Virus record (IMG/VR): IMGVR_UViG_3300031857_001087 | Location: 1 to 27,716 of that record | DNA: 27,716 bases | Reading direction: 5' to 3' (one strand) | Source: a virus | Shown: one piece after another, positions 1 to 27,716 of the stretch | How positions within the stretch are numbered: the first letter of the stretch is position 1 | Layout: each line of letters opens with the position of its first letter | Notes under the pieces: model-generated | What the model was told of the DNA's origin: nothing | Databases searched by the model: none | Seen by the model: only the letters and a program-made list of their open reading frames with translations | Made by a program: the position numbers and the translations under genes

Positions 1-27
1 AATAGGAAACTATTGCTCTTTTTATTT

Positions 28-44
28 AGATAAATAATAAAAAA
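28..44 (+). promoter_or_regulatory. Putative T4-type late promoter
   Basis: The 17-base motif AGATAAATAATAAAAAA lies 9 bases before the first start codon of the tagged operon at 54. The same motif recurs on the minus strand at 25224-25240, 25752-25768 and 27031-27047, with variants at 9417-9433, 23588-23605 and 5385-5403, always just upstream of late-type genes. The core GATAAATA resembles the T4 late promoter TATAAATA, which is recognised by gp55 sigma. The role is inferred from recurrence and position. Confidence 0.7.
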
Positions 45-53
45 TCCATTTTC

Positions 54-323
54 ATGCTGAATAATTTCAACCAGTTCATAAACGAAAGCAAAGAGGATGA
101 ATTTAATTCCATAGTAAAAGGTGATATCGTATTACATAGAGGACACCGATGTAAAGTTTTATCCGTCATGAAAGACAAAGAAGGAATCGTTTATTCTATT
201 AAAATAGATCCTATTGAAAGGAAGGAAGCTTCAAAATTTGATAGATCATTAAATCTTTCTCAATTTAAACAACAGGTATCTGGAGTAATTAAAAAAGAAA
301 AAACTGAGGAAGATGAGGACTAA
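54..323 (+). CDS. Small protein with capsid-targeting-like N-terminus
   Basis: A protein of 89 residues. It begins MLNNFNQFINES, where F-x-x-F-I-N-E before S12 closely resembles the T4 capsid-targeting sequence of Alt and the internal proteins (YQEFIAE before A), which the gp21 prohead protease cuts after L/I-x-E. The middle (about residues 22-55) reads like a small beta-rich SH3/KOW-like fold (GDIVLHRGHRCKVLSV, then EGIVYSIKID), and the tail is acidic (EKTEEDED). It is first in a three-gene operon behind a late promoter and overlaps the next gene by 11 bases. I infer a packaged internal protein; no family is recognised. Confidence 0.75.
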   Translation: MLNNFNQFINESKEDEFNSIVKGDIVLHRGHRCKVLSVMKDKEGIVYSIKIDPIERKEASKFDRSLNLSQFKQQVSGVIKKEKTEEDED

Positions 324-810
324 GCACATCAAGCAATATTATGACTTTCTCTTAGAACAAGACATGATGGCTGGCGTTCCGGGTGCTCCAGGAGGAGCCC
401 CTGCTCCTAAGCTTGAGAAGTATAAATTCATTTTTCTAGTAAAACCTGAAGATCCTTCAGTTCCAAGCAGAAAATATCCAGATGGAAGCATTATAGCAAA
501 ATACCCATGTTACTCCATAACTCTTCCTGACTTGGAAAAATGGGTTAATTCTAATGTGATTTCAACCGATAAATTAGAACTTAATCCTTCCGAATTAGAA
601 CTAAAAAGAAAGAACATAGTACAGATAGTAAAAGGAGATAAAACGAACGTGACAAAAGACGATAAGTCATTTATTGAAAAGCTTAAAAACTCAATAGCTA
701 GTGATATAATAGGAAAGAGAGAAGTAGATATTGAAGTTGTCTATGCAACTGATCGTAATCCGACTACTGAACACATTGATGTTACTTTCATAAAACTTCC
801 AGAAAAATGA
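313..810 (+). CDS. Putative internal head protein, capsid-targeting-like tag
   Basis: A protein of 165 residues. The N-terminus MRTKHIKQYYDFLLEQ has aromatic residues followed by L13-L14-E15 before Q16, fitting the L/I-x-E rule for T4 gp21 protease. A Gly/Pro/Ala-rich linker follows (about residues 20-33), then a mixed alpha/beta domain to the C-terminus (YKFIFLVKPED; EVDIEVVYATDRN). It overlaps the upstream gene by 11 bases and the downstream gene by 4 (ATGA), so the three are translationally coupled. No known family is recognised. The packaged role is inferred from the tag and operon. Confidence 0.75.
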   Translation: MRTKHIKQYYDFLLEQDMMAGVPGAPGGAPAPKLEKYKFIFLVKPEDPSVPSRKYPDGSIIAKYPCYSITLPDLEKWVNSNVISTDKLELNPSELELKRKNIVQIVKGDKTNVTKDDKSFIEKLKNSIASDIIGKREVDIEVVYATDRNPTTEHIDVTFIKLPEK

Positions 811-1556
811 TAAAATCGTTCTTAGAATTTATAAATGAAAGCATGGAAAACAACGTAGAGTTTCTTAAAAAGCTTACTATCGACATCATAGCAAAGCTTA
901 GGGAATCTTCTAAGGAAGAAAGTTCCAGCTATGCGACATTCTCTGGGATGGAATTCACGGAACCGTTCATGTTTGATCTCATATTAAAGGTTCGTAGAGA
1001 AACTGATCCTGATCTTAGACGAGACCCTCACTTCAATGATCTTTCTTGGGAAAAATTAAATTATGACAACCTTGGATATTCAATAGATGCGAATACTCGA
1101 ATGAGTAAATCAAAAGCGGCTGTGCCAAAGATAACAATGCACTTAATCTTAAATCCAAAAAAGGAGCCAATCCTTTATGAAAAGCTCTACGCTAGGCTAT
1201 TAGATATTTTAGTGCATGAGACGAATCACCTAGACCAGTTAGGAATAAACCGTGATCCATTCAACGTAAAAGTCTCAGATCCAAGAGAAAGAGCAAAGGC
1301 TAAAAAGAGCCACAAATACTTTCTTTTATCTGATGAAGTTGAATCCATGATAGAGGGAATGTACGTTAGATCAAAGGAACAGAGAATTCCACTAGATAAA
1401 GTCTTTCTAGAATATTTAACTCCTTTTCTTGAGACTAGATACATCAGTAGTTCAGAATTTCAAAAAGTAATGTTCACATGGATAACCAGATCCTTAGAGC
1501 TTTATCCTGATGCTGAATTTTCACCCTCTGCTAAAAAAATAATAGACTCAATCTAA
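807..1556 (+). CDS. Putative packaged zinc metalloprotease (HExxH)
   Basis: A protein of 249 residues. The N-terminus MIKSFLEFINES matches the T4 capsid-targeting pattern almost residue for residue (S-F-L-E-F-I-N-E before S12, against T-Y-Q-E-F-I-A-E before A). In a predicted helix, H137-E138-T-N-H141 forms an HExxH zinc site followed by LDQLG. About 36 residues later SDEVESMIEG (residues 175-184) offers E177 or E179 as a third ligand, as in gluzincin-type peptidases. It is the last gene of the operon and is followed directly by a new promoter at 1557. The protease call rests on this motif. Capsid packaging is inferred. Confidence 0.7.
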   Translation: MIKSFLEFINESMENNVEFLKKLTIDIIAKLRESSKEESSSYATFSGMEFTEPFMFDLILKVRRETDPDLRRDPHFNDLSWEKLNYDNLGYSIDANTRMSKSKAAVPKITMHLILNPKKEPILYEKLYARLLDILVHETNHLDQLGINRDPFNVKVSDPRERAKAKKSHKYFLLSDEVESMIEGMYVRSKEQRIPLDKVFLEYLTPFLETRYISSSEFQKVMFTWITRSLELYPDAEFSPSAKKIIDSI

Positions 1557-1582
1557 AACTTTTATCTAATTCTTAGTAGAAG
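1557..1582 (+). promoter_or_regulatory. Putative middle-type promoter
   Basis: The box AACTTTTA (1557-1564) is followed after 12 bases by a weak -10-like TAGAAG (1577-1582) preceded by AG. The same box, 12-base spacing and AG occur before the genes at 1991 and 13467. This resembles T4 middle promoters (MotA box plus -10), with a different box. It would drive the histone-like gene at 1603. Confidence 0.45.
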
Positions 1583-1602
1583 ATTAGAAAAATTTTAGAA
1601 TA

Positions 1603-1881
1603 ATGAATCAATTCGAAGAACTTAAAGCAGAGATTGCTGCCGCTCAAGAGGCAATTTTTGGACCTCTTAACTCGCTGATTACTGCAGCGGAAGACGACGC
1701 TTCAAAATACTATGATAAAGGCGTAAAAAGTGCTGGTAACAGACTAAAGAAAAAAATGCAAGAGATTCGTAAGGTGATCAAGCATCCAGTGACTAAGGCT
1801 CACATGACAAAAATCCAAAACATGGCAAAGGACGCTCGTCAAGCTCTTACTGATGAGATTTCAGCTAAAGCTACCGCTTAA
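1603..1881 (+). CDS. Histone H1-like DNA-binding protein
   Basis: A protein of 92 residues, Lys-rich and helical. Residues about 31-57 (EDDASKYYDKG, then AGNRLKKKMQEIRK) match the core of the small histone H1-like (Hc1-type) proteins widespread in Bacteroidota, which have an acidic patch, a Tyr/Phe-Tyr-Asp/Glu-Lys-Gly segment and a basic helix. Such proteins bind and compact DNA. Here a second basic stretch follows (KHPVTKAHMTKIQ) and the end is Ala-rich. It has its own promoter and terminator, so it is a single-gene unit. It could coat phage or host DNA during infection; that role is inferred. The family call is from memory. Confidence 0.65.
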   Translation: MNQFEELKAEIAAAQEAIFGPLNSLITAAEDDASKYYDKGVKSAGNRLKKKMQEIRKVIKHPVTKAHMTKIQNMAKDARQALTDEISAKATA

Positions 1882-1901
1882 TTAAACTTATAATTCATTT
1901 G

Positions 1902-1931
1902 AAAAATGCCTCTTTTTGAGGCATTTTTTTT
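1902..1931 (+). terminator. Rho-independent terminator
   Basis: An 11-base stem (AAAAATGCCTC pairing with GAGGCATTTTT) surrounds a T5 loop and runs into a T tract. It lies 20 bases after the histone-like gene and just before the promoter of the SSB gene. Confidence 0.9.
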
Positions 1932-1941
1932 GTTTTCTAAA

Positions 1942-1967
1942 AACTTTTAACTTTAAAGAAGTATAAT
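1942..1967 (+). promoter_or_regulatory. Putative middle-type promoter of SSB gene
   Basis: AACTTTTA (1942-1949) is followed after 12 bases by a perfect TATAAT (1962-1967), with an A-rich leader to the ATG at 1991. It is the clearest member of the AACTTTTA group and sits between the terminator at 1902-1931 and the SSB gene. Confidence 0.65.
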
Positions 1968-1990
1968 ATTATAAAAAATAACTATTTATT

Positions 1991-3001
1991 ATGACAGATT
2001 TTTTCGATTTACCGGAAGATGGTTTTTCAAAACAAAAATCATCCTCCTTAGGTAAAAAAGTGGATCCAAACGTTTACGATCCAGATCCTAATGCTTACAA
2101 CGGTTCTTACAAATCGGTTTTTCGATTTATTCCGTATGTGTTCGATAAGAGCAAGAGCAAGTACATCAAGTACACAGCAAAATTTTGGAATCCTCTAACT
2201 AAGGAATCTCTTTTTGTTGATTGTCCATCAAATGTTGAAAAACCTTCGATTCTTTGGACGATCGAATCTACATTAAGAGGTCTTAGGAAAGAAGAACCTG
2301 AATTAGTTGGTGAAATTGATAAGCAATTCTCTCGATGGAGCACATATCATTCAGCCGTTTACATTAAGAAGGATCCACAACGTCCTGACTTAGAAGGATC
2401 AATCAAGATCTTTAAGTTTAGAAATCAGATTGACATGTTGATTGATCAACTTGTAAATCCTGAAGAGGTTGATGGAATCTCTCTAAGTAAAAAAGTCAAT
2501 CCTTATCACCTATTAGAAGGAAAAGATTTCCTATGTGTAGTAGGTAAGAAGACTCAGCAATTTAGAGACTGGTCAAAATGTAAGTTTATGGATGAAGTAA
2601 CTCCTTTAATCTTTAAGATTGGCGACACACAAGTAGCCGTTGAGAACAGTGAAAAATCAGTAAAACTTGTGAATGAGTTCTTGACTAAGAACACTCCAAA
2701 AATGGATGAGTATTATCATCAAGAGTGGACTGATGATACTTTTAATAAAGTTGCTGAAGCAATCGTTGCTGCAATTCCTCAAAAGGAAATCTTAGAGATG
2801 ATCTTAGGTCGAAGCAAAGACACTCGAATGAATGAGCTTGTTCGTGCTAGAATGGGAGGAGCTTCAAGAGCGGCTAGACCTGCTCAAAAAGTTGATGAGG
2901 ATCTAGAATTCACATCATCTAAAACAGCAAGTGAGCCAGTTACTGAATCTACTTCTTCTGACTCAGATGATGAATACGATTCACTATTTTCTGATCTATA
3001 A
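1991..3001 (+). CDS. 32: Single-stranded DNA-binding protein, gp32-like
   Basis: A protein of 336 residues (T4 gp32 has 301). It would coat ssDNA at the replication fork and in recombination. The order fits gp32: an N-terminal segment, an OB-fold core (YKSVFRFIPYVFDKSK; AVYIKKDPQRPDLEGSIKIFKF, which aligns with [20 protein letters not shown] of gp32), then a low-complexity Ser/Asp-rich tail ending DDEYDSLFSDL, like the acidic protein-interaction tail of gp32. The Cys/His zinc cluster of T4 gp32 is absent: only three scattered Cys and no CxxC. It has its own promoter and heads the SSB, unknown, Rnh and co-chaperonin run. Confidence 0.88.
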   Translation: MTDFFDLPEDGFSKQKSSSLGKKVDPNVYDPDPNAYNGSYKSVFRFIPYVFDKSKSKYIKYTAKFWNPLTKESLFVDCPSNVEKPSILWTIESTLRGLRKEEPELVGEIDKQFSRWSTYHSAVYIKKDPQRPDLEGSIKIFKFRNQIDMLIDQLVNPEEVDGISLSKKVNPYHLLEGKDFLCVVGKKTQQFRDWSKCKFMDEVTPLIFKIGDTQVAVENSEKSVKLVNEFLTKNTPKMDEYYHQEWTDDTFNKVAEAIVAAIPQKEILEMILGRSKDTRMNELVRARMGGASRAARPAQKVDEDLEFTSSKTASEPVTESTSSDSDDEYDSLFSDL

Positions 3002-3015
3002 AAAAATAAAGTAAT

Positions 3016-3294
3016 ATGGAAAACAACGAATCTGAAGTATCAGTAGAAAAAAACGACGTGTCTGCTGAGAATCCAAAAAATGTTCTTTTTGGAACTATAA
3101 CGTATGCTGATGACGATGCATATGAGAACTTTATTGCTAACTTGGACATAAATCAATCAATATTCATCCTAGTCGCTTCTGCTAATTTTGCACAAGCTAA
3201 AGGAGCTTTCAATATTCTTGAATCAGAAGTCCTATCGTCAGCAATAAGAGTCATTAGAAAAAACTCTAAGCCTTCTCAAAAAGACGGCGAATAA
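3016..3294 (+). CDS. Hypothetical protein between SSB and Rnh
   Basis: A protein of 92 residues of unknown function. The acidic, polar N-terminus (about 20 residues) looks disordered. The rest reads as a compact alpha/beta domain (NVLFGTITYADDDAYENFI; SIFILVASANFAQAKGAF) and ends with a basic/polar tail. It starts 14 bases after the SSB stop and ends 9 bases before rnh, so it is co-transcribed. The position suggests a replication accessory role, which is only inference. Confidence 0.75.
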   Translation: MENNESEVSVEKNDVSAENPKNVLFGTITYADDDAYENFIANLDINQSIFILVASANFAQAKGAFNILESEVLSSAIRVIRKNSKPSQKDGE

Positions 3295-3303
3295 AACAAC
3301 GGT

Positions 3304-4443
3304 ATGGACTTAATAATAGATGGAAATGCCTTTATCAACATTGCGATAAGTGTCACCAAGTCTCTTTCTCAAAAGGATAAGAGAGTGGGTGAAGCTTATT
3401 ACGTTAATGATCTGTTCAGCGACGGCGGATTCATCTTAAAGGATCAAGTTAAAGTAGCTTTTAAGAATTTTTGTTTTACTTACTTGAATTCTCTGATTGC
3501 GCCAATCTCATCAAGTCCAGAAAAGATACACATCGTCTTTGATTCTACGAGTTGGAGAAAAGATTACACTGATCGATTCTTCAGAAATTCTGAATTCAAG
3601 ACTAGCTCAGCACCAACTGAATTTAAGTATAAGGGTAATCGCAAATATGATGACCACCAATACTTATTCTTTGACTATTTTCAACAAGTGATCATGTCAG
3701 CTCTAACTCAAAGGGCTGGCATAAATCACTACAAATTCAAAGGCACTGAAGGTGATGACATAATAGCTTACTTGTGTGACGTTATTGAGGGTGATATCCT
3801 GATCTACTCAGTCGATCAGGATCTAAAACAATTGACTGGGCACTCTAAAAAGAATGTCCTATTGATAACTCCAAAACAAATGGCCAAGACCAAGAGACTC
3901 TTTGTACCTGCTCAATTGGTTCCAACCGCCGCCGATGACGAAGTAGATAATTTCTTTTCTTTGAATGATGTTCACATAACTGGAGCAACCATTGAAAAGA
4001 CTATATCTAATCTCACAAGTAAAGATTATGTAGAGCATAAAGTAGACTTCGTGGATGATATCTTAAGCAAGATCCTTTTAGGAGACAAGTCGGATAACAT
4101 TCCAAAGATCACAAATATTTCTCCATCTAAAGCAAAAAAAGTAATATCTTCGATTCAGGAAAGATTTGGAGAAAATCTTATCGAGCAATTAGATGATCTA
4201 AATGAGGAACTGATCTTAGGAATAGTGAATGAGATCAAGATAGTAAATAAGATAAAGGACCAGGATAAATTAGATGAGGTTAGAGAGCATCTTCTCTTTA
4301 ATACTAAGCTAATACGTCTTTCAGTTAAAGTGTTTCCTAAGGAAATCAGAGATCTCCTAGATGAATTCTTTAGCACATACGAAAGCACAACCTTTAATCA
4401 AAAAGAATTTAACAATTTAAAAAATAACTTATCGCTCTTATGA
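3304..4443 (+). CDS. rnh: RNase H / 5'-3' exonuclease, T4 Rnh-like (FEN family)
   Basis: A protein of 379 residues (T4 Rnh has 305). FEN-family enzymes remove RNA primers and 5' flaps on the lagging strand. The acidic metal-binding motifs are visible in order: LIIDGNAF (D6), VFDSTSWRKDYT, FKGTEGDDIIAYL, SVDQDLKQL and LLGDKSDNIP, the last leading into the helix-hairpin-helix region. An insert of about 50 residues before GDKSDNIP (FVPAQLVPTAADDEVD onward) accounts for part of the extra length. The stop overlaps the co-chaperonin start by 4 bases (ATGA). Placement next to the SSB gene is consistent with gp32-Rnh cooperation in T4. Confidence 0.9.
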   Translation: MDLIIDGNAFINIAISVTKSLSQKDKRVGEAYYVNDLFSDGGFILKDQVKVAFKNFCFTYLNSLIAPISSSPEKIHIVFDSTSWRKDYTDRFFRNSEFKTSSAPTEFKYKGNRKYDDHQYLFFDYFQQVIMSALTQRAGINHYKFKGTEGDDIIAYLCDVIEGDILIYSVDQDLKQLTGHSKKNVLLITPKQMAKTKRLFVPAQLVPTAADDEVDNFFSLNDVHITGATIEKTISNLTSKDYVEHKVDFVDDILSKILLGDKSDNIPKITNISPSKAKKVISSIQERFGENLIEQLDDLNEELILGIVNEIKIVNKIKDQDKLDEVREHLLFNTKLIRLSVKVFPKEIRDLLDEFFSTYESTTFNQKEFNNLKNNLSLL

Positions 4444-4739
4444 AGCCATTATATGAAAGAATTCTGGTAAAACCCAGAGAAAAAGAGATCAGAACTAAGC
4501 AAGGAATACTTCTTCCTGAAAAAGCCGTAAAGAAACCAAATATCGGTGTTGTTATCTCATGCGGAGACGGAACTCCTAATAATCCAATGAAAGTTTCTCC
4601 AGGAGACAAAGTTCTATTCAATCGATATGCTGGAGTAGAATTAAACTTTAGAGGAGAAAAACACTATGTGATACTCTCAAATGAAGTAATTGGAGTCTTA
4701 GAAGACTTTGATGATATCTCTTTAGAGGATTTTGAATAA
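4440..4739 (+). CDS. 31: GroES-like co-chaperonin (gp31 equivalent)
   Basis: A protein of 99 residues, the usual length of GroES (97) and near T4 gp31 (111). It shows the Cpn10 layout: an N-terminal strand PLYERILVKPREKE, a mobile loop (IRTKQGILLPEKAVKKPNIG), then GVVISCGDG, VSPGDKVLFNRYAGVEL and an acidic C-terminus. T4 gp31 replaces GroES on host GroEL to fold the major capsid protein. The sequence looks closer to cellular GroES than to gp31, so the functional assignment rests partly on phage context. Translation is coupled to rnh by ATGA. Confidence 0.88.
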   Translation: MKPLYERILVKPREKEIRTKQGILLPEKAVKKPNIGVVISCGDGTPNNPMKVSPGDKVLFNRYAGVELNFRGEKHYVILSNEVIGVLEDFDDISLEDFE

Positions 4740-4767
4740 AAAAAAGGAGCTTTAAAGCTCCTTTTTT
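4738..4767. terminator. Bidirectional terminator
   Basis: A perfect inverted repeat (AAAAAAGGAGCTTT with AAAGCTCCTTTTTT) lies between the convergent genes ending at 4739 (+) and 4766 (-). A runs on one side and T runs on the other let it act on both strands. It overlaps the stop codon of the co-chaperonin gene. Confidence 0.9.
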
Positions 4768-5374
4768 ATTTAATATCAGTTGATTCCAATAGTGTATATG
4801 AAAAAGCATTTCCATGAATCTTAGAGGCTTTTCTACAAATAGCCATAAAAGCATCAAAATCCTTCACTCTTTTAAATACTTGACACCCTTCTGACCAGTT
4901 TTCTACCCAAGTAGAATCTTGTCCAGCCTTATGGATGTTTATTCCAAACATTCCAGTATCAGTCGTATTTTCCTCAAACACTAAATCGCGATTAGCGTCT
5001 CTCCAAACAGTCACGTTTCCGTTTCTTTGACAAAGAGCATCATACTTTCCTTGATGTTTGTCAATCTTCCATACTCCTCGATACTGTCCAGGAACAAGCC
5101 TAGCGACTCCTTTTTTATTATGGAACTCCTGAACTCCCTTTTTTCCAGGATCACAAGTTGCCATCCAACAGAAAAACTGCTTTACTCCATTTTCATCTTT
5201 ATATGAAATCGTCAAGTGATCATCAAATACGTTAGTTACCTTTTTGTATACTGCTGGAGAGGTGTTTCTTACTCCAATAATGTTCACGTCATAAGTCTTG
5301 TTTGAAGCATCCTCAAACCACTTATAGCCTTTTGCTTTGACTGCGGCCTCGACCTGTTCTCTTGTATAGCACAT
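4766..5374 (-). CDS. YkuD-like (L,D-transpeptidase-type) protein, possible endolysin
   Basis: A protein of 202 residues. Near the C-terminus FGINIHKAG (H148) followed by WSEGCQVF (S161-E-G-C164) mirrors the His/Cys catalytic motif of YkuD-type L,D-transpeptidases (H-x-x-G, then S/T-x-G-C). The middle has VPGQYRGVWKIDKHQGKYDAL. I recall similar proteins in phages and prophages. No signal peptide is visible, so export would need a holin or release on lysis. It has its own upstream TAAATAAA-rich late-type promoter and a terminator behind it. A cell-wall-lytic role is an inference; a virion-associated role is also possible. Confidence 0.6.
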   Translation of the reverse strand: MCYTREQVEAAVKAKGYKWFEDASNKTYDVNIIGVRNTSPAVYKKVTNVFDDHLTISYKDENGVKQFFCWMATCDPGKKGVQEFHNKKGVARLVPGQYRGVWKIDKHQGKYDALCQRNGNVTVWRDANRDLVFEENTTDTGMFGINIHKAGQDSTWVENWSEGCQVFKRVKDFDAFMAICRKASKIHGNAFSYTLLESTDIK

Positions 5375-5384
5375 AATTTAATTG

Positions 5385-5403
5385 CGTTTTATTTATTTAT
5401 TTG
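5385..5403 (-). promoter_or_regulatory. Putative late promoter (variant)
   Basis: Read on the minus strand this is CAAATAAATAAATAAAAC, 11 bases before the start codon at 5374. It keeps the AAATAAATAA core and following A run of the 17-base late motif but lacks the leading AGAT. Confidence 0.45.
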
Positions 5404-6336
5404 TTAAAGAGCGGTGATTCCAGCAGCAGACTCAGCTCTACCTGTACCAGCATCCCTAGAATTGATTATTCTATTGGGTTTTACCCAATCTTTTAGCCCA
5501 ATGTAAAATCCATCCTTAAGCGAATCGGTGACTTCAAATTTATTTAAGATTTCTTCTGTATTTGAGTACCCTGCCTCTTCTAACTTAGATTTAATCTCGT
5601 CACTGGTGTATTTCTTATCATCAAGGTCAGGTTCGTCTACCGCCTGGTACCAGTCAAGATATTGATAGATGCCTGACTCCTGATCAGATGTATCTATGTG
5701 TTCTGTAGTATTTTCACTATTGTTACGGGAGATGATGTTTTCTAAGTATTTATCAAGAGGTGTAAAGATGAGTACGTCCTTGATTTTATCTGAGTCGTAA
5801 TAGTTTTTAATAGCATCACCTACATCATCAAAAAGAATGGTCTTGGCAGAGAGTAATGCTGCTGCCCATGCCATTGCGCTAACTCGACCGTCTCCCTGTC
5901 TGCCACCCATTTTTCTTATGGTTGACTTGCACTTTTCTGGATCGTATCCTGCGATCCTCTCGATCTCCTCATACTTTGATTTTTCTTCTGGGCTTGCCTC
6001 TTCTTCCCATTCCTTAAACTTATCATCGTATAATTTTATCACGTGAGGAGAGTCTGTCTCAGCTGCGATTTTAGCAAGAGTCGGCATTCCGGCTTCTTCT
6101 ACCAGTTTGATGAAGGCTGGTCCTACTTCAGGATTATTAAAGTTATCAGTTCCGACTAATACTGTTTCAGCATCAAGATCATCATACCAGTGCTTCGCAC
6201 CCAATTGATTCATTGCAAAATAAGTCTTGCCTGATGCACTTGGACCTGAGAGCAATATAAGATCCTTTTGATCTAAATTAAACTCACGAGCTTCATATAA
6301 TGCTACCCACCTAGTGTAATTTAATAAGTACTTCAT
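5404..6336 (-). CDS. P-loop kinase-like protein with capsid-targeting-like tag
   Basis: A protein of 310 residues. The N-terminus MKYLLNYTRWVALYEA aligns without gaps with those of the genes at 25347-25739 and 26340-27020 (L-N-F/Y-x-x-W-x-x-L/V-H/Y-E15 before S/A), a gp21-type cleavage site. Next comes a Walker A loop, LILLSGPSASGKTYFAM (P-loop 31-38), and later TILFDDVGDAI as a possible Walker B. The loop resembles zeta-toxin or small-molecule/polynucleotide kinases; the substrate is unknown. I infer a packaged, injected nucleotide-dependent enzyme. No clear late promoter precedes it, and a terminator separates it from the sheath gene. Confidence 0.7.
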   Translation of the reverse strand: MKYLLNYTRWVALYEAREFNLDQKDLILLSGPSASGKTYFAMNQLGAKHWYDDLDAETVLVGTDNFNNPEVGPAFIKLVEEAGMPTLAKIAAETDSPHVIKLYDDKFKEWEEEASPEEKSKYEEIERIAGYDPEKCKSTIRKMGGRQGDGRVSAMAWAAALLSAKTILFDDVGDAIKNYYDSDKIKDVLIFTPLDKYLENIISRNNSENTTEHIDTSDQESGIYQYLDWYQAVDEPDLDDKKYTSDEIKSKLEEAGYSNTEEILNKFEVTDSLKDGFYIGLKDWVKPNRIINSRDAGTGRAESAAGITAL

Positions 6337-6353
6337 TTTCTAGTCAATTTTAA

Positions 6354-6382
6354 TAAAAAAGGAGACCCAAAGATCTCCTTTC
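6354..6382 (-). terminator. Terminator after the tail sheath gene
   Basis: The stem AAAGGAGA/TCTCCTTT with an 8-base loop is followed on the minus strand by a T-rich tract. It lies between the sheath stop (6403) and the next minus-strand gene (start 6336). Confidence 0.8.
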
Positions 6383-6402
6383 ATATTTATAAGCAATAGT
6401 CA

Positions 6403-9402
6403 TTAGAAGCTCGGTATAAATCCAGTAGAATCTGAACTTAACGTTCCTCCAACTCTTGTGATAGTGATTCGGTTGATGAACTTTTGAATTCCTCTTGGGA
6501 AGTCTACTCGAATATCAATGATTGCTGCATTTGCAGAGATCACCTCGTTCGTATTATTTGAAGAATCAAATATCACTTCAAAAGAGTTGACTCCTCGGGC
6601 ATTCAATACTGCCGTCATGTAGTTTTCAACGATAGTTCTTACTCTTAGTCTTGTGATCTCATCATTGAAATCAAACAAGAAGTTGAACAAGATCTTCTCA
6701 ATGTCTCTCTCGATAGTCGATAAGTTATCTCTAACGTGAGCGTTGTTAAGAGCTGAATTGATTCTTTGGTATGCAGTGTTATTAGAGAATAGGATGATTC
6801 CAAATCCTCTACGTTTAACTGTCAAGTTGAATCCAGCTGGCTCCAAGTAATCTCTGTCCTCGTCAGTAAGATCGTATTCTAATCCTACTACTTCAGGATC
6901 TGTGATTGCTCCACGTTTTCCTCCAGCTACGATCAAGAAAGGAGTTCCGTTCTTGAATTTTCTAACGTATAAGTTAGAGATGTAACCAGCTTGTGGAACC
7001 GAGATGTTCTTGCTTCCACTTCTAACTATCAAGTTAGGGAAGTGATAAGAAGCATAAGAAGATAGAGGAACTCCCTTAACATCCTCTTCAGCAAACTTAA
7101 ACGTGAAGCTTGGATTTAAAGAAAGATCTCCACCTTGAGAGATATACTCAGTTGAAACCAATTTAGTAGTTCTATTGATGAAGCTAGGATCTACTGATTT
7201 CTCAAACTGCTGAACAGATGGAGCGTTTAGTAGAGCCATTGCTTGGCCGTTAAGAGCAGCTAACTTAGCTAAGTGATACTTAGAAGATGCAGAGATTGTT
7301 CCAGCATAAGAGTCAACCACGTATCTAAAGTCTACAACTTCTCCGTTTGCTAAGGTCTGTGGAATTGAAGTCGAAGTGAAAAGGTAATCTAAGATTCCGC
7401 CTGTTCCTTCAAGTCTTTCAGCAGTTCCATTAGGAAGAAGATCATTACGAAGAGCAAAAGGTTTCAAGTTTTGTCCCTTTAAGCTTGTCGCAAAGTTATA
7501 GATTCCTTTGTAAACTGAAACCTCATTTCCAGTTGTGTCTAGTCCTTGAACCTCATCTACACTAGGTGCCATTGTAGTCACAGTGTAAGTCAAAGTATAA
7601 GGGCTAAGCTCCTCAGCTTGAGAGACTGAGATGATTTTTAGCAATCGTGGACGAACTGATCCGGTGATCTTTGCTTTGATAAAGTTATTCACCTTAATGA
7701 ATTCGTCGATCTTAGCTTTGTTTGCTGTGTTCGCAGTATTGATTCCCAAAATCAGCTTATTAGGCTGTATGATATCGTAGCTAGTAAAGAAGTTAGTATC
7801 AGTAAGATCAAAAATGTGCTTGAATTCTTCACCAGAATCTAAAATGATCTTTACATAGTCTTCTGTGTCAGGTCCAGTGTAATAGTTAACACTCACTTGA
7901 TTCAATAAAGAAATGTCTTGGAAGATAAGAATCTTAATATAAGGAATGGTTCCATTCAAGAAGTTATCAAGCACTTTAACATAATAAGTGTTAGATCCAT
8001 CGACCATTTCATCACCAGTCTGAATGAATCCCATCATGTACGACTCATATAACTTACTTCCTTTAGTCGCAACTAAGTAAGAATCACCAACGAGTGGAGT
8101 CACTTCATAAAGGTCTCCTTCTTGGATAGGAAGAGTGTTTCCGTTATCCTGGAATCCAGCGTTGAATGAAGATTCATTTAATACTCCGACTACCGATGGA
8201 TTATTTGATAACATAAAGATAAGCTCTCCATCAGAAGGCTTAGCGTAACTTAATGTGTTAATCAATGGAGTTGAAAGCTGAGTAGTTAAGTCAGTATCGT
8301 ATCCAAAATCATCAGCTGCATAAGAATCTAGTGAATCTAATTCATCAAATCCGTGTCCAACTAAGTCAATTCTATGAGTAGTGACGTCTTGATCAGCGAA
8401 TGACGTGTTAGTCAAGTCAATCAAGTCTAGTTTTTCAATGTCTAATGCACAAAGAATTCCAGTAGTAGGATATGCACGATTTACTAATCTATCGATAGAA
8501 ACAGTAACTCCGCTCTGGTCTCTAAAATCAGGAATTAAACATCCGATTGTTCTTGTAATTACTTTGATCTCTCTTAATGCAAAGAAATCAGATGCTTTAG
8601 CAGATTTTAGTCCTACTGAATCAAAAAACTGGCTGTATACTGGGTCTTTTGAAAGTTTCAAATAATTAGACCAGTCACCGCTAATCATGATTACTTCAAC
8701 GAAATAATCAGCGATAAAATCATCAGGGTGAACAAATTCAGGAAATTCTGTTCCTGCGCCAGCAACATTTGAATACCATTCTTTTGCAGTTACGTCATAT
8801 CCTGTAATAGCTGCTTTTCTTACCCAAATCGTAGCATTATTGTATCCTAAGTTAGCAAAGGAAAGAATTTTATTCGCATCAATTGAAGTTATTCCAAATC
8901 CTCCAGGGTTAGTGATGTAATCATCACCTAAGGAAATATTCTTTGACTTGTTTAACTCATCAGCAGATGCAAACCATAATCTTTGACGATTAAAGAAGTT
9001 AACCGCTGGCCATGCATCAGGTACAGCATCCGAGTTATTTGAAGAAGCTTCAGTATTGAACGTAGTGTAATACGCTAGGTCCAAGTTTAACGCAGGATCT
9101 TCCTCAATGTCTAAAGGCATAACGTTTAGAGCAAAAACAGGTCCTTCTCTAAGAGCGACTTCAATCGTTCTATGGAAGTAACTTCCTGCTTTTTCTAGTT
9201 TTGGATCGATCTCTCCAAATACTGCTTTTAGGGTTCTAACGTCGTTAATTAACACAACAGTATTGTAGGGTCCTACTCGGCTAGATCCGACAACAAGTCG
9301 GCCGGTCGTAAGAGGCAAGACGATGTTCTCGCTCGCGTCTATCTCAACCGTGTAAACACCGCTTGACTTGTAATTGTTCAGGTTTATCCTTGGTTCAGCC
9401 AT
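6403..9402 (-). CDS. 18: Tail sheath protein, gp18-like
   Basis: A protein of 999 residues that would form the contractile outer tail tube; T4 gp18 has 659. The N-terminus (LNNYKSSGVYTVEIDAS) and the C-terminal domain are sheath-like: RGAITDPEVVG, LTVKRRGFGIILFSNNTAYQ, EKILFNFLFDFNDEITRLR, VRTIVENYMTAVLNARGV and a final strand GIQKFINRITITRVGG. The extra length lies in the middle (about residues 200-700), where surface domains are inserted in this family. A late promoter is 15 bases upstream and a terminator follows, so it is a single-gene unit divergent from the replication block. Confidence 0.9.
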   Translation of the reverse strand: MAEPRINLNNYKSSGVYTVEIDASENIVLPLTTGRLVVGSSRVGPYNTVVLINDVRTLKAVFGEIDPKLEKAGSYFHRTIEVALREGPVFALNVMPLDIEEDPALNLDLAYYTTFNTEASSNNSDAVPDAWPAVNFFNRQRLWFASADELNKSKNISLGDDYITNPGGFGITSIDANKILSFANLGYNNATIWVRKAAITGYDVTAKEWYSNVAGAGTEFPEFVHPDDFIADYFVEVIMISGDWSNYLKLSKDPVYSQFFDSVGLKSAKASDFFALREIKVITRTIGCLIPDFRDQSGVTVSIDRLVNRAYPTTGILCALDIEKLDLIDLTNTSFADQDVTTHRIDLVGHGFDELDSLDSYAADDFGYDTDLTTQLSTPLINTLSYAKPSDGELIFMLSNNPSVVGVLNESSFNAGFQDNGNTLPIQEGDLYEVTPLVGDSYLVATKGSKLYESYMMGFIQTGDEMVDGSNTYYVKVLDNFLNGTIPYIKILIFQDISLLNQVSVNYYTGPDTEDYVKIILDSGEEFKHIFDLTDTNFFTSYDIIQPNKLILGINTANTANKAKIDEFIKVNNFIKAKITGSVRPRLLKIISVSQAEELSPYTLTYTVTTMAPSVDEVQGLDTTGNEVSVYKGIYNFATSLKGQNLKPFALRNDLLPNGTAERLEGTGGILDYLFTSTSIPQTLANGEVVDFRYVVDSYAGTISASSKYHLAKLAALNGQAMALLNAPSVQQFEKSVDPSFINRTTKLVSTEYISQGGDLSLNPSFTFKFAEEDVKGVPLSSYASYHFPNLIVRSGSKNISVPQAGYISNLYVRKFKNGTPFLIVAGGKRGAITDPEVVGLEYDLTDEDRDYLEPAGFNLTVKRRGFGIILFSNNTAYQRINSALNNAHVRDNLSTIERDIEKILFNFLFDFNDEITRLRVRTIVENYMTAVLNARGVNSFEVIFDSSNNTNEVISANAAIIDIRVDFPRGIQKFINRITITRVGGTLSSDSTGFIPSF

Positions 9403-9416
9403 TTCTGTGTAGATAT

Positions 9417-9433
9417 TTTTAGTTTATTTATCT
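9417..9433 (-). promoter_or_regulatory. Putative late promoter of tail sheath gene
   Basis: The minus strand reads AGATAAATAAACTAAAA, ending 15 bases before the sheath start codon. It shares AGATAAATAA with the other late motifs. Confidence 0.65.
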
Positions 9434-9493
9434 AAATTTATAGCAACAAATCCAAAAAATTTGAAAAATTAAGATCCTCTGGCCCGTTTCTAG

Positions 9494-9499
9494 TATAAT
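9494..9499 (+). promoter_or_regulatory. -10 element of the replication block promoter
   Basis: TATAAT preceded by TAG lies 19 bases before the start at 9519. A second TATAAT overlaps the start codon and is probably irrelevant. No AACTTTTA box is seen at the expected distance, so this may belong to a different class, perhaps early. Confidence 0.5.
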
Positions 9500-9518
9500 A
9501 TAACAAATACTGTGTATA

Positions 9519-9986
9519 ATGGCAAACGTAGACAACACTTGTGCTGACTTAGAGATTGAAGATCTTTACTCAAAAAGCACCGATACTTTAGGCGACATCA
9601 TGGCTCTCCAAAAGGACACTCAAAACAACGTTTATGGATGGGATTTTGAGGGCATGACTCTTCGAGAGATCATGTCATTTTGGCACGCAAATACTCACGC
9701 AATGGTCGATGAGATTCATGAAGCGACTGATGCATTGGGAGGAATCAAAGACGGAAGCGGAAACGCCATTTGGAAATATTGGAAGAAGGACTTTGAAAAG
9801 TACAGTTTCATGAAATTCTCAGATCTTTCCGAGACTGATCAGCTTGAAGCAAAATTTGAAATCATTGACATGCTTCATTTTTTTATGAATTACGCAATCT
9901 CAATCGGAATGACTCCTCAGGAGATGTACAACATGTACATGTCTAAGAATAAGGAGAACAGAGATCGTCAATCTAGAGGCTATTAA
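9519..9986 (+). CDS. Dimeric all-alpha dUTPase/dCTPase (gp56-like)
   Basis: A protein of 155 residues of the all-alpha NTP pyrophosphatase superfamily (MazG and dimeric dUTPases). Paired acidic helices supply the Mg ligands: DEIHEATDAL (E65, E68) and FEIIDMLHFFMNYAISIGM (E114, D117). The C-terminus YMSKNKENRDRQSRGY carries the family's K-x(2,3)-N-x-x-R-Q-x-x-GY signature. It would hydrolyse dUTP, and like T4 gp56 possibly dCTP, to monophosphates. dCMP and dUMP are the substrates of the deaminase (21402) and the thymidylate-synthase-fold enzyme (20328) of the same block. Sequence alone does not settle dCTPase activity. Confidence 0.82.
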   Translation: MANVDNTCADLEIEDLYSKSTDTLGDIMALQKDTQNNVYGWDFEGMTLREIMSFWHANTHAMVDEIHEATDALGGIKDGSGNAIWKYWKKDFEKYSFMKFSDLSETDQLEAKFEIIDMLHFFMNYAISIGMTPQEMYNMYMSKNKENRDRQSRGY

Positions 9987-10028
9987 TTTTAATAGTTACC
10001 ATAAATTTAGTAAAATAACCCCAATACA

Positions 10029-10259
10029 ATGGATACAATCCCAGGCGGAGGTGGACAACCTCAATTAAACATTAACTTAGCTGATGCTCCATACATGGAG
10101 TGTGAAGAGTGTCAAGGAAAGCTTTTTGAAGAAAAGATGATGATCAAAAAGGTTTCTAAATTCATGACTGGCTCCGATCAGGACTCAATCGTCCCAATTC
10201 CAGTCATCGCTTGCGCTAAGTGTGGACACGTAAACGAATTATTTAAACCAAAAGTATGA
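10029..10259 (+). CDS. Zinc-ribbon protein conserved near T4-type polymerase genes
   Basis: A protein of 76 residues. Two CxxC knuckles, MECEECQG (C25, C28) and ACAKCGHVNE (C62, C65), make a zinc ribbon. Between them lies KMMIKKVSKFMTGSDQDSIVPIPV, a segment I recall from small proteins of T4-like marine phages. The Gly-rich N-terminus is flexible. Its stop overlaps the polymerase start by 4 bases (ATGA), so it is translationally coupled to the polymerase fragment. A nucleic-acid or polymerase-binding role is inferred. Confidence 0.8.
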   Translation: MDTIPGGGGQPQLNINLADAPYMECEECQGKLFEEKMMIKKVSKFMTGSDQDSIVPIPVIACAKCGHVNELFKPKV

Positions 10260-11674
10260 TAGTAGGATCTGAAGTATTGAATGATGGAACTTTTCTAGTC
10301 TCTTATTATGATGAGAACGGTAAAACCGCTTTCATGAAGAAGAGGTTAGCTGACCATGAGCTCTATAACTGGGTCGAATCTTCTAATCCAACTGCTACTC
10401 GCAATTGGGATGGGAAGTTCGTCAAACGTGGAATGAGCGCCGGCCAATACATCAATCAATTTAGGATCCAAGAACTAATTCGTGAAAAACTCACAGCCGA
10501 GGAGATCGCAGCAGTCTATAACCAAGATAACTTTCCTAAAAAGACTTACCTCGATATCGAGATCAAGCTAATAGACGATAGCTTTCCAGAACCAGATAAA
10601 GCTCGAATGCCAGTAGGTCTTATCTCCTTTTGTAATGAGGATAACGTCACCTACATTCTTTCTATTCTTAACTCTGAAGATCAGCCTGACGGTTTGACTC
10701 AAGATCAGATAACTCAGATGGAAAAGGACGTGAACGATTACTTTAGAAAGACCGTTCCTCTTAGAGAAGCCGACCGTGCACTATTTGAGCAAGATTTTAA
10801 GATCAAATACAAGTTCTTCAAGACTGAGGAAGAGTTAATGGAATTCTATTTTCATCGAATCATGCCGCATTTCTCATTTGTTACTGGATGGAATGTGACT
10901 GAATTTGACTGGAAGTATCTCATGAATCGAGCCAAAAACATCAAAGTCGATGCAATGGCAACCATGCCGACTAAATCTACTTTCTCAAAGGTAAAGATAC
11001 CAACTCACCTAGGAGTTCTCGATTACATGCAAGTCTTTGAAAAGCTCAAGCCTTATAAAGTCGTTGAGAATTACAAGTTAGACTATATTGCAGAACTCGT
11101 CCTAGGTACCGCCAAATTGAAGCACGATTACTCATCATTCATAGAGTTTCAAAAAGATACTTATCTCTTTACTATGTATAACGTGATTGACGTCATCCTA
11201 GTAAAACTAATTGAAGATAAGCTTTCAATCCTAGATGTTGCCTTTGAGATGTCTAACGTTGCCCAAGTCGATGTGAATAAAGTATTTAGTCCAGTACACA
11301 TTGCAGAGCTTCTAATGTGTCGTGAATTTCTAAATAAGAATCTTAAAATGATGAAGCTCCCTTGGGGAGAAGAGGTACTCGATGCGACCTATGCTGGTGC
11401 ATACGTTAAGGATCCTATTCCAGGTTACTATAACGCGATCGCATGTTATGACTTCTCTTCAATGTATCCAAACATTCAGATTCAATTCAATATCTCACCA
11501 GACACTTATTTAGGCAAGATTGATAAAGTAAAGAAGGATGGAACCGAGATCCATACTAAAAACGATACCATGTTTTCAAGCAAATCAGACTCTGTTGCTC
11601 GAACAATACTGACTCGACTCTATGATGAAAGAATCAAGACACAAGGGGAGATCAAAAAACTTAAAAACTCATAA
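10256..11674 (+). CDS. 43: DNA polymerase gp43, N-terminal half (split gene)
   Basis: A protein of 472 residues (T4 gp43 has 898). It has the complete family B proofreading exonuclease: Exo I in KKTYLDIEIKLID, Exo II in VTGWNVTEFDWKYLMNRAKN, Exo III in YNVIDVILVK. Polymerase motif A follows (CYDFSSMYPNIQIQFNISPD, catalytic D399). The reading frame ends 73 residues later in a helix like fingers helix N (RTILTRLYDERIKTQGEIKK). Motif B, motif C (DTDS) and the thumb are missing, and no other gene here encodes them. The sequence beyond the stop is unrelated in every frame, so this is not a simple frameshift. The C-terminal half is presumably elsewhere in the genome. Confidence 0.88.
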   Translation: MIVGSEVLNDGTFLVSYYDENGKTAFMKKRLADHELYNWVESSNPTATRNWDGKFVKRGMSAGQYINQFRIQELIREKLTAEEIAAVYNQDNFPKKTYLDIEIKLIDDSFPEPDKARMPVGLISFCNEDNVTYILSILNSEDQPDGLTQDQITQMEKDVNDYFRKTVPLREADRALFEQDFKIKYKFFKTEEELMEFYFHRIMPHFSFVTGWNVTEFDWKYLMNRAKNIKVDAMATMPTKSTFSKVKIPTHLGVLDYMQVFEKLKPYKVVENYKLDYIAELVLGTAKLKHDYSSFIEFQKDTYLFTMYNVIDVILVKLIEDKLSILDVAFEMSNVAQVDVNKVFSPVHIAELLMCREFLNKNLKMMKLPWGEEVLDATYAGAYVKDPIPGYYNAIACYDFSSMYPNIQIQFNISPDTYLGKIDKVKKDGTEIHTKNDTMFSSKSDSVARTILTRLYDERIKTQGEIKKLKNS

Positions 11675-11675
11675 A

Positions 11676-11903
11676 ATGGCAAAACCTATACTAGTAGTTG
11701 CATTTCCAGTACAAGTAGAGCTAGATGAAATATCTGCAGTAATCATACCTCTTGAACGTAGGCTCACTGATTACCACGTCATCGCATATCGAGCATCAGA
11801 CATAACTGAATTAAATCTTAAAGTTCTCAATCCTGGAGAGTCTTCTGATCTTGATATTGAGGCTCTTAAAAAACAAATCAAAGAAAAAATCTTTAAACAA
11901 TAA
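11676..11903 (+). CDS. Hypothetical small protein after the polymerase fragment
   Basis: A protein of 75 residues, starting at ATG 11676, one base after the polymerase stop (a longer in-frame start at 11622 would lie inside the polymerase gene and is less likely). It has a hydrophobic strand at the start (MAKPILVVAFPVQVELDE), a central DYHVIAYRAS and a basic C-terminal helix (ALKKQIKEKIFKQ). No similarity to polymerase motifs B or C is visible. Function unknown. Confidence 0.7.
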   Translation: MAKPILVVAFPVQVELDEISAVIIPLERRLTDYHVIAYRASDITELNLKVLNPGESSDLDIEALKKQIKEKIFKQ

Positions 11904-11905
11904 AT

Positions 11906-12211
11906 ATGAACACACCAGAAAATTTTATCAATTGGCTTGAGGGATTCCTCGATGCATGTAAAAACAAACCAACTGCTCCTCAAATCAAGGAGATCAGAAA
12001 GAAGATATCAGATATCAAACCCTCAAGTGGTGATACTTATCAAGCTCTTTGGAATCCAAATGTTGAACCCATGCCTATGAATAGTTTCCCAACTATAGGA
12101 CTAGTTCAACCAGACAGTATTGAACCAAATAATGGCCCACTAGATGAAGCGTTTATGGCAGAAATTGAAAAAAGAAAGTCCGCTACTACAATGGACGAGC
12201 TTTTTGACTAA
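11906..12211 (+). CDS. Hypothetical protein, phage-type helical N-terminal domain
   Basis: A protein of 101 residues. The N-terminal segment TPENFINWLEGFLDACKN followed by APQIKEIRKKISDI forms a two-helix motif of a kind common in small phage proteins of unknown role. The rest is Pro/Asn-rich and probably disordered, ending in an acidic peptide TMDELFD like the C-terminal interaction tails of replication proteins. It begins 2 bases after the preceding stop. Function not recognised. Confidence 0.7.
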   Translation: MNTPENFINWLEGFLDACKNKPTAPQIKEIRKKISDIKPSSGDTYQALWNPNVEPMPMNSFPTIGLVQPDSIEPNNGPLDEAFMAEIEKRKSATTMDELFD

Positions 12212-12227
12212 AAAAAATAAGAAGAAG

Positions 12228-12875
12228 ATGAATGAGGATAAGTTGATTTCTCTTATGGAGAACTTCACTGGTCAGAAATTCCAGTGGATCAAAACAAATA
12301 GACCTGAACTTTTAGGTAAGGTCGTGACTTGTAGAAATATTGAGCCTAGAGGAGATCGCTTTTTTGCTCAATTTGATGATGGGTCATCAGTGGACACCGC
12401 TCAATTAAACTCTAATCTTTTAATGATTAGCGGTGACATGCATCCTTTAACTAAAGCGGAAGTCGAGGCGATTTCAGGTCCACGTCGACCCACTACTTCT
12501 CCTGCCCAACAAAGACATTCTGCCGCACAACCTGCATCACAACAGACTTCTCCACACATGGGAGCTCAGCCTGCGAATCAGCCAGTCTCTCATGCAGGCC
12601 CTAAAGCCAATATGTTTGACATGTTTAGTTCAGAAAACAGTCAGATCAGTCTAAGCCTTCTAGTAAAGCTTCCAGACAAGAAGCTATTAAAGCTTATGTA
12701 CACTAACGCTGAAGACAAGGAGAAGTTTTTAGAAGAACTTTCTGAGTACGTTTTTCGTGAGATAAATAAAACTGTAGTGAAGGAAGCCGTTTCTTCTATA
12801 GTAGTTCCTCCTGGACAGACTAAAAGAGAACGCACTGGACCTACTATAACAGTGAACGAGATCCATGAAACTTGA
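12228..12875 (+). CDS. Hypothetical protein with Tudor/SH3-like start and Gln/Ala/Pro linker
   Basis: A protein of 215 residues, starting at ATG 12228 behind AAGAAGAAG; an upstream in-frame ATG at 12144 lies inside the previous gene. Residues about 25-62 (LGKVVTCRNIEPRGDRFFAQFDDG) look like a small beta barrel. Residues about 83-125 form a Gln/Ala/Ser/Pro-rich disordered linker (AQQRHSAAQPASQQ). The C-terminal part has a helical domain (LLVKLPDKKLLKLMYTNAED). It sits between the polymerase fragment and uvsX, and its end overlaps the next gene by 11 bases. A replisome adaptor is possible but unproved. Confidence 0.75.
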   Translation: MNEDKLISLMENFTGQKFQWIKTNRPELLGKVVTCRNIEPRGDRFFAQFDDGSSVDTAQLNSNLLMISGDMHPLTKAEVEAISGPRRPTTSPAQQRHSAAQPASQQTSPHMGAQPANQPVSHAGPKANMFDMFSSENSQISLSLLVKLPDKKLLKLMYTNAEDKEKFLEELSEYVFREINKTVVKEAVSSIVVPPGQTKRERTGPTITVNEIHET

Positions 12876-13422
12876 TGCTTTTAACCAGACTGAAGAATAC
12901 TCTGACGGAACCTATAAGGTTTTAAACTTTACCGGAGATAAGGGAAAATTCAAAAGAATTTCTTGTTCAAAGGAAGCAATATGTTTGCTTCCTTTTGACG
13001 TTAATGAAGACGGTAAGATCAAGAATGTGTATCTTGCTAAATACCATGACTATGTCCTAGATGGACAGAACCACCGGTGTATCACAACTAGCCTGGAGCC
13101 TGATGATTTTGAGACCTATCATGATTCTTTGATCAGCTGTATTGACCGTGAGTTAGGATTAGATGACGTTGAAGTCAATGACTTATATTATTTAGGCCAA
13201 GTTAGACACACTATCCCATTTACTAAGAATTATAAGTGTTACGCAGTAAATGTGACTAATTATTCAGAAGATCCTACTGGATTTACTCCTAAGCTATCGG
13301 ATCCAACTGATAAGCTTCACTCTATCGATAAGGTACGATTTAGCAGAGTCATTAATGGAGAGATCTGTGATTCTTTAACTTTGTCCTGTGCGATTTTACT
13401 CATTTCTTACCTTTCTGAGTAG
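12865..13422 (+). CDS. Degenerate Nudix-fold protein (tentative)
   Basis: A protein of 185 residues. NVYLAKYHDYVLDGQNHRCI, then DSLISCIDRELGLDDVEVND and LYYLGQVRHTIPFTKNYKC follow the strand, Nudix-helix and strand order of Nudix hydrolases. The box is incomplete: R-E-L is present, but the upstream E is D and the downstream E-E-x-G is replaced by L-D-D-V. Catalysis by the classical mechanism is therefore doubtful; it may be a binding or scaffolding protein. It closes the operon before the promoter at 13423. Confidence 0.6.
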   Translation: MKLDAFNQTEEYSDGTYKVLNFTGDKGKFKRISCSKEAICLLPFDVNEDGKIKNVYLAKYHDYVLDGQNHRCITTSLEPDDFETYHDSLISCIDRELGLDDVEVNDLYYLGQVRHTIPFTKNYKCYAVNVTNYSEDPTGFTPKLSDPTDKLHSIDKVRFSRVINGEICDSLTLSCAILLISYLSE

Positions 13423-13448
13423 AACTTTTATCCTTTTTTAAGTAAAAG
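13423..13448 (+). promoter_or_regulatory. Putative middle-type promoter of uvsX operon
   Basis: AACTTTTA (13423-13430), a 12-base spacer ending in AG, then a -10-like TAAAAG (13443-13448). The arrangement matches those at 1557 and 1942. The box overlaps the stop codon of the preceding gene. Confidence 0.5.
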
Positions 13449-13466
13449 ATAAAAAAATAGATAAAC

Positions 13467-14663
13467 ATGGCAAAAGTGAATGACGCTATCTCAGCGTTCA
13501 ACAAATTCAATGACCTCCTTGAAAAGAAAGTAAAATCGAAAGTTTCCTTAATGGGATTTTCGGACATCGATGAGTACATTCCTACTGGAAACTATTTACT
13601 AAATGCTCAAATCTCAGGTTCAGTATTTGGCGGTTATCCAAACACACGTAGCATAGGCATTGCTGGTGATTCTGGCGCAGGAAAGACTTTCTTGTGTCTA
13701 AACGCTGTACGAGAGCTTCAAAAGAAAGATTATTTCGTCTTTTATATAGATACTGAGGGAGCAATCGACAGATCAGACTACATCAAGTTTGGAGTAGACC
13801 TAGAGAAATTAAAGTATCTTCGTATGGGTCTAATCAGCGACGTCAAGTTCTTTATCAATGACTTTATTGATACGATGAAGGAGAACCCTGGACTTAAAGC
13901 AGCAATCTTTGTTGATTCAGTTGGAATGCTTGATACTGATAAAAGCAAGAGAGACATGGACGCTGGTAAAAATGCAGCAGACATGGGACTAAGATCTAAG
14001 GAGCTTCGTGCGATGTTTAAGTCATTTACCCTAGATCTTTCAAACTTGAAAGTTCCATTCCTGTTTACCAATCATACGTATGCCTCAATGGATCAGTATA
14101 CTCCTAAAGGAATGTCTGGAGGAGGCGGTCCTGAGTTTTCAGCCTCAATCATCTTGATGTTAAGTAAAGGAACTTTGCGTGATGAGACCAAGACTACTAC
14201 TGGAATCATTGTTAGATCCAAGACTAGAAAGAATCGATTAGCTAAGCCTATCGATATCGAGTTTCACATCTCCTTTCATAAGGGAATGAATCAATTTGTC
14301 GGCCTTGAGCAATTCGTGAGTTGGGAAAACTGTGGAGTAGGTAGAGGAAATAAACTTACTGAAAAGGAGTTCTCAAAACTTAAACCTGATGAGCAGTCTC
14401 TCTGTTCAGAGTTCGACGTCGATGGAGAAAAGTTTTATTTTCTTCCTAAGAAGCTAGGAAAGAACTATGTGATTCGACACAATGGTGACTTAGTACCAGT
14501 AAAAGATTTCTTTTCAGCTCGTCTCTTTACTCAAGAGGTCTTACAGGAATTAGATGAAAAAGTAATCAAGCCAACTTTTAAGTTTCCTGAATCTCAAGAC
14601 GAAATAGATCTTTTAGAGAATGATGAACTTGGAAATTTGACCGACGATGAGGACTCGCTCTAA
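13467..14663 (+). CDS. uvsX: UvsX, RecA-like recombinase
   Basis: A protein of 398 residues (T4 UvsX has 391). It catalyses strand exchange for recombination-dependent replication and repair. Walker A is GDSGAGKT (residues 67-74), Walker B is KAAIFVDSVG (D150), and the mobile-loop region has KGMSGGGGPEFSAS. The N-terminal helix is short. The C-terminus is acidic (DELGNLTDDEDSL), as expected for regulation and contact with SSB or mediator proteins. Its own promoter precedes it; the gene for a small protein and the gp41 helicase follow, as with T4 uvsX-40-41. Confidence 0.92.
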   Translation: MAKVNDAISAFNKFNDLLEKKVKSKVSLMGFSDIDEYIPTGNYLLNAQISGSVFGGYPNTRSIGIAGDSGAGKTFLCLNAVRELQKKDYFVFYIDTEGAIDRSDYIKFGVDLEKLKYLRMGLISDVKFFINDFIDTMKENPGLKAAIFVDSVGMLDTDKSKRDMDAGKNAADMGLRSKELRAMFKSFTLDLSNLKVPFLFTNHTYASMDQYTPKGMSGGGGPEFSASIILMLSKGTLRDETKTTTGIIVRSKTRKNRLAKPIDIEFHISFHKGMNQFVGLEQFVSWENCGVGRGNKLTEKEFSKLKPDEQSLCSEFDVDGEKFYFLPKKLGKNYVIRHNGDLVPVKDFFSARLFTQEVLQELDEKVIKPTFKFPESQDEIDLLENDELGNLTDDEDSL

Positions 14664-14979
14664 TCTTCCTATAAAGTACTATTTAGGGCTTCATAATGAG
14701 GAAGGACTAAGTGATAAGTTTTCCATTCTTTTTGAGATCTCACAATACTTAATTAGGGTCCATGAATCCAAAGGAAAGACTCTTGATATAGAATCAATGA
14801 AGTTCTCGTCTAAATCTCTAAAATATGTTTTTGGAGATAGGATAAAAGATGAAACCTTTAAGTTAACTCTAGTTAAATCATTAAAGGAACTTATTTCTGA
14901 CGAGTATATTAGACCTCAGGGAGATTTCATGTTCTTTACTAAAAAAAGCATAACACATTTTTACATCATAAATGATTGA
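14647..14979 (+). CDS. Hypothetical winged-helix-like protein between uvsX and helicase
   Basis: A protein of 110 residues, overlapping uvsX by 17 bases and the helicase gene by 8. The C-terminal part (TLVKSLKELISDEYI, then GDFMFFTKKSITHFYI) has the helix-plus-beta-wing look of a winged-helix domain. T4 has gene 40 at this place, but no likeness to gp40 is evident. A helicase-loading or mediator function (gp59 or UvsY type) is a guess from position only. Confidence 0.65.
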   Translation: MRTRSNLPIKYYLGLHNEEGLSDKFSILFEISQYLIRVHESKGKTLDIESMKFSSKSLKYVFGDRIKDETFKLTLVKSLKELISDEYIRPQGDFMFFTKKSITHFYIIND

Positions 14980-16453
14980 TTTTACCGAAAATATCGACTC
15001 TTTAGAGCTAATGGTTTGGAACTTTGTCCTGAATCCCAATAACGATTCAAGTGAGCTTCGTCCATCTAACCATGATTCTCTAAGAAGAGAGGAACTGATC
15101 ACAATGATCAAGCCAAACTATTTTAATGATGACGATCGGTTAGAATCATTCAAAGCAGCGTTAAAGTTTTTTAGGGAATATGAAAAGATTCCAAATCGAA
15201 AAGAACTAAGAAGCTATTTAGACTTGATCCATGTGAACCTAACAGAGGATGAGTTTGAAAACCTGTACTCATTCAACCTAAAAGAATACAATTATGACTA
15301 TCTATATAGTTACGTCAGAGCCTTTATTCTTCTGAGGAATCTAAATCTTACTGTTCAGGATCTATTTACTTATTTAAAGACGACTGTGATCGATCCTAAA
15401 AACATCGATAAAGTATCAGAAAAAGTTAGGAATGATATTTCAAACAAGCTAGCGCTAAACTTTTCTAGTGCAGATACTGGCCTAAACTTCTTTAATCCAG
15501 ACTCTCACATTCAAATCTCAAAAGAAGGAAGCCCTACCGGTTTTCCTTTTCTAGACAAGGTGCAAGGTGGTGGCTGGAATTCAAAGTCGCTAGTCGTTTT
15601 CCAGGGAAGACCAAAGGTTGGTAAGTCAATGGTATTAGGAAACATCGCAGCACGATCCTTTCTTTCAGGCAATGTTACTGGCTTGGTGACAGTGGAATTA
15701 GCTGACCGTGCCTACATGAAAAGAATCGGCTCAAACATCCTAAGTATCAAATCTGAGGATTATGCAAAGGTGACTGACTCTCAAGCGGCCGTCTTAATTC
15801 AACAAAAGATCGAAGAACTTCGTCTTTCTGGTAGACATGTTGGTGAACTGATAGTAAAGGAATTTCCTACTGGAGGAGCGACTGCTATTGACATTGAGAA
15901 TTACTTTATTAGACTTGAACAAAAACTAAATAAGAAATTTAAGGTCATAGTGGTCGATTACTTGAATCTACTTAAACCCATCAACAATCAGAATGGTCTC
16001 TATGAAAAGATCAAAGCAATCTCCGAGGAACTTAGAGGAGTCGCGATGAGAAACGAATGGTGTATAATCAGTGCCACTCAAATTCGTAGAGAGGACATTG
16101 ATAACTTTGACTTAGGCATGGATTCAGTCGCAGAGTCCTTTGGATTGATCCACACAGTGGACGCCCTATTTGGTCTAATGCGAAGCCCTCTTGAGAGCAG
16201 GATGAAGATCAAAGTAATAGCGAATAGAGATAACGGCTATGAAGAAAGCTATAAGTTCTATACGATGCACAAAGATTACTTTAGGCTTTCTGAAGAGAAT
16301 GGAGTAAATAGTGAATTCTACAGCGACGACGAAGAAGTTAGTCGACTTGCTGATGAATTAAGAAATGAATATTCTGAATTGAATACAAACTCAACGTCAC
16401 CAGTCAATACCCCATCGGATGATGACTATGACTCCCTATTCAATTCAATCTAA
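14972..16453 (+). CDS. 41: Replicative DNA helicase, gp41/DnaB-like
   Basis: A protein of 493 residues (T4 gp41 has 475), the hexameric 5'-3' helicase of the fork. An N-terminal helical domain (about 1-150) precedes the RecA-like core. Walker A is VFQGRPKVGKSMVLGN (212-219), Walker B is FKVIVVDYLNLL, and the sensor region has CIISATQIRRED followed by SVAESFGLIHTVDA. The C-terminus DDDYDSLFNSI nearly repeats the C-terminus of the SSB (DDEYDSLFSDL). No primase gene (gp61) is seen in this window. Confidence 0.92.
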   Translation: MIDFTENIDSLELMVWNFVLNPNNDSSELRPSNHDSLRREELITMIKPNYFNDDDRLESFKAALKFFREYEKIPNRKELRSYLDLIHVNLTEDEFENLYSFNLKEYNYDYLYSYVRAFILLRNLNLTVQDLFTYLKTTVIDPKNIDKVSEKVRNDISNKLALNFSSADTGLNFFNPDSHIQISKEGSPTGFPFLDKVQGGGWNSKSLVVFQGRPKVGKSMVLGNIAARSFLSGNVTGLVTVELADRAYMKRIGSNILSIKSEDYAKVTDSQAAVLIQQKIEELRLSGRHVGELIVKEFPTGGATAIDIENYFIRLEQKLNKKFKVIVVDYLNLLKPINNQNGLYEKIKAISEELRGVAMRNEWCIISATQIRREDIDNFDLGMDSVAESFGLIHTVDALFGLMRSPLESRMKIKVIANRDNGYEESYKFYTMHKDYFRLSEENGVNSEFYSDDEEVSRLADELRNEYSELNTNSTSPVNTPSDDDYDSLFNSI

Positions 16454-16469
16454 AAATAATCGAACATGA

Positions 16470-17027
16470 ATGACGATAGACGATTTTACAGAAGAATTTG
16501 AAAACGAAGAGACCCAGAGTTTTGAGATTCGCGAAGATAAAATATTTAACAATAGCTATTATAACGGCGATAAACTAAAGGATTCTGATGAATATGAGTT
16601 TTCAAAAAAGATATCAGTCGCATCGGACTACTCAGATAACTACTTAAAGGACCTTTATGATTATGAAGAGCAGCTAGAATCAAAGTTCATACTTGATGCG
16701 ATCTTTGATCTATTTCAAACGGACGAGATATTATTAACCTATACCTCTGCCCTTTCTAAGGACAAGAACTTGCCGAAGGTGAAACTCTCAAAAGAGGACA
16801 TCAATCTCATCTTCAATACAGTTCATGAAAACTTGGATTTGGCTGCACATGGAATAAGTTTCTACAGTCCAATTTACATATTGGAAGCAATCTCATCAAT
16901 CTCTTCAATGGAATATAAAAAGATATTTGATGCCTTGGAAACAGACACTCAAGAAATCCTAATAATTGAACTAAATAAGAAATACCGATTCCTAGACGGA
17001 AAGATGAACAAAAAAAAGATACACTAA
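16470..17027 (+). CDS. Hypothetical acidic protein
   Basis: A protein of 185 residues of unknown function. Residues 1-60 are very acidic (TIDDFTEEFENEETQSF) and probably disordered. The rest is helical (LESKFILDAIFDLFQ; ILEAISSISSMEYKKIFDAL) with a basic C-terminus (KMNKKKIH). The start used is ATG 16470; the ATG four bases earlier is in another frame and stops quickly. The stop overlaps the next start by one base (TAATG). Confidence 0.72.
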   Translation: MTIDDFTEEFENEETQSFEIREDKIFNNSYYNGDKLKDSDEYEFSKKISVASDYSDNYLKDLYDYEEQLESKFILDAIFDLFQTDEILLTYTSALSKDKNLPKVKLSKEDINLIFNTVHENLDLAAHGISFYSPIYILEAISSISSMEYKKIFDALETDTQEILIIELNKKYRFLDGKMNKKKIH

Positions 17028-17254
17028 TGACTTGGATAAAATTTACTCACACTGGTGGAACTTCATATCTTAATCTTGACCAGTACTATACTTTTGAGGA
17101 GACTGCACCCGCAGTTTTGACTTTCTATGATGCTGGTTCAGGATCGGCCACTAACTACACTTTCTCTTCAGCTTCTGCTTTGGCAACATTTGTTAAGAAA
17201 CTTGAGAGCCTTTCTAGAGTAATTGATATTGATCAGTTATCTATACAAGCATGA
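17027..17254 (+). CDS. Hypothetical small beta-rich protein
   Basis: A protein of 75 residues. WIKFTHTGGTSYLNLDQYYTFEE and VLTFYDAGSGSATNYTFSS read as successive beta strands, followed by a helix (ALATFVKKLESLSRVID). The pattern resembles small phage beta-sheet proteins, but no family is recognised. It overlaps its neighbours by 1 and 4 bases, so it is expressed with gp47 and gp46. Confidence 0.7.
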   Translation: MTWIKFTHTGGTSYLNLDQYYTFEETAPAVLTFYDAGSGSATNYTFSSASALATFVKKLESLSRVIDIDQLSIQA

Positions 17255-18357
17255 CATTAAAAGGAGTTCGCAAAATATTTGTCTTGGGTGATCTTCACCT
17301 AGGCGTAAGAAATAACTCGTTAGAGTGGTCGGAAATACAAAGCGATTTTCTTCTGGACTTTTTCTTAAAGAAAGTAGATGAAGAAGGATTTGATCCTGAA
17401 CAGGACATACTCGTACAGGTAGGGGATTGGAATCACGTCAGAGAATCTACTAATACTAGAATCTATAAGCTTTCCTTGAAGATTGCTGAAAAGTTGACCT
17501 CCAAGTTCAAGAGAGGCGTTTTTGTGATCTTGGGAAATCATGATGTGTATTATAAAGATCGAACTGATACTCACTCACTAGAGGGATTTGATAAGATTTA
17601 TGAAAACTTTCACGTATTCGAAGAGCCTGAGACACTGACGATAAACTCCCATCGATTCTTAATGATGCCTTGGGTGGAAAACTTGGAAGATCTCAAGAAA
17701 AAGGTTTCATCTAGACCAGCAGACTTTGTTTTTTGTCATGCTGACATCAAGGGATTTAGCTTGAATTCCTTTCAAAAGCTTGAACACGGCCTAGAGGGAA
17801 AGGACTTGAGTCCATTCAAGAGAATTTATTCAGGTCACATCCACATTCGACAAGAGAAGGGTAACGTGCTCTATGTCGGCACTCCATACGAGATGGACAG
17901 GGGAGATCGAGGAAACACTAAAGGCTTCTACGTACTAGACGTTAGCGGAAAAGAGGTTTCTGAAAAGTTCATTGAGAATACAGTATCCCCTAGACACGTA
18001 AAACACGACGTGTATGATCTTCTAAACTTAAACTTGGAAGAGATCGCTGAACTATTTAAGAACAACTTTGTGGATCTTACTATCGAGTCCTCTTTTTCTC
18101 AAAGATTTCCAATGTCTCAGTTTACTGAGATGATCAAGGATCTTGGGCATCGTCGAGCTGAATTTTTCTCCTATTCTAGAGAACAGCTTAAAAAGAACAG
18201 TGAGGTTGAGATAGATTCAAGCTATGAGTATAACATCTTTACAATACTAGATGAGAATCTTCGTGAAATGAACCTACCTGACAGTCAGGCATCTCTGATA
18301 AGCTCCACATTCAAGGAGATCTATGATTCTTTAAAAAACACTAAACAATACGATTAA
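17251..18357 (+). CDS. 47: Recombination nuclease subunit gp47 (SbcD/Mre11-like)
   Basis: A protein of 368 residues (T4 gp47 has 339). It is the phosphoesterase subunit of the gp46-gp47 complex that resects ends for recombination-dependent replication. The metallophosphoesterase motifs appear in order: VLGDLHLGVRN (D14, H16), QVGDWNH (D59), LGNHDVYY (N96, H97, D98), FCHADIKG and SGHIHIRQE. The C-terminal part would bind gp46. It overlaps gp46 by one base (TAATG). Confidence 0.92.
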   Translation: MTLKGVRKIFVLGDLHLGVRNNSLEWSEIQSDFLLDFFLKKVDEEGFDPEQDILVQVGDWNHVRESTNTRIYKLSLKIAEKLTSKFKRGVFVILGNHDVYYKDRTDTHSLEGFDKIYENFHVFEEPETLTINSHRFLMMPWVENLEDLKKKVSSRPADFVFCHADIKGFSLNSFQKLEHGLEGKDLSPFKRIYSGHIHIRQEKGNVLYVGTPYEMDRGDRGNTKGFYVLDVSGKEVSEKFIENTVSPRHVKHDVYDLLNLNLEEIAELFKNNFVDLTIESSFSQRFPMSQFTEMIKDLGHRRAEFFSYSREQLKKNSEVEIDSSYEYNIFTILDENLREMNLPDSQASLISSTFKEIYDSLKNTKQYD

Positions 18358-20024
18358 TGAGGTTACAGGAATTTTCTTATAAGAACATCATATCCTATGG
18401 AAACAAGCTTCAGACTTTTAAGTTTGATGACGGTCCTCGCCTCATTCTAGTGGAGGGAGAAAACGGTGCTGGAAAGTCTTCTATCAAAGAAGCTCTGACC
18501 GTTTCAATATACGGCAGATCAGCTATTCGAAAGATGAAGGATATTCCAAACTGGATAAATCGAAACGCTTACACTAACGTAAAATTCGTCACTAATTCAG
18601 GAGAATCTATCGAAATAGACAGAGGAATCGATCCAAATTTTAGTGACATCAAGATAAACGGTGCTCACTTCAATCTTCCAGACAAGAGAAAGGTCGATGA
18701 ATTCATTGAGGAAGAACTAGTAAAGATCCCATTTACAGTCTTTTGTAATACAATCTCTCTTTCCTTTGATGACTTTAAGTCCTTTGCTAACTTAAGCAAG
18801 GACGATAAGAGAAAGATCATAGACCGAATATTTGGGATAGACATCCTAAGCGATATGCGAGCTAAGGTCAAGGACAAGCTTAGGGAAAACAAGTCAGAGC
18901 TTGACCTTCTTGAACTTGCGACTTCACGAAACGAATCAAATCTTTCTAATTATCGGGACCAGCTGGATTCCCTAAAGAATAGGCTTGCTAAAAAGAAAGA
19001 AGAACTCACTGAGAAGCTTCAAGCAGAGATTAAATCAAAAAAGAAAGAGGTAGACTCTGCACTACAAAAAAAGAACGATCACCAAACCAAGATAAAAGAC
19101 AATGCTGCTCTGCTTACCAGTGCAAAACAGGACAGAGATAAGATGAAATCTTCTATTTCTGATCTTTCCTCTAAGTTAAATCTCTACTCAAAGAATAGGT
19201 GCCCTCATTGTCTAAATGACCTTCACTCTGACTCCTCAGTTGAGATAAAAGAAAAGATTGAACAGAAATTAGACGCTCTAAAAAAGAGTCTTCCTGATGC
19301 TCAGAAGAAGGTGGAAGATCTAGATGAGCTTGCGACTTCTCTTCTTTTTGATAAAGGCGATATCGATTCAGACTACTTCAATCGAAAGGCTGAACTGAGC
19401 GGATTGGAGAACTCACTCGAGGCTGCTCAGGAGACAGACAATCCGGAAGAAGTGTCTTCAATCACCAAGATCATAACTGATCTAGAGACTCAAATGAAGA
19501 CTGATCAGAACTCCTCTTACTCTTTGACTGAATCTCGTAATCTTTATCTTAGGCTAGACGATCTCCTCTCTGATTCCGGAATAAAGAAATCAATGATCGA
19601 CAAGATCATCCCTACCCTAAATAGTAGGATACTTGAGATTTCAGAAAAATTAGAATTTAAGTTTCAATTTGAGTTCAATAATGAGTTTGATCCGGTCATC
19701 ACCTATTTAGGAATGCAGGTCTCACCAGACAGCCTCTCTAGCGGTCAGCGAAAAAAGATGAATCTAATCATCCTACTCGCTTTTATTGAGATCATCAAAA
19801 TGAAACACAATCACATGAACGTGATGTTTTTAGATGAAATCTTTAGTTCTTTAGACAAGATCAATGTGTATAAAGCGATCGAGATCCTTAAAGAATACGC
19901 GATAAAATACAACATGACCATTTTTGTTGTGTCGCATGAAGCTTTACCTGAAGAGTTCTTTGATTATAAAATCATGGTGAATCAAGTAGATCATTTTTCT
20001 GAGATGGAAATAATTAAAATCTAA
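18357..20024 (+). CDS. 46: Recombination ATPase subunit gp46 (SbcC/Rad50-like)
   Basis: A protein of 555 residues (T4 gp46 has 560). Walker A is VEGENGAGKSSIKEA (34-41). Two long coiled-coil stretches flank a zinc hook, RCPHCLNDLHSD (C282, C285), by which two molecules join. The C-terminal ATPase half has the ABC signature SLSSGQRKKMNL and Walker B with D-loop, VMFLDEIFSSLDK. All parts for an active Rad50-type ATPase are present. It pairs with gp47 immediately upstream. Confidence 0.93.
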   Translation: MRLQEFSYKNIISYGNKLQTFKFDDGPRLILVEGENGAGKSSIKEALTVSIYGRSAIRKMKDIPNWINRNAYTNVKFVTNSGESIEIDRGIDPNFSDIKINGAHFNLPDKRKVDEFIEEELVKIPFTVFCNTISLSFDDFKSFANLSKDDKRKIIDRIFGIDILSDMRAKVKDKLRENKSELDLLELATSRNESNLSNYRDQLDSLKNRLAKKKEELTEKLQAEIKSKKKEVDSALQKKNDHQTKIKDNAALLTSAKQDRDKMKSSISDLSSKLNLYSKNRCPHCLNDLHSDSSVEIKEKIEQKLDALKKSLPDAQKKVEDLDELATSLLFDKGDIDSDYFNRKAELSGLENSLEAAQETDNPEEVSSITKIITDLETQMKTDQNSSYSLTESRNLYLRLDDLLSDSGIKKSMIDKIIPTLNSRILEISEKLEFKFQFEFNNEFDPVITYLGMQVSPDSLSSGQRKKMNLIILLAFIEIIKMKHNHMNVMFLDEIFSSLDKINVYKAIEILKEYAIKYNMTIFVVSHEALPEEFFDYKIMVNQVDHFSEMEIIKI

Positions 20025-20055
20025 TCGAATCTTTGTATATTTATTCAAATCGTGA

Positions 20056-20082
20056 AACTTTTTTACGATCACTGAATATAAT
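20056..20082 (+). promoter_or_regulatory. Putative middle-type promoter
   Basis: AACTTTTT (20056-20063) is followed after 13 bases by TATAAT (20077-20082), 7 bases before the start at 20090. It resembles the AACTTTTA promoters with one extra T. The short leader is unusual and could mean a nearly leaderless transcript or a downstream target gene. Confidence 0.45.
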
Positions 20083-20089
20083 ATATAGC

Positions 20090-20326
20090 ATGAAGACAAA
20101 GATTCACATCAATCAACATCATATTAGATCTAATAAGACCAGCGGTACTGATCTTCCTGTTGTGACTATAAAGCAGGGAAAGAAGAACACCTACTGCAAT
20201 GAAGTGGAGATCATGGGACCTAGTAAAATAGTCTATGGTGGTCATGGGTGTGATGCAAAAGCTTTACTTAGTTGTGGAGCTAGAGTAATTATTGAGACTG
20301 AAAGCGAAATTAAAATACTAAGATAA
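20090..20326 (+). CDS. Conserved small phage protein of unknown function
   Basis: A protein of 78 residues, starting at ATG 20090; an upstream in-frame ATG at 20033 would place the promoter inside the gene. MKTKIHINQHHIRSNK, then LPVVTIKQGKK, VEIMGPSKIVYGGHG and CGARVIIETESEIKIL is a pattern I recall from many T4-like phages. It looks all-beta. Function unknown. Its stop is one base before the next start. Confidence 0.8.
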   Translation: MKTKIHINQHHIRSNKTSGTDLPVVTIKQGKKNTYCNEVEIMGPSKIVYGGHGCDAKALLSCGARVIIETESEIKILR

Positions 20327-20327
20327 C

Positions 20328-21200
20328 ATGATAATCTATCAATCAAGAGGATTTGCAGAAGTATATGAGGAAGCTCTTTACGATCTAATCAAGCATCCTG
20401 AGTATACTACTCAACCTAGAGACATGAAGATCAAGGAGAACTGTGACGTTGCTCTAGTAATTGAGGATCCTCTCTCTTGTCTATACACAAATCCAGAAAG
20501 GTCTTCCCAATCTAAATACATCGCTGCCGAGCTCCTATGGTATTTTATGGGCAGAAATGATGTTGAGTACATCTCAAAGTTTGCCAAGTTTTGGGAATCG
20601 ATCAAAAACGATGATGATACTGTAAACTCATCGTATGGAAACCTTCTCTTTACTAACAAGAATGAGCATGGGTTAACTCAATATCAATGGGCATTAGAAT
20701 CATTAGTTAAGGACAAGGATTCACGACAAGCGATCCTGCACTTTAACTTGCCTATCCATCAGAGATACGGTAATAAGGATTTTGTTTGCACAGTATATGG
20801 GATCTTTCAGATTAGGAACAATAAGCTAAACTTTACCGTTCACATGCGCAGCAATGACGTGATCTTAGGTCTTCCGACTGATGTTGCTTTCTTTGCGACT
20901 CTGCAGAGTCAGATGTTAAAACATCTAAGACACGAAGGTGGATATACTAATTTAGAGTTAGGCATATACACTCACATCGCGAACTCATTCCACGTTTACG
21001 AGAGACACTTTGATCTTGTTGAGCGAATGATCAAGCATAAGTTTGAGCCGGACTCAATTCCAAAAGTTGAGTGTAACTTAATTAAAACAGATGGCGCTCC
21101 GACATCAGCATTCAGTTACCTGTTTGATGTACAGGACAGGATCGTTGCAGCAACCGGCGATGACCTATTTGATTGGATCCTAACTAATTTGAACTCATGA
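20328..21200 (+). CDS. Thymidylate-synthase-fold enzyme, likely dCMP hydroxymethylase (gp42-like)
   Basis: A protein of 290 residues. Conserved residues of the fold: E68 in AAELLWYFMG, the NSSYGN segment, catalytic C154 in DFVCTVYG, phosphate-binding R174-S-x-D in HMRSNDVILGLPTD, and SFHVYERHF (H222, Y224). The base-recognising Asn of thymidylate synthase (N177 in E. coli, GLPFNIA) is D185 here (GLPTDVA), as in T4 dCMP hydroxymethylase. The C-T after the nucleophile, MRSNDV and HVY-x-RHF-x-LV also match T4 gp42. It probably acts on dCMP, making 5-hydroxymethyl-dCMP or a related base. Many annotators would call it thymidylate synthase. Confidence 0.75.
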   Translation: MIIYQSRGFAEVYEEALYDLIKHPEYTTQPRDMKIKENCDVALVIEDPLSCLYTNPERSSQSKYIAAELLWYFMGRNDVEYISKFAKFWESIKNDDDTVNSSYGNLLFTNKNEHGLTQYQWALESLVKDKDSRQAILHFNLPIHQRYGNKDFVCTVYGIFQIRNNKLNFTVHMRSNDVILGLPTDVAFFATLQSQMLKHLRHEGGYTNLELGIYTHIANSFHVYERHFDLVERMIKHKFEPDSIPKVECNLIKTDGAPTSAFSYLFDVQDRIVAATGDDLFDWILTNLNS

Positions 21201-21454
21201 AGAATCACATTAAAAGAATACTGATCACGATAGCTACGCTATCTTTAATCGCCTTAATATGTAACCTAACCTATGATTGGTCGGGACTGGACAAAAAGTT
21301 TGGAATGGAGTTCTCTTTCTTTCAATGGTATGCGATGGTGATACTCGCGAATCTACTCTTTCCAGGCAAAGACATTTTTAAACAACAAGAAGAAAAAAAA
21401 GATGACAACAAAGGACCTAAAATACCACGTGACATACCTTCGCATGGCCTCTGA
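21197..21454 (+). CDS. Small membrane protein overlapping dCMP deaminase gene
   Basis: A protein of 85 residues. Two hydrophobic stretches are visible: about residues 8-24 (ILITIATLSLIALIC) and about 41-56 (FQWYAMVILANLLFP). The tail is charged (KQQEEKKDDNKGPKIP), presumably cytoplasmic. It overlaps the previous gene by 4 bases and the deaminase gene by 53, an unusually long overlap here. It could be a holin-like or inner-membrane accessory protein, but nothing identifies it. Confidence 0.6.
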   Translation: MKNHIKRILITIATLSLIALICNLTYDWSGLDKKFGMEFSFFQWYAMVILANLLFPGKDIFKQQEEKKDDNKGPKIPRDIPSHGL

Positions 21455-21821
21455 GTGGGCATCACTCTCTTGCTGTAAGCGAAAAAAGGTAGGCGCACTA
21501 ATCGTTAAGGACGGTACGATAATCTCAGACGGATTTAATGGAACTCCTAAGGGGTTTCCAAATGACTGTGAAGACGCAGACGGCAACACTCATTGGTATG
21601 TTCTACACGCTGAGGCGAATGCCATGCTAAAGGTTGCTCGCTCTACTCAAAGCACGGAAGGTGCGACCTTATATGTTACCTACTCTCCTTGTAAAGAGTG
21701 TTCAAAGATGATAGTCCAGTCTGGAATCAAGCGAGTGATCTATCGAGAGGAATACCGGGACCTTTCAGGAGTAAAGATATTAAGAGAGGCAGGAATAGAT
21801 GTCGTTCAACTTTCAGTGTAA
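21402..21821 (+). CDS. cd: dCMP deaminase
   Basis: A protein of 139 residues of the zinc cytidine/deoxycytidylate deaminase family, converting dCMP to dUMP for dTMP synthesis. The zinc site is HAEANAM and SPCKECSKM (H, C, C with Glu as proton shuttle). ASEWASLSCCKRKKVGALIV and GFNGTPKGFPNDCED are typical of phage dCMP deaminases. It shares the block with the dUTPase/dCTPase and the gp42-like enzyme, so dCMP stands at a branch between dUMP and a modified dCMP. Confidence 0.9.
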   Translation: MTTKDLKYHVTYLRMASEWASLSCCKRKKVGALIVKDGTIISDGFNGTPKGFPNDCEDADGNTHWYVLHAEANAMLKVARSTQSTEGATLYVTYSPCKECSKMIVQSGIKRVIYREEYRDLSGVKILREAGIDVVQLSV

Positions 21822-22243
21822 TGGAAAAGAGAAACATGGACATAATATTTGTTAAAGACTATAAGAGCTTCATTCAGAACTTTGGACAGAAAGAAAAGGA
21901 TAACTACGTTCTAAATGTGAGCAAGTTGATCAAAGATAAATTTAGCACAAAATTCATAGTCCCAAACAAAGTACAGTCATTTCTCTTAAATTATGAGATA
22001 AAAAAGCTGCTAGACAAGGCAATCACGCTAAAGAATGATAAGTACACAAAGATAGTTTACTTGAATTCAAACTTATCCGCTGCTACCATCCTAAACACAA
22101 TAGATTTTATTGAGGATGAGTACTCAGATTTTAAGTTTTCTTACTTCTTAGTGAATTCAGAAGAGTTAGGAATTGAAGACCTTGGAGAGTCAGTCAAGAT
22201 AATAAATGGAGATCAATCGTCTCCCCACTCGTCTCCTAAGTAG
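21821..22243 (+). CDS. Hypothetical protein at end of the replication block
   Basis: A protein of 140 residues with a start at 21821 overlapping the deaminase stop by one base (TAATG); M6 at 21836 is an alternative start. It reads as an alpha/beta domain (MDIIFVKDYKSFIQNF; YTKIVYLNSNLSAATIL; FKFSYFLVNSEELGI). No family is recognised. Its last 31 bases overlap, tail to tail, the end of the minus-strand gene 22213-22980, with no terminator between. Confidence 0.68.
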   Translation: MEKRNMDIIFVKDYKSFIQNFGQKEKDNYVLNVSKLIKDKFSTKFIVPNKVQSFLLNYEIKKLLDKAITLKNDKYTKIVYLNSNLSAATILNTIDFIEDEYSDFKFSYFLVNSEELGIEDLGESVKIINGDQSSPHSSPK

Positions 22244-22980
22244 TCAACAACGTCTTCTACTTTGTCCTTCCAGCTTTCTGGAAAAAATCCAGCTTCAAAC
22301 TCATCCCAATTAGGTTCTTCAGAATCCTCTTCTTCATCGTATTCATCTTCAGAATAACTCTCTTCGGGATACATTCCTGCATCCATCATGGCCGGTTCTT
22401 CGCTTGGATTCATTCCATACCCAAAATAGTCATCGCTAGGATTTGCACCGGCTTGAATGTTCTTTAACCATTTAAGGTCTTCTTTACTAGGCTGCCCAAA
22501 CTCAGTAGGAAGCTCGGCAAGCATGGCTTTCATCTCCGCGTCCTCTTCTCCCTCTTCACCTGGGTTTGCGCCAGCCTCGTAAGATCTTAATTCGTCCTCA
22601 ATCTCAGATAGAGACTTTTCCTCGTTGACGAATCTTTTGAATGATTCATATGATTTACCCTCACTAGTTGGATCGTATTCGATCACAGGAACAGCTGTCC
22701 TGTATGGGTCTGTATACTTAAATGGTTTCTTGTTCTCCTGCTTGTAGACCAAATCGTGAGTCATTGCCTTGTAAGTAGGATTGTACACCTGGTTAGAGAA
22801 TGCAGGATCCCTTTCAACAGTTCGTTGATAATCTGCTAATTTAGGATTCTTGTTGATCTTTCTTCCTCTTTCGTCCCTTAGGGCGATCGCAGAAGAAGGA
22901 CCTCCGAATCCAGGTTTCTTTAGATCCATGTAGTTATCAAAATCCATGATGTCTCTACGATGAGCGTTGAACATTTCCAT
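22213..22980 (-). CDS. Acidic protein downstream of tail tube gene
   Basis: A protein of 255 residues from ATG 22980, which follows GATTGAGG and lies 17 bases after the tail tube stop; a longer frame to 23085 would overlap the tube gene by 89 bases. The N-terminal half is basic/neutral (MEMFNAHRRDIMDFDNYM; KPFKYTDPYRTAVPVIEYDP). It then has YESFKRFVNEEKSLSEIEDE, and a very acidic C-terminal third with AGANP repeated twice and Asp/Glu runs. T4 has the portal gene after gp19; no portal likeness is seen. Probably a structural or assembly protein. Confidence 0.65.
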   Translation of the reverse strand: MEMFNAHRRDIMDFDNYMDLKKPGFGGPSSAIALRDERGRKINKNPKLADYQRTVERDPAFSNQVYNPTYKAMTHDLVYKQENKKPFKYTDPYRTAVPVIEYDPTSEGKSYESFKRFVNEEKSLSEIEDELRSYEAGANPGEEGEEDAEMKAMLAELPTEFGQPSKEDLKWLKNIQAGANPSDDYFGYGMNPSEEPAMMDAGMYPEESYSEDEYDEEEDSEEPNWDEFEAGFFPESWKDKVEDVVDYLGDEWGDD

Positions 22981-22996
22981 CCTCAATCTTAATTTT

Positions 22997-23575
22997 TTAT
23001 ACGATAATCTCGCCGATTCTAGTTTCTCGCCAGTAGTCAGCTCGATATGTTGCACTAACTCCAAAAAGAGTGGTTCCTCCAGCATAATCTAGAGAAAGCT
23101 CACTCAGCTTAGTCGTCGGAAACACGGATGGAAACTTCCATTCTCTAAAGATGTCTCCTCGTTTGTTGAATACCACACATGCGATCTCACCAACATACTC
23201 TCTCTTGAGTCCTTGTGAACCCGTTTGAGGGTTGTACATGATATCGTTCCATGCTCTAAGGATGTTGTAAACGTATGCGTCGTTCTCCTCGTTCAAGTTG
23301 ACTGTGAAGTCTATCACTAGATCAGCAGTCGTCTTGTCAGGAACTGCTCCAGCGTAGCTTCTACTAGCGAACTTATACTTTTGTTCAACCACTGTACCTG
23401 ATGACTGGATCTCAGGCAAACCTGTGATCTTGGTCACGTGTTCTACTAAAAGAGCAACATTCGGCCCTCCGATCACTGCCGGCGGAGTTATTACCACCTC
23501 AAATTGGTTCTGATATATGGGTTCGTAGTAGTTAACTGCTGCTACTGAATTGGTCCAATACGGTAAACCTGCCAT
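22997..23575 (-). CDS. 19: Tail tube protein, gp19-like
   Basis: A protein of 192 residues (T4 gp19 has 163). It would form the inner tube through which DNA passes. Typical elements: an N-terminal segment NYYEPIYQNQFEVVITPP, VEHVTKITGLPEI, then VYNILRAWNDIMYNPQTG (the conserved helix), REYVGEIACVVFNKRGDIF and SLDYAGGTTLFGVSATYRADYW. A late-type promoter lies just upstream. The tube and sheath genes, adjacent in T4, are here about 13.6 kb apart with the replication block between them. Confidence 0.88.
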   Translation of the reverse strand: MAGLPYWTNSVAAVNYYEPIYQNQFEVVITPPAVIGGPNVALLVEHVTKITGLPEIQSSGTVVEQKYKFASRSYAGAVPDKTTADLVIDFTVNLNEENDAYVYNILRAWNDIMYNPQTGSQGLKREYVGEIACVVFNKRGDIFREWKFPSVFPTTKLSELSLDYAGGTTLFGVSATYRADYWRETRIGEIIV

Positions 23576-23587
23576 TTCGTAATGATT

Positions 23588-23605
23588 ATTTTAGTTATTT
23601 ATTCG
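23588..23605 (-). promoter_or_regulatory. Putative late promoter of tail tube gene
   Basis: The minus strand reads CGAATAAATAACTAAAAT, ending 12 bases before the tube start codon. It shares ATAAATAA with the 17-base late motif and overlaps the stop codon of the preceding gene. Confidence 0.5.
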
Positions 23606-24712
23606 CGGAGAAGGCGGATTCTCATCAGCATCCTCTTCTTCCTGTTTAGTCTCTAGCTCTTCTCCCTCTTCTGGTTCTTCTACTGGAGTCGTCTTATTTA
23701 GATCAGGCTCAAATAGAGAATCAAAGTTGATGGTTGACTTGATTGCCACCTGAGACGAACGATTTGAATAAGTGTCGATCTGCACGGCGTCTCCTTTGAA
23801 TTCCAATGATAAGGAAGGTAGAATAGTCTTGAATATCTGCTCATTCACGTTCTCAATCGGATCGTACACGATGATCTTAGAGATCGGTGGCTCACTCTTT
23901 TCGTCAATGATAAAGTTGTTAGTGAGTCCGCCAGACACAGCCACACTGAAGCCCTCCCAGCTGTTTATCTCAGCTCCATCCAAGGTTGTCACCATTCCAG
24001 TAGAAAGCTTAAGAGTCACTCTAGGATTACCTGAATCTATACCGCTAGTCGAGACCTCACGTAAGACAGTTCGATTTGTGGTGAACCTCACGCTGAATCT
24101 AGTTCCACTAAAGTATCGATCATTTAATTCCTTTCTTTGGGCTGCAGTCAGGTAAGTTGTTCTTGCGGATTCTCCTATAGGTTTAGGTAATCCTTTTTGT
24201 CCAGGATTTAGTTGGTCTTGGCCCTTGTCTAATTGAGGCTGACCTTGATCCAATTGACCTTGACCGGCATCCAATCCTTCTTGTCCTTTACCCAATCCTT
24301 TTTGAGGTTCAGGCAAACCTGGTACTTCAGGATTCTTAGGTTCTTCGGGTTCTTCGGTTTTTTCAGGTTCAGTCTCCGGAGGCAAAGGTTCTCCTGCAAT
24401 CACTGCTTCGAAAGCCGCAGCATAATCAGGATTGATCCTTTTCTTGATCTCCTCGTTTGCCAAGTCAATCTTTCTCTTTAGGAGATTTACCTCGCTTAGG
24501 ATAACATAGGTCAGGGTAGCATAGCCTTCTTGAAATTTCATGTCAGGAAAGGCGTCCACTTGATGTAGCCTAGCCGAAACATCCTTCTGGTCAAAGACGG
24601 TTTCTCCGTCAACTATTGCCCACAAAAGGTCATAGCTTAGGATTGCCTGGAAGATGAATCCTCCGTCCCTAAGTCTGATTTCGTCTGATTCTGCCTCAAA
24701 TATGCTATCCAT
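23591..24712 (-). CDS. Probable structural protein with Gly-Gln heptad repeats
   Basis: A protein of 373 residues, not recognised. Residues 1-105 are helical (RDGGFIFQAILSYDLLWAIV; LSEVNLLKRKIDLANEEIKK). Residues about 108-138 are Pro/Glu-rich. Residues 139-173 hold five seven-residue repeats of the form G/Q-L-x-x-G-Q-x. A beta-rich domain follows (ARTTYLTAAQRKELND; TRFSVRFTTNRTVLREV; LPSLSLEFKGDAVQID), and the tail is very acidic. It lies directly upstream of the tail tube gene and overlaps the previous gene by one base. A tail or connector role is inferred from position. The start MDSIFEAES has I-F-E before A, a possible protease site. Confidence 0.68.
   Translation of the reverse strand: MDSIFEAESDEIRLRDGGFIFQAILSYDLLWAIVDGETVFDQKDVSARLHQVDAFPDMKFQEGYATLTYVILSEVNLLKRKIDLANEEIKKRINPDYAAAFEAVIAGEPLPPETEPEKTEEPEEPKNPEVPGLPEPQKGLGKGQEGLDAGQGQLDQGQPQLDKGQDQLNPGQKGLPKPIGESARTTYLTAAQRKELNDRYFSGTRFSVRFTTNRTVLREVSTSGIDSGNPRVTLKLSTGMVTTLDGAEINSWEGFSVAVSGGLTNNFIIDEKSEPPISKIIVYDPIENVNEQIFKTILPSLSLEFKGDAVQIDTYSNRSSQVAIKSTINFDSLFEPDLNKTTPVEEPEEGEELETKQEEEDADENPPSPRINN
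24194..24298 (-). repeat. Five 21-base repeats coding heptapeptides
   Basis: Five in-frame units encode GLGKGQE, GLDAGQG, QLDQGQP, QLDKGQD and QLNPGQK, with a degenerate sixth (GLPKP) behind them. They lie within the gene 23591-24712 and form a flexible linker between its helical and beta-rich parts. Such repeats can change number by slippage or recombination. Confidence 0.85.
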
Positions 24713-24963
24713 TACTTGCGATCTCTGACTCGTTTATAGTTTTTCCAAAGCTCATTATAGATATTACATGAGGCGCCTAAGAAGTTGATGATTCCAACAA
24801 ACTTCTTTTTTTCTTCGCCCTCCATGTTAGCGACCTTTACTCCAATCTTCTTGGCGTCATTAACTGTGAGTTCCTCGTCCTCGTCCTTACCTACTAACTT
24901 CTTTAGATCGCCCTTCTTTTCTAATAGAGCATATCTTTGAAAGCTTGTGATTGCTCTCTTCAT
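24712..24963 (-). CDS. Small basic protein, possible prohead core or internal protein
   Basis: A protein of 83 residues, Lys-rich. It starts MKRAITSFQRYALLEKKG, where F8, Y11 and L13-L14-E15 fall in register with the tags of other late proteins here, although K16 instead of a small residue follows the possible cleavage site. The middle has an acidic patch (GKDEDEELTVND) and helices (FVGIINFLGASCNIYNELWK). It lies between two other small late genes, overlapping the next by one base. Function not recognised. Confidence 0.65.
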   Translation of the reverse strand: MKRAITSFQRYALLEKKGDLKKLVGKDEDEELTVNDAKKIGVKVANMEGEEKKKFVGIINFLGASCNIYNELWKNYKRVRDRK

Positions 24964-24972
24964 CGGTTTAGA

Positions 24973-25212
24973 TTATTTACGTTTTCCTCCGCCTACGATG
25001 TTCTTGTTCTTAGCCGTAGTCATGTACTGCTTAGTGTACTTATCGATGTGTGGAGTTCCTTTACCTTTAACTGGTCCTTCAATCAATCCTTGGTTGATCT
25101 TCATAGATCCATTCTTATCGTTTGCAGAAACGTTTGCTTTTCCACGGTACCCGCTTTCAGCCTTTTTGAATGCTGCCATAAACTGGTTGTAGTTCATAAC
25201 TGGATTTGCCAT
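24973..25212 (-). CDS. Small Gly/Lys-rich late protein
   Basis: A protein of 79 residues, basic and rich in Gly, Lys and Asn. MANPVMNYNQFMAAFKKAES resembles the capsid tags (V-L/M-N-F/Y, aromatic, then x-A-E before S20), but position P3 is Lys rather than a hydrophobic residue. The rest (GYRGKANVSANDKNGS; GPVKGKGTPHIDKYTK) is low in hydrophobics and ends GGGKRK. It has one of the best late promoters in the window. It may be a core or DNA-binding internal protein; no family is recognised. Confidence 0.68.
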   Translation of the reverse strand: MANPVMNYNQFMAAFKKAESGYRGKANVSANDKNGSMKINQGLIEGPVKGKGTPHIDKYTKQYMTTAKNKNIVGGGKRK

Positions 25213-25223
25213 TGTTACTTAAT

Positions 25224-25240
25224 TTTTTTATTATTTATCT
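25224..25240 (-). promoter_or_regulatory. Putative late promoter
   Basis: The minus strand reads AGATAAATAATAAAAAA, identical over 17 bases to the motifs at 28-44 and 25752-25768. It ends 11 bases before the start codon at 25212 and probably serves the run of genes down to 22213. Confidence 0.7.
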
Positions 25241-25294
25241 TACTTTAAAAGAAAAAACCGAAAATGTCTTGACATAATCTAATCAGATATTCTA

Positions 25295-25330
25295 AAAATA
25301 AAAAACCCCACTTTATCAGCGGGGTTTTTA
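25295..25330 (-). terminator. Terminator after gene 25347-25739
   Basis: The stem AAAAACCCC/GGGGTTTTT with an 11-base loop is followed on the minus strand by a T-rich stretch. It lies 17 bases beyond the stop codon at 25347. Confidence 0.85.
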
Positions 25331-25346
25331 TACTTTATTTAAAAAT

Positions 25347-25739
25347 TTATCCCTTAGGAAAAAATTGCTTTTTTAATTTAACTGCATACGCAACAGCGTC
25401 TGTCGCGGCCTTTTTAACTTCTGCATCTGTTCCATTTGGCCATCCAAATTCCTTCTTGTTTTTATTGCCATCTGAGTAAACAACATATTTCCAAGGATCA
25501 GTTAACTTTGAGTTAAGAAAAAGATTGACTCCTGTATTATGATCAGGATAACAAAAGTATCCCTTACCATATGATGAAAATCCAGACACATTTGGTTCAT
25601 CAATGTATTTGAATCCAGCTGCAGCCATTCCTGGTTTTACAATTTGACCAAAGTGATCAAAATCCTTAACTCGCTCCATTTCAGCTTCTTCAGATTCATG
25701 AAGCTTACGCCAATTACTAAAATTTAAAACATTTCCCAT
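25347..25739 (-). CDS. Putative packaged internal protein (tag family, module 1)
   Basis: A protein of 130 residues. Its first 16 residues, MGNVLNFSNWRKLHES, match position by position those of the genes at 26340-27020 and 5404-6336 (V-L-N-F-x-x-W-x-x-L-x-E15 before S/A), a predicted gp21-type cleavage site. The mature part is a small alpha/beta domain with aromatic residues (HFGQIVKPGMAAAGFKYIDE; GKGYFCYPDHNTGVNLFLNS) and a C-terminal helix. It has a perfect late promoter and is divergent from a secreted-protein gene. Injection with the DNA is inferred; the function is unknown. Confidence 0.75.
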   Translation of the reverse strand: MGNVLNFSNWRKLHESEEAEMERVKDFDHFGQIVKPGMAAAGFKYIDEPNVSGFSSYGKGYFCYPDHNTGVNLFLNSKLTDPWKYVVYSDGNKNKKEFGWPNGTDAEVKKAATDAVAYAVKLKKQFFPKG

Positions 25740-25751
25740 ATTTTAAAAATA

Positions 25752-25768
25752 TTTTTTATTATTTATCT
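25752..25768 (-). promoter_or_regulatory. Putative late promoter, module 1
   Basis: The minus strand reads AGATAAATAATAAAAAA. It stands in the 84-base divergent region with the TATAAT promoter of the opposite gene 24 bases away. Confidence 0.7.
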
Positions 25769-25791
25769 TTTTAAAGGAGAGATTTTTATAG

Positions 25792-25797
25792 TATAAT
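25792..25797 (+). promoter_or_regulatory. -10 element of secreted-protein gene, module 1
   Basis: TATAAT preceded by AG. The 32 bases from here to the start codon differ at only two positions from those after the TATAAT at 27071. This suggests a duplicated promoter and leader. Confidence 0.7.
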
Positions 25798-25823
25798 AGA
25801 CTTAACTACATAAATTAAACGCC

Positions 25824-26276
25824 ATGAAAAAGTTAGTAATTCTTTTAGTTCTATTGGTTTTAGCCGCTAAAGCCTTCTCTCAAACGATCACAATCGATGT
25901 TAAAGAAGCACAGTCTTACATTGATATAGGTCAGACCGACTTCCAAAGCGTTCTTGATGAACCTGATTGGGAAGACTTTCCTAGAACAACTAACTGTCGA
26001 TATGTGATCGATTTACAGGACAGCACTTCAACCTTTTACCGAGATGGAAAATTCGTAAGTGAGGTAAAGATTGACTATACTGAAGTATCTCCAGGTAAAT
26101 ACGTGATGACTACATACGACACTGCTGTTGAGTCTCACCGCTCATCAATATCAGCACAAATGGTATTGGATACTAACGAGAAAACCGAAGAGTTTTTGTA
26201 CAGCTACTATGACTTTATGGACGATAAGACGTATGTCGACATCCTAACTAAGTTCACGATAGTTCGACCTGTATAA
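25824..26276 (+). CDS. Secreted protein of unknown function (module 1)
   Basis: A protein of 150 residues with a clear Sec signal peptide: MKKLVILLVLLVLAAKAFSQ, with likely cleavage after FS, before Q20, a form common in Bacteroidota. The mature part is about 130 residues, acidic and beta-rich (RYVIDLQDSTSTFYRDGKFV; SAQMVLDTNEKTEEFLYSYY). One Cys remains. No family is recognised. The promoter, leader and first codons match those of the CAP-domain gene at 27103. It would act in the periplasm or outside the infected cell. Confidence 0.75.
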   Translation: MKKLVILLVLLVLAAKAFSQTITIDVKEAQSYIDIGQTDFQSVLDEPDWEDFPRTTNCRYVIDLQDSTSTFYRDGKFVSEVKIDYTEVSPGKYVMTTYDTAVESHRSSISAQMVLDTNEKTEEFLYSYYDFMDDKTYVDILTKFTIVRPV

Positions 26277-26292
26277 TATCTCTAAAGACAAG

Positions 26293-26318
26293 AAAAGCTC
26301 CTCAATTGAGGAGCTTTT
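26293..26318. terminator. Bidirectional terminator between modules
   Basis: A perfect inverted repeat (AAAAGCTCCTCAA/TTGAGGAGCTTTT) plus a T tract lies between the convergent gene ends at 26276 (+) and 26340 (-). Confidence 0.88.
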
Positions 26319-26339
26319 TTAGTTTTATAAGGAAAGTAA

Positions 26340-27020
26340 TTAAGGCTTTTGAGTAGGAGTTGCCTTAGCTCTTTCCGTAGCAAGAAAATTACTTAGGAGA
26401 GAATGATCCTTTGAATACTTAACGTTGCCGTCTCCTCTAGGAACTCCGAAAGCTGCCGCAGCGTTACCGCCAGCCTCTCCAAGTTCTTTTTGTGAGATGA
26501 TCGTCGCGATCCCTGCTGCAATCTGAGCCGCGTCACCATCGTTTGAAGGTTCTGCTCCAGATTGCACATCTAATTCATAATTTTTATCAGGTCCAATAGA
26601 CATGATTTGTGACCATGAGCCATGACCTTTTAACACAACATCTCCGGCTAAATACTGAACACCATTCTTATAAACCAACGCTCTTAATACTCCGTTTTCT
26701 GCAGAGAATATCGCTTTTATGGTATTCACCTTTTTAGATTTATCAGCAGGGTCGAGTGAAGTCTTAAAGCTAATCACCTTGTAAGGTTGTCCAGTCTGTA
26801 GACCCATTTGTGTTGTGGTACCGGTAGTGGTTCCTACCATAGTCGTTAGTGTTTCAGCCTTTCCAGAATTTGTTCCAATTCGATTGAACGCTTTTGCGCT
26901 TTGTTCAGCTACAAATTGAATCTTATCAAGAGCTGCAAGATCAGCTGGAGTCGAACCTGTACCGGTCTCATCAGACTCGTATACTCTATACCAATTTCTA
27001 AAATTTAAAACGTGTGACAT
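26340..27020 (-). CDS. Putative packaged internal protein (tag family, module 2)
   Basis: A protein of 226 residues. The N-terminus MSHVLNFRNWYRVYES is the closest relative of that at 25347-25739, with V13-Y14-E15 before S16. A Thr/Gly-rich segment (VGTTTGTTTQMGLQTGQP) precedes a beta-rich region (YKVISFKTSLDPADKSKKV; VLRALVYKNGVQYLAGDVVL), and then an Ala/Gly-rich helix. The mature parts of the two tagged proteins do not look alike, so the tag is joined to different cargo. It has a late promoter. Function unknown. Confidence 0.75.
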   Translation of the reverse strand: MSHVLNFRNWYRVYESDETGTGSTPADLAALDKIQFVAEQSAKAFNRIGTNSGKAETLTTMVGTTTGTTTQMGLQTGQPYKVISFKTSLDPADKSKKVNTIKAIFSAENGVLRALVYKNGVQYLAGDVVLKGHGSWSQIMSIGPDKNYELDVQSGAEPSNDGDAAQIAAGIATIISQKELGEAGGNAAAAFGVPRGDGNVKYSKDHSLLSNFLATERAKATPTQKP

Positions 27021-27030
27021 ACTAAAAATC

Positions 27031-27047
27031 TTTTTTGTTATTTATCT
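27031..27047 (-). promoter_or_regulatory. Putative late promoter, module 2
   Basis: The minus strand reads AGATAAATAACAAAAAA, one base different from the motif of module 1, 10 bases before the start codon at 27020. Confidence 0.7.
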
Positions 27048-27049
27048 TT

Positions 27050-27066
27050 AAAAGTTAGCAACTTTT
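27050..27066. promoter_or_regulatory. Inverted repeat at the divergent promoter, possible operator
   Basis: AAAAGTT-AGC-AACTTTT is a perfect 7-base inverted repeat with a 3-base centre. It ends 4 bases before the TATAAT at 27071 and starts 3 bases from the late motif of the opposite gene, so a bound protein could affect both. The right arm equals the core of the AACTTTTA box seen elsewhere. Module 1 lacks the repeat. Confidence 0.4.
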
Positions 27067-27070
27067 TTAG

Positions 27071-27076
27071 TATAAT
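27071..27076 (+). promoter_or_regulatory. -10 element of CAP-domain gene, module 2
   Basis: TATAAT preceded by TTAG, with a leader nearly identical to that of module 1. The start codon is at 27103 behind an A-rich leader without a Shine-Dalgarno sequence. Confidence 0.7.
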
Positions 27077-27102
27077 AGACTTAACCACATAAATTAAACA
27101 CC

Positions 27103-27642
27103 ATGAAAAAGTTAGCAATCATCTTGATCTTATTAGTAGTAGCATTCGAGTCTTTCTCTCAAGTTCAATATGTAGAATCTTCAAAGTTAGATTCCCTAGT
27201 TTGGCATCGAATCAACTCTTACCTAGTCTCACTGGGCAAGACTCCAATCAAACACTTTGAGGACAGTCTCTCTCGAGAATACAGTTATGAAGTCACTAGA
27301 GTAAATGCTGACGCTGAGATGATCGCCCACAGCAAGAACGTAGGATTGGTGACCACTGCTGAGTGCATCTATCAAGAGACTCACCGAGGCATGAATAGCG
27401 AGTTACAAGTGATGATTGATAAAAAAGAATATGATAAGATAGCAAAGCTTATCGTTGACTCTTGGATCGCTTCTGAGACCCATCGAAACCTGATCTCAAT
27501 AAACAATTATGCTGCGACTACTGTGACTACTGTCCTGAAATACGATAAGACCGGAAAGATCGCATCAGTCACCGCATCATGGCACGCAATCGACGATCCT
27601 AAGATCTGGACCACACGCAGCGGATATGTTTTTCGACCATAA
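27103..27642 (+). CDS. Secreted CAP/SCP-domain protein (module 2)
   Basis: A protein of 179 residues. The signal peptide is MKKLAIILILLVVAFESFSQ, with likely cleavage before Q20. The mature part follows the CAP (SCP/PR-1) layout: a first helix SSKLDSLVWHRINSYLVSLGK, NADAEMIAHSKNVG (H76), TTAECIYQETHRG, then IVDSWIASETHRNLISINN (E125, H127) and the final strand AATTVTTVLKY. These correspond to the His/Glu/Glu/His cleft and the W-x-x-S-x-x-H signature of the family. Bacterial CAP proteins are extracytoplasmic, and their activities are often unknown. CAP proteins are not usual in T4-type phages. A role in the periplasm or after cell lysis is inferred. Confidence 0.75.
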   Translation: MKKLAIILILLVVAFESFSQVQYVESSKLDSLVWHRINSYLVSLGKTPIKHFEDSLSREYSYEVTRVNADAEMIAHSKNVGLVTTAECIYQETHRGMNSELQVMIDKKEYDKIAKLIVDSWIASETHRNLISINNYAATTVTTVLKYDKTGKIASVTASWHAIDDPKIWTTRSGYVFRP

Positions 27643-27644
27643 CA

Positions 27645-27672
27645 AAAAAGGAGAGCAATTGCTCTCCTTTTT
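27645..27672. terminator. Bidirectional terminator
   Basis: A near-perfect inverted repeat (AAAAAGGAGAGC/GCTCTCCTTTTT) surrounds AATT, directly after the CAP gene stop and before the predicted end of a minus-strand gene. Confidence 0.85.
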
Positions 27673-27691
27673 CTATTTTAATAAGTAAGTA

Positions 27692-27716
27692 TTATTTCTT
27701 ACCTACTGGCCTCTTT
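27692..27716 (-). CDS. C-terminal end of a minus-strand gene (partial)
   Basis: On the minus strand the last bases read KRPVGKK followed by a stop at 27694-27692. The position, 20 bases after a bidirectional terminator, repeats the layout of the previous module, where a minus-strand gene ends soon after the terminator. Only seven codons are visible, so this is tentative. Confidence 0.35.

Follow-up and report, generated by a model that had tools for sequence, protein, structure and literature searches.

The DNA analysed here (hereafter the window) spans 27,716 nucleotides of the viral record IMGVR_UViG_3300031857_001087 and covers part of the genome of a T4-like phage from an uncultured clade. 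Towards its right end lies an array of accessory genes that begins next to a small conserved gene, gp79, and comprises the following features:

24973-25212, minus strand: gp79 (79 aa), the left anchor gene, conserved, on the late side and 58-92% identical among related phages.
25224-25241, minus strand: late-promoter core of gp79, AAGATAAATAATAAAAAA, the shared crossover element, with an identical 18-mer at 25752-25769.
25301-25329, minus strand: hairpin terminator of the 130-aa gene.
25347-25739, minus strand: tagged, predicted late gene of 130 aa, with its tag, MGNVLNFSNWRKLHE followed by S, at 25695-25739.
25740-25823: divergent promoter region 1, with the late core at 25752-25769 for the minus strand, and an early GTATAATAG at 25791 plus the leader for the plus strand.
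25824-26276, plus strand: predicted secreted gene of 150 aa (family P150), with signal peptide MKKLVILLVLLVLAAKAFSQ.
26291-26320, detected on both strands: bidirectional terminator common to the convergent pair 150+/226-.
26340-27020, minus strand: tagged, predicted late gene of 226 aa (family M226), with its tag, MSHVLNFRNWYRVYE followed by S, at 26976-27020.
27021-27102, no strand assigned: divergent promoter region 2.
27103-27642, plus strand: predicted secreted gene of 179 aa with a CAP (CRISP/antigen 5/PR-1) fold and a signal peptide ending FESFSQ.
27645-27672, no strand assigned: bidirectional-type terminator common to the 179-aa gene and the next minus-strand gene, a palindrome that matches itself on the opposite strand.
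27692-27716, minus strand: 3' end of a third tagged gene (443 aa; 51565-52896 on the longer contig G001), the convergent partner of the CAP gene.

The first-pass annotation had described two consecutive units built to one plan with unrelated cargo, and we find the genes where it had placed them. The two can be aligned for 197 nt (75% identity, E = 3e-36), running from the minus-strand gene's tag across the divergent promoter as far as the signal peptide, and they share a direct repeat of 140 nt (77%, spacing 1279). The divergent regions, put at 82-84 bases, measure 84 nt (25740-25823) and 82 nt (27021-27102), and the near-identical leader of the plus-strand genes is borne out by TATAATAGACTTAACNACATAAATTAAA, which occurs exactly twice in the window where shuffled sequences give an expectation of zero. 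The hairpin terminators assigned to the two units correspond to bidirectional, terminator-like hairpins at 26291-26320 and 27645-27672, which are symmetric, hence fit both strands, and are positioned between convergent neighbours. The TATAAT element is real, but its sigma-70 -35 partner is at chance level (10 sites found versus 8.7 expected), and sigma-70 promoters were dropped as support. The 130-aa gene is only half a unit: in the gap at 25213-25346, the plus-strand gene expected between the terminator at 25301-25329 and gp79 is absent.

A longer contig, IMGVR_UViG_3300031758_000043 (G001; 78,257 bases), is identical where compared, the whole array region of the window included, and continues to the right of it. 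The adjoining gene there is not an ordinary neighbour without leader and tag but a 443-aa minus-strand gene with the same tag (MGYILNYKKWRAVHE followed by A). It is followed by a plus-strand gene for a Nei/Fpg-type DNA glycosylase (nei; Pfam Fapy_DNA_glyco, 1.8e-12) and then by ordinary genes. Because nei carries neither the leader nor the signal peptide, the array ends there; the suggestion that it might go on rightward holds for one further tagged gene and for nothing beyond. The full order is gp79(-), 130(-), 150(+), 226(-), 179(+), 443(-), nei(+).

We searched a viral collection with both flanking genes, gp79 and nei, and obtained 101 loci that contain both, duplicates included. In all of these gp79 lies on the minus and nei on the plus strand. 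Many have an interval of just 82-106 bases, which is an empty divergent late/early promoter region, and in filled loci the interval ranges from 628 to 7,349 bases and holds arrays of up to ten genes. We read 16 distinct arrays, the richest of which (L077) has five plus-strand and five minus-strand genes in strict alternation. A promoter-pattern scan of the viral collection, whose hits were otherwise mostly chance, added an independent seventeenth (L153), with a diverged gp79 and Nei, the same plan, and proteins that match the others significantly only via the tag. The proposed cassette arrangement, with constant regulatory and targeting ends and exchangeable cargo, holds in the 16 arrays and in L153. 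Half units, in which a tagged minus-strand gene lacks a plus-strand partner or the reverse, occur in L087, L143 and L088 as well as at the 130-aa gene of the window, and are probably decay remnants. Sites of 263-275 bases hold a single small plus-strand ORF (63-66 aa, YSTYL near its end) directly before nei (L112:9810-10001; L122:9801-10001; L067, reverse complement, 10286-10486), an insertion of a different kind from the array units. The same arrays were assembled in contigs from different metagenomes (L078/L079, L080/L081 and L083/L084); together with a leader repeat for which none is expected and a single plan in seventeen arrays, this leaves practically no room for chance neighbours or an assembly artefact, an explanation that the comparison with relatives refutes.

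All 29 minus-strand genes of the 16 arrays start with the tag M-x(1-3)-[ILV]-L-[ND]-[FY]-x-x-W-x-x-[LVI]-x-E, which matches once among about 1,000 non-array ORFs of the fetched loci; the arrays are mutually related, so that counts across them are not independent. The tag is 15-16 residues long, its [LIV]-x-E end is invariant (W+3 = [LVI] and W+5 = E in 29/29), and the residue after the Glu is mainly S or A, and mainly small or polar. Upstream of the tagged genes stands the motif AGATAAATAA, also found before the tail sheath gene and gp79, which we take to resemble the T4 late promoter TATAAATA. The minus strand encodes the tail sheath and tail tube in the window, and the major head protein and prohead protease on the longer contig. 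With head and tail genes on this strand and the GATAAATAA motif ahead of the tail sheath gene, the minus-strand genes of the array are very probably late. The protease, of T4 type, is the product of a 656-aa gene that matches phrog_207 (head maturation protease, E = 1.5e-31).

In T4, internal proteins, whose bodies vary widely between relatives, reach the prohead core by means of N-terminal capsid-targeting propeptides of 10-19 residues, which gp21 then cuts off (PMC9026906). The array tag has this length and a gp21-type end in 29/29 genes, which strongly suggests a capsid-targeting propeptide cut by the phage prohead protease after [LIV]-x-E. Most of the mature proteins are neutral or acidic (pI 4.5-8), not basic as T4 internal proteins are. 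From motif and context, packaging of the minus-strand proteins in the head is nonetheless a well-supported prediction, and if the tag is such a propeptide they would be carried in the head and delivered to the next host along with the DNA. The tag might instead be another localisation signal, for example for a replication compartment or the tail, given that its likeness to T4 propeptides is one of form only and that no located protein carries it. We consider this quite improbable: the last residues of the tag form exactly a gp21-type site, [LIV]-x-E, with mostly small or polar residues after it, a prohead protease is encoded, and late promoters precede the tagged genes.

A few other genes of the window phage have related starts. 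Outside the gp79-nei site, the sole gene found to fit the tag (MKYLLNYTRWVALYEAREF) lies at window positions 5404-6336 (minus); its product has weak P-loop ATPase/guanylate-kinase matches and is possibly another head-packaged protein. Beside it, at 4766-5374 (minus), is a gene for an endolysin-related protein (phrog_33083, E = 4e-10; phrog_3000, E = 1.2e-33). Two plus-strand genes, at 54-323 and 807-1556, open with a less strict motif that ends in [IL]-N-E-S (MLNNFNQFINES and MIKSFLEFINES), perhaps a second propeptide class, and the former is preceded by a late-type promoter motif. Next to gp79, the product of 24712-24963 (minus; MKRAITSFQRYALLEKKGD, with an early LLE site) may be a protein of prohead-core type.

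The plus-strand genes follow a different rule. A strongly hydrophobic N-terminus, corresponding to a signal or membrane segment, is present in 27 of 27 across the 16 arrays, in none of the 29 minus-strand genes and in 41 of 725 background ORFs (5.7%). These N-termini comprise Sec signal peptides, one lipoprotein, and rhomboid and other membrane proteins, and the products are predicted to be exported to the envelope of the infected cell. Since their strand carries replication genes (DNA polymerase, recombinase and helicase-type genes, by gene reading), the plus-strand genes are, with high likelihood, early. In pairs of unrelated plus-strand genes, the leader and the first 57 coding nucleotides are 79-98% identical, and the next 180 nucleotides are near the shuffled level, a drop that marks a second preferred border behind the signal peptide.

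This targeting bears on a neutral explanation, in which insertions are simply tolerated where early and late transcription meet and the pairs are hitchhikers without a common role. Empty sites are indeed common and viable, and polarity at a divergent junction would in itself demand plus-then-minus insertions. Neutral cargo, however, would not be expected to be so strictly biased (29/29 tagged, 27/27 envelope-directed), and the families persist at 20-77% identity; we therefore regard neutrality as unlikely.

As for the proteins, the AF2 model of the 179-aa product (pLDDT 79) has a CAP fold, with Foldseek matches to CAP structures. Its best-ranked PDB matches are mostly CAP, PR-1, venom-antigen and CRISP proteins, with axonemal linker chains at ranks 1-2, and include tablysin-15, GAPR-1, Ves v 5 and SAV1118. 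The Pfam CAP profile reaches E = 0.0052 for the relative in L078, the window protein itself staying below threshold, and a second family (CAP2, represented by a 200-aa protein of L090) has a clear CAP domain (Pfam E = 1.1e-10). Another plus-strand family is a rhomboid protease (Pfam E = 1.9e-18). The C-terminus of the 443-aa protein appears OmpA-like by fold (best E = 1.1e-3; mean pLDDT 44, with the C-terminal part alone confident), and OmpA/MotB/Pal-type domains, or complexes containing them, make up almost all of the 50 PDB matches listed for its model. Searches of Pfam, PHROGs and PADLOC with four window proteins reached no family. The 130-, 150- and 226-aa proteins reach no known family in Pfam or PHROGs, the first having no Pfam or PADLOC match and a sub-threshold best PHROGs hit (E = 0.022). 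PADLOC identified anti-phage defence genes for 0 of 10 proteins, and a PDB sequence search with the CAP and OmpA profiles gave nothing useful.

Comparing related phages for gain and loss of units, as the first-pass annotation had proposed, revealed near-isogenic contigs that differ by one whole unit. L085 and L086 (flanks 98% and 94% identical) differ by a 150(+)/228(-) unit; where L085 has one divergent region (8684-8775), L086 has one on each side of the unit, and the L085 region matches the two of them. Likewise, L101 has a 174(+)/202(-) unit and L098 and L100 are empty, with flanks 93-95% identical, and the join in L101 falls in a late-promoter core of ~22 bp found at both unit ends. In a Nei tree the filled sites are clustered and need only two changes, with L101 inside a clade that is otherwise empty. 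This is an architecture that evolves by recombination of whole units.

The inherited unit is not the divergent pair originally drawn but a convergent one, made of a plus-strand gene, a shared terminator and a minus-strand gene. The recurrence count of family pairs is 34 for convergent neighbours (null mean 5.6, maximum 24; 34 is reached in none of 20,000 permutations) and 2 for divergent ones (null mean 1.1, p = 0.27); the latter are rejected as the unit, and both tests are uncorrected for relatedness. The recurring pairs are CAP with the OmpA-like protein (8 arrays), 150+ with 226- (3 arrays, M226 being the convergent partner of P150, whose homologues are 65% identical in L017 and 57% in L016) and the rhomboid protease with a protein of 126-132 aa (3 arrays). 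The position of the CAP/OmpA-like pair differs by clade, adjoining nei in the window phage and gp79 in others.

That these pairs persist despite changing array order and neighbours (8, 3 and 3 arrays) could mean that each encodes one system whose two proteins come together in the envelope, such as an ejected protein plus an early secreted one that regulates, matures or blocks it, as in superinfection exclusion or self-protection. The OmpA-like domain of the CAP partner is of a typically peptidoglycan-associated kind, so both could act in the periplasm, but its model is of low confidence and the usual acidic ligand-binding residue seems, from the alignment, to be replaced. Moreover, crossovers confined to the divergent regions would preserve convergent neighbours without a functional link, and the pairing has exceptions: CAP stands with M479 in L082, and an M226-type gene stands with a different plus-strand gene in L101, for which homology to P150 was not established (hhalign probability only 2.8%). 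Functional coupling inside the pairs is plausible, though inseparable from hitchhiking by crossover position, and we entertain the one-system reading as a tentative possibility. Its specific form as phage-phage competition, in which the head-carried late member would act in the envelope at entry and the secreted early member would neutralise or exploit that step against superinfecting relatives, is more doubtful; if true, the array would be a shuffled library of exclusion specificities.

No isolate relative of gp79 was found among 50,697 phage records, nor any of the CAP protein, and the major capsid protein is closest to those of huge phages and Prevotella Lak phages (30-36%). A Shine-Dalgarno-like sequence precedes 0 of 56 array genes, and most of the signal peptides end in SQ; both traits are typical of Bacteroidota, and we predict a Bacteroidota-type host. 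Lake phages that encode bS21, with genomes of up to 331 kb, have predicted Bacteroidetes hosts (PMC9723584). A phage-encoded GroEL-type chaperonin (L011:17095-18702, plus; Pfam E = 2e-63) is a weak guide to the host because its best cellular match, a Bacteroidetes MAG (52%), is nearly equalled by Proteobacteria (48-49%). Other cargo includes a SulP-type sulfate permease family protein, unusual for a phage (L009:7059-8234, plus; G001 55558-56733; Pfam E = 7.8e-37), and a cluster with matches to NeuB, asparagine synthase, sulfotransferase and PIG-L deacetylase together with glycosyltransferase-like genes (L010; G001 68400-78257), a predicted surface-glycan pathway.

Taken together, we favour, with a probability of roughly three in four, a reading of the interval between two core genes transcribed away from each other, late gp79 and early nei, as a dedicated accessory-gene site, occupied by exchangeable pairs of one early-exported and one late-packaged protein that move by recombination between promoter repeats. 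The ancestral-looking site is the bare divergent promoter region of 82-106 bases, in which units are inserted, deleted and reordered; a unit consists of a plus-strand gene, whose product starts with a signal peptide or a membrane segment, then a terminator, then a tagged minus-strand gene. Every unit brings a copy of the divergent region, with crossovers in the repeated late-promoter core, such that homologous recombination could move an early and a late gene as one element and leave both transcription directions intact; leader and signal peptide stay alike, and the cargo behind them is unrelated. The minus-strand proteins, their tag trimmed, would ride in the head into the next host as T4 internal proteins do. 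Because these proteins would be head-carried and the plus-strand products envelope-exported, the array may be a swappable set of accessory proteins that act on the host envelope in two phases, first carried by the virion at entry, then newly made and secreted.

Such a site would be a two-phase cargo port, in which the right ends suffice for early envelope or late virion-head production. The tag and the divergent promoter offer a sequence handle by which dozens of phage proteins not yet known, both head-packaged and secreted, can be found, and the arrays provide a testable case of T4-like phages shuffling accessory genes via recombination at promoters. They also supply candidate effector/partner pairs against Bacteroidota-type envelopes, an almost unknown field.

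Among the papers searched, none describes a paired system of this kind, and the nearest concepts are the capsid-targeted proteins of T4 and the PeSL shuffling cassettes. At the level of folds, the 179-aa protein has that of the CAP superfamily (PF00188) at about 12% identity to solved CAP structures, and the C-terminus of the 443-aa protein, in a low-confidence model, possibly that of the OmpA C-terminal-like domain, here in a tagged and not a secreted protein. Morons and accessory islands of phages place additional genes, each under a promoter and terminator of its own, between core genes, and are present or absent among relatives. The array units are similarly equipped, inserted between core genes and variably present, but whereas morons are usually single genes of one phase, these are two-gene units with common targeting codes, up to five in an array. 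With IPI, IPII, IPIII and Alt of T4 and the ip genes that vary among T-even phages (PMC9026906), the tagged genes share a short, predicted N-terminal propeptide that ends at a prohead-protease site, predicted late expression, similar N-termini on little conserved bodies and a non-essential accessory role. They differ in the sequence of the tag, in bodies of up to 640 aa that are mostly not basic, and in that each tagged gene converges on a gene for a predicted early, exported protein, both within one unit bounded by promoters, their packaging being predicted. The PeSL mobile regulatory cassettes of T4-type phages (Arbiol et al. 2010; Comeau et al. 2014), as far as they are summarised in PMC4503421, likewise have promoter/terminator repeats around exchangeable genes, thought to mediate shuffling by homologous recombination, and the arrays share with them the early promoter and stem-loop terminator that bound the shuffled genes. 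In that summary the PeSL repeat is an early promoter joined to a terminator and acts in one direction, whereas the array repeat is a divergent late/early promoter region, its terminator lying at the other end of the unit, between the convergent genes, and not in one composite element. Unlike PeSL cassettes as described there, the array units hold one gene for each phase of infection, and the tag and the signal peptide are repeated along with the promoters.
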